Shown here: one piece after another, positions 1 through 64,000 of the stretch
Layout: every line of letters starts with the position of its first letter
Position numbering within the stretch: the stretch's first letter is position 1
Assembly (NCBI GenBank): GCA_026710945.1
Contig: JAPOQA010000039.1
Span: forward strand, 1 to 64,000
Source of the DNA: Chloroflexota bacterium
Lineage (GTDB): Bacteria > Chloroflexota > UBA11872 > VXOZ01
Reading direction: 5' to 3'
Length of the DNA stretch: 64,000 nucleotides
Program-made: the position numbers and the translations under genes
The notes under the pieces: model-generated
The model's input: the letters and a program-made list of their open reading frames with translations, nothing else
Databases searched by the model: none
What the model was told of the DNA's origin: nothing

Positions 1-140
1 AAAGGGGAAAAGTCGGCGCCGCCCTGCAGCGAAAGCACCTTGGTGATCGCAGCAGTGAGCGTGGTCTTGCCATGATCGATATGGCCGATCGTGCCAATAT
101 TCACGTGCGGCTTCGTTCGTTCAAATCGCTCCTTCGCCAT
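1..140 (-). CDS. tuf: Elongation factor Tu, N-terminal fragment (cut by window edge)
   Basis: EF-Tu delivers aminoacyl-tRNA to the ribosome as a GTP complex. Reading the minus strand from the ATG at 138-140 gives the typical EF-Tu N-terminus ([20 protein letters not shown]) followed by the P-loop region [13 protein letters not shown]. Only about 46 residues lie inside the window; the rest continues beyond position 1. It follows fusA after a 37-base gap, so it is the last visible gene of a classic rpsL-rpsG-fusA-tuf (str) operon. Identity is certain for the piece seen. Confidence 0.96.
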
Positions 141-177
141 CCTCTTGCTCTCTCCTTCTCTTCATTCCGACAATGAG

Positions 178-2250
178 TTAGTTTCTGCCGGCTCTCGCGA
201 CCAATTCGCGGGCACTTTGCACCAGTTCCTGGTAATGCGAGAATTGCATGGAATACGTACCGCGTCCCTGGGTGCTGGAACGCAAGTTGTTTACGTAACC
301 GAACATCGTTGCGAGCGGTACCTTGGCCTGAATGACTTTGGTTCCAAGCCGCGTCTGAATTTCGTCAATGCTTCCGCGCCGCGCATTGAGCGCGCCTGAA
401 ATTTCGCCGAGGAATTCCTCAGGGATCATTACTTCCACCTGCATAATCGGCTCGAGCGTTACGGGGCGGGCCTTTACCAGCCCCTCGCGCATCCCCATGA
501 CGGCGGCGTTATGGAACGCAAGCTCAGACGAGTCTACAGGATGAAACGACCCATCGAATATCGTGACTCGCACGTCAACTACCGGATACCCGAGTGGACC
601 CGCTAGCAAGCTATCCCTAATGCCGGATTGTACCGCCGGGACGTATTCCTTTGGGATGGTGCCGCCAACGATCTTGTTTTCAATTTGAATGCCGGCGCCG
701 CTCTCTAGCGGCTCAATCCGTAGCCAGACGTGGCCGTACTGGCCTCTGCCGCCGGTCTGTCTAATGAAACGCCCTTCTTGCTCGACAGAGTTTTGAACTG
801 TCTCTTTGTACGCCACTTGAGGGGCGCCGAGCGAAGCCTCGACATTGAACTCCCGCAGCAGCCGATCTGCGATGACTTCCAAGTGCAATTCGCCCATGCC
901 ACCAATGATAGTTTCCCCGGTTTGCGGATCTTGTCCGGCACGAAACGTCGGGTCCTCTTCGGAAAGGCGGCGCAGCGCCGTGGAAAGCTTATCTTCATCG
1001 AGGCGGCTCTTGGGTTCAATTGCCATATGCAGCACAGGATCCGGGAAGCGGATGGATTCAAAGGTAATTGGATGGTCTATTTGGCAGAGGGTGTCGCCTG
1101 TAAAAGTATTCTTAAGTCCAACGGCGGCCACAATATCACCGGCAAAGATGGCTGATACATCTTCTCGTTTGTCCGCATGCATAAAGAGGAGACGCCCAAG
1201 CCGCTCACGACGGTCCTGGCTCGCATTGAGCATCTGCGCTCCGGCGTCTGCCGTGCCTGAGTAAACGCGCAGGTAAACCAGCCTCCCGCTAAATGGATCG
1301 GTAACTACCTTGAACGCCAAAGCCGCAAAAGGAGCGTCATCGCTGGAGGGCCGCGATTCTTCCAAACCGGAATGCGGCGCCAAGCCTTGAATTGGCGGCA
1401 CCTCAGTTGGAGACGGCAAGTAATCTACCACGGCGTCGAGCAATGGCTGCACGCCTTTGTTGCGGAGCGCGGCGCCGCACAGAACGGGCACAAGCGCGAC
1501 ACGGCACGTTGCCCGGCGCAAAGCAGACTTCAGCTCTTCGACTGACATCTCCTCGTCGTTGAGATACTTCAGTAAGAGTTCCTCATCCTGCTCAGCGATC
1601 GCCTCGATCATTTCGTGCCTGCGCTGCTCGGCTTCAGTGAGGAGTTCATCCGGAATTTCCATGATGGTGGGCTTTGCCCCGAGTTCGTCTGAAAACGTGA
1701 CAGCTTTCATGGAAAACAGGTCGATCATCCCGACGAAAGAATCCTCCGCGCCAATCGGAATCTGGATAGGTACCGGCTGTGCTTTCAGCCGATCGCGAAT
1801 CATCTCTATGCAATTCCAAAAGTCGGCGCCGATGCGATCCATCTTATTTATAAAACAGATGCGCGGCACTCCATAGCGATCTGCCTGACGCCACACAGTT
1901 TCCGATTGCGCTTCAACCCCCGATACCGCGTCAAACACCACAACACCGCCGTCAAGAACCCGCAATGAGCGCTCTACCTCGGCGGTAAAGTCGACGTGCC
2001 CAGGCGTATCGATGATGTTAACGCGATGGTCGCGCCACATGGAAGTCGTGGCCGCGGCTGTAATCGTAATGCCGCGTTCCCGCTCCTGCACCATGAAGTC
2101 CATGGCCGTGGTACCTTCATGCACCTCGCCCATGCGATGAATACGCCCTGAGTAGAAGAGCACCCGCTCGGTGGTGGTGGTCTTTCCGGCGTCAATGTGG
2201 GCAATGATGCCGATATTACGGTATTTCTCTATTGGGAATTGACGTTCCAT
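178..2250 (-). CDS. fusA: Elongation factor G
   Basis: Translocation GTPase of 690 residues, a normal full length. The N-terminus carries the G1 P-loop [19 protein letters not shown], then the switch region GERGIT-type sequence ([13 protein letters not shown]), DTPGHVDF (G3) and NKMD (G4), followed by the C-terminal EF-G domains. The ATG at 2250 begins [20 protein letters not shown], as expected for the family. It sits third in the str operon, 74 bases after rpsG. Nothing looks truncated. The gene acts in the cytoplasm on the ribosome. Confidence 0.98.
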
Positions 2251-2324
2251 GCGCTAAGTTCTTGGTGCCTCGCTAAGGTTGTATTCTTCTACAACTATCG
2301 TTTTATTCACCGGAAATCTCACGC

Positions 2325-2795
2325 TTACCAGCGGTAATGCGAGAATGCCTTGTTGGCCTCTGCCATGCGATGCGTTTCATCGCGGCGTCGAATAGACGCG
2401 CCCTGGCCGTCGGCAGCGTCGATGAGTTCCTCCGCAAGCTTGATTGCCATGCTTGGTCCCCGACGCTCGCGAGAATACCGCACGATCCACCGCAGTGCCA
2501 AAGAGAGCCGCCGACCGCTAGGTATCTCCATCGGAACCTGGTACGTGGCTCCGCCGACGCGGCGCGGTCGTACTTCGACCAGGGGCGTAACATTACGCAC
2601 CGCTAGATCGAATATATCCAGACCGGAACGGCCGGTACGCGATTCGATGATATCGAAGGCGTGATACACAAACCTCTCCGTCGTACTCTTCTTGCCGCAC
2701 TGCATCAGCTTATTTATAAACTGCTGCAACGTAACACTGCGAAACTTTGGGTCCGGCGGAATCTTCCGCTTTGTCACTCTTTCTCGCCGTGGCAT
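2325..2795 (-). CDS. rpsG: 30S ribosomal protein S7
   Basis: Ribosomal protein S7, a primary 16S rRNA-binding protein of the small-subunit head. I chose the ATG at 2795 ([11 protein letters not shown]), which gives 156 residues, the usual S7 length, and has an AAGGGG ribosome-binding sequence just upstream. An in-frame ATG at 2816 would add seven residues and bury that site. Conserved segments include [48 protein letters not shown] and RLAEEL-type sequence near the C-terminus. It lies between rpsL and fusA in the str operon. Confidence 0.96.
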
Positions 2796-2900
2796 TCTCA
2801 ATTGCCCCTTACGCACAGCAGCGTTGTCAGCTTCGATGTCGATGCCAACAACAGCTGCAAGAAACTTAATCGTTGCGTTACATACTCAGCGGGAGTTTGC

Positions 2901-3359
2901 CTAGGAGGCACCGGCCCCCGTAACCGGTCTTGAGCGTCTTGTCCCGTACTTGGAGCGACTCTTATTGCGGTCCTGGGGCGCACCTGCGTGTGTGTAAACG
3001 CCTTCAGCGTCCAAAGTGCCACGTACAATGTGGTAGCGAACACCTGGTACGTCCTTTACACGCCCGCCCCGAATAAGAACCACCGAATGCTCCTGCAGAT
3101 TGTGGCCCTCGCCTGGGATGTATGCCGTTACTTCCCTGCCGTTGGTCAACCGCACGCGCGCCACCTTACGCAGCGCGGAATTCGGCTTCCTTGGCGTCAG
3201 TGTACGCACCGAAATGCAAACACCGCGCTTTTGTGGCGATCCATCAGTGCGAACAGACCGATTCTTAAGAGCGTTGAAGTTCCAATGCAAGTCCGGAGAC
3301 TTGCCTTTGAACGTTTTGGTCTTTCGCCCCTTGCGTACGAGCTGATTGGTTGTCGGCAC
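2901..3359 (-). CDS. rpsL: 30S ribosomal protein S12
   Basis: Decoding-centre protein S12, 152 residues, with a GTG start at 3359 ([15 protein letters not shown]). Hallmarks are [45 protein letters not shown] and [10 protein letters not shown]. Compared with E. coli S12 it has the extra N-terminal segment known from Gram-positive S12 (here [14 protein letters not shown]) and a longer C-terminal insert before SRSKYG. The residue equivalent to E. coli Lys42 / M. tuberculosis Lys43 is Arg (TLTPRKPNS, codon AGG), the substitution known to give streptomycin resistance; the second site, GGRVKD, keeps its Lys. First gene of the str operon. Confidence 0.97.
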
Positions 3360-3742
3360 GGTTTGAACCTACCAATTCATGGGTTCTTAAGCCACATTAC
3401 ACGCAAAAATAGAGTGTATCACTTGCACCCACCTCTGTCAACAGAGCGACTGAACAGAGTGGCAGTTCTGCCAACGACTGGAATGCGCCGGTCCCCGCTG
3501 ACCGGCAGGGCATTCCACTCAAGAGTTTGCGGTCCGCTGGCATTCTAACACGTGCCGCTCCCCCAGCGACGTGCGGGCCTGGTGATTTGGAAAGTGGCTG
3601 GACAGATTCAGAGCTGGAAATCCAAGATGCACGATCTGCCAAAGTACTCGAGCTCCCGCGCGCCGCCAGTGGCAACGCAATCTCGCCTCGGACTGGAGAG
3701 ACGAGTCTCAAGCCATGGGGGTCTCTCCTGATTCAAAACCGG
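3360..3742. promoter_or_regulatory. rpsL leader region with two inverted repeats
   Basis: This gap holds no convincing gene. It contains a bipartite inverted repeat at 3480-3516: GGAATGC (3480-3486) plus GCCGGT (3487-3492) pair with ACCGGC (3501-3506) plus GCATTCC (3510-3516), an 8-base loop apart. A second smaller hairpin, TGGCAG-TT-CTGCCA, lies at 3460-3473. Both fall between the sulfatase stop and the rpsL start on the same strand, so they could end sulfatase transcription or form the str-operon leader. There is no T-run after the larger stem, so a simple intrinsic terminator is not supported. Confidence 0.45.
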
Positions 3743-5341
3743 TCATGAGACTCCCATGCGGCGGAGAAGCGCGTGGTCGGTTGAGATGAGCCTGTCCAGA
3801 AGCGCGATTCGCAGCTCGTCTCGCACCCCGGCATGCCTTGGGTCGTCCCAAAGGTTGTGGACTTCGTCCGGGTCTTCCTGCAAATCGAAGAGCTCGCCGT
3901 AAGTCTGTCCTGAATATGCCGTTAGCCGGTAGCGATCGGTGACGAGCGTCCGTAAACGAAAGCCGAGATCATCTTGGTCGTCCTCGACGAGAGCACCGCT
4001 AGCCGAGCCGCTATCTGCGCCTTTCGCGACTGGCAGCAAGCTCCGTCCGGGCCACGGCGGCAACTGCGGTGTTCCCACAAGCTGTGGCGGCGCAGGGCCT
4101 TCTGGGATTGGGACGCCTGCAATGTCGAGCAGGGTCGGGGCAAAGTCGAGCAGACTGACCACACCATCGTGAGTTGCACCCGCTGCAATGTGCCCCGGCC
4201 AACTTAAGATAAGCGGTACCCGAATAACGCTGTCGTAATGGTAGGGTCCTTTGCCCCACATGCCATGGTCACCCAGCGCCTCTCCGTGGTCCGCGGCAAA
4301 TACGACAACCGTGTCCTGGTCCAGTCCGTTCTCTCTCAGTGCGCTTAGGACTGCACCCACGTTGTCGTCGATCATCTCGATGAGACCGTAGTAATGGGCC
4401 GCACATTCATTGCGATGCGGGTCAATGTCGCTGCCTTTCGTGGGCCGTGCGTAGATGCGGGCGATGTGCGGCGGCAGGTCTTCAAACTCGCCGACGCGCC
4501 GTTTAGGTGGCGGTACCATTTCTGGACTGTAGCGATAGCAGTAGGGCTCCGGCGGCGCCAGCGGCACATGGGGATCGGCAATCGAACACCAGAGCAAGAA
4601 TGGCTTGGGCGATCGGTCATGTGACAGCGTTTGCGCTTGCTTTGCCTGCCCGTAGCGATTGAGGTACTCAATCGTGCGTTCACATGTCCACGTCATCGGA
4701 TGCAGTTCGGCGGGCAATGCCCACTTATAGGACATGGAATAGTAGTCTGCAGCCGGACTTGGCGGTACGAGCGTCGTCCTTTCGTGGAAGAGGTGGGCCT
4801 GGCCCGGGTGCTCACGGTCGAGCCAGTTCACGTACTCGCCCCAGGATCCATGCCCATGACCGTTTACGAATCGAACCTCTTCAAAGCCGTAATAGGGAGT
4901 GGGAAGCTTCGATATGCGTCCGGAGCGCCACATATCCCGCGCTTCTGGGAACTCATGCGGGTCTACCTGATCCAGTGGCATGCCTGCCGGTGTGTGGCTT
5001 GTGCGCAGATGGGGCTTGCCGGCGTAGTGTGTCTGATAGCCGGCCTTTCGCAGCGCTTCCGGCATGGTGGGCACGTTGTAGCTGAGCGGAATGCCGTTCA
5101 TGCGCACGCGATGTCCCCGAGTCGTAAGCCCGGTAAAGAGCGTCACTCGCGATGGCGTGCAAAGCGGATTCGAAACGTAGGCGCGGGAAAAGATCATACC
5201 GCTTGCTGCCAGAGCGTCTATGTGCGGCGTCCGTACAACAGGATGGCCGGCATATCCAAGGCAGGTGGGGTTGTGCTGATCGGTTGTAATTATGAGGAAG
5301 TTTGGGCGGTTTTCCGAGTAGTCCGGGGAGATGGTTGACAC
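3743..5341 (-). CDS. Sulfatase / arylsulfatase-family hydrolase (Cys type)
   Basis: Alkaline-phosphatase-superfamily sulfatase of 532 residues. The N-terminus shows the metal-binding start PNFLIITTDQHN. The formylglycine motif Cys61-T-P-S-R is in NPLCTPSRVTLFTG, so this is a Cys-type enzyme that needs an FGE-type maturase. A second metal segment reads AADHGEALGDHGMWGKGPYHYD, and RVPLILSWPGH follows. There is no obvious signal peptide, so it looks cytoplasmic. The substrate (sulfated sugar, aryl sulfate or phosphonate ester) cannot be told from sequence. It is not in an operon with a maturase here. The RmlC-like gene is divergent upstream. Confidence 0.9.
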   Translation of the reverse strand: MSTISPDYSENRPNFLIITTDQHNPTCLGYAGHPVVRTPHIDALAASGMIFSRAYVSNPLCTPSRVTLFTGLTTRGHRVRMNGIPLSYNVPTMPEALRKAGYQTHYAGKPHLRTSHTPAGMPLDQVDPHEFPEARDMWRSGRISKLPTPYYGFEEVRFVNGHGHGSWGEYVNWLDREHPGQAHLFHERTTLVPPSPAADYYSMSYKWALPAELHPMTWTCERTIEYLNRYGQAKQAQTLSHDRSPKPFLLWCSIADPHVPLAPPEPYCYRYSPEMVPPPKRRVGEFEDLPPHIARIYARPTKGSDIDPHRNECAAHYYGLIEMIDDNVGAVLSALRENGLDQDTVVVFAADHGEALGDHGMWGKGPYHYDSVIRVPLILSWPGHIAAGATHDGVVSLLDFAPTLLDIAGVPIPEGPAPPQLVGTPQLPPWPGRSLLPVAKGADSGSASGALVEDDQDDLGFRLRTLVTDRYRLTAYSGQTYGELFDLQEDPDEVHNLWDDPRHAGVRDELRIALLDRLISTDHALLRRMGVS

Positions 5342-5633
5342 TGAGCAATCCAGTTTCCGTACTTGGCGCCTCTGAGGTGTAAGGTAGGTGGGCTAAGGAA
5401 CGAGGCTGCTAATTCATCGCTTGGGAGGCGCAAAATTGAAGGGTTGCGAAACGCCTGGACGGCATCGTATCATTCACGATACCTGCGGACAACCACACGG
5501 ATTTGGCTACAAACGGAATGACATAGCGAATTGGGTGATCGCACCGGTGTACGTAGGTCGGAATCAACTTCTGCGACGCCCCGATAAATTCGTGCAAGCA
5601 TAGAACTCACTACGAATTACAAGAGAAACAAGA

Positions 5634-6191
5634 ATGGCAGGAAAAGCGCCGCTAAGTTCGCGCGACATTCAGGAGAGAGTCCGTGCGCAAGTCTCTCGTC
5701 AGGAGTATGGCGCCAAGTCTCAGATCGACGGCGTCCTATTCCTGCCGTTGCCAACGTTTGCTGAAGACGGCGGCACGTTCTCTGAACTTGGACGTTTGGA
5801 TTGCGGAGCGATAGCGGGCCTTGCAGACTTCGAGGTACGGCAAGTCAACTGTTCCTCAATGGCTGCAGGGGCAATCAAGGCATGGCACTTGCACTTCAAT
5901 CAAGAAGACCTATGGTTTGTGCCCCCATCCCAGGCGTTGTTGGTTGGATTGTGGGATGTGCGCGAGGGTTCTGCAACTTCCGGCAACACGATGCGGTTCG
6001 TCCTCGGGAGGGGTCGCAGTCAACTCCTCTACATTCCCCGCGGCGTGGCGCACGGAGCAGCCAACCTCGGAACTGACGACGTCTTTCTCTTCTATTTCGT
6101 GAATCAGCAGTTCGATGCCAAAGACCCGGACGAGCGCCGCTTGCCCTATGACGCGTTGGGAGAGGACTTTTGGGAGATACAACCCGGGTAG
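5634..6191 (+). CDS. RmlC-like cupin, dTDP-4-dehydrorhamnose 3,5-epimerase family
   Basis: A 185-residue protein with the RmlC jelly-roll pattern: an early His in AWHLHFNQEDLWFVPPSQALLVGLWDVREGS, then the family hallmark YIPRGVAHGAANLG and a C-terminal PYDALGEDFWEIQPG that resembles the end of RmlC. RmlC converts dTDP-4-keto-6-deoxyglucose to the 4-keto-rhamnose epimer. However, the usual RGLHYQ segment is replaced by KAWHLHFNQ and no rmlA, rmlB or rmlD is nearby, so the substrate may be another nucleotide sugar. It stands alone on the plus strand between two minus-strand genes. The upstream ribosome-binding site is weak. Confidence 0.75.
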   Translation: MAGKAPLSSRDIQERVRAQVSRQEYGAKSQIDGVLFLPLPTFAEDGGTFSELGRLDCGAIAGLADFEVRQVNCSSMAAGAIKAWHLHFNQEDLWFVPPSQALLVGLWDVREGSATSGNTMRFVLGRGRSQLLYIPRGVAHGAANLGTDDVFLFYFVNQQFDAKDPDERRLPYDALGEDFWEIQPG

Positions 6192-6283
6192 CCTTTTGGC
6201 TGCTCTGCTCGGTGGTAGGGACTCTCAATTGAGCAAAGTGCCGGTGGCAGAATTGCGGCCTTCGAATTCGATTTGGAAATCTC

Positions 6284-7237
6284 CTAGGTCCCCTTGACCG
6301 GGCTGGTCCAGCGCAGGACGGTCGCGCCCCACGCGAGGCCCGCGCCGAATGCGACCATGGCGATGGTGTCACCGAGTTTGATGCGCCCCTCTTCAATGGC
6401 TTCGCAGAGCGCTACCGGAATCGATGCGGCTGACGTATTGCCGTACTTTGCTACGTTGGTGAACACCCTTCTCATTGGTAGTCCGAGCGTTTGGGCGGCG
6501 GATTGAATGATACGGATATTGGCTTGGTGGGGAATCAGGAGATCGATCTGGTCTAGCGTCAAATCGGCTTTCTCAACGGCGGTAGCCAGTGACGTAGTCA
6601 TCGCGGTTACGGCGAAGCGGTACACTTCTCGTCCATTCATGGATAGCTTTCCGTCAGTCGGCAGCGTAAGAAGATCACCCCCCGCGCCGTTAGAGCCTAA
6701 ATCGAAAGCCAGGGGCCCTCCGGGTTCATTTGACGCCTGCACTACGACAGCGCCGGCGGCATCGCCAAAGAGCACGCAGGTTGTGCGATCTGTCCAGTCC
6801 ACGTGGCGAGTGAGGACTTCCGAGCCGATAACGAGGATAGTGCGGTACTGGCCTGAGGCAACAAACCCCTGCGCAACGGCGAGCCCATGGATGAACCCCG
6901 CACACGCCTGATTGAGATCAAGCGCGGCGGCACGATTAAGCCCTAGTCGCTCCTGAACGCGGTTGGCGATACTGGGAAAGAGAGACTCAGGCGTGCAGCT
7001 CGCGGCGATTACTATATCTACGTCGGCGGCAGTGACGTTCGCCCGTGCAAGCGCTTCGTGGGCGGCCTCGGCGCCCAGCGAGTCGGTAGTTTCACCGGCA
7101 GAAACTATGCGCCGCTCGCTAATGCCCGTGCGGCTAACGATCCACTCGTCCGCCGTTTCCACCATTTTTTCAATGTCTGCGTTGGTGAGACGCCGTTTCG
7201 GCAGCGCCTTGCCCCAGCCTGTAATGTGTGCGTACAT
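6284..7237 (-). CDS. fabH: 3-oxoacyl-ACP synthase III (KAS III)
   Basis: KAS III of 317 residues, which condenses acetyl-CoA (or a branched starter) with malonyl-ACP to begin fatty acid synthesis. The catalytic triad is visible: Cys112 in LNQACAGFIHG, His in LLIPHQANIRI, and Asn in AKYGNTSAASIP. The start MYAHITGWGKALPKR is typical. It is last in a minus-strand set with lspA and the pseudouridine synthase (64 bases after the latter). No other fab genes are in the window. A housekeeping role is likely, though FabH paralogs in secondary metabolism exist. Confidence 0.95.
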   Translation of the reverse strand: MYAHITGWGKALPKRRLTNADIEKMVETADEWIVSRTGISERRIVSAGETTDSLGAEAAHEALARANVTAADVDIVIAASCTPESLFPSIANRVQERLGLNRAAALDLNQACAGFIHGLAVAQGFVASGQYRTILVIGSEVLTRHVDWTDRTTCVLFGDAAGAVVVQASNEPGGPLAFDLGSNGAGGDLLTLPTDGKLSMNGREVYRFAVTAMTTSLATAVEKADLTLDQIDLLIPHQANIRIIQSAAQTLGLPMRRVFTNVAKYGNTSAASIPVALCEAIEEGRIKLGDTIAMVAFGAGLAWGATVLRWTSPVKGT

Positions 7238-7301
7238 AATTGGATAGTCTTGAGCGAGACTGTGATTTTCTGCTTAGCGACTTCTTATCGTAGGGTCTTT
7301 G

Positions 7302-8243
7302 CTACGTAGGGTCAACCAATTCCTGCTCGATCCAGGCGCTGCCGAGTTGCCGCAGAACGTCAGTTAATTCGCTCGCCAGCGGCGCCTCAAATTGCACCCG
7401 CGCACCTGTTGCCGGATGCGCAAATCCCAGCGTTCGCGCGTGCAAGAAAGTACGGCGCAAACCGGGCAACGTAGACCTATGCCCATACTTAGGGTCTCCC
7501 GCAACAGGGATCCCTGCGGCTGACAGGTGCACGCGAATTTGGTGGGTGCGCCCGGTAGCAGGGACTATTTCGAGGAGCGAACGCGGACCCAATGACTCAA
7601 CCACGGTGAAGTGGGTGGTGGCAGTCTTGCCATCCCGTATAACGCCCATGGCTGTCCGCCGGGTTGGATGACGTCCTACCGGCGCATTGATGACACCCCG
7701 CTCGACAGCGGGAGTGCCCTCCACTAATGCGACATACGTTTTGTCGATTGATCTTGCGGTGAACTGCGCCACGAGACCTGCATAGGCGTCAGGACTGCGG
7801 GCAACTACCATTACGCCGGAAGTATCTTTGTCCAGTCGATGCACGATGCCTGGACGAAGATTGTTGCCGACACTTAAGAGTTCCGGGAAGCGGCCGATGA
7901 GTTGATTGACGAGCGTGTGTTTAGATTGCCCGGCGCCAGGATGTACGACCAGTCCCGCCGGTTTGTTGACTACGACTATGTCCGCGTCACAGTGCAAAAT
8001 TGGCACCGTGAGCGGTTCGGCGCTGAGAACCGGCTCGCAGGCTTCAGGCAACTCAACCTGGATTACGCTGCCGGCATGCACCTTTGTAGAAGGGCCGACT
8101 GCTTGCCCGGCGATGCCCACGCGGTTTGCTTCAATCAGCCGCTTCACTTGCGAGCGGCTGAGTTCGGGTTCAGCAGCGGCAATGTAGACGTCGAGGCGCT
8201 TGCCCTCATCACCACACGTCGGCGTCAAGAGTAACGTCGGCAT
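7302..8243 (-). CDS. RluD-family 23S rRNA pseudouridine synthase
   Basis: Two-domain RNA pseudouridine synthase. An N-terminal S4 RNA-binding domain (KRLDVYIAAAEPELSRSQVKRLIEANRV) is followed by the RluA/RluD catalytic domain with the signature GIVHRLDKDTSGVMVVARS, where the Asp is catalytic, and a C-terminal TGRTHQIRVHL block. I set the start at 8243 (MPTLLLTPTCGDEG), 25 bases past the lspA stop and preceded by an AGAAGGTG sequence. A longer frame to 8342 would overlap lspA by 74 bases. The lspA-rluD order is common in bacteria and supports RluD, but the exact target uridines cannot be read off. Confidence 0.93.
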   Translation of the reverse strand: MPTLLLTPTCGDEGKRLDVYIAAAEPELSRSQVKRLIEANRVGIAGQAVGPSTKVHAGSVIQVELPEACEPVLSAEPLTVPILHCDADIVVVNKPAGLVVHPGAGQSKHTLVNQLIGRFPELLSVGNNLRPGIVHRLDKDTSGVMVVARSPDAYAGLVAQFTARSIDKTYVALVEGTPAVERGVINAPVGRHPTRRTAMGVIRDGKTATTHFTVVESLGPRSLLEIVPATGRTHQIRVHLSAAGIPVAGDPKYGHRSTLPGLRRTFLHARTLGFAHPATGARVQFEAPLASELTDVLRQLGSAWIEQELVDPT

Positions 8244-8268
8244 CGCTTGGTGAACACCTTCTGACGAA

Positions 8269-8778
8269 TCAAGAGAGCGATGAATCCGGCTCTTCGCTAC
8301 GTGGCTGCCGGTCTTGCCACAGGAGGACAAACGCAAGTCCAATGGCGCCGATGACTACGCAACTGTCGGCAACGTTAAAGGCGGGCCAGTAGGGCAGTTT
8401 TACAAAATCGACCACATAGCCTAAGCGAATACGGTCGATCAAGTTCCCAAGAGCGCCGCCAAGCTCCAGGGAAAGCGCCAACGTGAGCAGGAAAGATTGG
8501 CCCAAAGTCTTGACCAAATAGAAGGCAATGACCCCAATGAGAATTACGATGGGGACAGTCAGGACATAGGGCATTCCCGTGAGCATGCCGAAGGCAACGC
8601 CGGAATTCGTGACATATGTTAGCCGTAGCAGATCGCCGATGATCGACACGGTGCCTTGCGGTTTCAACCATTCAACGATGAAGGCCTTGGTTATCTGGTC
8701 GCTAATGATGATTGATGCTGCGAGGAGCAGCGGCCAGATTAATTGCTTGCTTTTGACTCTCAGGACAAATTCACTCAC
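8269..8778 (-). CDS. lspA: Lipoprotein signal peptidase (signal peptidase II)
   Basis: Aspartic membrane protease of 169 residues that cleaves diacylglyceryl-prolipoproteins. Four hydrophobic segments are visible. Family blocks are VTNSGVAFGML, GALGNLIDRIRLGYVVDF with catalytic Asp116, and FNVADSCVVIG with catalytic Asp138. Its substrates in this window would include the three solute-binding lipoproteins and the metalloprotease lipoprotein. It is the first gene of the lspA-rluD-fabH transcription unit on the minus strand, and no gene lies immediately upstream. Confidence 0.97.
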   Translation of the reverse strand: MSEFVLRVKSKQLIWPLLLAASIIISDQITKAFIVEWLKPQGTVSIIGDLLRLTYVTNSGVAFGMLTGMPYVLTVPIVILIGVIAFYLVKTLGQSFLLTLALSLELGGALGNLIDRIRLGYVVDFVKLPYWPAFNVADSCVVIGAIGLAFVLLWQDRQPRSEEPDSSLS

Positions 8779-9272
8779 GGTCAGTTCCGTTCTTAGTAGA
8801 AATTCTGCAAGGGTCCCTGCTAAACGTCCGGCCCCAAAGCCCAGAATCGATCTAGCCGAATTGTTCCCTGACGCTTCAATCGTACCATGCCCCAGAATTG
8901 CGTGACAGCATCAACCTTGAGTGAGGATGGGGCGACACATGGGAGTTGCCAGCGTGACGGATTCTTTTGTGCAACCAATCTCTGTCGGCAAGCAAGCTGG
9001 TGTCCTCTTGCAGCTCATCTGAAGGCAAAGCAAGGGGCGTTCGTTAGGGTACCCAAACAGTGATACTTCCGTACAATTTCACGTTGTAGAGTCAGGAAGT
9101 AAAGGACGAAGCCGCGCGGGTTTGGTCGGGGTGCCGTGGCCTTCCGCCTTAGTTCATTGCACGCGGGGCGTGGTCGTAGGCATGCTATAATGCCCGTGGG
9201 TTTCACCGTAGATTTGCACTAAGTATTTTGGGTACACCATCCGGTTACCACAATTTGGAGGTATGCGCGAGT
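8779..9272 (+). promoter_or_regulatory. Intergenic region with extended -10 promoter for ppdK
   Basis: This divergent gap between lspA and ppdK holds no gene I can support. Near its right end is TATAAT at 9186-9191 preceded by TG at 9183-9184 (TGC-TATAAT), an extended -10 element. No good -35 hexamer sits 17 bases upstream, which is normal for extended -10 promoters. Transcription from here would give ppdK a leader of roughly 75 bases. No riboswitch or tRNA pattern was recognised. Confidence 0.5.
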
Positions 9273-11966
9273 ATGGCAAAAGAGGCAGTCGCAGCGAAGG
9301 ACGTGGACACACAGCATAAATGGGTGTACCGATTTGAAGACGGTGACGCGTCTATGCGTGACCTGCTGGGCGGCAAGGGCGCAAATTGCGCCGAGATGAT
9401 GCGCGCCGGCCTCCCGGTGCCTCCAGGATTTGTCGTTACTACGGAAGCCTGCAACGCGTTCTACGAGTCGGGTGAGCAATTCCCAATTGGCATGTGGGAC
9501 CAGGCGTTGGAAGCGCTCCAGGACTTGGAAGAAAAGACCGGCAAGCGGCTTGGTGACGTAGAGAACCCCTTGCTGGTCTCCGTCCGCTCCGGGGCGAAAT
9601 TCAGCATGCCCGGCATGATGGATACGATTCTCAATTTGGGTCTGAATGACGACACGTTGCAAGGCGTGATTGCGCAGACTCAGAACGAGCGCTTTGCGTG
9701 GGACTCCTACCGACGCTTTGTGCAAATGTACGGCAACGTCGTCCTTGAAGTTGATAAAGATCGCTTTGAGCACGCATTAGAGGCCATAAAGCACGAAGCT
9801 GGCATTGAGCAAGACGTAGACCTTACGGTCGCTCACCTGCAAGATGCAGTGCGGCGATTCAAGGACATTGTAGAGAGCGAGACCGCAAAGGCTTTTCCCA
9901 GCGATCCACTGGGCCAGTTGCATGGCGCGATCGAGGCTGTCTTCGCTTCATGGAATAACCGGCGCGCTATAGACTATCGGAATTTTCATCGGATACCCCA
10001 CTCCCTCGGCACGGCCGTGAACGTTCAGGCTATGGTCTTTGGCAACATGGGGAGTGATTCGGGCACCGGTGTGGCCTTTACGCGCAATCCTTCTACCGGC
10101 GATCCGGCGCTCTTTGGCGAGTTTCTGGAGGATGCCCAGGGCGAGGATGTGGTCGCCGGTGTGCGAACGCCGCTGCCGATTGCCAAGCTGCAAGAAGTTT
10201 GGCCGGACATATACGACGAGTTCTCGGAGATCGCCCGGCGACTCGAGAATCACTATCGCGAAATGCAGGACATGGAGTTCACCGTCGAGCGCGGCACGCT
10301 CTACATGCTCCAGACTCGCACAGGCAAGCGTACCGCGAGTGCGGCCGTAAGAATTGCGGTAGATATGTTCAATGAGGGGCTTATTACAAAGGAAGAGGCA
10401 ATCGCCCGGGTGGAACCGGAACAGATCGACCACCTGCTCCACCCGCGGATCGATCCCAATGCCGAAGTAAGCGTGATTGCCAAGGGTCTCAATGCCTCGC
10501 CGGGGGCCGCGGTTGGAATGGCGTTTTTTGACCCCGATGAGGCGGAATCCGTAGCCCGGCAAGGGCACAGCGTGATCTTGGTGCGTCCTGAGACGAGTCC
10601 CGATGACGTGCACGGCATGATTGCTTCACAAGGAATCTTGACGGCGCGCGGCGGCGCTACTAGCCATGCGGCCGTAGTTGCCCGTGGCTTGGGCAAGCCC
10701 TGCGTTGCTGGCTGCGATGAAATTCGGATCGACATGGAAAACGAGTGCTTTACTGCGGGTGATGTGACCATCAAGAAACGGGACTCCATTTCGCTCAACG
10801 GCAGCACCGGCGAAGTCATTCTGGGAGAAGTTTCCTTGATTCAACCCGAAATCACGCCGGAAATGAGCGAGTTGCTGCGTTGGGCGGATGCGATTCGACG
10901 TCTGGAAGTGTGGGCCAATGCAGATTACCCCCGCGACGCCGCGCTGGCACGCACCTACGGCGCGCAAGGCATCGGGTTGTGCCGCACGGAGCACATGTTC
11001 TTTGAGGAAGAGCGGTTACCCGTCGTGCAGCGGATGATCTTGGCAAGCAGTTCAAGTGAGCGCCAAGCCGCTTTGGACAAGCTGTTGCCCATTCAGCGCG
11101 GTGACTTCGAGGGCATCTTGCGTGCCATGGATGGTCTGCCGGTTGTCATTCGCCTGCTCGACCCGCCCCTCCATGAATTCTTGCCCGACTACGCGGAATT
11201 GCTGGAGGAAGTGGCCACATTGCGCGCGACGGCTCAGGATCCCCAACGGCTTAAGGAGCGGCAGGCGCTCTTGGAAAACGTCGCGTCGCTGCGTGAGGCT
11301 AACCCCATGCTTGGCTTGCGCGGGTGCCGGCTGGGTCTTGAGTATCCCGAAATCTACGAAATGCAGGTACGCGCGATCCTGGAAGCGGCGCTTGCGATCA
11401 AGCAAGAGGGCGGCGATCCCCACCCGGAGATCATGATTCCGCTTGTCAGCCACGCGAATGAACTCGGCGTGCTGCAGCGGGACCTTGAGCGCATTGTGCA
11501 AAAGGTCGAACAGGAGCAGGGCGACAGTGTGGCATACAAATTCGGCACCATGATCGAGGTGCCGCGTGCTGCATTGACGGCCTCCGAGATTGCGGAACAT
11601 GCGGAGTTCTTTAGTTTCGGTACCAATGACCTGACCCAAACTACCTATGGTTATTCCCGCGATGATGCGGAAGGGAAGTTTCTGCTGAACTATGTGGAGA
11701 ACGCAATCCTGCCGGAGAATCCTTTCCAAGTACTCGACCGGGATGGCGTGGGCCGGCTGGTTTCGATTGCGGTGGCAGAAGGGAGAAAGTCGCGTCCAGG
11801 CCTTGAAGTAGGCATCTGCGGGGAGCATGGCGGCGATCCCAGTTCCATCTATTTCTGCCATGGCGTCGGTCTAGACTACGTGTCGTGTTCACCTTACCGT
11901 GTCCCGGTGGCCCGCATTGCCGCGGCGCAAGTAACGCTTGAGAATCAGACACCTGCAGACAAGTAA
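9273..11966 (+). CDS. ppdK: Pyruvate, phosphate dikinase
   Basis: Interconverts pyruvate + ATP + Pi with phosphoenolpyruvate + AMP + PPi; 897 residues. The N-terminal ATP-grasp domain starts KWVYRFEDGDASMRDLLGGKGANCAEM and contains SVRSGAKFSMPGMMDTILNLG. The central phosphohistidine domain has GGATSHAAVVARG, with the phosphorylated His near residue 465. The C-terminal TIM barrel ends with GEHGGDPSSIYFCHGVGLDYVSCSPYRVP, including the catalytic Cys region. I chose ATG 9273 (MAKEAVAAKD), which has GGAG upstream; a TTG at 9228 in the same frame looks spurious. Two methyltransferase genes follow closely, so the three are probably cotranscribed. Confidence 0.98.
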   Translation: MAKEAVAAKDVDTQHKWVYRFEDGDASMRDLLGGKGANCAEMMRAGLPVPPGFVVTTEACNAFYESGEQFPIGMWDQALEALQDLEEKTGKRLGDVENPLLVSVRSGAKFSMPGMMDTILNLGLNDDTLQGVIAQTQNERFAWDSYRRFVQMYGNVVLEVDKDRFEHALEAIKHEAGIEQDVDLTVAHLQDAVRRFKDIVESETAKAFPSDPLGQLHGAIEAVFASWNNRRAIDYRNFHRIPHSLGTAVNVQAMVFGNMGSDSGTGVAFTRNPSTGDPALFGEFLEDAQGEDVVAGVRTPLPIAKLQEVWPDIYDEFSEIARRLENHYREMQDMEFTVERGTLYMLQTRTGKRTASAAVRIAVDMFNEGLITKEEAIARVEPEQIDHLLHPRIDPNAEVSVIAKGLNASPGAAVGMAFFDPDEAESVARQGHSVILVRPETSPDDVHGMIASQGILTARGGATSHAAVVARGLGKPCVAGCDEIRIDMENECFTAGDVTIKKRDSISLNGSTGEVILGEVSLIQPEITPEMSELLRWADAIRRLEVWANADYPRDAALARTYGAQGIGLCRTEHMFFEEERLPVVQRMILASSSSERQAALDKLLPIQRGDFEGILRAMDGLPVVIRLLDPPLHEFLPDYAELLEEVATLRATAQDPQRLKERQALLENVASLREANPMLGLRGCRLGLEYPEIYEMQVRAILEAALAIKQEGGDPHPEIMIPLVSHANELGVLQRDLERIVQKVEQEQGDSVAYKFGTMIEVPRAALTASEIAEHAEFFSFGTNDLTQTTYGYSRDDAEGKFLLNYVENAILPENPFQVLDRDGVGRLVSIAVAEGRKSRPGLEVGICGEHGGDPSSIYFCHGVGLDYVSCSPYRVPVARIAAAQVTLENQTPADK

Positions 11967-11991
11967 ATGGCCGAATGAGACATAACGTGAC

Positions 11992-12576
11992 ATGCACGAG
12001 GAGGACGCCGTGGAGACGATGGCAGACGCCGACATACTGCAGGCACTAGCAGATCGGCCGGAAGAGTGGGGCCAAGTGCGTATCAGCGTACCCCCTGATA
12101 CGGGCAGGTTTCTCCACGTGCTGGTTCAAGTGGCAAAACCCAAGCGCATCCTGGAAATCGGCATGTTTCACGGGTATTCCACTATCTGGATTGGGCTGGC
12201 CGCGCGTGAAGTTGGCGCCCGCATCACTACGCTAGAACTCGAATCCGAGAAAATAGCCGTGGCTGAGGCAAACTTTGCCAAGGCAGGCTTGGCGGATGTA
12301 ATCACCGTGATACAGGGTGACGGCAAGCAGACTTTGGCATCTCTCGCAGGGCCGTATGATCTTGTCTTTCTCGATGCGGCCAAAGAAGACTATGCGGCCT
12401 ACTTTGATCTGATCTACCCCCGACTCTCCCCGGGAGGCGTCATTGTGGCCGATAACGCAGTCTCTCATGGTGAATATCTGGAAGAGTACTTTAGCAAGGT
12501 GCGGAACCATCCGAACTGCGTGAGTGTGCTGGTGCCCATAGGGACGGGAGAAGAGGTGACGTACAAGAAGGGTTAA
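11992..12576 (+). CDS. Class I SAM-dependent O-methyltransferase (YrrM/COMT family)
   Basis: A 194-residue Rossmann methyltransferase of the caffeoyl-CoA O-methyltransferase-like family. SAM-binding motif I is RILEIGMFHGYSTIWIGLA, motif II is ITTLELESEKIAVAEANFAKAG, and the metal/substrate block is DLVFLDAAKEDYAAYFDLIYPRLSPGGVIVADN. The acceptor is unknown. It starts 25 bases after ppdK and ends two bases before pcm, so translation is likely coupled to pcm. Relatives in this family methylate catechols or tRNA hydroxyuridine; nothing here decides between them. Confidence 0.88.
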   Translation: MHEEDAVETMADADILQALADRPEEWGQVRISVPPDTGRFLHVLVQVAKPKRILEIGMFHGYSTIWIGLAAREVGARITTLELESEKIAVAEANFAKAGLADVITVIQGDGKQTLASLAGPYDLVFLDAAKEDYAAYFDLIYPRLSPGGVIVADNAVSHGEYLEEYFSKVRNHPNCVSVLVPIGTGEEVTYKKG

Positions 12577-12578
12577 TC

Positions 12579-13250
12579 GTGGATGGGCGGGAAAGTGCGG
12601 CAGACTCTTCCACACTGCAGCGGGTCCGTTTGGCCTCCTCACTGCGCAGGAAAGGGATTCGGGATACCCGTATCCTCAATGCGATTGGGCAAATTCCACG
12701 CGAGGACTTCGTAGACGACTGCCTGCGCCATGATGCCTATCAGGATACCCCACTGCCCATTGGCGAAGGGCAGACAATATCGCAACCCTACGTGGTTGCC
12801 CTTATGACTGAAGCGCTTTCGCTGACGGGTAAGGAGCATGTGCTCGAAATCGGCACCGGTTCCGGATACCAAACTGCGATCCTTTGCTGTTTGGCTCGCA
12901 GCGTGGTCTCTGTCGAACGATTTGCGGAGCTTGCGCTCGTTGCAGAGCGGCGCCTCTGTGACCTGGGTTGCGACAACTGTGACATTTTCGTCGCGGACGG
13001 CACGATGGGATGGCCGGATAGTGCGCCGTATGATGCCATAATCGTGTCCGCGGCAGCTCCAAGCGCCCCAGAACCGTTACTCAATCAACTCACCCAAGGC
13101 GGGAGGTGTGTAATTCCGGTCGGTGATCGCGAAAAGCAGACGCTTCTGCTGTTGGAGAATCAGGGAGACGATGTTAAGCGGCGTGATCTTGGCGCTGTAC
13201 GCTTCGTTCCGTTGGTGGGCGAGCACGGCTGGCCTGAGGATGTGGGGTAG
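12579..13250 (+). CDS. pcm: Protein-L-isoaspartate O-methyltransferase
   Basis: Repairs damaged proteins by methylating L-isoaspartyl residues; 223 residues with a GTG start two bases after the previous stop. Family blocks are present: IPREDFVDDCLRHDAYQDTPLPIGEGQTISQPYVVALMTEAL, then SAM motif I HVLEIGTGSGYQTAILCCLA, and DAIIVSAAAPSAPEPLLNQL, followed by GGRCVIPVGDRE. The first segment includes the PCMT-specific substrate-binding loop. It probably forms a transcription unit with ppdK and the O-methyltransferase. Confidence 0.94.
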   Translation: MDGRESAADSSTLQRVRLASSLRRKGIRDTRILNAIGQIPREDFVDDCLRHDAYQDTPLPIGEGQTISQPYVVALMTEALSLTGKEHVLEIGTGSGYQTAILCCLARSVVSVERFAELALVAERRLCDLGCDNCDIFVADGTMGWPDSAPYDAIIVSAAAPSAPEPLLNQLTQGGRCVIPVGDREKQTLLLLENQGDDVKRRDLGAVRFVPLVGEHGWPEDVG

Positions 13251-13270
13251 CCCATAGCTTTGGTCGCATG

Positions 13271-13276
13271 TATAAT
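13271..13276 (+). promoter_or_regulatory. -10 element (TATAAT) upstream of the Xer gene
   Basis: A perfect TATAAT hexamer lies in the 211-base gap between pcm and the recombinase, in the context GCATG-TATAAT-GCGG, similar to the ppdK promoter context. No clear -35 element is 16-18 bases upstream. It would give a leader of about 180 bases. Confidence 0.35.
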
Positions 13277-13461
13277 GCGGCTTAGCGTACTCTCCGAAGA
13301 GGTGGTGCTTCGGTACTCTGGCAGCGCTCTGTATTCGGCGAGCGCAGTACGTCCAGATATTGGTTGGCGAACCGGCGCAGGATAGCTGCGGCTGTGCCGC
13401 GCTCTTAGTAGCGCAGTTGGGGGTTTGCCATGTTTCAACTCGGTCTGATTTGAGGAAAGTG

Positions 13462-14340
13462 ATGGAAGAATCGGTCTCTAATTTTCTAATCTACATAACT
13501 CAACAGCGAGAATTGTCAGCCAATACTCAGGCGGCTTATAAGAACGACTTGAATCAATTGACTAAATTTCTTCGCGCACAGGGCGTGAGCAATTGGGAAG
13601 TAGACCCCAACAGCATTGGGGCATTTGCACGGGACCTCTTGGACCGAGGCTACAGCGCATCCACGCGTGCCCGGAAGGTTGCCGCGGTGCGTTCCTTTTA
13701 CCGCTACCTTGGCGAGCAGGGCATCGTAACGGAAGATCCGACGAAGGATCTTGGCAGCACCCACGTGGAGCGCATGGTGCCAACAGTTCTCACACACGCT
13801 CAAGTACGGGCGCTCTTCGCCGCTGCTGAAGAAAAGTCCACGCCGGAAGCCCTCCGCGATCAGAGCATTCTGCGGTTGCTGTACAGTACCGGCATACGCA
13901 TCACTGAGGCGCTTGGAATAGATATAGGCGACGTAGTTGATGAAAGTCAACGTCTCGTGCTGCGCGCACGCAATAAGCAGTCAGTTGTTCCTATAGACGA
14001 GGCGTGCTTGGCTGCGATAGGGCATTACCTCGCAGAGAGCCGGCCGCAGTTGCAGACATCGCGTTCTGGCGAGGCGCTTTTTCTCAATCATCGCGGTCAA
14101 CGGCTCACGCGTCAGGGCTTTTGGCTCATATTGAAGGGGTATGCTCGCGCTGCTCGCTTACCAGAGGTCACCCCGCAGACCCTGCGCCATACGTTTGCTG
14201 CCCATGCAATTGAGGGCAGCGTGCCTCTGCAGCATGTCCGCTCGATGCTTGGTCATACCAGCATCAGCACGACGCAGCGATACGCCCAACTTGCCGGGAC
14301 GCGCCCGGATTCAAAGCCTGATTCCGATGAGAAAACTTAG
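13462..14340 (+). CDS. Tyrosine recombinase, XerC/XerD type
   Basis: Site-specific recombinase of 292 residues, with the start at ATG 13462 (MEESVSNFLIYITQQR) preceded by GAGG. The N-terminal SAM-like DNA-binding domain has ELSANTQAAYKNDLNQLTKFL. The C-terminal catalytic domain shows Arg in YSTGIRITEALGIDIGD, Arg and His in TLRHTFAAH, His in MLGHTSISTTQRYA, and the nucleophile Tyr in that last block. The first His of the usual HxxR box is Gln here (TPQTLRH). Length and architecture fit chromosome-dimer resolution by Xer at dif. No integron, attachment site or phage gene is adjacent. Its 3' end overlaps the next gene by 14 bases. Confidence 0.9.
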   Translation: MEESVSNFLIYITQQRELSANTQAAYKNDLNQLTKFLRAQGVSNWEVDPNSIGAFARDLLDRGYSASTRARKVAAVRSFYRYLGEQGIVTEDPTKDLGSTHVERMVPTVLTHAQVRALFAAAEEKSTPEALRDQSILRLLYSTGIRITEALGIDIGDVVDESQRLVLRARNKQSVVPIDEACLAAIGHYLAESRPQLQTSRSGEALFLNHRGQRLTRQGFWLILKGYARAARLPEVTPQTLRHTFAAHAIEGSVPLQHVRSMLGHTSISTTQRYAQLAGTRPDSKPDSDEKT

Positions 14341-16354
14341 GTCTCACGGACTGCTGCAGGCTTGGATGAGCCGCCTTCCGGTAGGCTTGTTGTTCTCCCT
14401 TCTCGCTGTCACAATCTTCGTCATAACGTCATGTTCCCAGGTCGCACCGGACCTTGGGGAGCTGCTGCCTGAGACCAAACTCCCAGCCGGCGAGGAGCGT
14501 CCTGCAGATTCCTTCGGGCCGCAGGATTCATCCCCACAGGCCGAGCAGACACTCCAACGTCTCCTTGCGACGGAAAAGCCCCAACGAGACCTATTCGACC
14601 TTGGCAAGCGCTATAAAGGCATATCCGACAATGTCGACCGAGTGGTGAATGCCGAGCGGCCCAACTATGCTTTGGGTACCGTGCAGAGGTTTTGGGTTGC
14701 GGACGATGAAAACAGTACTTATTACCAGATCGAGGCCGAACTGCGCGGGAAATCAGAGCACCTCTACATGTATGTAGAAGTAGGGTTGGACCTGCCACAG
14801 TCCGGAATCGACAAGACGATTCGCGAGTTTGAGGACACCATCTATCCGAGGATACGCAGGTATTACGGAGAGGAATGGAGCCCGGGCGTAGACAATGATC
14901 CGAGAATTACTATTCTCAATGCCCGCATACCCGGCGTGGGCGGCTACTATTCTTCAGCCGACGAGTTTCCGAGCGAAGTGAATCCGTTCAGCAACGAACG
15001 AGAGATGTTTTACATAAATGTGGATAGAGTCGAGTACGGTCCTGGAACCGAATTCTACCTGTCCACACTTTGTCATGAATTCCAACACATGGTGCATTGG
15101 AACAAGAATCCAACCCAGGAGACCTGGCTCAACGAAGGTGCTGCCATGGTTGCGTCGGAATTGTGCGGCTATAGCCTGGGTGATATTGCGTCCTGGTATG
15201 CAAGAGACTCAGACGTGCAGCTTACGCATTGGAGCGATGATCCACGAGGAGCCTTGCCCCACTACGCAGCGGCATACCTCTTCATGGATTACTTTGCGCA
15301 ACACTATGGCGGCTATCGGGAGCTAAAAACCCTCATTGCTCTGCCCGCGCGCGGCCAGGCTACAATCGACGCCTATCTGGCAACAGAAGGATACGCCGTG
15401 GACTTCTACGACGTGTTCGCGGACTGGACTGCGGCGAACTACATAGATGACGAACGACCTGACAATGGCGCCTACTACTACGACGTGCGCCTGCCCCGCA
15501 TGCGTCCCCAAGAGATAGTACGCCGGCAGACCTTCGAAGAGAACTTATCGGTAAAGCAGTTTGGCGTCCAGTATATCGATCTTCGCATGCCGCAGGGCAA
15601 CTATACGCTGGACTTCTTAGGCGCGTCGCAGGTTCGGCTCTTCCCAACTTCCGCTCCCAGCGGTACGCACGTTTGGTGGGGCAATCGTTCTGACATGGCA
15701 GCCACATCTCTCACGCGAGAGGTAGATCTACGGGATGCCGATTCTGCGATTCTTCGCTTTAGCACGTGGTACGACATCGAATCAGACTTTGACTATGCCT
15801 ACGTCGCAGCTTCGAGCGATGGCGGCGTGACGTGGACGACTCTGCCCGGCACGAGCACAACGACTGAGAACCCAAATGGCAACAATCTCGGCCACGGATT
15901 CACGGGAAAGAGCGGTGGTGGGGACATCGCGCGCTGGATCGAAGAGGAAGTCAGCCTTGCTGACTACGCTGGTAAGCAGATTCTCTTGCGCTTCGAGTAT
16001 GTGACGGATGATGCGATCAACAGTGTGGGCATTCTGGTAGACGATTTCTCGATTAGCGGTATCGAGTTTGGCGACGATGCCGAGACGGATGGCGATTGGG
16101 AGGCGAGAGGTTTCTTTCGTACCGACGGGGTCCTGCCGCAGTACTACATTGTGCAACTCGTACGCTACGTGGACGGCTTCCCGACAGTCGAGCGCGTTAT
16201 GCTGCAAGGTCAAGAGGAAAGAGACATCTCATTCTTCCTTGATAGCTTCGGCCAAGATCTGCAAAGCGCTGTCCTTATCGTGAGCGGGGCCACGCCCATC
16301 ACAACTGAGGTCGCTCACTTCAACATTCGCCTCGCGCCGGTCGCTAGCGAGTAA
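14327..16354 (+). CDS. Secreted lipoprotein metalloprotease, M6/immune-inhibitor-A-like
   Basis: A 675-residue predicted exported zinc protease. ATG 14327 gives a signal sequence with a hydrophobic core VGLLFSLLAVTIFVI and lipobox ITSC, so it is probably lipid-anchored outside the cell. The zinc motif is His250-Glu251-x-x-His254 in TLCHEFQHMVHWNKNP, followed by WLNEGAAMVASEL, which supplies a further conserved Glu. The C-terminal third (YAYVAASSDGGVTWTTLPG, ILLRFEYVTD, ILVDDFSISG) matches the jelly-roll region of immune inhibitor A peptidases. The start overlaps the Xer gene by 14 bases, suggesting coupled translation, although the functions seem unrelated. The substrate is unknown. Confidence 0.82.
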   Translation: MRKLRSHGLLQAWMSRLPVGLLFSLLAVTIFVITSCSQVAPDLGELLPETKLPAGEERPADSFGPQDSSPQAEQTLQRLLATEKPQRDLFDLGKRYKGISDNVDRVVNAERPNYALGTVQRFWVADDENSTYYQIEAELRGKSEHLYMYVEVGLDLPQSGIDKTIREFEDTIYPRIRRYYGEEWSPGVDNDPRITILNARIPGVGGYYSSADEFPSEVNPFSNEREMFYINVDRVEYGPGTEFYLSTLCHEFQHMVHWNKNPTQETWLNEGAAMVASELCGYSLGDIASWYARDSDVQLTHWSDDPRGALPHYAAAYLFMDYFAQHYGGYRELKTLIALPARGQATIDAYLATEGYAVDFYDVFADWTAANYIDDERPDNGAYYYDVRLPRMRPQEIVRRQTFEENLSVKQFGVQYIDLRMPQGNYTLDFLGASQVRLFPTSAPSGTHVWWGNRSDMAATSLTREVDLRDADSAILRFSTWYDIESDFDYAYVAASSDGGVTWTTLPGTSTTTENPNGNNLGHGFTGKSGGGDIARWIEEEVSLADYAGKQILLRFEYVTDDAINSVGILVDDFSISGIEFGDDAETDGDWEARGFFRTDGVLPQYYIVQLVRYVDGFPTVERVMLQGQEERDISFFLDSFGQDLQSAVLIVSGATPITTEVAHFNIRLAPVASE

Positions 16355-16396
16355 CTCTCTTCCCCACATCGCGGTAGGACCTTCTCGCGCAGCCGC

Positions 16397-18376
16397 CTAC
16401 GCGCGGTCTGCAAACTCTTTGCCTCGCTGGATGTACGCTTGCACTGCCAGCAAGAACTCGGCGTGACTCCATGTGTATGGGTTTACAGAAATTGGAGCAT
16501 GCGTATACGGGTGGAATTGTTCGGCAAGCATACCCGTTGACAGAGCATGGCGATGCGCCCACCTGAGGAGTTCTTCCGCGGGCTTCAAGTCATCCAGGCA
16601 CTGGGCGCGGGCGATATGCCAGCGGCAGAGCCACATCGTGGTAACTGCCCAGGGATTGCCCGGCACGTTGCCAATGTCCGTGCTGACTTGTAGGAAACGA
16701 TCGTTCTCAGATCGCGCAAGGCCGCCAACCTCCGTGTGGCACCAAAGCTGCTGGCGCACGGTTGCCATGGTACGCTGCATGCGCTCATCGTCGGGCGAAA
16801 TCATACCGAATAGGAAGAGACCGGCGACGCTCGCATCAATTGTAGAATCCGGTATCGGCTCCCGCGTTCCAAAGATGCGGAGGCGAGTGACGTAGCGTCC
16901 GGTCTCCTTATCGTAGAACAAGGAGTCAAAATGGCGTCGAATCTGGGTCGCAGCTTCCTGCGCGGCGCATGTGAGTTCCGGTTGTCCGAAGGCGGCGGTG
17001 AACGTACAGGCCGCGCGCAGGCCGGCCCAGGTGGCTGCCAGTGTGTACGCGTGCATGCCGTAGGTCTCTTCCCACAGATCGAACGAAGGCAGCGGCAGTC
17101 CGTTATCTGGATTGCGATGGCTCAGAAGGAAGTCAAGCGCCGGTTGTACGAGGTCGGTGTAGACTGATCGCACGAAATCGAAGTCGCGGTCGAGACCAAA
17201 GTGCTCGCCGAGCGCCCAGAGCAGGATCGCCGTATTGTCAGCCGCCACAGGAAGGGTCTCTTTGCCATCGGGATCCACCCAGGGGTGGTTGAGGCTGCCA
17301 ACCGCGCCAAACGGGGTGTACTTCGAGAAGAGAAACCCATCTGGCGAGGGAAGTTGGCGGCAGAAGGTATAGAATTGGCGCGTGAGATCCGTGTACCCTG
17401 CACGATCCAATGCTACTGCGGCAAGCGCACCGACTCGTGGGAAGAGGTAACTATACGTATCTCCGGTTTCACGGGCGATATCAGGATCGTTTCCCGCAAT
17501 GATAGCGCCGGTATTGTCCACCTGTGTGCGCAGGGTCAGCAGGCTCCGATGGTAAAGGTCCCAAATGTCCTGCGGGATATCCGGCTGCGGCGTGCGGTGC
17601 TTGCGCACCCAAAACGACCAGTACTCCTGGGTGCGGTCGATGAAGCTATCCGGCGTTCGAAAGCGAACCAGTCTATTGTCTGCCAGCACTGCGCCCAGAC
17701 TTGAGTTGGCGGCCACCCAATGGTAGCCGTTGCGGGCCTCACCGGGGGACATTTCGCCTAGGGACAGCATGCCCACGCAGTCGACGTCGCCGCGAGATAC
17801 CGCGTTCTGCGAGAGCCAGCCGTCTTCAGCGTCTTGCCACGAACCTTGAGCGCCTTCGGCAGAGTAGACGCCTGTCGCCCAATCGCTGAGCCCGGCTTTG
17901 TCTCCGGTCATGACGTTCATCAGAAAGAACCGTTCGCCCTTGTATGCGATCAAGGCCTGGGTGGGAGGATGGTAGAATACCGTGTCTCCCACATCACCTC
18001 CCCCGAGACCCCACTCATAGTGAAAGTAGATCCGAATGTCTCGGGCAACGTCAGAGGTGTTTCTGACGTGGAGCTTCCGGAGAAACAGGTTGCGCACAAA
18101 GTCCAGACAATCCGTGAAGCGAATGTCGATATTGAGAAGTGGGTGGACTGCCCGTGCTTGGGTCACCAGGGAGTACTCAGCATAGCCAGGGGAGACTTCC
18201 CAGCCGGCGTCGCCGAGCCAGGAGAACTGATCGTCTACCCATACGCCAATGCGTGAGGGCCGAGCTGACAAGTGATTGTCGGCGCCAACGTTCGGATAGT
18301 AGAGATCGCGAATACGGTAGTGCTCATCGAAATTGATGAGCATGCTGCCATTGCCGATAGTTAGCGCACGCGGCAC
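16397..18376 (-). CDS. Glycoside hydrolase family 15 (glucoamylase-like)
   Basis: A 659-residue cytoplasmic GH15 protein with no signal peptide. The N-terminal super-sandwich domain begins MPRALTIGNGSMLINFDEHYRIRDLYYPNVG; the C-terminal half is the (alpha/alpha)6 barrel. Likely catalytic residues are Glu in SFDLWEETYGMHAYT (acid) and Glu in MLAEQFHPYTH (base). WVDPDGKETLPVAADNTAILLWALG is also typical. The family releases glucose from alpha-glucans or hydrolyses related glucosides such as trehalose or dextran products. GTG start at 18376 has GGAGG upstream. Divergent from the solute-binding protein gene, which may supply sugars, but that link is inference. Confidence 0.88.
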   Translation of the reverse strand: MPRALTIGNGSMLINFDEHYRIRDLYYPNVGADNHLSARPSRIGVWVDDQFSWLGDAGWEVSPGYAEYSLVTQARAVHPLLNIDIRFTDCLDFVRNLFLRKLHVRNTSDVARDIRIYFHYEWGLGGGDVGDTVFYHPPTQALIAYKGERFFLMNVMTGDKAGLSDWATGVYSAEGAQGSWQDAEDGWLSQNAVSRGDVDCVGMLSLGEMSPGEARNGYHWVAANSSLGAVLADNRLVRFRTPDSFIDRTQEYWSFWVRKHRTPQPDIPQDIWDLYHRSLLTLRTQVDNTGAIIAGNDPDIARETGDTYSYLFPRVGALAAVALDRAGYTDLTRQFYTFCRQLPSPDGFLFSKYTPFGAVGSLNHPWVDPDGKETLPVAADNTAILLWALGEHFGLDRDFDFVRSVYTDLVQPALDFLLSHRNPDNGLPLPSFDLWEETYGMHAYTLAATWAGLRAACTFTAAFGQPELTCAAQEAATQIRRHFDSLFYDKETGRYVTRLRIFGTREPIPDSTIDASVAGLFLFGMISPDDERMQRTMATVRQQLWCHTEVGGLARSENDRFLQVSTDIGNVPGNPWAVTTMWLCRWHIARAQCLDDLKPAEELLRWAHRHALSTGMLAEQFHPYTHAPISVNPYTWSHAEFLLAVQAYIQRGKEFADRA

Positions 18377-18736
18377 AGTCTTTCCTCCAGGCTCGATATC
18401 CGTGGCATTGTTATATCATAGCAGCCGCGCGCGCGGTGAGGAGCCTCATGTGGCAAGGGTGTGGCATGCAATAGTTTGCGCATCGGCGCCACTTCGTTGG
18501 CAGTCACAACTCAATTCCGGGCCGGTGACGAAGGGACCACCGGCGTGGCTTAGAAAGGGCCCCGCTACCAGGGCGGAATCTGCAATCAAGGTGGAGCATC
18601 TTGGTACCGGCAATTCAAGTTGACAGATAGCATTACAAGTGATAATCTGTCGCCAGCTAAGCGAGCTTCTTGTATGGGCCCGCTTCAGGTAGTGAGTGGT
18701 TTCAGGAGCATTGCATCTCGATAAGGAGAGAGCCAA
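18377..18736 (+). promoter_or_regulatory. Divergent intergenic region; promoter plus inverted repeat for the solute-binding protein
   Basis: No gene lies in this gap. A sigma-70-like promoter is visible on the plus strand: TTGACA at 18620-18625, a 17-base spacer, and TAATCT at 18643-18648. An exact inverted repeat, GACAGAT (18622-18628) and ATCTGTC (18645-18651), covers both hexamers with 16 bases between the arms. A repressor binding here would block RNA polymerase, so this is a candidate operator for substrate-controlled expression. The transcript leader would be about 80 bases, ending in AAGGAGAG before the start. Confidence 0.6.
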
Positions 18737-20137
18737 ATGCCAAGACTAGATGTTGACGTAACACGTCGTAGCTTTCTCGCTATGGCCGGGGGCGGTACTG
18801 CCGCGATAGTGCTCGCGGCATGCGGCGCCGCTGCAACGCCGGCAGCCGAGGAGAAGATGGAAGAAGCTCCGAAAGAAGAGCCCAAGGCTGCTGAAGAGAT
18901 GGAGAAGGAACAGGTCACGGTTGTGGCTTGGAACGCAGCGTGGGGCGAGCCGTATTCCACCATTATGGGCGCCTACGGGCCGGCTTTTGAGGCCGATACG
19001 GGCATCGCGCTGGACTGGCAGTTTGTAAGCGATATCGAGCAAAAACTGATCGCGTCTATTGCTGCAGGCACCCCGCCGGACACCCACTATACGAATTGGG
19101 TTTTCCAGGGGCCATTTATGTTTAACGAGCTCATTCGTCCGCTGGATGAATATATGAAGGCGGCGGGTCACACTCGTGAAGAGTTCACCAAGGCCATGTG
19201 GGACGATAGCTCCCTCAACGGCCAGCTTTATGCAGTGCCGGGCGGCGCGGACTGGATCGTCTACTTCTGGAATAAGGACATGTACGTCCAGTTTGGTGAA
19301 GATCCGGAAGTCCCGCTTACCGACTTCGAGAACACTGAGGAAATCTCGCTCAAGCTCCACCAGCACGATGGCAGCAAGATTACCCATATGGGCTGGAATT
19401 ATCGTAGCTTCAGTCGTGAGCGGCTTGGCTTCCTCTTTGGTGGGGAGTTCTACGATTACGATACCGGCAAAGTGACCCCGGACGATCCGGCCATCATTGA
19501 GTCCCTCAACTGGCTTGTCAGCCTGACCAAGAAGCAGGGTGGCAAAACGGCCGTCGATGAGTTCTACGGTGAAGCAGGCGGCTACGGCAACGCCGCGTTT
19601 GGCTGGTACCTCAGCACACTTGCCTACTTCTCCTCCGGGTTCTGGGCGCAGAATCGCATCGATACGAACGCCGAGGGCCTGCCGTACGGCATCGGCCTGC
19701 CGCCCACGATCGAGGGCGCTGAGGAAGGCATTCGCTTCAATTCGGTGCAGGGCTGGATGTATGCCATTCCGGTCAATGCCGCACATCCGGATGAAGCATG
19801 GGCATTTGACAAGTGGATGTTCATCGACAACTCCGGCAAGATGGGCTATGAGACCTTGAATGGTCCGTGCGTGATCGCCCAATTAGGCGAGTTCAAGGAA
19901 GGCCTCATCGCCAAGATCGGCGCGGACAACCGCATGACGCCGTATCTCGATGTCTTCCTGTCACTGGCTCAGTATGGTGAGACCTACTGGCCGCCAATCG
20001 CGACGGCCAGCGACTACCGGCGCGCGTTCCTCGATGCGTCCGTACAGATCATTGAAGAGAATATTACTGCTGAAGAAGCAATGAAGACGCTCGCAGAGAC
20101 CCAGCAAGCCGAACTAGACTCGGCAATGAGCGGCTAG
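18737..20137 (+). CDS. Extracellular solute-binding protein (family 1), Tat lipoprotein
   Basis: A 466-residue ABC-importer receptor. The N-terminus carries a twin-arginine signal (VTRRSFLAMAGGG) and lipobox LAAC with Cys about residue 31. A Glu/Lys/Ala-rich flexible linker follows, then the binding domain beginning VTVVAWNAAWGEP. The blocks IASIAAGTPPDTHYTNW and WIVYFWNKDMYVQFG match sugar-type receptors (SBP family 1). The ligand is unknown; the divergent GH15 enzyme hints at a glucan or sugar. AAGGAGAG precedes the ATG. No permease or ATPase gene is next to it, so its transporter must be elsewhere. A terminator follows. Confidence 0.92.
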   Translation: MPRLDVDVTRRSFLAMAGGGTAAIVLAACGAAATPAAEEKMEEAPKEEPKAAEEMEKEQVTVVAWNAAWGEPYSTIMGAYGPAFEADTGIALDWQFVSDIEQKLIASIAAGTPPDTHYTNWVFQGPFMFNELIRPLDEYMKAAGHTREEFTKAMWDDSSLNGQLYAVPGGADWIVYFWNKDMYVQFGEDPEVPLTDFENTEEISLKLHQHDGSKITHMGWNYRSFSRERLGFLFGGEFYDYDTGKVTPDDPAIIESLNWLVSLTKKQGGKTAVDEFYGEAGGYGNAAFGWYLSTLAYFSSGFWAQNRIDTNAEGLPYGIGLPPTIEGAEEGIRFNSVQGWMYAIPVNAAHPDEAWAFDKWMFIDNSGKMGYETLNGPCVIAQLGEFKEGLIAKIGADNRMTPYLDVFLSLAQYGETYWPPIATASDYRRAFLDASVQIIEENITAEEAMKTLAETQQAELDSAMSG

Positions 20138-20160
20138 GGCTAATACCTTAGAATTGGGGC

Positions 20161-20199
20161 GGAGAGGCGCGGACAACACGTCCGTGCCTCTTCTTCTTT
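20161..20199 (+). terminator. Intrinsic terminator of the solute-binding protein gene
   Basis: Stem GAGGCGCGGAC (20164-20174) pairs with GTCCGTGCCTC (20180-20190) around loop AACAC, with one G-T pair. It is followed by a T-rich run TTCTTCTTTG. It lies 24 bases past the stop codon. Confidence 0.8.
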
Positions 20200-20353
20200 G
20201 TCGTTCGTGCCCGTGGGATTCAATCTCTTGGCGCGCATAGCCAAGTGTCTCAGCATTGCAATAGCAGTACATCGCTTTTGCGGTGAGTCTCAGTGTGAGC
20301 CGAGCATGTTGCGCAGGTAGTGCTAGACTCCGCCATGAGCGTTCAGCCCGTGG

Positions 20354-20383
20354 TTGACCGACAGCTTTTCGCCTGCGTACAAT
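20354..20383 (+). promoter_or_regulatory. Sigma-70-like promoter for the small coiled-coil protein
   Basis: TTGACC at 20354-20359, an 18-base spacer, and TACAAT at 20378-20383, about 21 bases before the ATG at 20405. The good match and close spacing support the reality of the small downstream gene. Confidence 0.6.
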
Positions 20384-20404
20384 GAGGCGTGAAGGGAACG
20401 GACT

Positions 20405-20677
20405 ATGGCAGTGTTCGATACCCACCGGGCGTTTCAGGCGCCTACGGCGGCGGGTTTCACGGAGCGCCAAGCGCAGGCGCTGATAGACGTTGGCAGCGAG
20501 GGCTACGGTGCGTTGGCGACCAAGGCCGACGTTGCTGACGTGGCGACCAAAGTTGAACTACGAGAACTAGAGTTGCGTTTGCGGCTGTTCGTGGGCGCGT
20601 ACGTAGCGATTGCGTCCGCGCTAGTGGTGGCGATCCTGGGCTTCCTACTAGCGATGTTCACAGGCCAATTCGCTTAG
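20405..20677 (+). CDS. Small coiled-coil membrane protein (DUF1640/CCDC90-like)
   Basis: A 90-residue protein with the pattern of DUF1640-like proteins. The N-terminal segment VFDTHRAFQAPTAAGFTERQAQALIDV is followed by a short charged coiled coil built on ATKADVADVATKVELRELELRLR. A single C-terminal membrane helix (VGAYVAIASALVVAILGFLLAMF) ends the protein. Relatives are common in bacteria, have no settled function, and are distantly related to a mitochondrial calcium-uniporter regulator. It has its own promoter at 20354-20383 and stands alone before tRNA-Pro. Confidence 0.75.
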   Translation: MAVFDTHRAFQAPTAAGFTERQAQALIDVGSEGYGALATKADVADVATKVELRELELRLRLFVGAYVAIASALVVAILGFLLAMFTGQFA

Positions 20678-20736
20678 AGCGGCCCACGAGGCGCGGTCCT
20701 CTCTAGTCCTCTTCATCAAGTGTCTGGGAGTTCCTT

Positions 20737-20810
20737 CGGGGTGTGGCGCAGCCTGGTAGCGCGCATGGTTTGGGTCCATGAGGCCCCCGGTTCAAATCCG
20801 GGCACCCCGA
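20737..20810 (+). tRNA. tRNA-Pro (anticodon TGG)
   Basis: A full cloverleaf can be folded. The acceptor stem is CGGGGTG/CACCCCG with discriminator A at 20810. The D arm contains AGCCTGGTAGC. The anticodon stem CATGG/CCATG surrounds the loop TTTGGGT, giving anticodon TGG. The T arm CCCGG-TTCAAAT-CCGGG is standard. The 3' CCA is not encoded (bases after the discriminator are CCT). The DUF503 gene follows 72 bases downstream. Confidence 0.97.
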
Positions 20811-20882
20811 CCTTCGTCATCTATAATCGATATTCCAATTTACTTCCCGCACGCGAGTGCCGTGGGGACTCTGCTCTTCCGC

Positions 20883-21176
20883 ATGATTATTGGCGCCTGT
20901 CAACTCACCTTTCAGCTCTACGCGAGCGACTCCCTCAAGGAGAAACGCCGTGTCGTACGGTCCATTGTCGACCGCACTCGGGCGCGCTTTAACGTGGCCG
21001 TTGCCGAAGTCGCGGATCAGGACGTTTGGGGATCGTGTGTAATCGGCATAACCTGCGTGAGCACCGATACGCGCCATGCGAACTCTATAATTGACAAAGT
21101 GACGAATCACATATTGGGCTTGGCGCTGGAGATGGACATCATCGACCGCGAAATCGAGTTCATACCCTTTTCCTAG
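20883..21176 (+). CDS. DUF503 family protein (YlxP-like)
   Basis: A 97-residue protein starting MIIGACQLTFQLYASDSLKEKRRVVRSIVDRTRARFNVAVAEV, the hallmark opening of DUF503, a small ferredoxin-fold family often encoded beside rbfA/nusA/infB and of uncertain role. The conserved DxW (DQDVWGSCVIGI) and C-terminal IDREIEFIPF segments are present. I start at ATG 20883; the frame open further upstream runs through the tRNA and is not coding. Here it is away from the usual translation-factor cluster. Confidence 0.85.
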   Translation: MIIGACQLTFQLYASDSLKEKRRVVRSIVDRTRARFNVAVAEVADQDVWGSCVIGITCVSTDTRHANSIIDKVTNHILGLALEMDIIDREIEFIPFS

Positions 21177-21431
21177 AGGCGACTGCAGAGTGTCGTCTAA
21201 TCCGGACTCTATCGTCATACTAAATCGGCTTGGCGGGAGCACGGGACTTGAGGGACTAAAGACTGCCCCTTGCACGGACATGGCCGTGCACTCTAGGAAG
21301 AATGGATGGATTCCCGAGTACGTGGGATCGACTGAAATGGCTACAGCACTTCGCAGGGCGTGTCGCAACGCCATTTAACGCGATGCCGACTTTGACCGGT
21401 TTGCGGTCGACACATTTTAGAGCAGGAGAAA

Positions 21432-22175
21432 ATTGCTTCGCGCTGTCTCATCATTGCGGACGTTCACGCAAACCTGGAGTCGCTCAACGCCGTGATTGCG
21501 GCGGCGATGCCGTTCGATCGGATTTGGTGTTTGGGCGACCTGGTCGGCTATGGCCCGAACCCAAATGAGTGCGTCGAAATTGTCCGCAGCTTTGACCACG
21601 CGGTCGTGGCCGGAAATCACGATTGGGTGGCCAGTTGCAAACAGTCCGCTGCGGGCTTCAACCCTCAAGCTGCGATAGCGGCGCGATGGACGGCAACTCA
21701 GCTAAGCGCGGGTGCGCGGCAATTCCTGTTGGACTTGCCCGAGTCTGCGATGGAGGGAGACTTCCTCCTCGTCCACGGCAGTCCCCGCGCACCTACCGTA
21801 GAGTATCTCTTTCGCGCGGAAGAGGCCCAGAGGAGTTTCCCACACTTTACTGCAACCTACTGCTTGGTGGGCCATACCCATGTGCCGTGCGCCTTCATTG
21901 CGGCCGGCCAATCTTCGTCGCCTGATGTCATCAGAATAGAGTTGAAGCATGACGAACCGCTGCCCCTAGACGGCTGGACGCGGATGATCGTAAATCCGGG
22001 AAGCGTCGGTCAACCCCGTGACTACAATCCCCACGCCGCATTCATGGTCTATGATTCCATCAGACGCGAATTGCAGATGCAGCGCGTGCCCTATGACGTG
22101 GCAGTAACCCAGCAGAAAATGCGCATCGCCAACTTGCCGGTGCCATTGATAGAGCGACTGGAGTTTGGGATATAA
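21432..22175 (+). CDS. Calcineurin-like metallophosphoesterase with non-canonical start
   Basis: Metallophosphoesterase of the YfcE/ApaH-like superfamily. Metal-binding motifs in order are D-x-H in CLIIADVHANLESL, GDLVGYGPNPNECV, GNHD in VAGNHDWV, LLVHGSP, and GHTH in LVGHTHVP. The first motif lies upstream of the first conventional start (GTG 21492). The frame is closed by a TGA at 21393, with no ATG, GTG or TTG between. The best start I can see is ATT at 21432, three bases after AGGAG at 21424-21428. So either a rare AUU start is used or the 5' end carries a frameshift or sequence error. The substrate is unknown. Confidence 0.75.
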   Translation: MASRCLIIADVHANLESLNAVIAAAMPFDRIWCLGDLVGYGPNPNECVEIVRSFDHAVVAGNHDWVASCKQSAAGFNPQAAIAARWTATQLSAGARQFLLDLPESAMEGDFLLVHGSPRAPTVEYLFRAEEAQRSFPHFTATYCLVGHTHVPCAFIAAGQSSSPDVIRIELKHDEPLPLDGWTRMIVNPGSVGQPRDYNPHAAFMVYDSIRRELQMQRVPYDVAVTQQKMRIANLPVPLIERLEFGI

Positions 22176-22193
22176 GGGAATTGAGCGGCGGGT

Positions 22194-23780
22194 CTAATTC
22201 TTGCGGAGCACCTTGCCGGGCAATGTGCCGGTGTGCTCACCGTTGTCCACCACCACAACGCCGTTTACCATCACCAGGTCTATGCCGCTCGGGTACTGGT
22301 GCGGGTCGCCAAATGTAGCATTCTCAGTCACGGAATCAGGATCGAAGAGCACGAGGTCCGCATCCAGGCCGCTGTGAACAAATCCCCTGTCCGCGAGTCC
22401 CAACTTCTCCGCCGGCGCGCCCGACATCTTGCGGACAGCTTGTTCCAGCGTAAGCACGTTGCGCTCGCGCACATAGACTTGGAGAACCCGCGGAAAGGTG
22501 CCGTAATTGCGGGGGTGCGGCACGCCCTGACTGAGGGGGCCATACGGGGCGAGGCTCGAGCCATCCGAGCCAACCATGCCGAGGGGATGGGCGAGCATAT
22601 ATTCCACGTCGTCTTCGCTCATCGAGAATGCCAACATAGAGGCTTTGTTCCGGCTCTCCATGATGAGATGGAACGCGGCGTCCAGCGGATGTAGCTTGAG
22701 GCTCTGTCCAATGGCGGCGAAGTCCTGCCCCTCGTATTGCTTGAAGGCCTCAGTATCAATCCAAACCAGGTAGAAGCTATCCCATTCGCGACCATCCGCG
22801 TCGGCCTCTGCGCGTAACTGGGCATAGGTGTTCGGATCGTTGAGGCGGGCCAGCATTGCTCCGGTGCCGCCTTCTTTCGCCCAATTGGGCACTACCTGGT
22901 CCAACCCGCCGCTACCGGCTGTGTAGGGATAGACGTCGTAGTTGACGTTTACGTTGCGGTCTTGGGCGCGCTCGCTCTGCAGGGTTGCATCGCGCACTTT
23001 GCCCCAGTTGTTCCTGCCGGTAGCTTTGTGGTGGGCGATTTCTACAGACACATCGGCGCGTTCGCCAATCTCGATGGCTTCCGCTACGGCGCGCAGCAAC
23101 GTATCGCCTTCGCCGCGAATGTGGCTGAAATACAATGCGCCATATTCATGCGCGACGTTGGCGAGGCTCACGAGCTCTTCCGTGTCTGAATACGAGCTGG
23201 GTGGGTAGATGAGGCCGCTGGACATGCCGAAGGCGCCGTCGTCCAGCGATTCGCGCAGAAGCTGCTGCTGTTGCGCGATCTCTCCAGGCTCGGCAGGACG
23301 GCGATCCATACCCATTGCCGCCATGCGCAGAGGCGTGTGACCGACGAGGGGCACGACGTTCAGGGCGACACTGTTCTTCTCAATGGTGTCCAGGTATTCG
23401 CCAAAGCGCAGCCAGTCCCAGCCAAGCTCAGCGCTGCCCTTGGCGAGAAACGTGCTGGTTTCACGAATCTCATCTCTGGTATCAGGGGTGAGCGGCGCCG
23501 GGCCCAACCCACAATTGCCAATGACCTCAGTCGTCACGCCCTGTCTCACCTTGCTCTCCGCGCGGGGATTGACGAGCAAGGGCAGATCCGAATGGGTGTG
23601 GATGTCAATGAAACCCGGGGCTAGAACCTTCCCTGCTCCACAGACTTTCCGTTGGGCTTCTACGTGCGCCAGCGCACCGATTGCCGCTATTTTGCCGTCC
23701 TGGACGGCCACATCCGCCACGAAGCCGCGTCCGCCGCTGCCGTCAACGACCGTGCAACCTTCAAAGACTACGTCGTACAT
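22194..23780 (-). CDS. N-acyl-D-amino-acid deacylase family amidohydrolase
   Basis: A metal-dependent amidohydrolase of 528 residues similar to D-aminoacylase, which hydrolyses N-acyl-D-amino acids. The metal motif is FIDIHTHSDLPLL, followed by GVTTEVIGNCGLGPAPL, typical of this group. Further blocks are FGMSSGLIYPPSSYSDTEELV, a His pair in YFSHIRGEGD and VEIAHHKATGRNNWG, and MVGSDGSSLAPYG. Start at ATG 23780 (MYDVVFEGCTVVDG) is preceded by AGAGGAG. An upstream in-frame codon at 23801 is less likely. It is third in a minus-strand run with the PLP enzyme and RDD protein, perhaps for D-amino acid use. Confidence 0.88.
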   Translation of the reverse strand: MYDVVFEGCTVVDGSGGRGFVADVAVQDGKIAAIGALAHVEAQRKVCGAGKVLAPGFIDIHTHSDLPLLVNPRAESKVRQGVTTEVIGNCGLGPAPLTPDTRDEIRETSTFLAKGSAELGWDWLRFGEYLDTIEKNSVALNVVPLVGHTPLRMAAMGMDRRPAEPGEIAQQQQLLRESLDDGAFGMSSGLIYPPSSYSDTEELVSLANVAHEYGALYFSHIRGEGDTLLRAVAEAIEIGERADVSVEIAHHKATGRNNWGKVRDATLQSERAQDRNVNVNYDVYPYTAGSGGLDQVVPNWAKEGGTGAMLARLNDPNTYAQLRAEADADGREWDSFYLVWIDTEAFKQYEGQDFAAIGQSLKLHPLDAAFHLIMESRNKASMLAFSMSEDDVEYMLAHPLGMVGSDGSSLAPYGPLSQGVPHPRNYGTFPRVLQVYVRERNVLTLEQAVRKMSGAPAEKLGLADRGFVHSGLDADLVLFDPDSVTENATFGDPHQYPSGIDLVMVNGVVVVDNGEHTGTLPGKVLRKN

Positions 23781-23867
23781 GCCATTCTCCTCTGTGAACA
23801 TCGCAACATGCGAATTGCCAATCAGGATTCCCCGACAGTTGGGCGGAATTCGAAGTCACCGCAGGAA

Positions 23868-24446
23868 TTAGAATGAATCGTCTTCTTCTTTAATCGGGTC
23901 CCAGGGGTCAAGGTTTAGCCGTTTTGGGATGTACACTTCCTCGATCACAAAGGTCCCGGCAGCGAGGTCGTGCCACGTGCGGCGGTTGGGCTCCTTAAAC
24001 ATCCAAAAGCACCCTGCGCAGAGCGCCGCGATTGACGCGATCATGGCGAGCGCGCGTGTGGCTGCCTGCCGCCAATTCATCGATTCACCGGTGATGGTGA
24101 CGGCGCGGACGCCCACCAGGCGCATGCCGGCAGTGCCGCTATACTCGGCAGGCACTTGAATGAAGTAGATAAACGGCGCTAACACGATAATGAGGATCGC
24201 CAGACCGAAGGGGACGATGATTGCCGCGTCGGGATAGACGGTATCCTCGGTAACTTCACCAACGGACACACCGAGAATGAGAACGCCCGTGATCACGGCT
24301 GTCACTGCCAGCATAGCTGCGGCAGCTAGACCGAAGGTGAAGAATAGCATATCCCACAGCGCCGCCTTGATTCGCTTTTCTACCGGCGCTAAGGGCAGGC
24401 CGGCAATCTTCTTGCCGGTGACAGTCTCTCCGAGTGGTGTTGACAC
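23868..24446 (-). CDS. RDD family membrane protein
   Basis: A 192-residue integral membrane protein with three hydrophobic segments: MLFFTFGLAAAAMLAVTAVI, a second around IIVPFGLAILIIVLAPFIYF, and ALAMIASIAALCAGCFWMF. The RDD signature appears as an Arg after the N-terminal segment (VEKRIKAALWDML) and RRTWHDLAAGTFVIEEV near the C-terminus. The function of RDD proteins is poorly known; some act in ion or metabolite transport. It sits 28 bases past the PLP enzyme and 87 before the D-aminoacylase on the same strand. Confidence 0.82.
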   Translation of the reverse strand: MSTPLGETVTGKKIAGLPLAPVEKRIKAALWDMLFFTFGLAAAAMLAVTAVITGVLILGVSVGEVTEDTVYPDAAIIVPFGLAILIIVLAPFIYFIQVPAEYSGTAGMRLVGVRAVTITGESMNWRQAATRALAMIASIAALCAGCFWMFKEPNRRTWHDLAAGTFVIEEVYIPKRLNLDPWDPIKEEDDSF

Positions 24447-24474
24447 AGGCGCTGCCTTTCACATGCAAGGGGAC

Positions 24475-25524
24475 TTATTGCGGGTCTGCAAACCAGTGGT
24501 TAAAGGCAAAGAGCGCGGGCGTGCCGCCGGTGTGCAGAAAGATGACCGGCCGCGACGGATCGAGCGCCCCGGCCCGGATATGGTCGATGAGACCGGCCAT
24601 GGCCTTGGCAGTATATACGGGATCCAAGATGATGCCCTCCGTACCGGCTACCAGCTCAAGAGCCTCTCGAGACTCCTCTGTGGGCAAGGCATAGCCCGGG
24701 CCAATGTGCTCTTCTTGATTCTCGATGTCGGCTGCAGAAACATGCAGTTCGAGCTTGAGGCGCTGGGCGGCTTCGTTTGCCAGGTTTGCTACGACCTCTG
24801 CTGGTATGAGATCCGTGCGAATGGGGCTAATGCCCACGATCCGCCAATCGAGGCCAAGGGCTTGCGCCGCCAGCACCAGACCTCCTTGTGTGGCAGTGGC
24901 AGAGGAAAGATAGATTGAGACTCGCAGTAAGCCAAGCTCTTCCAATTGATCCTTCAGCTCAAGCGCGCAATCGACATACGAGACTGATCCCAAACTGGCA
25001 ATACCGCGCCAGAGGTCTACGACGATTGGTTTTCGGCCCGCCTGGCGCTCTTCAAGAGCCGCCTGCTCGCAGAGCGCAATGAGGTCGGGAAGTTGCCTCA
25101 CCTGCACAAGGCGTACGTCCGCTCCTGTCAGGTGATCGAGCAGGAGGTTGCCCTGAGGCGCGTTTGGCTCTTCGCCATTCAGGTAGAGGATGCAACGCAG
25201 GCCAAGCTTGGCGCAGGCCGCGGCAGTCTGGCGGCAGAAATTCGATTGAATCGAAGCACCTGTGATGATGGTGTCTGCTCCCTGCTGCAGCGCCTCACCC
25301 AAGATGAACTCAAGATGGCGGGTCTTGTTGCCGCCAAGAGCGAGCCCGGTGAGGTCGTCGCGCTTGAAGAAGATTGGCGGCCCGCCAAGGCTGTCAGAGA
25401 GGCGCGCGGCTTCTTCCAAGGGCGTGGGGAGCACCCCCAAATGCACACGGGGCAGTTGGTCGATTGCTTGGCGCAGGTCGGCTTCGGTGAATGAAGTGCG
25501 TTGCATAGCTCCTAGAGTTTCCAC
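24475..25524 (-). CDS. PLP-dependent D-cysteine desulfhydrase / ACC deaminase family
   Basis: A 349-residue fold-type II PLP enzyme. The Schiff-base Lys is in LALGGNKTRHLEF, preceded by PPIFFKRDDLTG; the substrate block is ITGASIQSNFCRQTAAACAKLG and the phosphate region is YLSSATATQGGLVLAA. This pattern fits D-cysteine desulfhydrase or 1-aminocyclopropane-1-carboxylate deaminase; sequence alone does not separate them. GTG 25524 is the longest start. ATG 25506 (MQRTSFTEADL) is possible but sits very close to AGGAG. It heads the run that includes RDD and D-aminoacylase, consistent with D-amino acid catabolism. Confidence 0.85.
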   Translation of the reverse strand: METLGAMQRTSFTEADLRQAIDQLPRVHLGVLPTPLEEAARLSDSLGGPPIFFKRDDLTGLALGGNKTRHLEFILGEALQQGADTIITGASIQSNFCRQTAAACAKLGLRCILYLNGEEPNAPQGNLLLDHLTGADVRLVQVRQLPDLIALCEQAALEERQAGRKPIVVDLWRGIASLGSVSYVDCALELKDQLEELGLLRVSIYLSSATATQGGLVLAAQALGLDWRIVGISPIRTDLIPAEVVANLANEAAQRLKLELHVSAADIENQEEHIGPGYALPTEESREALELVAGTEGIILDPVYTAKAMAGLIDHIRAGALDPSRPVIFLHTGGTPALFAFNHWFADPQ

Positions 25525-25950
25525 AATCTAGCGTAAGGTGTGTTCTGTCCCAATGATACGTCGTTGGCTGAATTTTTGCTATCGCGGCTTGTAGTGACAA
25601 AACCGCACCCTGTCTTGGGACGCCTCGCGTTCAACGCGCAATTAGAGGAGCGAAACACCGGTATTCACCTGTCAGACCGGACGTAGGAGTTAGCTTAACG
25701 TACGGTCAGCCGGGACACGCCAGTTAGTGAATGTCTTGCTTGCGTAGTTTCTCGGTTAGCAATGCTGGTTTACGCTAGGCAGCAGCCACGTCTTGAATAG
25801 AGGACCTCATTCGTCCCGGTGTTACCGGTGATGGGTAAGTTGACAAGGTAGGTGGCCCATTGAATACTGGAGATGGCGTTGTGACCCCCGCCCGCCTATG
25901 TCATTCTGTGGTTTCTGCTGCACACATGAGCTGATGCAATTGATGATTGA
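25525..25950 (+). promoter_or_regulatory. Intergenic region with promoter of the cofactor operon
   Basis: A divergent gap with no gene seen. On the plus strand TTGACA at 25840-25845, a 17-base spacer and AATACT at 25863-25868 form a plausible sigma-70 promoter about 80 bases upstream of cbiZ. I looked for a cobalamin riboswitch because cbiZ follows, but no B12-box pattern could be matched. Confidence 0.45.
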
Positions 25951-26634
25951 GTGGCTATGACTCGTAACTTCGAAAGCGAAATGCTGCTCGAAGGTGTTAC
26001 CCTCTCGCGGTCTGCCAATGTAGTACGTGTTGCCAGCAGGACACCCCTGCGAGTGCTGGGTTGCGCAAGCATTGGGGACGACCTTGCGCTCACGCGAAAT
26101 ATTGTGGCTATGTCAGCGCTCGAGGCGCCGGAATTGCCGGAGTCCAGTCAGCAGTTGCACAATTGGGCAATTCAGGCGGAAATTCACGAGCCGTATGTAG
26201 GAGTTGTTACGTCGGGGTGCGTGGATAACTATGTGCAGATTTCAGAGGCGGCGCCAAAGTGGAGCATTACGGTGTTGCTCTTTGCGGATCTCTCGTCGCC
26301 GTGTTCTGCCGGCAATGCATCGCCAAGCAATCAGGATGCCGGGGGCGGAATTGACATAATTATTCTCACTGACGCAAGCCTTTCCATGGGCGCTATGGTA
26401 AGCGCGACAATCACGGCTACCGAAGCGAAAGTGCGGGCGCTAGTGGACAATCGCATTACGACGGAAGCGGGAAATATCGCGACGGGTACCCCGGCTGATA
26501 GTGTCATTATTGCCTGTTTGAGCAAAGGCGAGCGGATACAACGGGCCGGGCCCACAACGGAGATTGGCTACCTCGTCGGCAAGGTTGTGCACGAGGGACT
26601 CACCCGTGTTCTGCAATTTGAGGACACTCAGTGA
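25951..26634 (+). CDS. cbiZ: Adenosylcobinamide amidohydrolase (CbiZ family)
   Basis: CbiZ removes the aminopropanol side chain of cobinamide to give cobyric acid, letting cells salvage corrinoids. The 227-residue protein shows the family's C-terminal blocks: ASLSMGAMVSATITATEAKVRAL, the ATGTPADSVIIAC segment, and AGPTTEIGYLVGKVVHEGL. The N-terminal half has LTRNIVAMSAL and VGVVTSGCVDNYVQI, where family members have a related strand and Gly-rich turn. The start is GTG 25951 or ATG 25957, six bases apart. First gene of a tight plus-strand operon with folE, folC, a histidine phosphatase and a nicotinate phosphoribosyltransferase. Confidence 0.78.
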   Translation: MAMTRNFESEMLLEGVTLSRSANVVRVASRTPLRVLGCASIGDDLALTRNIVAMSALEAPELPESSQQLHNWAIQAEIHEPYVGVVTSGCVDNYVQISEAAPKWSITVLLFADLSSPCSAGNASPSNQDAGGGIDIIILTDASLSMGAMVSATITATEAKVRALVDNRITTEAGNIATGTPADSVIIACLSKGERIQRAGPTTEIGYLVGKVVHEGLTRVLQFEDTQ

Positions 26635-26664
26635 GCTTTTGCGTAAGCGATAGATTGGAAACGC

Positions 26665-27285
26665 ATGCGCCAAGAATTTACACCGGCCCAGCATAAGGCG
26701 GATGAAAGCAGCGTGGAGACGTCAGTCGATTCTCGCCGCATTGAGCGCGCGGTACAGGAAATCTTGCTGGCAATAGGTGAGGATCCGGAACGTGAGGGAC
26801 TGCGTGAGACCCCCCGACGTATAGCACAGGCCTACGCGTTCTTGTTCTCGGGACTCTCTCGAGATCCGGCTGCCGCCATAGACGCAAGTTTCCACGAAGA
26901 CTACGAAGGGATGGTGGTGCTGAAGGACATTCAATTCTTCTCAATGTGCGAGCACCACCTGCTTCCCTTTTGGGGAATGGCCCACGTGGGGTACCTGCCC
27001 AGCGGCCAAATCGTGGGAGCGAGCAAGCTCGCGCGCGTAATTGAAGCGCTGGCAAAGCGGCCGCAACTTCAGGAACGACTCACCGATGACGCTGCGGCGA
27101 CGATTGCCAAGGTGATCAAGCCCCGGGGCGTGGCAGTTGTCGTCGAGGCAGAACACATGTGCATTGCAATGCGTGGCATCCAAAAGCCTGGATCGCGCAT
27201 GATTACCAGTGCAATGCGCGGCCTCTTTCTTTCAGACCCGCGCACACGCAACGAGTTCATGGCCATTGCTACGGGTCAGCGCTAG
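26665..27285 (+). CDS. folE: GTP cyclohydrolase I
   Basis: First enzyme of folate synthesis: GTP to 7,8-dihydroneopterin triphosphate. The 206-residue protein has PEREGLRETPRRIAQAYAFLFSG, the zinc and catalytic block FFSMCEHHLLPFWGMAHVGYLP, VGASKLARVIEALAKRPQLQERLT, and VVVEAEHMCIAMRGIQKPGS with the second zinc Cys. Length and motifs are complete. It starts 30 bases after cbiZ and ends six bases before folC, indicating cotranscription. Confidence 0.97.
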   Translation: MRQEFTPAQHKADESSVETSVDSRRIERAVQEILLAIGEDPEREGLRETPRRIAQAYAFLFSGLSRDPAAAIDASFHEDYEGMVVLKDIQFFSMCEHHLLPFWGMAHVGYLPSGQIVGASKLARVIEALAKRPQLQERLTDDAAATIAKVIKPRGVAVVVEAEHMCIAMRGIQKPGSRMITSAMRGLFLSDPRTRNEFMAIATGQR

Positions 27286-27291
27286 AGTCCA

Positions 27292-28836
27292 ATGGATTAC
27301 GGGGAGTCGCTCCAATACCTCTACTCCTTTGTCGACTGGGAGCGCGGCATTGGGTATGGCGTTAATGCTCCACCTCGCTTTACCCTCGACCGCATCGGCG
27401 CGCTGCTGCGCCTCCTGAACAATCCGCAGGAACGCTTTCCCAGCATTCACATCGCCGGCAGCAAGGGGAAAGGGTCTACGGCAGCGATCATTGAGTCCGT
27501 GTTGCGCGCTGCCGGCCTTCGCACAGGCCTCTATACGCAGCCGCATTTGCACACGTTTCGCGAGCGTGTGCGCATCAACAACAAGCCTGTATCTTCCCAG
27601 GAGTTCACGCGGCTGGTTGAACGCATCGTCCCAGCAGTGGATGCGCTAAAGTCGGACCGGCCCGATCTTGGCGATCCGACGACGTACGAATTGGCAACCG
27701 CCCTGGGATTCCTTTGCTTTGCCGAAGCGGCGGTAGACATGGCCGTGGTCGAAGTCGGTCTGGGCGGGAGACTAGACGCAACCAATGTCATTACGCCGCA
27801 CGTCTCCGTGATCACATCGATCAGCTTGGAACACACCGCAATTCTTGGCGACACGCTTGATGCCATCGCCCGCGAGAAAGCGGGAATTGTTAAGGACAAC
27901 GGCGTGCTGGTGCACGCGCCGAATCCAGCCAATGTGACAGAGGTGTTCCGGCAAACCTGCCTCGAGCGGCGTGCCAGGATCATAGCGGCAGAAGAGAGCC
28001 GATGTGAGCCCATCACCCCTCGAGGTACTCCTGACTATTCGGCTCGTGCTTGTTCCAACATTCACCCTCATAACGAGTACGGGGCAGGCTCTGAGCCTGT
28101 CGAGGGGTCGTCCATTCATGGTTCGACAGGCTCACCACGAACGGACTATTCGGAAGATTCTGGTCAGTCTGCCTTCCCCACTGCTAACGAAGCGAAACCC
28201 GGTTGGGAATTTCCTGTACAGACGTGCAAGATTAGGGTGCTGGAAGAGGAGTGTGTAGTGCGCTTTCCGCTGCGCGGTCGACACCAGCGGACCAATCTCA
28301 GTGTTGCTCTTGCCGTAGTAGATGAGCTTGCAGCCCAGGGACTGCCACTTTCGTCCGCGTCAGTGCGCGCGGGAATTGAGAGCGTGCAGTGGCTGGGACG
28401 ATTTGAACACTTGTCCGCTAGGCCTCTTGTCATTGCCGACGGCGCGCACACTCCCGATGCCATGAAGCATTTGCGCCAGACCCTGGCGGAGCACTATCCT
28501 GGGCGTAGGATTCACTGTGTCTTAGGGACGACCCAAGACAAGAGTGTCAAGCAACTGCTGGACGTCCTAGTGCCGGCAATTGAGAGGCTCATCGTGTGCC
28601 GATCGCGGCATCCCCGCGCCCAGGAGCCTCGTGTTATCGCGGCGGCAGCCGCAGGCAAGGTACCGATTACGCAGGCGGAAAGCGTAGAACAGGCTATCTC
28701 GATGGGGTTGGATAGCATGTGCTCCGAAGATGTCCTCTGTGCGACGGGTTCGTTGTTTGTGGCCGCGGAGGCGCGAGAAGCTTTTGGCCTTGCCGAGTTC
28801 GTCGACCCGCCGCTCGATCGACGTCGAAAACTGTAA
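27292..28836 (+). CDS. folC: Folylpolyglutamate / dihydrofolate synthase with inserted repeat
   Basis: FolC ligates glutamate to dihydropteroate or tetrahydrofolate. The Mur-ligase-type ATP site is HIAGSKGKGSTAAIIESVL, and VVEVGLGGRLDATNVITPHVSVITSISLEHTAILG follows. The C-terminal domain has DGAHTPDAMKHLRQTL. The product is 514 residues, roughly 60-90 longer than usual. The excess lies between about residues 240 and 300, where a low-complexity Ser/Gly/Asn stretch replaces a short loop. Part of this is a 111-bp palindromic repeat (28043-28153) that keeps the reading frame. The protein is probably still active, since the insert falls between the central and C-terminal domains and conserved blocks on both sides are intact. 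Confidence 0.93.
   Translation: MDYGESLQYLYSFVDWERGIGYGVNAPPRFTLDRIGALLRLLNNPQERFPSIHIAGSKGKGSTAAIIESVLRAAGLRTGLYTQPHLHTFRERVRINNKPVSSQEFTRLVERIVPAVDALKSDRPDLGDPTTYELATALGFLCFAEAAVDMAVVEVGLGGRLDATNVITPHVSVITSISLEHTAILGDTLDAIAREKAGIVKDNGVLVHAPNPANVTEVFRQTCLERRARIIAAEESRCEPITPRGTPDYSARACSNIHPHNEYGAGSEPVEGSSIHGSTGSPRTDYSEDSGQSAFPTANEAKPGWEFPVQTCKIRVLEEECVVRFPLRGRHQRTNLSVALAVVDELAAQGLPLSSASVRAGIESVQWLGRFEHLSARPLVIADGAHTPDAMKHLRQTLAEHYPGRRIHCVLGTTQDKSVKQLLDVLVPAIERLIVCRSRHPRAQEPRVIAAAAAGKVPITQAESVEQAISMGLDSMCSEDVLCATGSLFVAAEAREAFGLAEFVDPPLDRRRKL
28043..28153. repeat. Palindromic interspersed repeat inserted in folC
   Basis: The decamer GACTATTCGG occurs at 28033-28042 and again at 28144-28153, exactly 111 bases apart. 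Between them is a perfect 12-bp inverted repeat, TGAGCCTGTCGA (28092-28103) and TCGACAGGCTCA (28123-28134). Sequences of this GAGCCTGTCGA type are widespread intergenic palindromes in many bacterial genomes. Since 111 is 37 codons, folC remains open and both decamers are read in the same frame (as Asp-Tyr-Ser). The flanking decamers could be a target duplication or part of the element. Confidence 0.75.
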
Positions 28837-28865
28837 ATTGATAGAAAGTTTGGTCTGCAATTGCG

Positions 28866-29492
28866 ATGGTAAGACTCCTCCTCGTCCGCCATTGTCAGTC
28901 GACGTGGAATAGCCAGGGACGCATCCAAGGCCAACAAGACCCCCCGCTTTCGGCGGAGGGCGCAATCCAGGCGAAAGCACTGGGAGAACGTCTGCGGAAT
29001 GAGACTCTGGACGGCATCTATTGCAGCGATCTTGCGCGCGGCTATGAGACTGCGCAGGCGATCGCTTCCCCACACGACCTCACGTGCGTGAGAGATTGCG
29101 ATTTGCGCGAGCGTAGCTATGGGGTCTGGGAAGGCCAACCGCTGGCCGATCTCATGGCGAATACCGCAGACTGGCAGCAACATCAGCACGATCCGGACTG
29201 GGCTCCGGATGGGGCCGAGAATGGCCCCGCTCTCTACCAGCGGACCCAAGCGGCTCTACGCCGCATTGTCCATCGGCATGAAGGACAGACGGTCGTGGTC
29301 GTGATGCACGGAGGCGGTCTAAGGATGTATTTCTGCCATCTCTTCGGCCTCTCTCTCGACCACTACTGGCAAGTCTCCGTCGCGCATGCCAGCCTTTCGA
29401 TAGTTGACTGGCAAGAGACATTGCCTACTTTGATCCTGTGGAATGACTCCCATCACGTCACCAGAATCCCAGCCGCAAGCACCATTTACTAG
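28866..29492 (+). CDS. Histidine phosphatase family protein (possible CobC-type)
   Basis: A 208-residue phosphoglycerate-mutase-like phosphatase. The catalytic His motif is LLLVRHCQSTWN, where Cys replaces the usual Gly of RHG. The acidic and second His segments are RERSYGVWEGQP and VVVVMHGGGLRMYFCHLF. Family members remove phosphate from sugars, nucleotides or alpha-ribazole phosphate. Because it is cotranscribed with cbiZ, an alpha-ribazole phosphatase (CobC) role is an attractive but unproven option. A folate or NAD-linked phosphatase is equally open. It starts 30 bases after folC and ends 12 before pncB. Confidence 0.85.
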   Translation: MVRLLLVRHCQSTWNSQGRIQGQQDPPLSAEGAIQAKALGERLRNETLDGIYCSDLARGYETAQAIASPHDLTCVRDCDLRERSYGVWEGQPLADLMANTADWQQHQHDPDWAPDGAENGPALYQRTQAALRRIVHRHEGQTVVVVMHGGGLRMYFCHLFGLSLDHYWQVSVAHASLSIVDWQETLPTLILWNDSHHVTRIPAASTIY

Positions 29493-29503
29493 GGAGCGCT
29501 GCT

Positions 29504-30889
29504 ATGCCGCGCCAGCGACGAAGTCGGCTGCGCCACTGGGATGAATGCGCCGCCGCTGCCTTGTTCACCGACCTCTATGCCCTCACCATGGTTCAGGCAT
29601 ATTTTATCGAGGACATGAAACAGACGGCGGTTTTTGATTTCTTCATGCGTCGTCTGCCTGACCGGTGGAACTACGTCATCGCGTGCGGCGTCGCCGATGT
29701 TCTCCAGATGCTAGAGGATCTTTCCTTTTCTGCTGAGGAGCTTGACTACCTAAGAGACTTGGGAGAATTCTCTCCAGAGTTTCTCGAGTACTTGGCGGAC
29801 TTTCAATTCACCGGTGACGTGTACGCCTTGCCCGAAGGAACTGTGGCCTTTCCTCTGGCGCCGCTAGTGGAGGTTGTTGCGCCGCTCCCAGAGGCGCAGC
29901 TAGTGGAGACGCTTCTCATCAATCAGGTTCATTTTCAAACTCTCATGGCATCGAAAGCGGCGCGCATCGTGCAAGCGGCGCGAGGAGCTACCGTCGTTGA
30001 TTTTGGGACGCGCCGGGCGCACGGCATGGACTCGGCGATTAAGGGCGCACGCGCCTTCCACGTGGCGGGTGTGGCGGCAACTTCCAACGTGCTTGCCGGC
30101 AAGATCTATGGCATTCCGGTCAGAGGCACCATGGCGCACAGTTACATTCAAGCGCACGATGACGAGTTTGAAGCCTTCAGATCATTTGTATCCCTCTACC
30201 CAGATACAATTCTGCTGGTAGACACCTACGACACGTTGGCGGGTGTGAGGAAAGTCGTCAGACTTGCTCATGAAATGGGAAGTGAGTTTCAGGTGCGCGC
30301 GATCCGCCTGGATTCCGGCGATCTGGCCACGTTGTCGCATGCCTCTCGGCAAATCCTGGATGAGGCTGGTCTTCACCGCGTGGAGATCTTTGCCAGCAAC
30401 AACCTCGATGAGTATGCGATTTCGGGCCTAGTGAGCCAGGATGCCCCGATCGACGGCTTTGGCGTGGGCACCCGCATGAGCGTCTCCAGCGATGCGCCCA
30501 CGATCGACTGTGCCTACAAGCTCGTTTCATATGGAGGCCGCGGCCGCATGAAGCTCTCCGCCGGCAAGTCTTCGCTCCCCGGCCGCAAGCAGGTCTATCG
30601 ATTCCAAGAGGGCGGTACAATGGTGCGAGACGTCATTGCATTGGCTGACGAGAATGTGAGCGAAGGCACGCCGCTGCTCGTTCCCGTGATGCGAGGGGGT
30701 AAACGCCTGCGAGCAGGCTGTAGCAACCTGGCTGCGGCGCGGAAGAGAGCGCAGCAGCAACGGCAAGCGCTGCCGCCGCGATTGCACGCTCTTGAGAAAG
30801 TAGACCCGCCGTTTCCGGTCGAAGTGAGTGCGGCGCTGGCGGCCGAGCGAGAACGGCTGCGCGCGGAGCTTGCACAGCCGCGGGAGTGA
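29504..30889 (+). CDS. pncB: Nicotinate phosphoribosyltransferase
   Basis: Converts nicotinate and PRPP to nicotinate mononucleotide in NAD salvage; 461 residues. The opening ALFTDLYALTMVQAYF is diagnostic. Other blocks are VDFGTRRAHGMDSAIKGARAFHVAGVAATSNV, the autophosphorylated His region RGTMAHSYIQAHDDEFEAF, and RAIRLDSGDLATLSHASRQILDEAG. A C-terminal Arg-rich tail follows TPLLVPVMRGGKRL. It is last in the cbiZ-folE-folC-phosphatase-pncB operon, giving that operon a cofactor-supply theme (corrinoid, folate, NAD). Confidence 0.95.
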   Translation: MPRQRRSRLRHWDECAAAALFTDLYALTMVQAYFIEDMKQTAVFDFFMRRLPDRWNYVIACGVADVLQMLEDLSFSAEELDYLRDLGEFSPEFLEYLADFQFTGDVYALPEGTVAFPLAPLVEVVAPLPEAQLVETLLINQVHFQTLMASKAARIVQAARGATVVDFGTRRAHGMDSAIKGARAFHVAGVAATSNVLAGKIYGIPVRGTMAHSYIQAHDDEFEAFRSFVSLYPDTILLVDTYDTLAGVRKVVRLAHEMGSEFQVRAIRLDSGDLATLSHASRQILDEAGLHRVEIFASNNLDEYAISGLVSQDAPIDGFGVGTRMSVSSDAPTIDCAYKLVSYGGRGRMKLSAGKSSLPGRKQVYRFQEGGTMVRDVIALADENVSEGTPLLVPVMRGGKRLRAGCSNLAAARKRAQQQRQALPPRLHALEKVDPPFPVEVSAALAAERERLRAELAQPRE

Positions 30890-30960
30890 CTTCGCGCCCG
30901 ACGCAAAATATTCGCCTATCTCCGGCTTCCATGATTCCCGCGGCGCAGGTTGTTGACCCA

Positions 30961-31024
30961 CGCTACCCATGAGGACGCAGGCTGCAAACCTACGCTACCC
31001 TTTAGGACGCAGGTTACAAACGCG
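30961..31024. repeat. Tandem 32-bp intergenic repeat, two copies
   Basis: Two adjacent units, 30961-30992 and 30993-31024, share CGCTACCC, AGGACGCAGG and CAAAC at identical spacing. A degenerate partial third unit (GGCGCAGGTTGTTGAC) precedes them from about 30942. GCAGG-T-CAAACCT within the unit is nearly palindromic. It lies in the gap between the convergent pncB and M50 genes, so it may also help terminate transcription. Confidence 0.65.
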
Positions 31025-31132
31025 CCCTAAACCAGTCGAAGGGCTTGAGCTACCGGGGATGGCTGTGCACGGGCGCATAAACCACTTGCATGCGGACAGC
31101 CAGGGAGCGCGACGCTGCTATTGGTGCAGAAG

Positions 31133-32287
31133 TCACGGATGCTCAACCGCCATACCCTTACGGAGTTCTTCCCGCTTGCGGTGTAAGAATTGGACCATGT
31201 CATTGTAGCTGACGGCTTCTAGATGCTCCTCTTCACCGTTCGCCACCACCACGTAGCCTAATCGCTCTACCTCCATATACTCCAGGGCCTCTTCGAGCGG
31301 TGTTGCCGGGGCCAAGAATGCCTGCGGCGAACTTTCAACCAATACGTCTTGTGCTTGCGTGTGGGACCAATGAATGCTTGGTACCCGCCGAATCTCTTTC
31401 GCCGTGATGATGCCGAGGAGCGATCGCCGGCGCATGACGGCAAGGACGCTCGGTGCAGAGTCCTCGGCGAGAAGATGGTCGTAAATCAAATTCTGCAGCG
31501 GCGTTTCGGGTGCGACAAAGGCAACCTTGCTTTTGGGCACGTCAGCCAAGGTCACTCCGGCAGTCAGGTCTCGATCGAGAGCGTTCTGCTGGGCCATTTC
31601 CGCCGCGCTGTGTACGAACCAGCCAAGCAGGATGAGCAGTCCGCCTTGCACCCATTCGGCGTGAACCGCGACAGTATACAGAGCGAACCCAATGAGGGCG
31701 AAGCCAAGCAAGTGTCCCATGAGCGCCGCGATCTTCGTGGCAAGCTTGAAACTCCCGGTAACGTACCAAATGGCGGCGCGCAAGGCTCTCCCGCCATCCA
31801 GCGGCAATGCGGGTATAAGATTGAAGAGGGTGAAGAAGAGATTTGCCAGGCTCAGGTAGAAGACCACCCTGCTGCCGAGTGCCCAGTGGGGCTGCATGAG
31901 ACGCTGCAAGACAAAGAGTGTGAAGAATAGCGCGAGGCTGCAAGCGGGACCGGCGCTGGCTATGAGCAATTCGTGCATGGGCTTCCGCGCTTCGCGCGCA
32001 ATTGTGGAAACGCCGCCGAAGACAAAGAGCGTAATGCCTCGCACCGGAATGCCAAGATGCCGCGCCACCAGCGCATGGCATAGCTCGTGGGCTACGACCG
32101 AACTAAAGAACAGGGCGCTGGCTGTGGATCCTATGAGCCAATAGACGGGCGCTGACATTCCCGGACGATCGAATGGGAATATAGCGAGAGAAAGGGTTGC
32201 CGTTACCAGACCGGCCGCAATCAGCCAGGTAAAGTGGATTGCCACGGGAATTCCGAAGAGATGCCCCAGCCGCACAGATCCGGCCAT
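31133..32287 (-). CDS. Site-2-protease-like M50 metalloprotease with CBS domains
   Basis: A 384-residue intramembrane zinc protease. The metal motif HELCH is at residues 67-71 (SVVAHELCHALVARHLGIPV). The second conserved block is NLIPALPLDGGRALRAAIW, with the third metal ligand Asp. Several hydrophobic segments precede and follow. From about residue 245 a pair of CBS domains follows, including LAVMRRRSLLGIITAKEIRRV and EYMEVERLGYVVVANGEEE; CBS pairs usually bind adenine nucleotides. This architecture is widespread, and the substrates are mostly unknown. The start is ATG 32287. It converges with pncB and is divergent from the DNA ligase. Confidence 0.92.
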   Translation of the reverse strand: MAGSVRLGHLFGIPVAIHFTWLIAAGLVTATLSLAIFPFDRPGMSAPVYWLIGSTASALFFSSVVAHELCHALVARHLGIPVRGITLFVFGGVSTIAREARKPMHELLIASAGPACSLALFFTLFVLQRLMQPHWALGSRVVFYLSLANLFFTLFNLIPALPLDGGRALRAAIWYVTGSFKLATKIAALMGHLLGFALIGFALYTVAVHAEWVQGGLLILLGWFVHSAAEMAQQNALDRDLTAGVTLADVPKSKVAFVAPETPLQNLIYDHLLAEDSAPSVLAVMRRRSLLGIITAKEIRRVPSIHWSHTQAQDVLVESSPQAFLAPATPLEEALEYMEVERLGYVVVANGEEEHLEAVSYNDMVQFLHRKREELRKGMAVEHP

Positions 32288-32808
32288 ACTTCGTCCTATG
32301 CGATTCCTTGCCTATTGCTGTGTCTCTTACAGTACCGCAGTTCGCTTGCTCCGCCAAGAATACAACCCAGCCCGATGCCACAACGTAGGAGGGAAATGCG
32401 GCATTTCGAGCGCACAACGCCTACAGTCCAATCCGCAAAGCGGTATCGCGGCTGGCTATCGAATGGTCTGTGGTACAATGCGTGAAACCGCAGAGCATCT
32501 CGCTTCGCGGGTTTATTGCACCCAGGGTGCGCCGCTCATTGCCAATATTCCAGAGTGTCTCCTGCGGGAATTGGATAGATTGTTGTGGGTGCCTCAGTAG
32601 TCGGCCAGCGCCCGCGCAGTTGCCAAGCATGCGTGAGTGAGGCGGTGAGAACTCACGTGAGATGCAGCTAGTCACGACAGCGTGTGCCATGAAGCCTCGG
32701 CACGGCAACGCCTCTGTTGTGCCCGCAGCATGACAGTCCCCGAGCACGATTTACAACCGCTCTCGTCTATTCGCCGCCTAAGAGCCCTCGTCAGGGAGAC
32801 GAACACTT
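32288..32808. other. Divergent intergenic region, no gene recognised
   Basis: Between the M50 protease and DNA ligase genes. Short frames occur on both strands, but none has a ribosome-binding site, a recognisable motif or a sensible composition. A TACAAT hexamer at about 32474-32479 on the plus strand could be a -10 element, but no -35 partner is seen. No structured RNA was recognised. Confidence 0.3.
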
Positions 32809-34590
32809 ATGTCCTCGACCGCAGAAGTTACCGAATCGGTTGAAGAAAAGGCTGCCCTCTTCTTTCATCAGTTGACTGCGTATTTTGCGGAACTCGATGC
32901 GACGCGCAGCCGCATCCGCATGATGGAGCTCCTGGCAGACCTCTTTACGAAAACCCGCCCGGACGAGATGGATAGAGTGATCTATCTGTTGCAGGGACGC
33001 GTTGCGCCGCTCTATGCTCCCATCGAATTCGGCGTTGGCGAGCAGCTAACTGCTGAGGCTGTGGCAGAAGGTACCGGAGCGACCCTTGAAGACGTTCATC
33101 AGCGGTTCAGCGAGATTGGCGACTATGGCTTGGTGGCGGAAGAGCGGATCGAACGGGAGCAGGGCTCGCTCACCGTTGTGCAAGTATTCGAACGCCTGAC
33201 CGACATTGCTCTGACGGAAGGCGAAGGTTCCGTCGCAAAGAGAGTGTCGCTCCTGGCTGATTTGTTGCGGCAGGTGGGGAAACAAGAGGTGCGCTATCTC
33301 TTGCGCATCCCCCTCGGACGCCTGCGGCTGGGTGTCGGGGATCCTACGGTCATGGACGCCCTCTCGTATGCCCGCACAGGATCCAAAGACCATCGCGCGT
33401 CCATTGAGCGCGCCTATAGCATCTGCTCCGACTTGGCTACGGTTGCCAAAGATTACTGGCGTGCCGGCGTAGACGGACTGCAGGATATCAACATCGTGGT
33501 CGGCACTCCCGTTATTCCAGCGGCGTCCGAACGGGTGAAGTCTATGGAAGACCTAGTCGTCCGCCTCGGCCGTTGCGCTGTGGAACCGAAATTCGATGGC
33601 ATCCGGTGTCAGGTGCACTTCGACGGCGAAAACGTCACCATGTACTCGCGCCACTTGGAAAACTTCAGCGGCATGTTTCCGGATGTGGTTGCGGCCGTAC
33701 GCGAGCAGGCAGCCGGCCACACGTTCATTGCCGATTCTGAAGCCTTGGCGTATGACGTGGAGACCGGCGCCTTTCTTCCTTTCCAAATGACAACGCAACG
33801 GCGGCGCAAGCACAATGTGGATGAGATGGCGGAAAAACTTCCACTTCGTGTTGTGCTCTTCGATCTTCTCTACCTCGACGGCGCCGACTTGACCCGACAA
33901 CCGTATACCGAACGGCGTGAGAAGATGCTGGGCTTCCTGCAGGAAGGTCAGGTCTTGCAGGTTACGGAGAATATCGAAACGGATAGCGTCGCCGCAATCG
34001 AGGCGTTCTTTGCCGATAAAGTCGAACACGGCCTCGAGGGAGTCATGGCCAAGAAGCTGGATTCAGTCTACCAAGCCGGCCGCCGCAGCTTCGATTGGAT
34101 CAAGATGAAACGGTCGTACCAAGGCGAGTTATCCGATACGGTGGACTGCGTCGTTCTAGGGTATTGGTATGGTAAAGGCGCGCGCTCGAAACTCGGCATC
34201 GGGGCTTTGCTCCTGGGTGTGTACGACAAGGATCGCGATCTGTTTGTGACGATTTCACGTCTCGGCACCGGTTTCTCAGAGGAGGAATGGGTGCAGATGC
34301 GCGAATTGCTGGACAAAGAGACGTCGGAAGAGAAGCCGGCACGGGTGGAAGCCGAGATTGAGCCTGACGTTTGGAGCAATCCCGGTTATGTGGTGGAGAT
34401 TCAGGCTGATGAGATTACGCGCAGCCCCACCCACACGTGCGGCAAGCAGAATGGCGACGACTTAGGCTATGCGCTGCGCTTCCCACGAGTTGTGGGGTTC
34501 GTGCGCGAAGACCGCGGCCCGGAGGACGCGACATCAGTGCAGGAGGTTGCAGCACTCTACTCGGTGCAGATCGCAAAAGCGAAGAAGTGA
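32809..34590 (+). CDS. ATP-dependent DNA ligase, archaeal LigI type
   Basis: A 593-residue DNA ligase of the archaeal/eukaryal type. The N-terminal helical DNA-binding domain (FAELDATRSRIRMMELLADLF, LRLGVGDPTVMDALSYA) precedes the nucleotidyltransferase core. The adenylated Lys is Lys261 in VEPKFDGIRCQVHF. Further motifs are SRHLENFSGMFPDVV, ADSEALAYD, LFDLLYLDGADL, GVMAKKLDSVYQAGRRSFDWIKMKR, and an OB-fold tail. Bacteria use the NAD-dependent LigA for replication, so this is an accessory repair ligase, probably acquired from archaea in the distant past. No Ku gene is nearby. Transcribed alone or with the DUF899 gene 254 bases downstream. Confidence 0.95.
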   Translation: MSSTAEVTESVEEKAALFFHQLTAYFAELDATRSRIRMMELLADLFTKTRPDEMDRVIYLLQGRVAPLYAPIEFGVGEQLTAEAVAEGTGATLEDVHQRFSEIGDYGLVAEERIEREQGSLTVVQVFERLTDIALTEGEGSVAKRVSLLADLLRQVGKQEVRYLLRIPLGRLRLGVGDPTVMDALSYARTGSKDHRASIERAYSICSDLATVAKDYWRAGVDGLQDINIVVGTPVIPAASERVKSMEDLVVRLGRCAVEPKFDGIRCQVHFDGENVTMYSRHLENFSGMFPDVVAAVREQAAGHTFIADSEALAYDVETGAFLPFQMTTQRRRKHNVDEMAEKLPLRVVLFDLLYLDGADLTRQPYTERREKMLGFLQEGQVLQVTENIETDSVAAIEAFFADKVEHGLEGVMAKKLDSVYQAGRRSFDWIKMKRSYQGELSDTVDCVVLGYWYGKGARSKLGIGALLLGVYDKDRDLFVTISRLGTGFSEEEWVQMRELLDKETSEEKPARVEAEIEPDVWSNPGYVVEIQADEITRSPTHTCGKQNGDDLGYALRFPRVVGFVREDRGPEDATSVQEVAALYSVQIAKAKK

Positions 34591-34844
34591 GCAGTTCCCG
34601 CGATCTAGTGAATGCTTATGATGCCTGACGACAATTTGCGGAACTCGCCGCGCTCAATAGCGGCAAGCCTACATGAATGACCGGCTACCCGCTGGTGTGT
34701 GCAACTTGCAAGTGCCGGAAGGGCATCGCGCTCGCAGCGCCCAACTGCCACAGGTGAAGCTACGTCGTTACCCACACTTCCCGATGAGGCAGAAATCTGT
34801 GCCGAAGCAAGCACTCGGTATCGTCTTTGCAAGGAGGGAGCCCT

Positions 34845-35432
34845 GTGAAAGCGGAAGCGAACATAGAGACCCAGCTTGCCGCAGCGTACGAAGACCTGGA
34901 GAGGGCCAAACAGAAGCTCGTCGAGCTTCGTCGCCAATTGCCCACGGAGCCCGTCGAGGACTACGAACTCACAGGTCCGGACGGTGGGGTGAAGCTGTCG
35001 GCCATGTTTGGCGATAGGTCTGATCTAATCCTTATTCACAATATGGGATCGGGGTGTCCCTACTGCACGATGTGGGCCGATGAGTTTAATGGGGTGCTCC
35101 ATCATCTGGAAAGCCGCGCGGCGTTTGTCGTCGTGTCACCCGATCCGCCTGAGACCCAACAGTGTCTCGCCACACGACGGGGTTGGCGGTTTCGGATGTA
35201 TTCGGCCGGCGGCACGACGTTCATTGAAGACATGGGATACGGATCGGAGGAGGAGCACTTCGGCTCGCACGCCATGCCCGGGGTTTCCGTCTTCCATAAA
35301 AGCGCCGGCGGAACCATCACGCGCGTTGCTCGGGATTTCTTCGGCCCCGGAGACCTCTATTGCGGGGTCTGGCACCTATTCGATCTCCTGCGAGAGGGTC
35401 CTGGCGATTGGGAACCCCAGTTCGACTATTAG
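34845..35432 (+). CDS. DUF899 family thioredoxin-like protein
   Basis: A 195-residue protein of the DUF899 thioredoxin-like family. The core has LSAMFGDRSDLILIHNMGSGCPYCTMWADEFNGVLHHLE, with a CPYC pair where thioredoxins place their CxxC, followed by AAFVVVSPDPPETQQCLATRRGWRFRMYS and VFHKSAGGTITRVARDFFGPGD. An N-terminal coiled coil (LAAAYEDLERAKQKLVELRRQLP) precedes it. I start at GTG 34845 behind AAGGAGGGAG; a TTG 18 bases upstream would swallow the ribosome-binding site. A thiol-disulfide or peroxiredoxin-like role is likely, but the partner is unknown. Confidence 0.85.
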   Translation: MKAEANIETQLAAAYEDLERAKQKLVELRRQLPTEPVEDYELTGPDGGVKLSAMFGDRSDLILIHNMGSGCPYCTMWADEFNGVLHHLESRAAFVVVSPDPPETQQCLATRRGWRFRMYSAGGTTFIEDMGYGSEEEHFGSHAMPGVSVFHKSAGGTITRVARDFFGPGDLYCGVWHLFDLLREGPGDWEPQFDY

Positions 35433-35499
35433 CACCACGTGCGCAACGCACCAATTGCGAAATCGCAAGAGGTGAGATTGCGCGCTCAAATGGAGCAGG

Positions 35500-35907
35500 C
35501 TACTTTAGCGGTAATCCGATCTCCTCAGCGAGCCATGCGCCGGCCAGGATGTGCTCGATGGCTTCTGCCAGGGAGTCCAAAGACCTATCGAAGATTTCCT
35601 CAAAGCGCTGACGCGTGGCGTCGTCTGGAGCTTCGCCGAGTTCACGGTAGTAACAGCCGGCGTAGAAGCACTGGTACGGGAAGTAGGGACACTCCGGCCG
35701 CGGCGTGAACCCCATGAGGCGCAGGGCGTCGACTTCACGGAAGCGCCGCCGCAAGGTGCGGGCTTGAGGGAGCAGCCGTACGTGCAGCACGTAGAGCTGC
35801 TGCTCGCCAGTGTCGAGCAGGCTGAGCACGCTTTCGATGCGTCCTCTGCTGGCGCGCTTTAGCTCTTGGTCGGATTGTCCCACGTGTCCTTCTGCTGTAG
35901 AGCTCAT
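35500..35907 (-). CDS. Uncharacterised protein with Cys-rich aromatic motif
   Basis: I do not recognise this family. The frame from ATG 35907 (MSSTAEGHVGQSDQEL) gives 135 residues, or 166 if started at 36000. The first half is basic and helical (RIESVLSLLDTGEQQLYVLHVRLLPQARTLRRRF). The middle holds a striking aromatic-Cys stretch, CPYFPYQCFYAGCYYREL, with three Cys spaced 7 and 4 apart, possibly a metal or cofactor site. A C-terminal acidic helix (FEEIFDRSLDSLAEAIEHILAGAW) follows. It lies alone between DUF899 and the metal ATPase on the minus strand. Confidence 0.55.
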   Translation of the reverse strand: MSSTAEGHVGQSDQELKRASRGRIESVLSLLDTGEQQLYVLHVRLLPQARTLRRRFREVDALRLMGFTPRPECPYFPYQCFYAGCYYRELGEAPDDATRQRFEEIFDRSLDSLAEAIEHILAGAWLAEEIGLPLK

Positions 35908-36089
35908 GTAAACACCAGTTTCGTCTTCTTGTCTTTGTTGACGTGGCTTGTTAGCAGCACTTCTCATCGGAACTACCACTCGACGCCTCGCAGCCATCAT
36001 AGCAATTCTGAATCGCTTGTGCCGAACGCGATCAATGCCGTCGACGCATTATGCGCTCTACGTGGTGCATCTTGTGCAGGCAAACGACC

Positions 36090-38027
36090 CTAGCTCGTCT
36101 CAGATGAACGCAGTAGCCGCAGGCCATTTCCTGCCACTACGATCGTTGCGCCCACGTCTGCCAGGATCGCCATCCAAAGGTACGTCAGACCGAAGAGCGT
36201 GAGTACCAAGACGAGTAGCTTGATGCCCAGGGAGAACGTGATATTCTGCTTTATCACCGTCATGGTCTTCCGGCTTAGCTGCAGGGCGGAGGGGATCTTA
36301 CTTAGATCATCTGCCATTAGCACCACGTCCGCAGTCTCCAAGGCCACGTCAGTGCCGGCTCCCCCCAATGTAATGCCGGCGGTGGCGCTGGCAAGCGCGG
36401 GCGCGTCATTTACGCCGTCGCCTACCATGAGCACATTGCCGTGGGACTCTACGAGGTCTCGGATTACGACTACCTTTTGCCAGGGGAGCAATTCAGCGGA
36501 AACGTCTCGCACGGGCAGTTGCTTGGCGATTGCCGTTGCCGTCGGTTCACTATCGCCTGTAAGCATGACCAATTGCGAAATACCCATAGCGTCAATTGCG
36601 CGCAAGGTGGGCTCGGCTTCGGGACGGAGCGTATCCATGGTAGCAATGAGGCCTGCTACTTTCGTGTCTTCCGCTACGAGCAGCGCGGTCTTTCCCTCGT
36701 CTTGAAGTTCCGAAATCGAAACTTCAAAGGGAGTAATGTCATAGCCGAGTGACCTGAGATAGTCGGGGCTGCCGCAGACGCATACGGTGCCGTCGACCCG
36801 CGCGCGTACGCCCCGGCCGGCCACGGCTTCAAAGTCGAGTACCTCCTCTGTATGGACGTGACCGCTTTCCTCTGCAGTAGCGTCGTGTCCCGCCCGGCGC
36901 AGAATAGCCGCGGCGAGTTGATGCTCGGAGCGGTGCTCCAACCGGTCGGCAATCTGGATAACTTCGTCTTCGCTATGACCCGCCGCCGGAATGACGTCCG
37001 TGACTTCAGGCTGCCCGCGAGTGAGCGTACCCGTCTTGTCGAAGGCCACAACCTTGGCCTGACCGAGCGCTTCCAGAACGGCGCCGCTCTTCACCAAGAC
37101 TCCGGAGCGGGCAGAGCGGGCAATGGCGGCCACAATTGAGATGGGCGTGGAGATGACGAGCGCGCACGGGCAGCCGACCAAGAGCAGAACAAGACCGCGA
37201 TACACCCACTCCTGCAACGGTTGATCGAACGCCAGCCAAGGCACAACGGCAACCAGGAAGGCTAACACAACAATGCCCGGCGTATAATAGGCGGCAAAGC
37301 GGTCGATGAACTGTGCCGTGGGCGCTTTCTCCTGCTGTGCCGCTTCCACGAGACGCACGATACGCGCAATGGCATTGTCTTTCGCCGGACGCGTTGCGGA
37401 AATTTCCACGTACCCTTGTTGGTTGATGGTACCCGCAAAAACGGTGTCGCCGGTTGACTTACTTATCGGAGCGCTCTCTCCCGTAATCGCCGATTGATCG
37501 ATGGTAGTCCTACCGGCGACTACCTCACCGTCGACGGGAACCCGTTCCCCGGGTCGTACCGCAACGATCGTGCCCACTGCGACACTCTCGACGGGCACCG
37601 TTGATTCGCGTCCGTCAACTCTTATGCGAGCCTGCTCCGGAGATAGTTCCATCAGGGCGTTGATGGCATTGTGGGCCCGATCAAGCGTGAATTCCTCCAG
37701 CATTTCGCTGAATGAGAAGAGAAACACCACGGCTGCCGCTTCCCACCATTGCCCCAGGAGAGCCGCGCCAATGACGGCAACGACCACGAGAGCATCTATT
37801 GAAAGTCGCCGGTGCGCGGTGAGCGCTTCCCACGCTCCGCGCACGATTGGCACGCCGCCAACCACTATGGCGGCAAGATAAAGAGCCGTCTGAGCCATTG
37901 CGGGAGCAGCAATGAGACTGGATGTGATGCCGGCGACGAGTAAAGCGCCGGAAGCAAGGGTGAGGCGAGTGCCGGTCTCTGCCAGCAGCCCAGCGGAAGT
38001 ATGGTCGTGGTCATGGTCATGAGTCAT
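36090..38027 (-). CDS. Zn/Cd/Pb-type heavy-metal P1B ATPase
   Basis: A 645-residue metal-exporting P-type ATPase of the CadA/ZntA type. It lacks an N-terminal HMA domain and begins with a His/Asp metal-binding tail (MTHDHDHDHTS). Markers are TGESAPISK, the transmembrane metal site CPC in GCPCALVISTPISIV, the phosphorylated Asp in AFDKTGTLTRGQPEV, and MVGDGVNDAPALASA. GGGGAG precedes the start, which overlaps the repressor stop by 11 bases, so the two form an operon. The CPC motif and repressor type point to zinc, cadmium, lead or cobalt; copper is unlikely. Confidence 0.95.
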   Translation of the reverse strand: MTHDHDHDHTSAGLLAETGTRLTLASGALLVAGITSSLIAAPAMAQTALYLAAIVVGGVPIVRGAWEALTAHRRLSIDALVVVAVIGAALLGQWWEAAAVVFLFSFSEMLEEFTLDRAHNAINALMELSPEQARIRVDGRESTVPVESVAVGTIVAVRPGERVPVDGEVVAGRTTIDQSAITGESAPISKSTGDTVFAGTINQQGYVEISATRPAKDNAIARIVRLVEAAQQEKAPTAQFIDRFAAYYTPGIVVLAFLVAVVPWLAFDQPLQEWVYRGLVLLLVGCPCALVISTPISIVAAIARSARSGVLVKSGAVLEALGQAKVVAFDKTGTLTRGQPEVTDVIPAAGHSEDEVIQIADRLEHRSEHQLAAAILRRAGHDATAEESGHVHTEEVLDFEAVAGRGVRARVDGTVCVCGSPDYLRSLGYDITPFEVSISELQDEGKTALLVAEDTKVAGLIATMDTLRPEAEPTLRAIDAMGISQLVMLTGDSEPTATAIAKQLPVRDVSAELLPWQKVVVIRDLVESHGNVLMVGDGVNDAPALASATAGITLGGAGTDVALETADVVLMADDLSKIPSALQLSRKTMTVIKQNITFSLGIKLLVLVLTLFGLTYLWMAILADVGATIVVAGNGLRLLRSSETS

Positions 38028-38436
38028 GACGCTCCCCTCTTGACGCCAGGGAGTCCGGTGTTGAGTCTGATGGCGCGTGGGTGAGATGTTCGCGGGTAAC
38101 GCTTAGCAGACTGCGAATATGGTCGTCAGCCAGGCTGTACCACATGACTTTCCCCTCCCGGCGCCTTGTTACGAGATGCAGATTGCGCAGAGTACGCAAG
38201 TGCTGCGAGGTCGCAGCTACAGAGAGGTTCGTTAGTGCGGCAAGATCGCATACGCAAAGTTCGGCACTCAGCAGGCAATGCAGCAGCCTTACTCTGCTTG
38301 GCTCGCCGAGCGCGCGGAAGTAGGTGGCTAGCTCCTCGTACTGGTCGTCGCGCAAGGCCGTTGCAAGGACCTTCGCAGCCTGGTCGGGATGAAGTGTTTC
38401 GTCCAGACACGCATCGAGGGCGTTGAGCTGAGCCAT
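38017..38436 (-). CDS. ArsR/SmtB-family metal-sensing repressor (CadC/CzrA-like)
   Basis: Winged-helix metal sensor of 139 residues. I start at ATG 38436 (MAQLNALDACLDETL), which has GGAGG six bases upstream. The recognition region is LGEPSRVRLLHCLLSAELCVCDLAALTNLSVAATSQHLRTLRNLHLV. Two metal sites are visible: Cys61 and Cys63 in ELCVCDL (alpha-3) and Asp104, His106, His117, His120 in the last helix, the alpha-5 spacing of SmtB and CzrA. Having both resembles CadC. Metal binding would release it from the promoter at 38478-38506 and let the downstream ATPase be expressed. Confidence 0.93.
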   Translation of the reverse strand: MAQLNALDACLDETLHPDQAAKVLATALRDDQYEELATYFRALGEPSRVRLLHCLLSAELCVCDLAALTNLSVAATSQHLRTLRNLHLVTRRREGKVMWYSLADDHIRSLLSVTREHLTHAPSDSTPDSLASRGERHDS

Positions 38437-38463
38437 ACTCACCTCCGTCATTTAGTCATTTGC

Positions 38464-38506
38464 GTATATACTTAAATAATATAGTACGTGTCTTTGCCGT
38501 TGTAAA
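38464..38506 (-). promoter_or_regulatory. Promoter and AT-rich operator candidate of the metal-resistance operon
   Basis: Reading the minus strand, TTTACA (38506-38501), a 17-base spacer and TATATT (38483-38478) make a good promoter. Immediately downstream is an AT-rich stretch holding the palindrome GTATATAC (38464-38471), in the position where ArsR-family repressors bind. It sits between the -10 and the GGAGG of the repressor gene. Confidence 0.6.
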
Positions 38507-38531
38507 GCGCCTCGAATGGCAGGAATAGCTT

Positions 38532-39674
38532 CTAGTCGCGCACCGCCGCCGCAATGGTGTTGCTAAGCACTTGGAACGCGTGCTGGACTCTCTCGTGGAG
38601 CTGGTTGCAGAAGAAGACTGCTGTGAGTTCTTTGCTTGGATCGCACCACGCAAAGGTGCCGGTGGAGCCGGTGTGACCGAACGAGCCTGGCGAAAGTAGG
38701 TCGCCAAAGTACATGGGATTCGCGCGGCGGTAAAGCCGGAAGCCCAGCCCCCAGCCTTCTTGCAGCTTTGTGGCGGCGGAAATGCCGGGCATGGCATCGG
38801 TCTGCTCGCTTAGCATGGCGGCAGCCATGGCGGGGCTAAGGATGCGGACGCCGTTCAGTGAACCCCCGTTGCGATACATATCCAAGAAGCGGCCAATGTC
38901 GCTGACCGTTGAAAAGAGTCCGCCCCACGGCGCGCCGAACTCGCGCCAGTAAAGGCTATTGTGATCATAGTCAGAGCCGCCGAGATGCGACGGCTGCGTG
39001 GCTTCCACGATGCGCGGTTCTTGCGCTGGGTTCCAGCCGAGTGATGTGTCTTCCATGCCGAGTGGTTGGAATACTTCGGCGGCCAACACCTCTCGGAGCG
39101 GCTTCCCGCGCACACGCTGCACGATCTCCGCGGCCAATGCTGTGCCCGCGCTCTGGTAGGAAATGTCCGTGCCCGGCGCGAAGAGCAGGGGCACCCGGCA
39201 AATGTGGTCAATGAAGGTGGAGAAGGGCGCATGCTGGCGCCGCAGCAGCACGTTGTTTGGCACCATGTCCGGTAGCCCGGACGTATGCGTGCAAATGTGT
39301 CGTATCTGTACCGCATTGCGGTCCGGCGCACTTGCCGAGGACCGTCCGCCAAATTCCGGAATGTAGCGAGAAACCGGATCGCTGAGACTGACCGAGCCTT
39401 CATCTACCAGCCGCAGCAGGGCCGTGTAGGTTACCGGTTTGGAGATGGAAGCAATGATGAAGATGCTGTCTGGCTGCGCAGACGGGCCGCCCGGTTCCAC
39501 CGTAATCCGGCCAAACGAGCGATGCCCGACTGTCTTGCCGTGCCGGGCCACGTGCAGAACTGCCGCGGGCATGTACCCACTTTCCGTCCAGCCCGCAATG
39601 AGCGCGTAGGCGCGCTCAAGCTGTGTCGCATCCAAGCCAACGGTTGCAGGATCGGTCAAGTTCTCACCGGACAT
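38532..39674 (-). CDS. Serine hydrolase, class C beta-lactamase-related
   Basis: A 380-residue member of the beta-lactamase/DD-peptidase-like esterase family. The nucleophile motif is Ser76-Ile-Ser-Lys79 in FIIASISKPVTYTALLRLVDEG. A Tyr in ISYQSAGTAL fits the second motif (YxS rather than YxN), and GHTGSTGTFAW near the C-terminus is the KTG-like box. No signal peptide is seen, so a cytosolic esterase or amidase role is more likely than antibiotic hydrolysis. The substrate is unknown. The metal-resistance operon begins 95 bases downstream with its own promoter. Confidence 0.85.
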   Translation of the reverse strand: MSGENLTDPATVGLDATQLERAYALIAGWTESGYMPAAVLHVARHGKTVGHRSFGRITVEPGGPSAQPDSIFIIASISKPVTYTALLRLVDEGSVSLSDPVSRYIPEFGGRSSASAPDRNAVQIRHICTHTSGLPDMVPNNVLLRRQHAPFSTFIDHICRVPLLFAPGTDISYQSAGTALAAEIVQRVRGKPLREVLAAEVFQPLGMEDTSLGWNPAQEPRIVEATQPSHLGGSDYDHNSLYWREFGAPWGGLFSTVSDIGRFLDMYRNGGSLNGVRILSPAMAAAMLSEQTDAMPGISAATKLQEGWGLGFRLYRRANPMYFGDLLSPGSFGHTGSTGTFAWCDPSKELTAVFFCNQLHERVQHAFQVLSNTIAAAVRD

Positions 39675-40049
39675 TGCTCACGAACCTTTCTATACAAGGC
39701 ACAATCGCGCATTTCGGTTTGCCAAAGTTAGCAGATTAGATTGAACCAAGCTCGAGTCTTGTCGACTTCAACCTGCTAACAGCCTCTAATTCATGCTCAC
39801 CTGTAAGTCTCTACGCCTCAATGCAGTACAGGACAAGCTGTGGATTCGGTGTGCGATTCCTGGAGATACCATACACTAGAGTCGCATCGGTTGTGCGAGG
39901 CCGAGCGGGCTGTACCGAGAGTGCGTCGCGCAAATGGGGCGGATTGCCCAGGCAAGTTGCTCCCTTTGCTCATGACGCATGTGGCGCGACTCTTACGAAT
40001 AGATGTAGTTCTTGGTCATTGAAGTCAGCAATTTCAAGGAGAGAACACT
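39675..40049. other. Divergent intergenic region with a nested stem-loop
   Basis: No gene seen. At 39727-39780 three inverted arms nest: GTTAGCAG (39727-39734) with CTGCTAAC (39773-39780), TTGAA with TTCAA inside, and CAAG with CTTG around a CTCGAGT loop. The internal loops are asymmetric, so it resembles a folded RNA or a degraded palindromic repeat more than a terminator. It lies 50 bases upstream of the serine hydrolase start and could be in either leader. Confidence 0.4.
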
Positions 40050-41288
40050 ATGCCGACACTCATCTGTCCTGACGTGTTAATCGACGGCACTGGCAGCGAG
40101 GCTCGCGGCAATTCCTGTGTGGTAATTGAAGATGGGCGTCTTGCCTTTGTCGGCACGCTGCAAGAACTTGATTCTGCCTTTCCGGACCGCTCAGGCTGGG
40201 ACGAGATCGATGGCGCTGGCGCTTCTCTCATTCCCGGCATGATCGACGGCCATGCGCATCTCACGATTGAGAACAAAGATGACACGTCATATCCGGGCAT
40301 CGACGCGCCGCGCGAGGCTATTGTGCTCTACACGCTGCAGGCGGCGCGCGAGGCCATGGCGGCCGGCCTTACCACAATTGCCGACTGCGGCAGCATCGGG
40401 GATACACTGCTGTACGTACGCGATTCAATCAACCAGGGGTTGACGGTGGGTCCGCGAATTCTCGCCGCCGGTCCCAGCATTACTACAACGGCAGGCCATG
40501 GCCACTATCTGGGCATAGAGGAGTTGGCGGACAACGCCGACCAAATCAAAATAGCGATCCGCAAGCTTGTCTTCCGCGGCGTTGACTTCATTAAGATCAT
40601 GGCCACCGGTGGGGCGTCCGATCCCCCTTCCAACCGCTATCGCGCCCAATACTCGGAGGAGGAAATGCGTGTGGCGGTTGAGGATGCCCATCGCTTGCGC
40701 AAACGAGTCGTCGCTCACGTCAATCCCACAGAGGGCATCATCAATTCAGTCCGTGCGGGTGTGGACGCCCTCGCACACTGCAATTGGCTGGGATCTGAGG
40801 AGGGAACGGTTGAATACGTGCCCGAGGTCGCCCAGGAAGCGGGAGAAAAGGGTATCTTCGTAGACTTGAACGTGTTTGCCACCCTGGTTCCCATTGCTGG
40901 AAGAGACGGCATCGTGTCCGGCTGGGAAGGCCCCGGAGAGGTAGAATTTCGCTTCGACCTCATTCGCGACATGGAGCGGCGCGGGTGCAAGTCGTACTTC
41001 TCCAGCGATCACATGGGCCGCAACATCGCGAATTGGCCGCAGCGGCTTGTGCAGGCGCGCCACACGCTCAAGCTCGATCCCGTAGAGGTCATCTTCCGCG
41101 TTACCGGACGGGCGGCTGAAGGCATATGGCTGCAGGATGAGATTGGCACGATTGAGACCGGGAAGGTAGCAGACCTGGTGTTGCTCAACGGTGACGTGGC
41201 GGACCGCATCGAGGCCTTAACGGACGTGCGGGCGGTGATGCGTAATGGCAGCGTGGTGGTACAAGAAGGGAACTGGGTACATCTCTAA
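40050..41288 (+). CDS. Metal-dependent amidohydrolase (imidazolonepropionase/prolidase-like)
   Basis: A 412-residue amidohydrolase-superfamily enzyme. The first metal pair is HxH in IPGMIDGHAHLTIEN; further markers are GLTTIADCG, VDFIKIMATGGASDP, which holds the Lys that is often carboxylated, HVNPTEGIINSVRAGVDALAHCN, and a terminal Asp in YFSSDHMG. The final TGKVADLVLLNGDVADRIEAL closes the beta-sandwich. Such enzymes hydrolyse cyclic amides, imidazolones or dipeptides; the substrate here is unknown. AAGGAGAG precedes the ATG. It is followed by a repeat and a terminator, and two solute-binding protein genes converge on it. Confidence 0.88.
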   Translation: MPTLICPDVLIDGTGSEARGNSCVVIEDGRLAFVGTLQELDSAFPDRSGWDEIDGAGASLIPGMIDGHAHLTIENKDDTSYPGIDAPREAIVLYTLQAAREAMAAGLTTIADCGSIGDTLLYVRDSINQGLTVGPRILAAGPSITTTAGHGHYLGIEELADNADQIKIAIRKLVFRGVDFIKIMATGGASDPPSNRYRAQYSEEEMRVAVEDAHRLRKRVVAHVNPTEGIINSVRAGVDALAHCNWLGSEEGTVEYVPEVAQEAGEKGIFVDLNVFATLVPIAGRDGIVSGWEGPGEVEFRFDLIRDMERRGCKSYFSSDHMGRNIANWPQRLVQARHTLKLDPVEVIFRVTGRAAEGIWLQDEIGTIETGKVADLVLLNGDVADRIEALTDVRAVMRNGSVVVQEGNWVHL

Positions 41289-41344
41289 GGGTCCTGGCCT
41301 AATGAGTCCTGACTTGAATATGCTGGGTTACAAAGTGATTGATT

Positions 41345-41378
41345 GTCATTCCGATGAGCGTAGCGAAGAGGAATCTAC
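41345..41378. repeat. Short intergenic palindromic repeat
   Basis: Sequence of the type GTCATTCCGA...GCGTAGCGAAG...GGAATCT, with arms ATTCC (41348-41352) and GGAAT (41370-41374). Similar units are scattered between genes in many bacterial genomes. It lies just before the terminator of the amidohydrolase gene. Confidence 0.55.
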
Positions 41379-41390
41379 ACCCCTAATGCA

Positions 41391-41426
41391 AAGGAGGCAC
41401 ACGTTCGTGCGCCTCCTTCTTCCTTC
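41391..41426 (+). terminator. Intrinsic terminator between convergent genes
   Basis: Arms GGAGGCACACG (41393-41403) and CGTGCGCCTCC (41406-41416) pair with a single mismatch, followed by TTCTTCCTTC on the plus strand. The flanking AAA on the other side may let it work weakly for the convergent solute-binding protein gene too. Confidence 0.78.
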
Positions 41427-41473
41427 ACCTATTGGCAAGCTTTCACCCAATGGTGTAGCAGCGTAAGTGGTAC

Positions 41474-42883
41474 TTACTCCGCATCCTCATTGAGGATCTG
41501 GTTGGCGCGCTCGTCGGCTTGTGCCAGCGCGGTAGCGATTTCGATCTTGCCCATGACCGCATCGTCAAGCATCGGTCGAATTTCGGAATTCTGCTTTAAG
41601 AAGCGGCGGTAGGGGTAGACACCCGGCAGATTGGCAAGATCTTCAATCGTCTTCAACACCGGCTGGTCGGAGTAACCCTTGGTCCAGGCTGGATCAGCAA
41701 AGAAGTCGTGCCGCGGCGCGACTGTCTTGATGAGCTCAAGCCTGACAATTGCTACCTCAAGCCCGCAGAACCAGTTGATGAATTCAACCGCGCCGTCCGG
41801 GTTGCCCGCGCCGAGTGGCGTTACCACCGGGTTCATCCATGACGAGGTGGCAAACTGGCCGTCCGGGCCACCGGAGGACGGAAAACCGATCTGCCAATAC
41901 TTGAAGTCGCGCGGCACGCTGAAGTAGCGCAAGGTAGGTGTCGAGCTAATGTCGTGGTGCATGCCGGCCTGATTTGCCTGCAACAGCTTGTAGTGGTCGG
42001 GCACGGGGGCACCTTCGGGATCCTTGGCGCTGATTTCCTCCTTATTCCAGAGGTCAAAGAGGAACTGCAGCGTATCCCGCGCCTGCTCGGTGTTGTACTG
42101 TGCCTTGAATTGCTCCGCATCGTAAGCGCCGGTGCCTGTCGTGAGCACCCATCCCGCCCAGCGCGACAAGCCACCGACACCGGCAGGCAGCAAGAAGCCG
42201 GAGACAGAGACATCGTTGCCTTCCTTCTTGGTCATGGCACGGGCGGCAGAAACCAAGTCGGCCCAGTTATTGATGTCCCCACCATTCTCGTCAAGACCGG
42301 CGTCTAGGAGCAACTGGCCGTTGACGACGATCGAGGTCGACTCCGGCCCCATCACGGGAATACCGAACGTTGCGCCTTCAGCCTGGCGGAACTGGTGTGA
42401 AGCTTCGAAGAACTTATCGTCCTGCAGTTCCGGGTACTGCGTCAGGTACGGCGAGTAATCCATCAAGATTCCCAGGTCCCAATGGTCACGGGCCCAGATG
42501 ATGGAATTGAAAGACACGTCCACCGGCGTACCAGCCGCGATGGTAGTGCGGAAGTGCTGGCGCACAGGCTCGATTGGGTCCCTGCCCACGTCCTCCACCG
42601 GAATGCCGGTGCGATTCGTGAACTCTTCCAAGGCCCAGGGCGTAAAACCATTCTGGTCTATGCGCGGAATCCACCAGTGCAGGAACTGGACCGGTGTGGC
42701 TTCCTCCGCCTGCTTCATCTCCTCCTCGGCCTTGGGAGCCTCGGCTTCCTCGGCTTGTTCTTCCATTGCCGGGGCAGCCGTGCCGCCACAGGCCGCGGCG
42801 AGCAGAGCACCTGCGGTGCCAAGACCTATGCCGGCGAGCAGGTTTCGCCTGCTAAGTCCTTTGCGTTCATCCAAAGACTCCAT
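41474..42883 (-). CDS. Extracellular solute-binding protein, Tat lipoprotein (paralog A)
   Basis: A 469-residue receptor for an ABC importer. A Tat signal (GLSRRNLLAGIGLGTAG) and lipobox LAAAC lead into an Ala/Glu-rich linker, then the domain starting VQFLHWWIPRIDQNGF. The ligand class is unclear; the fold fits SBP family 1, which often binds sugars. It is a close full-length paralog of the gene at 43217-44620; the two share the run FTNRTGIPVEDVGRDPIEP and a 62-base identical DNA patch. GGGAGG precedes ATG 42883. No permease lies nearby. It has its own promoter (42939-42967). Confidence 0.92.
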   Translation of the reverse strand: MESLDERKGLSRRNLLAGIGLGTAGALLAAACGGTAAPAMEEQAEEAEAPKAEEEMKQAEEATPVQFLHWWIPRIDQNGFTPWALEEFTNRTGIPVEDVGRDPIEPVRQHFRTTIAAGTPVDVSFNSIIWARDHWDLGILMDYSPYLTQYPELQDDKFFEASHQFRQAEGATFGIPVMGPESTSIVVNGQLLLDAGLDENGGDINNWADLVSAARAMTKKEGNDVSVSGFLLPAGVGGLSRWAGWVLTTGTGAYDAEQFKAQYNTEQARDTLQFLFDLWNKEEISAKDPEGAPVPDHYKLLQANQAGMHHDISSTPTLRYFSVPRDFKYWQIGFPSSGGPDGQFATSSWMNPVVTPLGAGNPDGAVEFINWFCGLEVAIVRLELIKTVAPRHDFFADPAWTKGYSDQPVLKTIEDLANLPGVYPYRRFLKQNSEIRPMLDDAVMGKIEIATALAQADERANQILNEDAE

Positions 42884-42903
42884 GGCAACCCTCCCATTCA
42901 GGT

Positions 42904-42967
42904 GCCGTACGTATACGGCTTCTAGTTACACTAAGTAGATGCTACGAATTTGATTGTGTACTGTCAA
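42904..42967 (-). promoter_or_regulatory. Sigma-70 promoter and leader hairpin of paralog A
   Basis: Reading the minus strand, TTGACA (42967-42962), a 17-base spacer, and TAGCAT (42944-42939). In the leader, GCCGTA (42904-42909) and TACGGC (42914-42919) form a small hairpin with loop CGTA, 20 bases before the start. The rest of the gap to paralog B (42968-43150) shows no gene. Confidence 0.65.
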
Positions 42968-43150
42968 GTGGGGAAGCTGCATGGAGCCTCTGTTCTAGAA
43001 AATAGCAACCCCGAAAGCTGTGGCAAGCCTCCGTAAGTAAACTCGAAGTTGCATAGGAGGCAAAGAGTATAAGGATGGACCAATTGAACAGAACCTTGCA
43101 TGGGTTGTGCCGATCAGTTAACAGCAACAAATGCGATCACACCGAACAAC

Positions 43151-43180
43151 AAAGGGGGCGCACAATTGTGCGCCCCCTTT
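43151..43180 (-). terminator. Perfect 30-bp palindromic terminator after paralog B
   Basis: The 30 bases are an uninterrupted perfect palindrome: AAAGGGGGCGCACAA followed by its exact reverse complement. On the minus strand it follows the paralog B stop by 36 bases and ends in TTT, so it acts as an intrinsic terminator with A and T tracts on both sides of a very GC-rich stem. Confidence 0.8.
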
Positions 43181-43216
43181 CAATCTTCAACTATGCATTA
43201 GCAGTATAAGCAGTGC

Positions 43217-44620
43217 TTACTCCGCTGGCTCGTTAAGGATCTGGTTGGCCAACTCGTCCGCTTGAGCAAGTGCTGAAGCAACTTCCAACTCGCCGCGATA
43301 CGCAGCCTCGAGAATAGGCCGCACTTCGCTGTTTTGCTTCAGGAAGCGGCGGAACGGGTAAACGCCCGGCAGCTTAGCGAGATCTTCGCGTGTCTGGAGC
43401 ACGGGAAGGTCCGCAACGCCAGCGGTCCACGCTTCATGGGCAAAGAGATCGAGACGCGGGGAGACGGCCTTATTGACTTCGATCTTATGCAAGGCCACTT
43501 CGAGTCCGCAGAACCAATTGATGAACTCAACCGCTCCGTCCGGATTGCCCGCGCCTAGTGGCGTGACGACCGGATTCATCCAGGACGCTGTGGCAAACTG
43601 ACCGCCATCAGAAGGTCCGGGATACCCAATCTGCCAATACTTGAAGTCGCGAGGAACATCAAAGTAGCGCAGCGTGGGGGTCGAGCTAATGTCATAGTGC
43701 ATGCCGGCCTGGTTTGCCTGCAGCAGCTTGTAGTGGTCCGGCACGCTATCGCCATCGGGCGTCTTTGCGCTGACATCTTCACGGTTCCAAAGGTCGTGCA
43801 GGAACTGGAGCGTGTCGCGCGCCTGTTCTGTGTTGTATTGTGCCGTGAATTGCTCAGCATCATACGCGCCGGTACCTGTAGTGAGTACCCACGCCGCCCA
43901 GCGGGCGAGCGCCACGTTATTCGGCAACAGGAAGCCGGAAACTGCGACCTGGTTACCTTCGCGCTTCGTCATAGCGCGTGCGGCCGTCAACAAGTCATCC
44001 CAATTGTTGATGTCGCCGCCATTCTCGTCCATGCCGATGTCAATCAGCAACTGGCCGTTGACGACGATTGACTGCGACTCCGGCCCCATGACGGGAATAC
44101 CGAAGGTCGCACCCTCAGCCTTGCGGAACTGATGCGAAGCTTCGAAGTACTGGTCGTCCTGAATGTGAGGATACTGAGTCAGATATGGCCCGTAGTCCAT
44201 CAGCAAGCCCAGGTCCCAGTGATCGCGGGCCCAAATGATGGAGTTGAAGGCCACGTCCACTGGCGTACCGGCCGCGATGGTCGTGCGGAAATGCTGGCGC
44301 AGGGGCTCGATCGGGTCCCTGCCCACGTCCTCCACCGGAATGCCGGTGCGATTCGTGAACTCTTCCAAGGCCCACGGTACCAGTCCGCCTGGGTCAATGC
44401 GGGAAATCCACCAGTGCAGGAACTGCACGGGAGGGGCTTCCTCGGCCATCTTCGCTTCTTCTTCGGCCTTGGGAGCTTCCGCTTCCTCGGCTTGTTCTTC
44501 CATTACAGGTGCAGCCGTGCCGCCGCAGGCCGCAATCACGAAGGCACCAGCGGTGCCAAGTCCCAAGCCGGCCAGCAGCCGTCGTCTGCTTAGTCCACTA
44601 GGGGTGTTCGATGATTCCAT
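43217..44620 (-). CDS. Extracellular solute-binding protein, Tat lipoprotein (paralog B)
   Basis: A 467-residue paralog of the preceding gene, with the same plan: Tat signal (GLSRRRLLAGLGLGTAG), lipobox IAAC, Ala/Glu-rich linker, and binding domain from VQFLHWWISRIDPGG. I use ATG 44620, with GAGGAGG seven bases upstream; a TTG directly before it is also in frame. The paralogs differ mainly in the linker and in scattered surface positions, for example SDGGQFATASWMN against SGGPDGQFATSSWMN, so ligands may differ slightly. Strong promoter upstream and strong terminator downstream make it a single-gene unit. Confidence 0.92.
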   Translation of the reverse strand: MESSNTPSGLSRRRLLAGLGLGTAGAFVIAACGGTAAPVMEEQAEEAEAPKAEEEAKMAEEAPPVQFLHWWISRIDPGGLVPWALEEFTNRTGIPVEDVGRDPIEPLRQHFRTTIAAGTPVDVAFNSIIWARDHWDLGLLMDYGPYLTQYPHIQDDQYFEASHQFRKAEGATFGIPVMGPESQSIVVNGQLLIDIGMDENGGDINNWDDLLTAARAMTKREGNQVAVSGFLLPNNVALARWAAWVLTTGTGAYDAEQFTAQYNTEQARDTLQFLHDLWNREDVSAKTPDGDSVPDHYKLLQANQAGMHYDISSTPTLRYFDVPRDFKYWQIGYPGPSDGGQFATASWMNPVVTPLGAGNPDGAVEFINWFCGLEVALHKIEVNKAVSPRLDLFAHEAWTAGVADLPVLQTREDLAKLPGVYPFRRFLKQNSEVRPILEAAYRGELEVASALAQADELANQILNEPAE

Positions 44621-44639
44621 CAAAGAGCCTCCTCGGTAC

Positions 44640-44709
44640 GGGGCGGTGCCCCAAATTCAGAGTGTCCTAATCCGGTAGCGATTATAGTTAAGCACTGTCA
44701 CACTGTCAA
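44640..44709 (-). promoter_or_regulatory. Consensus sigma-70 promoter of paralog B
   Basis: Reading the minus strand, TTGACA (44709-44704), a 17-base spacer, and TATAAT (44686-44681): both hexamers and the spacing match the consensus exactly. TGACAGTG is repeated in tandem across the -35 and spacer. In the leader a hairpin GGGGC-ACC-GCCCC lies at 44640-44652. Such a strong promoter predicts a highly expressed receptor. Confidence 0.85.
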
Positions 44710-44880
44710 GTTTGGACATCGCTTATCGGGGAAGCCATGCTTGGTCTGCACCCTCACCTGCTGCGGGTGCCGCACTTGTGTAACACCGTTGCAACTGGTT
44801 CGGGTATAGTATTAGTGTGAGCCTAGTAGGATTCCCCTGAGTGGTGGCTTCTCTCTTCCATGTAACGCCCGCTGTAGGCT

Positions 44881-46506
44881 ATGGCAAGCTCTATTCCAAG
44901 TAGCCGGGTCGTCTATGCCAGCCACGGCGACGATATCGCGGCAGTTCTCGTTAAGCTCCAGCGCAAGCGCGGCACTTCAGTCGTGCTGGTTGGAAACAAT
45001 TGCCCGGCACTGCATGACAGGGAGAATCTGGAGTTCCTACAGCGCCAAGCAACTGACCTGGAGCTTGACCTTACGCTGGTGTGTGGCGATCGTGGCGTTC
45101 GCGATTCCGCAAGTGACCTGGGCATCAAGGTGGTCAACTCTTTGGGCGCGCTGCACGCGCCTGAGCAACCGGGTCGTGCCCTGGAACCTGCAATCGCCGG
45201 TAGTGCTTCACGCAAGATCGCTAAAACTCGCGCTGAGGTGTCCGACGTTGCCGAAAATACTATTCGAGCCAATCAGGCTGCCAGGGTTGCGACGGGTCAG
45301 TCAAACAAGCGGGGAGGCAGAGGGTCTCTCTCCATAGAACGATCGTTCTCAAGCATTCTTGCATTGGCCACAGTAGTTTCGGTGCTGTTGTTCATTGTGT
45401 GGGGAGCGTTTTATTTGGTGCTTCCTAGCGCCGCGATTAAACTGACACCTGTGCAGCAACGCTATAGCACGGTGCTGCAGTTGTTGGCAGATCCGCAGGT
45501 AAGCCGCCTTAACGCTGCAACCGGTCAGGTGCCTGCGCAATTGGTGGTCATCGAAGAGACGGATGAGATGACAGTACCCGCTACGGGGAAGAGAAACGAG
45601 CCGACCGGACGGGCAGAGGGATCTGTCGTCTTCCGCAATCGGATTTCGCAGCGAGTTGTTGTTCCAAAGGGGACAATAGTTCTTACCAATGAGAACCGGC
45701 GGTATGTGACCGCTGCGGAGGTCAATGTCCCGCCTACTTCCGGCGCGAGCAGTGAGTTAGTGGGGCGACGGGTGGCGGTCGTCGCTGAGGAGCCAGGTCC
45801 TATCGGCAACGTGGGGCCCAGCGTGATCACGCACATAGAGGACCAGTCACTCAACCAGCGCTTAATTGTCAATAACGATTTTCCAATTCAGGGTGGCGGG
45901 GAGCGTGTTGTCACCTTTGTGACAGAACAGGACCGGCTGCAGCTTTTCGAGCAACTTCGCCACCTCCTCATGCAGCGGGTTTGGCAGCAACTGGGTGGGG
46001 TCGTTAACCCCGTCGAAAGCAGTTTCGTGCCCTGGGATGATGACGTCATCGTTGACGAAGCGAACTATGATAGAACAGTAGGTGAAGAGAGCGACCAAGT
46101 GACGTTGCGTATGAGAGTAAAGCTGCGCGGCACCGCTTTTTCTAACATATACCTGGAAGAAGTAGCACCAATCATTCTGGCACGAATCGTGGAGAATCAA
46201 TTTGAAGCACATGTGCTGGTTTCCGATACCGTTGTCTTGGGCAATCCACATGTGAATAGCATTACTGATGGTGTCATCCAGCTTACTTTGGAGGCTCAGG
46301 GAGATATATTGTCTGCATGGGACCATGGTAGGATCCGGCGAGATCTCGCGAACAAGACGCTTGAGGAAGCTGAAAGCTACTTGGGCAATTTGACGGGAGT
46401 CGGTGACTTTGTGCTCGAAATGGGGCCGGACTGGTACGATCGCATGCCGCGGCTGTGGTTTCGTATCGACATAGAAGTGAGGGAGCCGATTCGACTGGCT
46501 GCCTGA
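44881..46506 (+). CDS. Single-pass membrane protein with baseplate-J-like extracytoplasmic region
   Basis: A 541-residue protein in three parts. Residues 1-95 form an alpha/beta segment (VVYASHGDDIAAVLVKLQRK, TSVVLVGNN, LDLTLVCGD). Residues 95-155 are a polar, Arg/Ala-rich linker. A transmembrane helix spans roughly 158-182 (LALATVVSVLLFIVWGAFYLVL). The large outside part contains a region resembling baseplate J/gp47-family annotations (GSVVFRNRISQRVVVPKGTIVLT, AVVAEEPGPIGNVGPSVITHIED). Similar proteins are annotated this way in Chloroflexota, but no phage or contractile-tail genes are nearby, so a true baseplate role is doubtful. Followed by ruvX and mltG on the same strand, 18 and 16 bases apart; an envelope function is plausible. 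Confidence 0.65.
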   Translation: MASSIPSSRVVYASHGDDIAAVLVKLQRKRGTSVVLVGNNCPALHDRENLEFLQRQATDLELDLTLVCGDRGVRDSASDLGIKVVNSLGALHAPEQPGRALEPAIAGSASRKIAKTRAEVSDVAENTIRANQAARVATGQSNKRGGRGSLSIERSFSSILALATVVSVLLFIVWGAFYLVLPSAAIKLTPVQQRYSTVLQLLADPQVSRLNAATGQVPAQLVVIEETDEMTVPATGKRNEPTGRAEGSVVFRNRISQRVVVPKGTIVLTNENRRYVTAAEVNVPPTSGASSELVGRRVAVVAEEPGPIGNVGPSVITHIEDQSLNQRLIVNNDFPIQGGGERVVTFVTEQDRLQLFEQLRHLLMQRVWQQLGGVVNPVESSFVPWDDDVIVDEANYDRTVGEESDQVTLRMRVKLRGTAFSNIYLEEVAPIILARIVENQFEAHVLVSDTVVLGNPHVNSITDGVIQLTLEAQGDILSAWDHGRIRRDLANKTLEEAESYLGNLTGVGDFVLEMGPDWYDRMPRLWFRIDIEVREPIRLAA

Positions 46507-46524
46507 GACGTTTAGTCATTAACT

Positions 46525-46968
46525 ATGCGGATACTTTGTCTCGACATTGGTGAACGACGTATCGGTGTGGCCTGCGGAGACTCCCGCGTTGGTATCGCAA
46601 CGCCACTGACGACAATTCAGCGGCGCTCGTGGCATCAGGATAGTGCTGCGGTGCGACGACTGTTCAACGAGCAACAGGCAGACACGCTGGTGGTAGGCCT
46701 GCCGATTAGTCTGGATGGGGCCCTGCACTACCAGGGAGAACGCGTAAAGAAAGAAGGTGAGCGCTTCGGGCAGGCGCTTGGCATGTCGATAGTCTTTTGG
46801 GATGAGCGATTTTCGACAGTTATTGCAGAGGAGCGGCTGGAAGCTAGTCCCACCGCAGCACGCCGCAAATCTCCGCTCGATGCCGCTGCAGCCGCAGTAA
46901 TCCTTGAATCCTACTTTGCGGCGCAGCAGGAAGCGGGTGACTCTTCCTTGCCCGGGATTTGCCAGTGA
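46525..46968 (+). CDS. ruvX: Putative Holliday junction resolvase / pre-16S rRNA nuclease RuvX (YqgF)
   Basis: YqgF-family RNase H-fold protein of 147 residues. Motifs are the first catalytic Asp in ILCLDIGERRIGVACGD, the Val/Gly strand DTLVVGLPISLDGALH, WDERFSTVIAEERL, and the last Asp in KSPLDAAAAAVILESYF. In E. coli the family processes the 16S 5' end; a junction-resolving role has also been proposed. It lies 18 bases after the baseplate-J-like gene and 16 before mltG, an arrangement (ruvX-mltG) common in bacteria. Confidence 0.93.
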   Translation: MRILCLDIGERRIGVACGDSRVGIATPLTTIQRRSWHQDSAAVRRLFNEQQADTLVVGLPISLDGALHYQGERVKKEGERFGQALGMSIVFWDERFSTVIAEERLEASPTAARRKSPLDAAAAAVILESYFAAQQEAGDSSLPGICQ

Positions 46969-46984
46969 CTTGTATGATGGTTGT

Positions 46985-48034
46985 ATGGGAAACTACGTAA
47001 CGCGGCGCATTTTACTTCGCACGATTATTGTGGCGGCTCCTGTCTCGCTGGCTGCAGGCTGCGGGATTGGGGATCGGATTGCCGACGCCGTTGCCGGCCC
47101 GGAGAGCGAAGACAACACCGAGGTTGTCCTAGAAATTCCTCTCGGCAGTACCACGGAACAGATAGCAAATCAGTTAAGGGATGCGGGAGTAATCCGTAGT
47201 GCTTTGGCGTTCCGCCTGCGTGCACGCCAAAGCGGCCTGGACGGGTCCTTTCAGGCCGGTCAACACGTGTTGCGCCGGAACATGAGCGCTGACGAAGCTA
47301 TCCAGGCGCTGCAGAAAGCGGAAGTACAGGACAGGGCACTGACTCTCATCGAAGGCTGGCGACGGGAGGAAATCGCGGCGTACCTGCAAACGCAGCGTCT
47401 GCTCAACGCAAGTGAGTTTCTCGCACTAACTGCAAGCGCGAATTACGAGCGTGATTTCTTGGCAGATCTACCGGCTACATCCACACTGGAAGGCTTTCTC
47501 TTTCCCGATACGTATCGCATTGAGAACGAGACTACGACAACTCAATTCATCGAGAGTCTCTTGGATCAGTTTTCTCGCAAGATTGGCGGCGGGGTGGACA
47601 ATGGCTTCCAGGCAAACGGGCTGAGCACGTACCAAGCAGTTACCCTGGCTGCTATCGTCGAACGCGAAGCGCAAGTTGCAGCCGAACGCCCTGTGATTGC
47701 GAGCGTCTTCTATAATCGTCTGCGCATAGGCATGCCCTTGCAAGCAGATCCCACCGTTCAGTATGCCCTTGGCTATCAAGAGTCAGAAGGACGGTGGTGG
47801 AAGCGAGCGCTGACCTATGACGATCTGAGAGTAGCGTCACCGTTTAACACCTATGCGAACGCAGGTCTACCGCCCGGCCCCATTTGCAATCCCGGCCTGG
47901 CCTCGCTGCAAGCAGTGTCGGCTCCCGCAACAACTGACTTCTACTATTTTGTGGCGGTCGGTGACGGTTCCCATGTCTTTAGTCGCACGCTCGATGAGCA
48001 TAATGCCAACGTGCGCAAGTACCAGTCTTCCTGA
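46985..48034 (+). CDS. mltG: Endolytic murein transglycosylase (MltG/YceG)
   Basis: Cleaves nascent glycan strands and helps set peptidoglycan chain length. ATG 46985 gives 349 residues with an N-terminal hydrophobic segment IIVAAPVSLAAGC that could be a lipoprotein signal, unlike the usual simple membrane anchor. A LysM-like subdomain (VVLEIPLGSTTEQIANQLRDAGVI) precedes the catalytic part: STLEGFLFPDTYRI, the catalytic Glu in LAAIVEREAQVAAERPVIASVFYNRL, QADPTVQYALG and SPFNTYANAGLPPGPICNPG. All expected blocks are present. A longer frame upstream overlaps ruvX and is not used. Confidence 0.93.
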   Translation: MGNYVTRRILLRTIIVAAPVSLAAGCGIGDRIADAVAGPESEDNTEVVLEIPLGSTTEQIANQLRDAGVIRSALAFRLRARQSGLDGSFQAGQHVLRRNMSADEAIQALQKAEVQDRALTLIEGWRREEIAAYLQTQRLLNASEFLALTASANYERDFLADLPATSTLEGFLFPDTYRIENETTTTQFIESLLDQFSRKIGGGVDNGFQANGLSTYQAVTLAAIVEREAQVAAERPVIASVFYNRLRIGMPLQADPTVQYALGYQESEGRWWKRALTYDDLRVASPFNTYANAGLPPGPICNPGLASLQAVSAPATTDFYYFVAVGDGSHVFSRTLDEHNANVRKYQSS

Positions 48035-48109
48035 GTTAGAAAAGTGACACTGTCTGGCATATTGGGTGAAATGCCCATTTGCATTCGTTAACGCGGGTAC
48101 GGAAACCGA

Positions 48110-48158
48110 GATGTTTTGCCAATCCTCAATTTGACATTGACCGCATTTGGCAAACATC
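48110..48158. repeat. Imperfect inverted repeat between mltG and the ABC exporter
   Basis: Arms GATGTTTTGCCAAT (48110-48123) and ATTTGGCAAACATC (48145-48158) are near-perfect inverted copies separated by 21 bases that include TTGACATTGACC. It has no T-run. It may be an operator or leader structure for the exporter operon. Confidence 0.4.
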
Positions 48159-48226
48159 CCCAAGAGTTAGAAATCGTTGCCTGCGTACGGTGATCGATTG
48201 TACCTGAGTACATACCTCAAGCGAGT

Positions 48227-50446
48227 TTGAGTTTGGTTGTTTTTGACACGCTGCCTCCTGAAATCGAGGCCCAGTGGAGTGAATTGATCTTGCCCGGCGA
48301 GGAGACGCTCCTTGTCGCTATGTCGGACATCCGGCATGATGGTCGTTTCGGCGTGCGCTGGATGATGCTAACCAATCAGCGTGTCGTTGTGTTGCCTCAC
48401 TTGTCACCGGGAATTGACGGCGCAGTGAGCGTGGACCTTGCCGAGATATCGGACGCCCGCGCAGAGCCACTTGTGGGCGGCGGTCGCCTTGAAGTTAGCC
48501 GGAACGGGTATTTCACGCCCGTCATCGAATACTCGAGCTCCCTGGGCGCAAAGTTCACCGAGATTGCCCGCGGCATACAACAGCTTGCCAAAGACGAGCC
48601 TTTCGCCGTTTCGACGGACATTCCTCGCGCACGCTGTCAGAAGTGCCAGGCACTCTTGCCGGACAGGGAACGCAACTGTCCTCGCTGCGTGCGCAAAATG
48701 GCGGTGATGCTGCGCATTGCCAGCTATTTAAAGCCCTATAAGGGCTTGGCAGCAATTCTGGTTCTTGCTACCCTGGGCCGCGCGCTTGTCCAGCTCACGC
48801 CTCCGCTTATCACGCAGTACTTGATTGACAGCGTACTTGTGCCTCGAGAGAACTTCGCCCTGCTTGCCTGGCTCGTAGCAGCGCTTGTTGCGGCAAACCT
48901 GGCAACCAGCGGTCTTGAAGTCGTCGGTAGTTGGGTTGGCGCGTGGCTGAGCACACGTGTAATTGCCAATATGCGCGCGCAACTCTATCAGGTCCTGGAA
49001 CGTATGTCGCTGACATTCCATAATCGCAAAGGGCAGGGAAACCTGCTTTCACTTGTCACGCGGGATACCGAGAGTCTGAACTACTTTCTCATTGATGGCG
49101 CGCCCTATATGGTTGTCAATAGTGTCATGCTCTTGGGTGTGCTCGTCATTCTGCTCTTGATGAGTTGGCAGGTAACCCTCTTCGTCTTACTGCCGGTGCC
49201 GTTCGTCGTGCTGGGAGGTACAGCGCTGGTGAAGCGCATGCGCGTGCTGTGGTCGCGGGTTTCGCAGAACTGGGCGCTCTTGCATGGCCAGCTAAACGAA
49301 TCGCTCCTCGGCATCCGCGTTGCCAAGGCCTTTGCGCAGGAAGAGGCCGAGATTGGCCGCTTCGAGCGCCGCAACGAAGCGGTTGCCAGGGCAACAGTCC
49401 ATGAGGCGCGATTTTGGGATAGCTCCTTCGCGATACTGAATTTCGTCACCGGCGCGGGGGTTTTCATCGCTTGGTTCGCCGGTGGCAGCGCGGTGATCGG
49501 CGGTGATCTTTCGCTTGGAACGCTAATCGCTTTCATCCAATACCTTTGGATGCTCTACGGACCCTTGCAGTGGTTCAACCGGATCTACAACTGGATGTCG
49601 CGGGCACTGGTGGGGGCCGACCGCATTTTCGACGTCATGGACACGCCGACTGAACCCTTCGCGCAGCCGGGCAAGCTCACTCCCTGCCCGCTACGGGGAG
49701 AAGTGGAGTTTCGCCAGGTGACTTTTGGCTACGACAAGACGAAACCGGTGCTCAAGAAAGTAAATCTACACGTTCAGCCCGGCGAGATGGTCGGGTTGGT
49801 GGGAAAATCGGGAGCGGGCAAGAGCACGACGGCGCACCTGGTATGCCGCTTCTACGAGGCAGATCACGGCGCGGTGCTCATCGACGGCATAGACATTCGC
49901 GACATCGAGTTGACCTGCCTGCGGGACCAGATCGGCGTGGTGCTTCAGGAGCCGTTCCTCTTTAGCGGCACTATTCTTGAGAATATTCGCTACTCTAAGC
50001 CAGCGGCCGAATTGCCGGAGGTGATCGCCGCCGCCCGAGCGGCCAATGCCCATGACTTCATAGTGGCCAAGCCCGAGGGATACGATACGCTCGTGGGCGA
50101 GCGGGGCAATCGCCTGTCGGTTGGCGAGAAGCAGCGCGTTTCGATTGCGCGCGCGGTTCTCAAAGATCCGCGCATTCTCATTCTCGATGAAGCGACCGCA
50201 TCGGTAGACACCGAAACGGAGTTCGCAATTCAGCAGGCCATCAGTCGTTTGATCAAGGGCCGCACGACTTTTGCCATAGCGCACCGGCTTTCCACACTGC
50301 GCAATGCGGACCGGCTCGTCGTTATGGATGATGGTGCTGTCGCTGAGATCGGCACGCACGATGAACTCCTGGCAAAGCGCGGCATATATTCCAAATTGGT
50401 TGAGATGCAGCGTACGGTTTCCCGTTTGCGGGCGGTTGAACGCTAG
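48227..50446 (+). CDS. ABC exporter with N-terminal PH-like domain and zinc ribbon
   Basis: A 739-residue fused permease-ATPase. Residues 1-125 form a mostly beta domain (VRWMMLTNQRVVVLPHL, SRNGYFTPVIEYSSSLGAKF) reminiscent of bacterial PH-like domains. A zinc ribbon follows, with Cys137, 140, 151 and 154 (CQKCQALLPDRERNCPRC). Six hydrophobic segments span about 165-450. The ATPase has Walker A GKSGAGKST near 523, signature LSVGEKQRVSIARA and Walker B ILILDEATASVD. It starts at TTG 48227 because no ATG or GTG precedes the conserved N-terminus. The DUF1854 and SixA genes follow. The substrate is unknown. Confidence 0.88.
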   Translation: MSLVVFDTLPPEIEAQWSELILPGEETLLVAMSDIRHDGRFGVRWMMLTNQRVVVLPHLSPGIDGAVSVDLAEISDARAEPLVGGGRLEVSRNGYFTPVIEYSSSLGAKFTEIARGIQQLAKDEPFAVSTDIPRARCQKCQALLPDRERNCPRCVRKMAVMLRIASYLKPYKGLAAILVLATLGRALVQLTPPLITQYLIDSVLVPRENFALLAWLVAALVAANLATSGLEVVGSWVGAWLSTRVIANMRAQLYQVLERMSLTFHNRKGQGNLLSLVTRDTESLNYFLIDGAPYMVVNSVMLLGVLVILLLMSWQVTLFVLLPVPFVVLGGTALVKRMRVLWSRVSQNWALLHGQLNESLLGIRVAKAFAQEEAEIGRFERRNEAVARATVHEARFWDSSFAILNFVTGAGVFIAWFAGGSAVIGGDLSLGTLIAFIQYLWMLYGPLQWFNRIYNWMSRALVGADRIFDVMDTPTEPFAQPGKLTPCPLRGEVEFRQVTFGYDKTKPVLKKVNLHVQPGEMVGLVGKSGAGKSTTAHLVCRFYEADHGAVLIDGIDIRDIELTCLRDQIGVVLQEPFLFSGTILENIRYSKPAAELPEVIAAARAANAHDFIVAKPEGYDTLVGERGNRLSVGEKQRVSIARAVLKDPRILILDEATASVDTETEFAIQQAISRLIKGRTTFAIAHRLSTLRNADRLVVMDDGAVAEIGTHDELLAKRGIYSKLVEMQRTVSRLRAVER

Positions 50447-50605
50447 GGCCTGAATTGCGCGGGCAAAGTCAATTGTGGACGTAGAGTTTTGGGACCATAG
50501 TGCCGTTAACCCGTTGGCTAGCGCATGAACGCAGCGCTCACTGGCAACCATCATCAAACTAGGATTGAAGCCGCCTGTTCCGGCAAGTGGCAATAGAGGC
50601 TTTCC

Positions 50606-51139
50606 ATGCAAGACACGACAGTCAAAGGCGAAGAGCTTGTACACATCGCCGACATAGGCGCTGGCGCGACCGACGTGGCACACATTCGTCTTTTGCGCGG
50701 GCCGGGAGGCGAGTTAAGGGTCGAGATTGCCGGGGAGCGCTGCCTCCTGCGAGGCAAGGCAGTTTGGGCGTTTCCACTTTCGCTCAAGCGTTTCGTCTCA
50801 ATACTCGATACGAAAGATAAGGAATTCTGCCTCATTGAGAATCCGGATGAGCTTGACGAGGAGTCGCGGCGCATTCTCATGGCGGCGTTGGAGGACTATT
50901 ATCGGGTCTACCGCATCCGCTCCGTGCGCGCCTACCGCAATGAGTGGCGCACGTCGTTCTGGACGGTAGAAACGGATCACGGCATACGCGAGTTTGTCAT
51001 GCGTTGGGAGCTGGATTCCGTGCTCTTGCCTGCAGAGCATGAGATACTTATCATTGATATTGACGGGAATCGCTTCCATATCCCCGACTTTCGTGAACTG
51101 GATGACAACAGCAAGCGAATTTTCGACCTGCTGCTCTAG
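50606..51139 (+). CDS. DUF1854 protein, likely partner of the ABC exporter
   Basis: A 177-residue protein of the DUF1854 family. Typical segments are RCLLRGKAVWAFPLSLKRFVSILDTKDKEFCLIENPDEL, RRILMAALEDYYRVYRIRSVRAYRNEWRTSFWTVETDHG, and a C-terminal EILIIDIDGNRFHIPDFRELDDNSKRIFDLLL. It has no signal or membrane segment, so it is cytoplasmic. DUF1854 genes often neighbour ABC exporters like the one here; I recall such pairs being linked to cyanophycin metabolism in database naming, but no cyanophycin gene is in this window. It probably helps regulate or feed the exporter. Confidence 0.82.
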   Translation: MQDTTVKGEELVHIADIGAGATDVAHIRLLRGPGGELRVEIAGERCLLRGKAVWAFPLSLKRFVSILDTKDKEFCLIENPDELDEESRRILMAALEDYYRVYRIRSVRAYRNEWRTSFWTVETDHGIREFVMRWELDSVLLPAEHEILIIDIDGNRFHIPDFRELDDNSKRIFDLLL

Positions 51140-51149
51140 GGAGCGCCGC

Positions 51150-51674
51150 ATGAAGCTGCTCACACTAATCCGGCATGCGAAGTCTAGCTGGAAACAGTAT
51201 GGCGTGGAGGACTCTGCGCGACCTCTCAACGGCCGAGGTAAACGGGACGCCGCTATGATGGGCCAGCGGCTGGCGGCAATCGGCTTCTTGCCCGACGCAT
51301 TCCTCACCAGTCCTGCCAAGCGCGCCCGCGGCACTGCCAGGCGCTTGGCCAAAGAGATAGGTTTCCCGAAGTCCCACATTGCACTCGAGGAAGAAATCTA
51401 TCACGCAATGTCGGACAGGTTGCTCAACCTCATTCGAAGGTTGGATGATTCTCGTGACCACGTGGCGCTAGTTGGCCACAATCCGGGTTTTACCGAGCTC
51501 AGCGGCCTCTTGAGCCAGGATTACATTGGCGATGTCCCTACCTGCGGAGTTGTCCGCCTGGAACTTGACGTTTCGTCGTGGCAAGAGGTGGAGAGAAACT
51601 GTGGTAGGTTGCTTGACTTCGACTTCCCCAAGCGCGATGCCCACCGGGAAGATTCCGGTGCTCCGGCGAGCTGA
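51150..51674 (+). CDS. sixA: SixA-like phosphohistidine phosphatase
   Basis: A 174-residue histidine phosphatase of the SixA type. Catalytic segments are LLTLIRHAKSSWKQYGVEDSARPLNGRGKRDA and DHVALVGHNPGFTELSGLL. The RHAKS start and short length, without the extra inserted loops of phosphoglycerate mutase, mark the group. SixA removes phosphate from a phosphohistidine in E. coli signalling and PTS proteins; the target here is unknown. It starts 10 bases after the DUF1854 gene, so it belongs to the exporter transcription unit. Confidence 0.88.
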   Translation: MKLLTLIRHAKSSWKQYGVEDSARPLNGRGKRDAAMMGQRLAAIGFLPDAFLTSPAKRARGTARRLAKEIGFPKSHIALEEEIYHAMSDRLLNLIRRLDDSRDHVALVGHNPGFTELSGLLSQDYIGDVPTCGVVRLELDVSSWQEVERNCGRLLDFDFPKRDAHREDSGAPAS

Positions 51675-51807
51675 TCCTTATGCGGGTGCGGGCGCTAATC
51701 CTGGCAAGCGAGGAGTTGGAGGTCTGCGGCTGTGACCGCATCTTGAGTCTCACTTAAGCTACGTGATCACGAGTGTATGCACACGAAAAGGGAGAGGGCG
51801 CGCTGCC

Positions 51808-53046
51808 ATGACAATTACAGATGTCGAACAGATTCTGCTCTTAGTGCCATTCAACGAGCACCACGATCTACACATGACGCGGTTGAGTGGTGATTGGCGG
51901 CTTGTCGAGCTTTGTCGCATTCACACGGACTCCGGCCTGAGCGGCATTGGCGAGACGGTAGTGGAGTACACCTGGGGCAGACCGCCGGACGATCTGAAGG
52001 AGCGACTTATTGGCTCAGACCCGCATCGGCACCTATGGGATTCGACGCTTGGCGCCGGCCCCGAGATGGCGCTCTGGGACCTGGTAGGAAAGTCTGCCGG
52101 CGTTCCGGTCCACCGGCTCCTCGGGGAGCAAGTGCGGTCACGCGTCCCCATTTCCTGGTGGTGCCTTGACATGTCGCCACAAGAATGGGCGGCCGAAGCG
52201 GAGAAAGCGCTGGATCAAGGCTATGCATCGATGAAGCTCAAGGGTCGCCCGTGGCGAGACATCCATGCACAACTTGCCGCGCTCGAGGCCGTCATTCCGA
52301 AAGCTATGCATCTGGACATAGACTTCAACAGCATGCTCGTGGATGCGGGCACGGCCATTCCGCTCTTGCAAGAGCTGCTTGCCTATGTGAATGTTTCGAT
52401 ATTCGAGACGCCGATTCCACAGGGCGACGTGACCGGCAACCGGCAAATTCGCAGGCATGTACCACGACCGCTGGCCATGCACTACGGTACGCCACCCATC
52501 ATGACTGCACTGCAGGACGATGTTTGCGATGGCTTTGTCGTTGGCGGGAGTCTGGCAGGGGTGAAGGAGTCAGGTACGTTAGCTGCCGTTGCCAACAAGC
52601 CATTCTGGTTGCAGCTCGTTGGTTTGGGGATGACGACAGCGTGGGCGGCCCACCTCGGCGCGGTGCTCCCGCATGCACAGTGGCCGGCGATAACGTGTCT
52701 CCACATTTGGGAGCATGATCTCCTGACGGAGTCGTTTGCCGTAGAGCGCGGGTATATGCGAGTGCCTGAAGGCCCCGGCCTCGGCATCAGCCTAGATGAA
52801 GACGCAGTAACCCGATACCGGGTTGATCAGAAGCCCAACAGGCCGCGCCAGGTCTTTCAAATCCAGTGGCCGGATGACTTTGGGGAGGGGGCCATCAGCA
52901 CATATGCCGGCTATGAGCACGACTTGCAGCAGGGATTCGACCTGGGCCACGATCCGCGATTCGTGCGCGGCTCGCGCATGAATATCAAAAACGACGATGG
53001 AACGCCAGCGTTTGCCGCGGCGTATTCGCAGGCCAAGGAAAGCTGA
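51808..53046 (+). CDS. Mandelate racemase / muconate-lactonizing-enzyme family protein
   Basis: Enolase-superfamily enzyme of 412 residues that would abstract an alpha-proton of a carboxylate. The N-terminal capping domain holds TDSGLSGIGETVVEY; the barrel carries the Lys-x-Lys pair in YASMKLKGRPWRD, metal ligands Asp in HLDIDFNSML and Glu in IFETPIPQGD, and MTALQDDVCDGFVVGG later. ATG 51808 (MTITDVEQILLLVP) is used, behind GGGAGAGG. The substrate is not assigned; acid-sugar dehydration or racemisation fits the family and the sugar-related genes at the far right of the window. Confidence 0.87.
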   Translation: MTITDVEQILLLVPFNEHHDLHMTRLSGDWRLVELCRIHTDSGLSGIGETVVEYTWGRPPDDLKERLIGSDPHRHLWDSTLGAGPEMALWDLVGKSAGVPVHRLLGEQVRSRVPISWWCLDMSPQEWAAEAEKALDQGYASMKLKGRPWRDIHAQLAALEAVIPKAMHLDIDFNSMLVDAGTAIPLLQELLAYVNVSIFETPIPQGDVTGNRQIRRHVPRPLAMHYGTPPIMTALQDDVCDGFVVGGSLAGVKESGTLAAVANKPFWLQLVGLGMTTAWAAHLGAVLPHAQWPAITCLHIWEHDLLTESFAVERGYMRVPEGPGLGISLDEDAVTRYRVDQKPNRPRQVFQIQWPDDFGEGAISTYAGYEHDLQQGFDLGHDPRFVRGSRMNIKNDDGTPAFAAAYSQAKES

Positions 53047-53094
53047 ACTGAGAATGCGAGAATGCGCTGCCGATCAACCAGAAGACAGTGCTAC

Positions 53095-53340
53095 CTATTG
53101 GTTGGCAAAGAAGTCTGCATTGGTCTGAATGTAGTTTCGCCATTCGTCCGGCAGATCGTCTTCGAAGAAGATTGCCGTCACCGGGCAGACCGGCTCACAT
53201 GCACCACACTCGATACATTCATCCGGATCAATAAAGAACTGCGCCGAATCGTCGTCGGAGTGGATACAGTCCACGGGACAGACATCTACACACGAGTTGT
53301 CTTTAATGTCGATGCAGGGTTCGGCAATCACGTACGTCAT
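53095..53340 (-). CDS. Two-cluster ferredoxin
   Basis: Small electron carrier of 81 residues. The two cluster motifs are CxxxxCPVDC (NSCVDVCPVDCIHSD) and CxxCxxCxxxCP (CIECGACEPVCPVTAIF). The first motif has a longer gap before its CP pair than a regular 4Fe-4S site, so the protein may hold one [3Fe-4S] and one [4Fe-4S] cluster, as in Thermus and mycobacterial FdxA-type ferredoxins. The tail LPDEWRNYIQTNADFF is typical of that type. AAGGAGAG precedes the ATG. No redox partner gene is adjacent. Confidence 0.92.
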   Translation of the reverse strand: MTYVIAEPCIDIKDNSCVDVCPVDCIHSDDDSAQFFIDPDECIECGACEPVCPVTAIFFEDDLPDEWRNYIQTNADFFANQ

Positions 53341-53724
53341 TGCGGTAATCTCTCTCCTTCAAACATGCCATTGGCAGGTCTCTATCGGTCAACCGTGAGC
53401 GATTTCACCTCACTGGCCTAGTCGCGCGCACGCGAACGCTAGCGATTGCAAAGGTATTTTGACGCCCAACGCAACTATCCCCATCGCTTTAATTCTAGGA
53501 AGAACGGCGCGGGTCGTCAAGGTAGCCGAGAGTGGAACGTGCCAGGCGGCCTGCGTTGGGTTTACACCTAGCCCTTTGCATGCACAGAGCTATGGAACCT
53601 GCTACAATACTGCCCGAAAAGAGCCGGATCGATTCAGCTTGGCGGTACTCTCGCATACTTCGTTACGTGCAGCGGCCGCAATCAACGGAGCCACGGCTTA
53701 TTTTACAACCGATTGGTAGCCTCA
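53341..53724. other. Divergent intergenic region, no gene recognised
   Basis: Between the ferredoxin and pheA genes. TACAAT at about 53601-53606 on the plus strand could be a -10 element of pheA, but there is no -35 match at normal spacing. No riboswitch, leader peptide rich in Phe or tRNA was seen. Confidence 0.3.
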
Positions 53725-54822
53725 ATGCGTAAGCAGGACGGCGTCATGGCGGACCTGCGTCAGCAGATTGACGCCCTTGACCGTGAGATCGTAGACCGGC
53801 TCCAACGCCGTGCGGCACTTGCCATACGTGTTGGCGTTGAGAAAGGCGATGACGTCCCCATCTATGTACCGGAACGCGAGCGGCAAGTGCTGGAAAACGT
53901 CGCATCCCGCGCGCGAGACGGCCTCTTAGAGAGCGCTTCGCTTACCGCCATCTATCGGGAAGTCCTCTCCGCATGCCGCGCATTGGAGAGGCCTACGAGC
54001 GTAGCATACTTGGGACCGGAGAACACCTTCACGCATCAGGCGTCCCTTCAGTCGTTTGGCAGTTCCGCCATTCTGCAGGCGGCGGCTACGGTGAATCATG
54101 TCTTTCAGCTTGTGGAAACGGGAGAGACCGATTACGGTGTTGTCCCTCTCGAGAACTCCACAGAAGGCGGTGTTACGCCTACGCTCGATTCTTTTGTACA
54201 GTACCTGGATAGCCCTATTCAGATTTGCGGCGAGGTGGTGTTGCCTATCGGCCACAATCTCATTTCGAATAGCCCCCGGGATTCAATTCGCGTGGTGTAC
54301 TCGCATCCCCAGGCACTGGCGCAATGCCGCGGTTGGCTGGCTGAAGTGTTGCCTCACACGGACATTGTTGAGGTAGTGAGCACTGCCGCAGCAGTCTCAA
54401 GGGTCAAGAACGAGCCGGGAGCCGCTGCCATAGGCAGTGAACTCGCGGCGCAGGCAGAGGACGTCTCGATTGTTGCGCGCAGCATTCAGGACCGTGCCGA
54501 AAACGTTACGCGATTTGCCATCTTAGGTAAACAGCTACCCTCGCCCACGGAAAATGACCGCACCGCCTTGCTATTCAGTGTCATTGACCAGCCCGGATCC
54601 CTATTCAACGCTCTTGGAGTGTTCGCAAAACACGATGTAAATCTGACGTTTATCCTCTCCCGGCCATCCCGACGCCGAACATGGGACTACTACTTCTTTG
54701 CGATCCTCATCGGTCACCCTGCGCAGGAGCCTGTACGAATGGCACTGGCAGAACTCGAGAAGGGATGTGTGCTCGTTAGAGTGTTGGGCGCGTGGCCGAC
54801 TCCTGTCGCTTCTGAGAGTTAG
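53725..54822 (+). CDS. pheA: Chorismate mutase / prephenate dehydratase (P-protein)
   Basis: Bifunctional enzyme of phenylalanine synthesis with 365 residues: an AroQ chorismate mutase helix domain (LRQQIDALDREIVDRLQRRAALAIRVGVEKG, to about residue 85), then a prephenate dehydratase domain with VAYLGPENTFTHQA, VVPLENSTEGGVTPTLDSF and the Thr-Arg-Phe active motif in NVTRFAILGK. A C-terminal ACT domain (LLFSVIDQPGSLFNALGVFAKHDVNLTF) carries LSRPS where ESRPS usually sits; the Glu is part of Phe feedback regulation, so inhibition may be altered. The start is ATG 53725, although ATG 53746 is possible. It is transcribed alone. Confidence 0.95.
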   Translation: MRKQDGVMADLRQQIDALDREIVDRLQRRAALAIRVGVEKGDDVPIYVPERERQVLENVASRARDGLLESASLTAIYREVLSACRALERPTSVAYLGPENTFTHQASLQSFGSSAILQAAATVNHVFQLVETGETDYGVVPLENSTEGGVTPTLDSFVQYLDSPIQICGEVVLPIGHNLISNSPRDSIRVVYSHPQALAQCRGWLAEVLPHTDIVEVVSTAAAVSRVKNEPGAAAIGSELAAQAEDVSIVARSIQDRAENVTRFAILGKQLPSPTENDRTALLFSVIDQPGSLFNALGVFAKHDVNLTFILSRPSRRRTWDYYFFAILIGHPAQEPVRMALAELEKGCVLVRVLGAWPTPVASES

Positions 54823-54927
54823 CGTTTGCTCTGACGCGAAGTCTCACGCTGCTGCCACCCGCGGGTGATTCTCGTAGAGTCTCTCAATGCGGTTGAAAAC
54901 CGAGCGCTACAATGCCTGAGGCTCTTC

Positions 54928-55221
54928 CTAGCACTCGTAGTCCACGACGAGCACGTCCTCGACGATGGGAAGAATGTAGTTCGTCCTGGCGTCTTCATGG
55001 GCGGGATGAGGAATATAGGTGTCAAGCGCGGCTCGATCTTGGAATCGCACGAGCAAACCGTGCGTGAACCCCTGGCTGCGCTCGCTGAAGTTCGCCCCTA
55101 CAGTGATCTCCAGAATGCCCGGAATAGCGCTTTGAAGGCCTCTGAGAGCGTCTTGCATCGCTTCAATTGCCTCCTCGCTGACGCCTGCTTTTACCTTAAA
55201 CAGCACCAAATGCTCGACCAT
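54928..55221 (-). CDS. Dabb family (stress-responsive alpha/beta barrel) protein
   Basis: A 97-residue dimeric alpha/beta-barrel protein of the Dabb family. It opens MVEHLVLFKVKAGVSEEAIEAMQDALRGLQSAIPGILEITVGANFSER, the usual layout, and ends with HPAHEDARTNYILPIVEDVLVVDYE. Members are found as stress-induced proteins in plants and as small enzymes in polyketide or hydrocarbon metabolism. The role here is unknown. It converges with pheA (105 bases apart) and is divergent from the M23 peptidase gene. Confidence 0.9.
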   Translation of the reverse strand: MVEHLVLFKVKAGVSEEAIEAMQDALRGLQSAIPGILEITVGANFSERSQGFTHGLLVRFQDRAALDTYIPHPAHEDARTNYILPIVEDVLVVDYEC

Positions 55222-55615
55222 GCGTATCGCTCCTCATCGTGATGGGTGTGCCTGATTGTTTCCCATATCGCCTATGCATTATGCCCCGCCAACTAGTGTT
55301 GGGCAAGATTGCTGACGTATCGTTGTGCACTCAAAAGTCAAGACGGAGCGTGCGGCCATTCAGTGCGTGGCAGAACCAGGTATTGCCTCAGTTGCCAACG
55401 GGCTTAACTGCTCCAAAACTAAACGAGAATCTTTCGTGTGGCGCGGGAAAGCGGTGATCCCTGCCGATTGTTGACATCCCTATGGGTACCTGATAACTTG
55501 CAAATTGGCCGCCTCAGTTGTGGATATTGTTGAATTCTTCGAGGTTTCCCCATCATGTTCGCAACGCCCAACAGGCAGTTGTCACCTCCCAGAGACATCC
55601 TAGGAAAAGCGAGCA
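55222..55615 (+). promoter_or_regulatory. Intergenic region with promoter of the M23 peptidase
   Basis: Holds no gene I can support. On the plus strand TTGACA at 55471-55476, a 17-base spacer and TAACTT at 55494-55499 make a plausible promoter, giving a leader of about 110 bases. Nothing else of note was seen. Confidence 0.45.
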
Positions 55616-56788
55616 ATGGCGGTTGAGGCAGTGCGTGATGAGGATGTCGTTTCACATGCGGGTGAGAGTGAAGCTCACAGGGCAACAGCATCTGCCAAGG
55701 CTCCGCGCCGCTCGTTGATTCTGCAGCTCATCGGCCTGGTAGTCTTCTGCGGCTATTCTATCTTTCAGATTCCGCGCCTTGTGGCGCTTGCCCTGCGTAG
55801 CAATGCCTTGCCGCTATGGATGAGCACCATTGCACATCGCGCCGCCGGCCACATCGTCTTGCTGGCTCTTGGGATAGTTGCGCTTTGGGCCGCACCATTC
55901 GCCGCCGAGCAGGTAACGGGACGCGTGCTCGAAGAGGAGCTTGACTACTACAGTTCAGTCCCCACTTTCCGTGCCAGTTCGGTCGAAGCGGTGTTTCCGG
56001 ACGTAATACAGCGTCCCATGTTGCTGGAAACTACGGTAGTCTTGCGCCCGCGAGACGAGATTTTCGCCTACGAGGTGCGTGGCAACGACACACTCGTTGA
56101 TATTGCCGGTCGGTTTCGCATTAGCCTGGATACATTGCTTTGGGCCAATGACATTGCCATCGACCACCATCTTTCACTTGGAGACAAGTTGAGAATTCCG
56201 CCCATTGATGGCGTGATTTACACCGTTTCCAGGGGTGATGTACTGCACGAATTGGCCGAAACGTACGAGAGCAATCCAGTTGCAATTGCGGAATACAACA
56301 GAATCGGCCTCTCAACAACCCTTGTACCGGGCATGGAATTGATCATCCCACACGGAATTCTGCCGGAGGAATTGCGAAAGTCCGGCGGGGAAACGCAACT
56401 CTCCCAACGTGAGCAACCGGTGGCGGCATTCGGTGAATTCCGGTGGCCGACACAGGGCACAATTACGCAGTACTTTCATTCTCGCCATCTAGCTCTGGAC
56501 ATTGGGAATCGCACAGGAACAGCAATTGTTGCTGCGGACGCCGGGCAGGTAGTAGGAGCCGGATGGAGCCCGCTTGGGTATGGCAATCGGGTCGTGATCA
56601 ATCATGGCAACGGTTGGGTTACCACGTACAATCACTTGAGCACCTTTGCCGTAACCGTTGGCGACTTTGTAAAGGCCGGGGAGGTCATAGGGAAGATGGG
56701 TAACACAGGATACTCCTCAGGTCCGCATCTGCACTTTGAGGCGCTGTATCTCAACCGGTTCAGAGATCCGCTATCTCTGCTGAACTAA
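55616..56788 (+). CDS. Membrane-anchored LysM-M23 cell wall endopeptidase
   Basis: A 390-residue peptidoglycan hydrolase or regulator. Two N-terminal hydrophobic stretches (LILQLIGLVVFCGYSIFQI and IVLLALGIVALWAAPFA) anchor it. Two LysM repeats bind glycan: YEVRGNDTLVDIAGRFRISLDTLLWAND and YTVSRGDVLHELAETYESNPVAIAEYN. The C-terminal M23 domain has zinc ligands His and Asp in HSRHLALDIGN, and the catalytic HxH in GPHLHFEALYLNRFRDP. The two ligand motifs are complete, so it should be an active D,D-endopeptidase rather than a degenerate EnvC/NlpD-like activator. Expressed from its own promoter. Confidence 0.92.
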   Translation: MAVEAVRDEDVVSHAGESEAHRATASAKAPRRSLILQLIGLVVFCGYSIFQIPRLVALALRSNALPLWMSTIAHRAAGHIVLLALGIVALWAAPFAAEQVTGRVLEEELDYYSSVPTFRASSVEAVFPDVIQRPMLLETTVVLRPRDEIFAYEVRGNDTLVDIAGRFRISLDTLLWANDIAIDHHLSLGDKLRIPPIDGVIYTVSRGDVLHELAETYESNPVAIAEYNRIGLSTTLVPGMELIIPHGILPEELRKSGGETQLSQREQPVAAFGEFRWPTQGTITQYFHSRHLALDIGNRTGTAIVAADAGQVVGAGWSPLGYGNRVVINHGNGWVTTYNHLSTFAVTVGDFVKAGEVIGKMGNTGYSSGPHLHFEALYLNRFRDPLSLLN

Positions 56789-56878
56789 GTGGGTGGCAGG
56801 ACTTCCGAGTACAACACGCGTTACGCTTCCTTCGAATTGTCGAGATTCATTCTTTAGGACTTTGCTTACGCAAGCACA

Positions 56879-57601
56879 ATGACACGTGCAAAACCTCCTA
56901 TGTCGCGCCACCGCGTTAGCATAGCGCCTTCTGTGCTTGCGGCCGACTTCGGCCGTTTCGCGGAGAACGTGACAGCGGCCCACTCCGCCGGCGCACACTA
57001 CATCCATTTTGATGTCATGGATGCCCACTTTGTGCCGAATCTCAGCTTTGGACCGGCGGTTATCCAAAGCGTACGGCAAGCGTCGTCACGCCTCTTTGAC
57101 GTCCACCTCATGGTCACGGAGCCTTTGCGCCATCTGGAGTTGTTCCTTGGCAGCGAGGGCGATCTGTTCACGATGCACGTTGAAGCATGCGCGGATGTAG
57201 CCGGTACCATCCAAGCGTTCCGCAATGCCGGGAAACGGGTCGGACTGGCAATTAAGCCCGGCACGCCGGTGGAAGCAATCCTGCCGTATCTCGCCGACCT
57301 TGATCTTGCTTTGGTAATGACCGTGGAGCCGGGCTGGGGAGGGCAAGCTTTCATGCCGGAAATGCTTGAGAAAGTTCGTGTGCTCCGCAGCGCCATAGAT
57401 CGGAGCGACCTGGACGTCCGGCTTCAGGTGGACGGCGGCATAGATGCAGAATCGGCAGTGGCTGCGGTCTCGGTAGGCGCTGACGTGCTGGTCGCCGGTT
57501 CTTCCATTTTCACGCCTGACATTACAGTGGCTGCAGCAATGGATCGTATGACTGGCGCCTTGCGGCAGGCGCACGTTTCGCTCGCGCCGCTTGAGGACTA
57601 G
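56879..57601 (+). CDS. rpe: Ribulose-phosphate 3-epimerase
   Basis: Interconverts ribulose 5-phosphate and xylulose 5-phosphate in the pentose phosphate and Calvin cycles. TIM-barrel motifs: SIAPSVLAADFGRF with conserved Ser, HFDVMDAHFVPNLSFGP with metal ligands and catalytic Asp, FDVHLMVTEP, MTVEPGWGGQAF, and LQVDGGIDAES with the second Asp, then VAGSSIF for phosphate. ATG 56879 gives 240 residues; ATG 56900 (MSRHRVSIAP) is equally possible. It follows the M23 gene by 90 bases and may be cotranscribed. Confidence 0.95.
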   Translation: MTRAKPPMSRHRVSIAPSVLAADFGRFAENVTAAHSAGAHYIHFDVMDAHFVPNLSFGPAVIQSVRQASSRLFDVHLMVTEPLRHLELFLGSEGDLFTMHVEACADVAGTIQAFRNAGKRVGLAIKPGTPVEAILPYLADLDLALVMTVEPGWGGQAFMPEMLEKVRVLRSAIDRSDLDVRLQVDGGIDAESAVAAVSVGADVLVAGSSIFTPDITVAAAMDRMTGALRQAHVSLAPLED

Positions 57602-58052
57602 ATTGGATGCTGGTTCTCTTGCTTGTTGCCCTCCCACGTCGTACGGCCTGAGGAAAAGTGCGCAACAGGGGGGCTAGATGGCAAGTGGGAAACACTTCTT
57701 CCGTAATTTCGCGGCGGTAATTCACCGGGATGCCAGCCGAGAGCTCGCAGTAATCGCGTTGTGCTGCCTGCCATGCCGATGAGTTGCGCGTCTTCACGAG
57801 GTCTGTTTCACTAGGACGAGAGCAGCAATAGCTTCAGCAGGGCGCAACCGGACCGGACAACCTGGGAAGAGAGAAGTCTTGCTGGAGGCCATTCCATGTG
57901 CGGCGAGTGCAATGGGAAGCGAGCGGTCTCGTTGGCAAGATTATGTGCTAGGAAGGGTCAGAGACGCTATTCAAGCACAATGGGTCTTGAAGCTCTCCCT
58001 TCCTTAGGCAAGATCGTACGTAAAGTGTAAATTCTTTGAAAGGCGCAATCGT
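57602..58052. other. Intergenic region, no gene recognised
   Basis: Lies between rpe and the Gfo/Idh gene. A minus-strand frame at 57522-57797 is open but overlaps the end of rpe, has no motifs and lacks a ribosome-binding site. No tRNA, terminator with a T-run or riboswitch was recognised. Confidence 0.3.
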
Positions 58053-59123
58053 ATGCTGAAATTCGGAGTCTTTGGCTACGGCATGATTGCAGACGTGCAT
58101 GCGGAGGGTCTGGCGCACATTGACGGCGTGGAACTCGTCGCCGTATGCGGCCCTCGCGAAGACGGTGCGCGGGAGTTTGCGGGCAAGTTTGGCATAGAGA
58201 ACGTTTATACGGACCCCGCACGGCTTCTTGCCCATGATGAAATCAACGGAGTCCTGGTGGATGCGCCGGACGCATTTCACCATGATCTCGTCATGCGTTC
58301 CGTACGCGCCGGAAAGCACATTTTCTGCGAAAAGCCGCTGGCGGTCACGATTGAAGAGGCGCGGGAGATGTACGAGGCGGCAAAGCAGGCCAATCTTCGC
58401 ACGGTGGTGGGGTTTTCAAATCGCTGGAACATAGCGGCCAACAATATCCGCAAACTCATCGAAGATGATGTGATTGGGGAGGTAGTGCACGTGCACGGGC
58501 AGAGCCTCAATACGGCGCTCGTGCGGTCACCCAAACCCCGCTTCACCTGGCGCACCGACGCGAGGCGTACCGGCACCGGCATCTTGGGAGACCTGGGATC
58601 TCACCACATTGACCTTGCGCACTTCCTCGTGGGCGACATTACCGAAGTCTGCGCAAACATGAAGACTTTCACGCCGCAGGTCTATGGCGATGACGGCACG
58701 CCTCATCCGCACGACCTTGACGACGACACGATTGTGCTGATGCAGCTCGCCAATGGCGCACACGGGACTCTCGGCCTCAGCAGGCTCGGATCAGTGCATT
58801 CCAACTTCCCGGTGGGCCGCCGGCACTTCATGATTAACGGTCGCAAAGGCGGCATCCTCTATGAGAACGGCCAAGGAGTGCTCTACCTGCCGGGGCAGGA
58901 AGGTGAGCCGATCCCCGGTGCGCCGCCTACGGTGGACAAAGGACATGGAGGGCAGCTCTTGGCAGGCGGCATGAAGCAAATGGAGACTTTTGTCCAATCC
59001 GTCCGTGATGACCGCGAGATTTCACCAACTTTTACCGAGGGACTGAAGACGCAAGAGGTGCTCCACGCGGTGGTTGAATCTTCCCAGAGCCGCTCATGGG
59101 TTTCGATTCCGCGTGTGGACTGA
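58053..59123 (+). CDS. Gfo/Idh/MocA family oxidoreductase
   Basis: NAD(P)-dependent sugar dehydrogenase-like enzyme of 356 residues. The Rossmann start is LKFGVFGYGMIADVHAEGLAHI (GxGxIA pattern), and the catalytic Lys is in the EKPLAVT motif (FCEKPLAVTIEEAREM). The C-terminal alpha/beta domain has RTGTGILGDLGSHHIDLAHFLVG, with the substrate Asp and His. Family members oxidise inositol, glucose and other polyols; the substrate is unassigned. It heads a small group with a creatininase gene 94 bases downstream. Confidence 0.93.
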   Translation: MLKFGVFGYGMIADVHAEGLAHIDGVELVAVCGPREDGAREFAGKFGIENVYTDPARLLAHDEINGVLVDAPDAFHHDLVMRSVRAGKHIFCEKPLAVTIEEAREMYEAAKQANLRTVVGFSNRWNIAANNIRKLIEDDVIGEVVHVHGQSLNTALVRSPKPRFTWRTDARRTGTGILGDLGSHHIDLAHFLVGDITEVCANMKTFTPQVYGDDGTPHPHDLDDDTIVLMQLANGAHGTLGLSRLGSVHSNFPVGRRHFMINGRKGGILYENGQGVLYLPGQEGEPIPGAPPTVDKGHGGQLLAGGMKQMETFVQSVRDDREISPTFTEGLKTQEVLHAVVESSQSRSWVSIPRVD

Positions 59124-59217
59124 CCATGCTGTTCTACAAGTAGAAGAGGCATGTTGATTCGAACAGCGAACGCTGCTACTGAATAGTTGAATGCAATTTG
59201 AGAGGAAGGTTGGTGGT

Positions 59218-60027
59218 ATGGGAAATTTTCGCTATGAAGAGCTCAAGTCTCCTGAAGTAGGCGAAGCCTCGCTGCACGACCCCGTCGTCGTCCTGCCCGT
59301 AGGGACCATGGAGCAACATGGGCCGCACATGCCGCTGATGGTGGACTATATCATTCCGCAACGCATTGCCAATGACGTGGCTGTGCAAATGGCGCCGAAT
59401 GTCATTGTGATGCCGCCGGTTGTCTACTCTTTCAATGAACACCACATGGATTTTCCGGGCACGATTGCCATCAATATGTATACGATCATCGATTACGTGG
59501 CGCAAATTGGCTTCAGCCTGGCGCACCATGGCTTTCGGCACATCGTGCTCCTCAACGGCCACGGCAGCAATGTACCCGTAATGGACCTTGCCATGCGCCG
59601 CATCAACAATGAGAGCGCGGCGATCAGTGTTTTGGCCAACTATTGGGCGCTCATTCGCGCTGAAGACCTGACATGGGACCGTGAGTCCCATGGTGTGAGC
59701 CACCACGCGGACGAGGATGAGACCTCTCTCATGCTCTACCTCTATCCTCACCTGGTGGACATGGGCAAGGCCGTCCGCACCGTGGAGGAGGTGCAGCAGA
59801 GCGAGCACATCTGGGGTGCATGGCCGGCCAATACGCGCATACACTACCAGGAGTTCTTCAGCCGCAATACTTCAACGGGCATTCAGGGCGATCCTACCGG
59901 CGCCAGCGCCGAAAAAGGCGAAGTCCTCTACAAGGCTGCGGTCAATCGGACTGCCGCATTCTTGGAGGAGTTTCGCGCCCGCGAAATCCGGCCGCAGCGT
60001 GACTTCCACCCCGGGCCGCAAGCTTGA
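59218..60027 (+). CDS. Creatininase family amidohydrolase
   Basis: Creatininase-like metal hydrolase of 269 residues. Metal ligands are in PVGTMEQHGPHMPLMVDYIIP (Glu, His, Asp); other blocks are FNEHHMDFPGTIAINM, HIVLLNGHGSN and HADEDETSLML, the last with a conserved Glu. I start at ATG 59218 (MGNFRYEELKS), behind AGAGGAAGG. True creatininases open the creatinine ring, but relatives hydrolyse mycofactocin precursors, amides and lactams. Next to a Gfo/Idh enzyme, a role in sugar-acid or amide catabolism is likely. Confidence 0.9.
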   Translation: MGNFRYEELKSPEVGEASLHDPVVVLPVGTMEQHGPHMPLMVDYIIPQRIANDVAVQMAPNVIVMPPVVYSFNEHHMDFPGTIAINMYTIIDYVAQIGFSLAHHGFRHIVLLNGHGSNVPVMDLAMRRINNESAAISVLANYWALIRAEDLTWDRESHGVSHHADEDETSLMLYLYPHLVDMGKAVRTVEEVQQSEHIWGAWPANTRIHYQEFFSRNTSTGIQGDPTGASAEKGEVLYKAAVNRTAAFLEEFRAREIRPQRDFHPGPQA

Positions 60028-60122
60028 TTGGCAGCAGTGCAGGGCGCACGTGGGCCTCTAGTGGGCGAGTGTGTGAGGTCTTGGGCCCGTTGCGATGGGG
60101 TAGCTTAGTCTAGACAACAAAC

Positions 60123-60168
60123 AATGCCTTCAGTGTGTCTTTCAACTGGAAATCACACTGAAGGCATT
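60123..60168. terminator. Long perfect hairpin between convergent genes
   Basis: AATGCCTTCAGTGTG (60123-60137) and CACACTGAAGGCATT (60154-60168) are a perfect 15-bp inverted repeat. A small inner stem TTTC/GAAA (60140-60143 with 60149-60152) lies in its loop. It sits between the convergent creatininase and SDR genes and probably ends both transcripts, although there is no long T-run. Confidence 0.6.
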
Positions 60169-60211
60169 ACTTGATGATCGATGACACTGATGGTCTTGAA
60201 GGTCTTGGGGT

Positions 60212-60973
60212 CTAGATCACCGCGATCTGCCCGCCATCAACCACCAGCGCGTGGCCGGTTACATAGCGGCTGAGATCGCTCGCGAGGAACACCGCACAGT
60301 CGGCCACCTCTTCCGGTTCTCCCACCCGGCGGTAGGGGACACGCTTCAAGTACTCGTTGATCCACGCGCTGTCCTCGATGCTCTCTTCCGTAAGCGGTGT
60401 GCGAATATAGCCCGGCGCAAGGCAGTTAACCGTAATCTCGTGCTTGGCCAGGTCAATGGCCGCGCTCTTGGTGAGGAGCGTCACGCCGCCTTTGGAAGTG
60501 TTGTACGCGGCTAACTCCTCTTCCCCCATTAGGCCGTTCACGGATGACATGTTGACGATACGGCCGCCATGGCCTTGTTTGACCATCTGACGGGCGGCGA
60601 CCTGATCGCAGAGAAAGACACCGTGCAAATTGACATCGGTAACCCGGTGCCAATCTTCGTCCGTGATGTCTGTGAAGTCGTGCTCCGTGGCAATGCCGGC
60701 GATAGCGGCCATGATGTCAAGGTGGCCGAAGTCTTCCACCGCCCGCGCTACCGTCCGTTCCACATCAGCCCGCTGCGTTACGTCGCACTTGTGTGCAACG
60801 AACAGCGAGGAGTGCTCAGTTGCACGCTGAGCGGTCTCCTCAAGTCCCTCCTCATTGAGGTCGGCGCCGAGCACATTCGCTCCCTCACGCAGAAAGGCAA
60901 GGGCGATGGCTTGCCCGATACCGCTGGCAGCGCCGGTTACGATGGCGTTCTTACCAATAAGTAGCTCTGGCAT
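60212..60973 (-). CDS. Short-chain dehydrogenase/reductase
   Basis: Classical SDR of 253 residues. The NAD(P) motif is AIVTGAASGIGQAIALAF, and GADLNEEG after beta-2 (Asp) suggests NAD rather than NADP. The catalytic parts are VNMSSVNGLMGEEELAAYNTSKGGVTLLTKS, with Ser, Tyr and Lys in YxxxK order, then NCLAPGYIRTPL. The C-terminal GHALVVDGGQ is standard for the glucose-dehydrogenase/3-oxoacyl-ACP-reductase-like group. The substrate is unknown. It is transcribed toward the creatininase gene. Confidence 0.93.
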   Translation of the reverse strand: MPELLIGKNAIVTGAASGIGQAIALAFLREGANVLGADLNEEGLEETAQRATEHSSLFVAHKCDVTQRADVERTVARAVEDFGHLDIMAAIAGIATEHDFTDITDEDWHRVTDVNLHGVFLCDQVAARQMVKQGHGGRIVNMSSVNGLMGEEELAAYNTSKGGVTLLTKSAAIDLAKHEITVNCLAPGYIRTPLTEESIEDSAWINEYLKRVPYRRVGEPEEVADCAVFLASDLSRYVTGHALVVDGGQIAVI

Positions 60974-61302
60974 TGCTAATCACTCCTATCCAGGCGGTTC
61001 TTTACATAACACTAGCCGAGCCACACTTGGGTAGCACGGCCAGCTCTTCAGAATTGTTGCTATGCGTGTGTTTGCCGAGCTTGCAGCGGGCAGAGACTCA
61101 GACCTGTGCCCACCGGGTATCCTTCTCACCCGCAGCGGCCCGTCCTCCGTCATTCCGGCGAAATCCGGAATCCATCTCTGATTGAGTCGTTTGGAGAGAG
61201 GCCAAGCGAGGCTTCTCCCTCGGCGTTACATTTCATTCGTGTTGTAACCATGGGAGCATGACTGCCATTCCTATGCTTTTGATTAGACCCATGCTCTAGG
61301 CG
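60974..61302. repeat. Intergenic region with a short palindromic repeat
   Basis: No gene seen. At 61152-61171 ATTCCGG (61152-61158) and CCGGAAT (61165-61171) form a perfect stem around CGAAAT, within the longer unit GTCATTCCGG...GGAATCCATCTC. Repeats of this kind occur between genes across many bacterial genomes. It lies between the SDR start and the aminotransferase stop. Confidence 0.5.
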
Positions 61303-62604
61303 CTATGCTTTTTGCAGCGCCTGCGCCACCGCGTCGACCGTTTGGCGCACGTCTTCTGCAGTGTGGGCGGCAGACACGTACCAGCGACCGGAGGGTATCG
61401 TACGTACGCCGTGACCTATCAAGTTTCCTTGGAATGTCGCGTATCTATCTTCATCGCAGTCCCAGTTGTCGCGGAAGCTAGTCAGTTCCTGCCGTTCTGT
61501 GAACCAGGCAAAGAAGACCGGGCCGATCCCTTGCACCAACACCGATTGACCGGCCTGCTGCGCTGCTTGCCGGATGCCATCCATGAGGCTACGGCCAATC
61601 TTGCGAATGTCGTCGTAGACTGCGCCATTGTCTCGAGAGAGCACGTCGAGAGTGGCATTGGCAGCGGCCAGTGTGATGGGGTTGCCATTATAGGTGCCAC
61701 CGTGCATGACCCCGCTGCCCACAAGCTGCATGATGTCGCGGCGCCCTCCAAAGACGCTCAGAGGAAAGCCATTCGCGACGGCTTTGCCTAGCGTTACGAG
61801 GTCCGGCGTTATGCCCAGCAGCCCCTGCGCGCCGTGGAGGTCTGCGCGGAATCCCGTGATGACCTCGTCGAAAATGAGCAGGGCTTCATTGCGTGTGCAA
61901 ATGTCTCGTATACCTTCCAAGAATCCCGGCTTGGGAAGAATGAAGCCGCCATTGCACATGATTGGCTCAGTGATGACGCAGGCCACGTTCTGCCCTTCAC
62001 GGTCCATGAGGTCGGTAAAGGCCGCCAGGTCATTCCAAGGGAGCACCAGGGTCTCGCCGGCTGCGTGGGGAAGCTGCCCATTGCTGCCGAGCACGGCATG
62101 GGGAAACGGCAACTCTCCGGCTTCTTCCGCCGAATGAGGATGATCGCTGATGAGCTGGTCGTCGAGCCATCCGTGGTAGTGGCCTTCAAAGCGCACTATC
62201 TTCGTGCGGCCGGTGTAAGCGCGGGCGAGTCGAAAGAGCGCATGGTTGGCTTCGGAACCGCTGCCGCAAAAGCGCACGACATCCATGGCCGGCATCAGTG
62301 CGCAAATCTTCTCAGCGACCTCAACCTCGATCTCGTGCTGTCCGCCGTAAGTCTGGCCCAAGGCAACTTGGCGCTGGACGGCTTCTACCAGCTCCGGGTG
62401 GCTATGACCCAGAATGAGAGGCCCGTATGCGGCAACGTAGTCTATGTACTCATTGCCGTCGACGTCGAACAGGTGGGATCCCTCGCCATGGCTGAAGTAG
62501 AGGGGCGCGGGCCGCTCCTGCAAGCGGATATTGCTGCTCACGCCGCCGGCAAGATGCTTTCTGGCGCGCTGCCAAAGTTGCTCGGAGCGGGTAATACTTC
62601 TCAC
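61303..62604 (-). CDS. Class III aminotransferase (glutamate-1-semialdehyde aminomutase-like)
   Basis: A PLP-dependent aminotransferase of 433 residues. The cofactor segments are VRFCGSGSEANHALFRLARAYTGRTKIVRFEGHYHG, LLIFDEVITGFR with the PLP-binding Asp, and TLGKAVANGFPLSVFGG with the Schiff-base Lys. N-terminal LAGGVSSNIRLQERPAPLYFSHGEGSHLFDVDGNEYIDYVAAYGPLILGHSHPE resembles HemL, but no heme genes are nearby, so it is probably a catabolic or secondary transaminase. I use GTG 62604, ten bases past GGGAGG; the longer frame to 62703 overlaps the neighbouring gene. Likely cotranscribed with the CE4-like gene upstream. Confidence 0.87.
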   Translation of the reverse strand: MRSITRSEQLWQRARKHLAGGVSSNIRLQERPAPLYFSHGEGSHLFDVDGNEYIDYVAAYGPLILGHSHPELVEAVQRQVALGQTYGGQHEIEVEVAEKICALMPAMDVVRFCGSGSEANHALFRLARAYTGRTKIVRFEGHYHGWLDDQLISDHPHSAEEAGELPFPHAVLGSNGQLPHAAGETLVLPWNDLAAFTDLMDREGQNVACVITEPIMCNGGFILPKPGFLEGIRDICTRNEALLIFDEVITGFRADLHGAQGLLGITPDLVTLGKAVANGFPLSVFGGRRDIMQLVGSGVMHGGTYNGNPITLAAANATLDVLSRDNGAVYDDIRKIGRSLMDGIRQAAQQAGQSVLVQGIGPVFFAWFTERQELTSFRDNWDCDEDRYATFQGNLIGHGVRTIPSGRWYVSAAHTAEDVRQTVDAVAQALQKA

Positions 62605-62678
62605 TATGCGTGTACCTCCCAAAGATCGGAATAGGCTCGAAATCGCCGTGAACGCTCGCCCCCGCGCGGAGCAGGGGA

Positions 62679-63896
62679 TTAACGAGAAGCTACGGTGACA
62701 CAATAGTTTCCATGGGGGGCAACCAGGATGTGCTTTCCACCACCGCTGGAAACTGAAATAGCAGACTCATCGTCGGCGCAGTGCACGTCCTCCACGACTT
62801 CATGGGCATCTGCGCGGCACGTCATCGTCTGTTCCTTGTCCGTCCAGTTGCGGAAGATGATAGTGTTGCCGTAGCGACGTGACGACGCGCCGGTCTCCCA
62901 GAGTTGGCGTACTTCAGGCATGGTGAGAAAGACGTTTGCGGGATGCTGTGTTTCCAGCCATGAGAGGTACGAGTCCCATACCGCGAAGTTATTGTCCACG
63001 TCGTCCGTAAATGCGGTAAAGTTGCGGCGATGGCTGCTAATGAATGCCGGTAGATTGGCCTCCCAAGCAGCGATAGTTTCTGCTTGGACGCGGGCAAGAA
63101 TGTCTTCCTGATCCGCCGTCTGGAACGGCTCAAAGTTAAGGGCCCTTCCCGCGTACCAGAGGTCGGCAAGCGGGGAGGTCTTGCCGGTTTGATCCTCTCC
63201 TTCGCGATCTGAAACTCCGACCCTAATCCCAATGCCTTGCGTAGCCCAGGCAATCTCAGCCTCGTCCGAATTGCGCACGCTGGCAGGTGGATAGCCGAAG
63301 GCGCGAATGAAATAGCTCATGGCGCCGCGTACCCACTCTTTGCGCTCCGGCTCCGCCATGTCTTCATGCTCCGGCACGCGCTCTTGCACGGTCTCGCAAA
63401 CGTACATAAGGTGTGCGAACATCCGGTGCGCCCGGGCTTCGTCCTTTCGCAATCGCTTGAGCCAGCGGTGATGGCTAAAGTGGTGCGTTCTACCGTGATA
63501 TTGAGGCGCCCACACGCCGCGCTCGATGCCCTCTCGCGCTTTAGTGACGATATCGCCCCTCTCCCAGCCTTGTGAAACTCCCTGGTCGAGACCAATATCC
63601 ACATAATGGCGAAATTCAGCCGCGCGGATGGCGTCGTAGTCCGGGCTGCCCACGATGTAGTAGGGCTCAAAGACAATTGGCTGGCCGTCGCCGCTGCGAT
63701 GTGCCTCCAGCAATTGAAACGTGCGCTCAAGGTCTGCCGGAGTTTCCAAACTTCCCGACGACCAGCGCGTCTGCATGAGTTCCTCGTGCCGCGTAGCGTT
63801 GTATGCTTCCTCGGTTGGCGCCCAAGCATTCATGCCCCAGTCATCGCTCCAGACGACGACGGCAGGATGCTCTTTCCAGTCCACTTTTGAACTCAT
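62679..63896 (-). CDS. Polysaccharide-deacetylase-like (CE4/NodB superfamily) protein
   Basis: A 405-residue protein I place only in the NodB-like superfamily. Supporting points are an acidic opening strand AVVVWSDDWGMNAW with an Asp pair, a His cluster GVWAPQYHGRTHHFSHHRWLKRL that fits the metal His motif, a region IRVGVSDREGE and a later LPAFISSHRRNFTA that could supply the final His. There is no signal peptide, and the C-terminal 80 residues form a beta-rich module (EVVEDVHCADDESAISVSSGG). Confidence is limited because the canonical TFDDG motif is replaced. It lies upstream of the aminotransferase gene, separated by about 75 bases. Confidence 0.6.
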   Translation of the reverse strand: MSSKVDWKEHPAVVVWSDDWGMNAWAPTEEAYNATRHEELMQTRWSSGSLETPADLERTFQLLEAHRSGDGQPIVFEPYYIVGSPDYDAIRAAEFRHYVDIGLDQGVSQGWERGDIVTKAREGIERGVWAPQYHGRTHHFSHHRWLKRLRKDEARAHRMFAHLMYVCETVQERVPEHEDMAEPERKEWVRGAMSYFIRAFGYPPASVRNSDEAEIAWATQGIGIRVGVSDREGEDQTGKTSPLADLWYAGRALNFEPFQTADQEDILARVQAETIAAWEANLPAFISSHRRNFTAFTDDVDNNFAVWDSYLSWLETQHPANVFLTMPEVRQLWETGASSRRYGNTIIFRNWTDKEQTMTCRADAHEVVEDVHCADDESAISVSSGGGKHILVAPHGNYCVTVASR

Positions 63897-64000
63897 GGGT
63901 CGGACCTCAGGTTCCTCATAGAAGGTTCGTCGATCACACTAATTCACGTCCTATACAGGATGCAGCGCAGGGCGGATACCGGGAAGTGGCGGCAAGCGTA

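Follow-up and report, generated by a model that had tools for sequence, protein, structure and literature searches.

The question raised by this locus is where translation begins in a phosphoesterase gene that has no ordinary start codon ahead of its first metal motif. The gene lies in the window, the whole stretch of 64,000 nucleotides of Chloroflexota DNA that was analysed. Its open frame spans 21396-22175 (259 codons; TAA at 22173-22175), and after the TGA that bounds it at the 5′ side, the first in-frame ATG, GTG or TTG is GTG at 21492. If this GTG were the start, the Asp-x-His motif would be lost. The preliminary description had noted that no ordinary start lies between the TGA and this GTG, past the motif; this was confirmed in the sequence, and the homologous position likewise lacks one in all five relatives. 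The gene and its surroundings consist of the following features.

20883..21176, plus strand: DUF503 gene, the upstream neighbour in all six species of the genus (profile and leader comparison)
21393..21395, plus strand: in-frame TGA, upstream end of the phosphoesterase frame (sequence)
21438..22175, plus strand: metallophosphoesterase coding sequence counted from the proposed start, 245 codons and TAA, with the motifs DxH, GDxVGYG, GNHD, VHGSP and GHTHVP
21459..21467, plus strand: Asp-x-His metal motif, GAC GTT CAC (sequence)

The gene is an intact metallophosphoesterase. Its profile scores exceed the Pfam gathering thresholds for both Metallophos_2 (PF12850; E = 1.1e-16, 61.6 bits against 27) and Metallophos (PF00149; E = 1.2e-12, 49.1 bits against 21.5), which places it among the calcineurin-like metallophosphoesterases. 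The metal motifs of this family are DxH, GD, GNHD, H and GHTH, and they were found by eye in the six-species alignment, in which the G005 copy is partial. The protein also matched 3rqz_A (E = 8.3e-60) over residues 2-245, in an alignment that begins one codon past the TCG triplet described below; 3rqz is a metallophosphoesterase with the same motifs, known as a solved structure by its entry name. Within 20737-21176 of the window, a tRNA-Pro(TGG) stands immediately 5′ of the DUF503 gene, and this tRNA was the only Rfam match in 20700-22300. Beside the other phosphoesterase orthologues that were fetched, DUF503 gave no match at E 1e-4.

The 5′ ends were compared among six species genomes of the family, all of one genus and including that of the window. 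The gene is present in all six, with identities to the window of 70% (G004), 70% (G001), 69% (G003), 59% (G002) and 73% (G005, where the copy is incomplete and runs off the contig). At the homologous place ATG, GTG and TTG are absent in every one of them, so that the comparison of ortholog 5′ ends advised in the preliminary description found the ordinary start missing there in all six species. Such absence at a conserved N-terminus across species is the mark of conserved non-canonical starts of the infC and ccpN kind. The alignment delimits the following elements.

21424..21428, plus strand: Shine-Dalgarno sequence AGGAG, invariant in 6/6 species
21429..21437, plus strand: 9-nt spacer with no invariant column, holding ATT (21432-21434) and GCT (21435-21437)
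21438..21440, plus strand: TCG, the proposed UCG start codon, invariant in 6/6 species, at the position homologous to NTG in 96/96 loci outside the genus

In G001, G002, G003 and G005 an in-frame TAG lies 5-6 codons before TCG with no ordinary start between, and the in-frame ATGs of G002 are all 5′ of its TAG; the TGA of the window lies 15 codons before TCG. G004 is the exception, with its in-frame TAG 19 codons before TCG and an ATG and a TTG, 13 and 12 codons before TCG, that are open to the gene. No GGAG-like site was found by eye before this ATG. From the nearest in-frame stop to the motif, ordinary starts are therefore lacking in four of the five relatives, all but G004. For codons 2-18, which lie 5′ of the first GTG, pairwise dN was 0-0.14 and dS 0.28-1.38, compared with 0.07-0.32 and 0.49-2.53 for the whole gene; because dN is far below dS, this stretch is translated. 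A sequencing or assembly error, or a pseudogene, would account for the missing start, the sole point in its favour, but its probability is negligible. Six separate genomes agree, which refutes the sequence error considered in the preliminary description, and with dN far below dS, the frame is intact to the stop codon in five copies (that of G005 is off the contig).

Among the six species the leaders between DUF503 and the phosphoesterase range from about 78 to 385 nt and differ in sequence; 3′ of TCG, the genes align as those of a conserved protein. The Shine-Dalgarno sequence is strong, conserved and at a usable spacing (AGGAG-N9 in 6/6), which supports the earlier suggestion of a non-ordinary start behind a good Shine-Dalgarno sequence. 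A repeat-like intergenic sequence, GGATTCCCG...CGTGGGA, was seen at 21308-21327 of the window, and the G004 and G001 leaders contain similar stretches. Because the pattern was drawn from these very sites, its single match in the window is no independent test.

As a reference for spacing, we used 104 genes of the genus with an inferred ordinary start and a Shine-Dalgarno sequence, of which 23 had equal AGGAG spacing in both compared species. The spacing was 4 nt in 1 of these, 6 nt in 3, 7 nt in 5, 8 nt in 4, 9 nt in 3, 10 nt in 4, and 11, 12 and 13 nt in 1 each, so that 6-10 nt was found in 19/23; 3 nt was found in 0/23, though the method permitted it. Conserved non-canonical starts of the infC and ccpN kind are AUU, AUA, AUC or CUG, and no such codon was found at the homologous position, which is TCG, with AUN not conserved. 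The preliminary description had proposed the AUU at 21432, but the aligned codon is GCT, GCT, ACA, CCA and ATA in the five relatives and its 3-nt gap has no counterpart in the 23 genes; the triplet conserved at the start position is TCG at 21438-21440 instead. Since the interval from AGGAG to TCG includes an in-frame ATT or ATA in four of the six species, individual species might use AUN starts of their own (AUU in the window, AUA in G005, AUU in G004 and G002), or G004 its upstream ATG, and TCG would then be merely a conserved early codon. We consider this improbable, because G001 and G003 have no AUN codon in this interval and those of the window and G005 stand 3 nt from AGGAG. An ATC four codons after TCG (ATC in 5/6 species, GTC in G002) was also rejected, by inference, as it lies 21 nt from AGGAG and a start there would cut the first strand.

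Codon usage at TCG was compared with that at other invariant residues. TCG makes up 19.6% of the Ser codons in the sampled genes. Among 14 invariant Ser, Leu and Arg sites, one codon is kept in all six species at two, TCG and one nearby Leu codon, and 16 of all 85 invariant residues keep a single codon across the six species. The invariance of TCG is thus suggestive of a start codon in this alignment and falls short of proof. TCG may alternatively have been kept as the second codon of an upstream start, or by chance, the nearby Leu codon being equally invariant.

To place this position beyond the genus, 103 loci were collected, comprising the best locus from 82 of 91 genomes with a match and 20 further loci; nine genomes were left out (G018, G049, G054, G065, G070, G073, G078, G080 and G088). 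Seven codons ahead of the Asp of DxH, 65 loci have ATG, 17 GTG, 10 CTG, 5 TTG and 6 TCG, where L082 and L146 are the same gene (CTG) counted twice. Without the duplicate, NTG occupies the position in 96/96 loci outside the genus (ATG 65, GTG 17, CTG 9, TTG 5), some of which may be paralogues or near-copies, and TCG in 6/6 loci of the genus. TTG, one transition away, is found at the TCG position in 0/6 species of the genus.

This comparison bears on the codon before TCG, which is GCT in the window, ATT in G004 and G002, GCC in G001 and GTT in G003 and G005. Spacing does not separate TCG (9 nt) from this codon (6 nt), and conservation does. A start one codon before TCG (GCU at 21435-21437 in the window), yielding fMet-Ser-Arg, would have an equally usual spacing (6 nt in 3/23 genes) and would be AUU in two of the six species (G004 and G002), AUU being a known weak start codon according to the available text of PMC13009471. 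Such a start is nevertheless unlikely, since no base of the codon is constant among the six species and two of them have GCU or GCC, and since in 96/96 loci outside the genus NTG stands one codon 3′ of it.

A tree was built from 98 proteins of the 103 loci, without L146 (the duplicate) and L008, L051, L138 and L141 (partial or poorly matched). The TCG rows form one group (5 rows, G005 omitted as partial) with support of 100/99, and four changes are needed to explain CTG. Within the class, ATG is absent from the start position in families f1, f3 and f4 (TCG 6, CTG 9, GTG 11, TTG 2; n = 28) and present in 10/10 loci of f2 and f5; outside the class it is found in 55/64, and in the sample from the window's own genome 68 of 104 inferred starts are ATG. 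Because f1, f3 and f4 are without ATG, weak starts are usual for this phosphoesterase in part of the class, and TCG is the extreme case. The class orthologues that start with CTG (L021-L025 and L027 of genus g3, L026, L088 and L082) have a weak start at the same place, although against the initiator anticodon CTG is mismatched at one base and TCG at two. All six g3 loci have CTG at this position, and in five of them a stop closes the frame 5 codons before it; in L088 a TTG also lies in frame, 6 codons 5′ of the CTG.

Alternatively, ribosomes could start further upstream, either in another frame followed by programmed frameshifting or with readthrough of the in-frame stop. Four species (window, G004, G001, G003) have an ordinary start 5′ of TCG in an open +1 frame and three (window, G002, G005) in an open +2 frame; in G002, an ATG also lies in frame three codons 5′ of the TAG. 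However, the +1 frame meets a stop at -5 (G005) or -23 (G002) without a start, the +2 frame has no start in G004, G001 and G003, and neither frame offers such a start in all six, which also weighs against the 5′-end frameshift named in the preliminary description. Neither the length nor the sequence of the leader is conserved, and five codons before TCG three species have TAG where the remaining three have CAG. This alternation fits an untranslated leader around AGGAG and argues against readthrough. We regard this whole route as quite improbable. Editing of the mRNA from C to U would restore an ordinary start, as UCG is one transition from UUG, and in plastids start codons are edited from ACG to AUG. 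Among the matches listed, no title or abstract opening describes natural C-to-U mRNA editing in bacteria, and we consider editing here very improbable indeed.

The infC gene, another weak-start gene, was used as a control. Four of the six genomes yielded it (L182, L180, L181 and L179, in G000, G001, G003 and G004), and in G002 and G005 it was not found. In all four its conserved candidate start is ATA behind AGGAG-N9, which bears out the parallel with infC drawn in the preliminary description; in the infC of G004, a TTG additionally lies in frame two codons 5′ of the ATA. AUA is the infC start in Staphylococcus aureus, as stated in the available text of PMC13009471. The comparison therefore recovers an expected weak start, at the same spacing as TCG.

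To see how common such starts are, 447,544 bases of the window's own genome were paired with 400,000 bases of G001. The 768 reciprocal ORF pairs were reduced to 227 by removing overlaps, and to 209 by dropping 18 with non-coding evolution or too few differences. Conserved sequence before the first ordinary start was detected by the automatic test in 11/209 pairs, of which 8 were judged by eye to be leader similarity ahead of a proper start. The 3/209 left without an ordinary start before a conserved N-terminus are the phosphoesterase, infC and a gene that we take to be a formate dehydrogenase of the selenocysteine type. Odd starts are therefore rare in the sampled part of the genus, and a general relaxation of starts was not seen in the 209 pairs. 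The formate dehydrogenase-like gene (G000 contig C14, minus strand, L183-L191; G001:C2) has an in-frame TGA in both genomes, SCNRT-TGA-HAPSVVGLATVFG, likely at a selenocysteine place, and its upstream frame runs on through the TGA.

Special factors for UCG were sought as well. All 50 tRNA matches of the genome were read by ARAGORN, and an initiator with another anticodon was not found among them. Three have the anticodon CAU. In one of these the acceptor stem ends in a mismatch like that of an initiator, by which we presume it to be the initiator; UCG is read via CGA by a single tRNA, a long-arm one for Ser. The initiator of families f1 and f2 (L250, L241-L252) has an A-U pair instead of G-C in the anticodon stem, a pattern found in 30/41 genomes of the class and in 5/6 of the genus. 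This pair does not explain TCG, because f2 has it too, yet the f2 orthologues start with ATG. RNA structure at the start was rejected on six single folds (z from -0.52 to 2.35), and a scan of viral contigs gave one pattern match and no relatives.

On balance, we think it rather likely that translation of the phosphoesterase starts at UCG (21438-21440) with fMet-tRNA, at a low and probably IF3-sensitive yield. AGGAG, 9 nt upstream, would hold the 30S subunit so that UCG lies in the P-site, and the ordinary initiator tRNA, with anticodon CAU, would pair mainly via the third codon base, and fMet would be delivered only slowly. As with infC, the yield would then be small and probably IF3-sensitive. 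UCG mismatches CAU at two of three bases, and according to the available text of PMC10158994, pairs other than Watson-Crick at the first two codon bases are not tolerated by IF3. This strictness speaks against efficient use of UCG; it implies a very low expected rate and predicts strong sensitivity to IF3.

Known systems share part of this arrangement. infC (AUU/AUA), pcnB (AUU) and cvfC1 (AUU) and ccpN (AUA) of S. aureus likewise combine a good Shine-Dalgarno sequence with a weak start kept by evolution, and in the available text of PMC13009471 the AUU and AUA starts of S. aureus give about 10% of the AUG reporter output in poor medium, and ccpN up to 30% in rich medium. Unlike UCG, which departs from AUG at bases 1 and 2, starts of the infC kind differ from it at the third base only. 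We know of no self-regulation of a phosphoesterase. Hecht reportedly measured all 64 codons in E. coli in 2017. No bacterial UCG start was found in the titles and abstract openings of the matches listed from one library of open papers; judged by title, the papers found there on UCG or TCG start codons are all on insect mitogenomes, in which TCG is named as the start codon of cox1, the role proposed for it here. Insect mitochondrial cox1 is translated by the mitochondrial ribosome, without a Shine-Dalgarno sequence.

The most likely start of the phosphoesterase is thus the serine codon UCG, which as a start turned up, among the matches listed, for animal mitochondria alone. We lean, by a little, towards the view that a UCG start with two broken pairs has been kept since the ancestor of the six species, though one transition would give UUG, with the choice of site resting almost wholly on the Shine-Dalgarno sequence and spacing. 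A gene finder that admits only NTG would place the start of this enzyme beyond its metal motif, or overlook the gene. Translation would apparently be able to begin far from AUG, with evolution preserving such a start. If this is true, UCG at this locus would be a natural, conserved two-mismatch codon that serves as a regular start, starts of this kind would be discoverable by comparing 5′ ends between species, and the gene would provide a natural case for testing to what extent the start codon is set by IF3 discrimination and by Shine-Dalgarno spacing.
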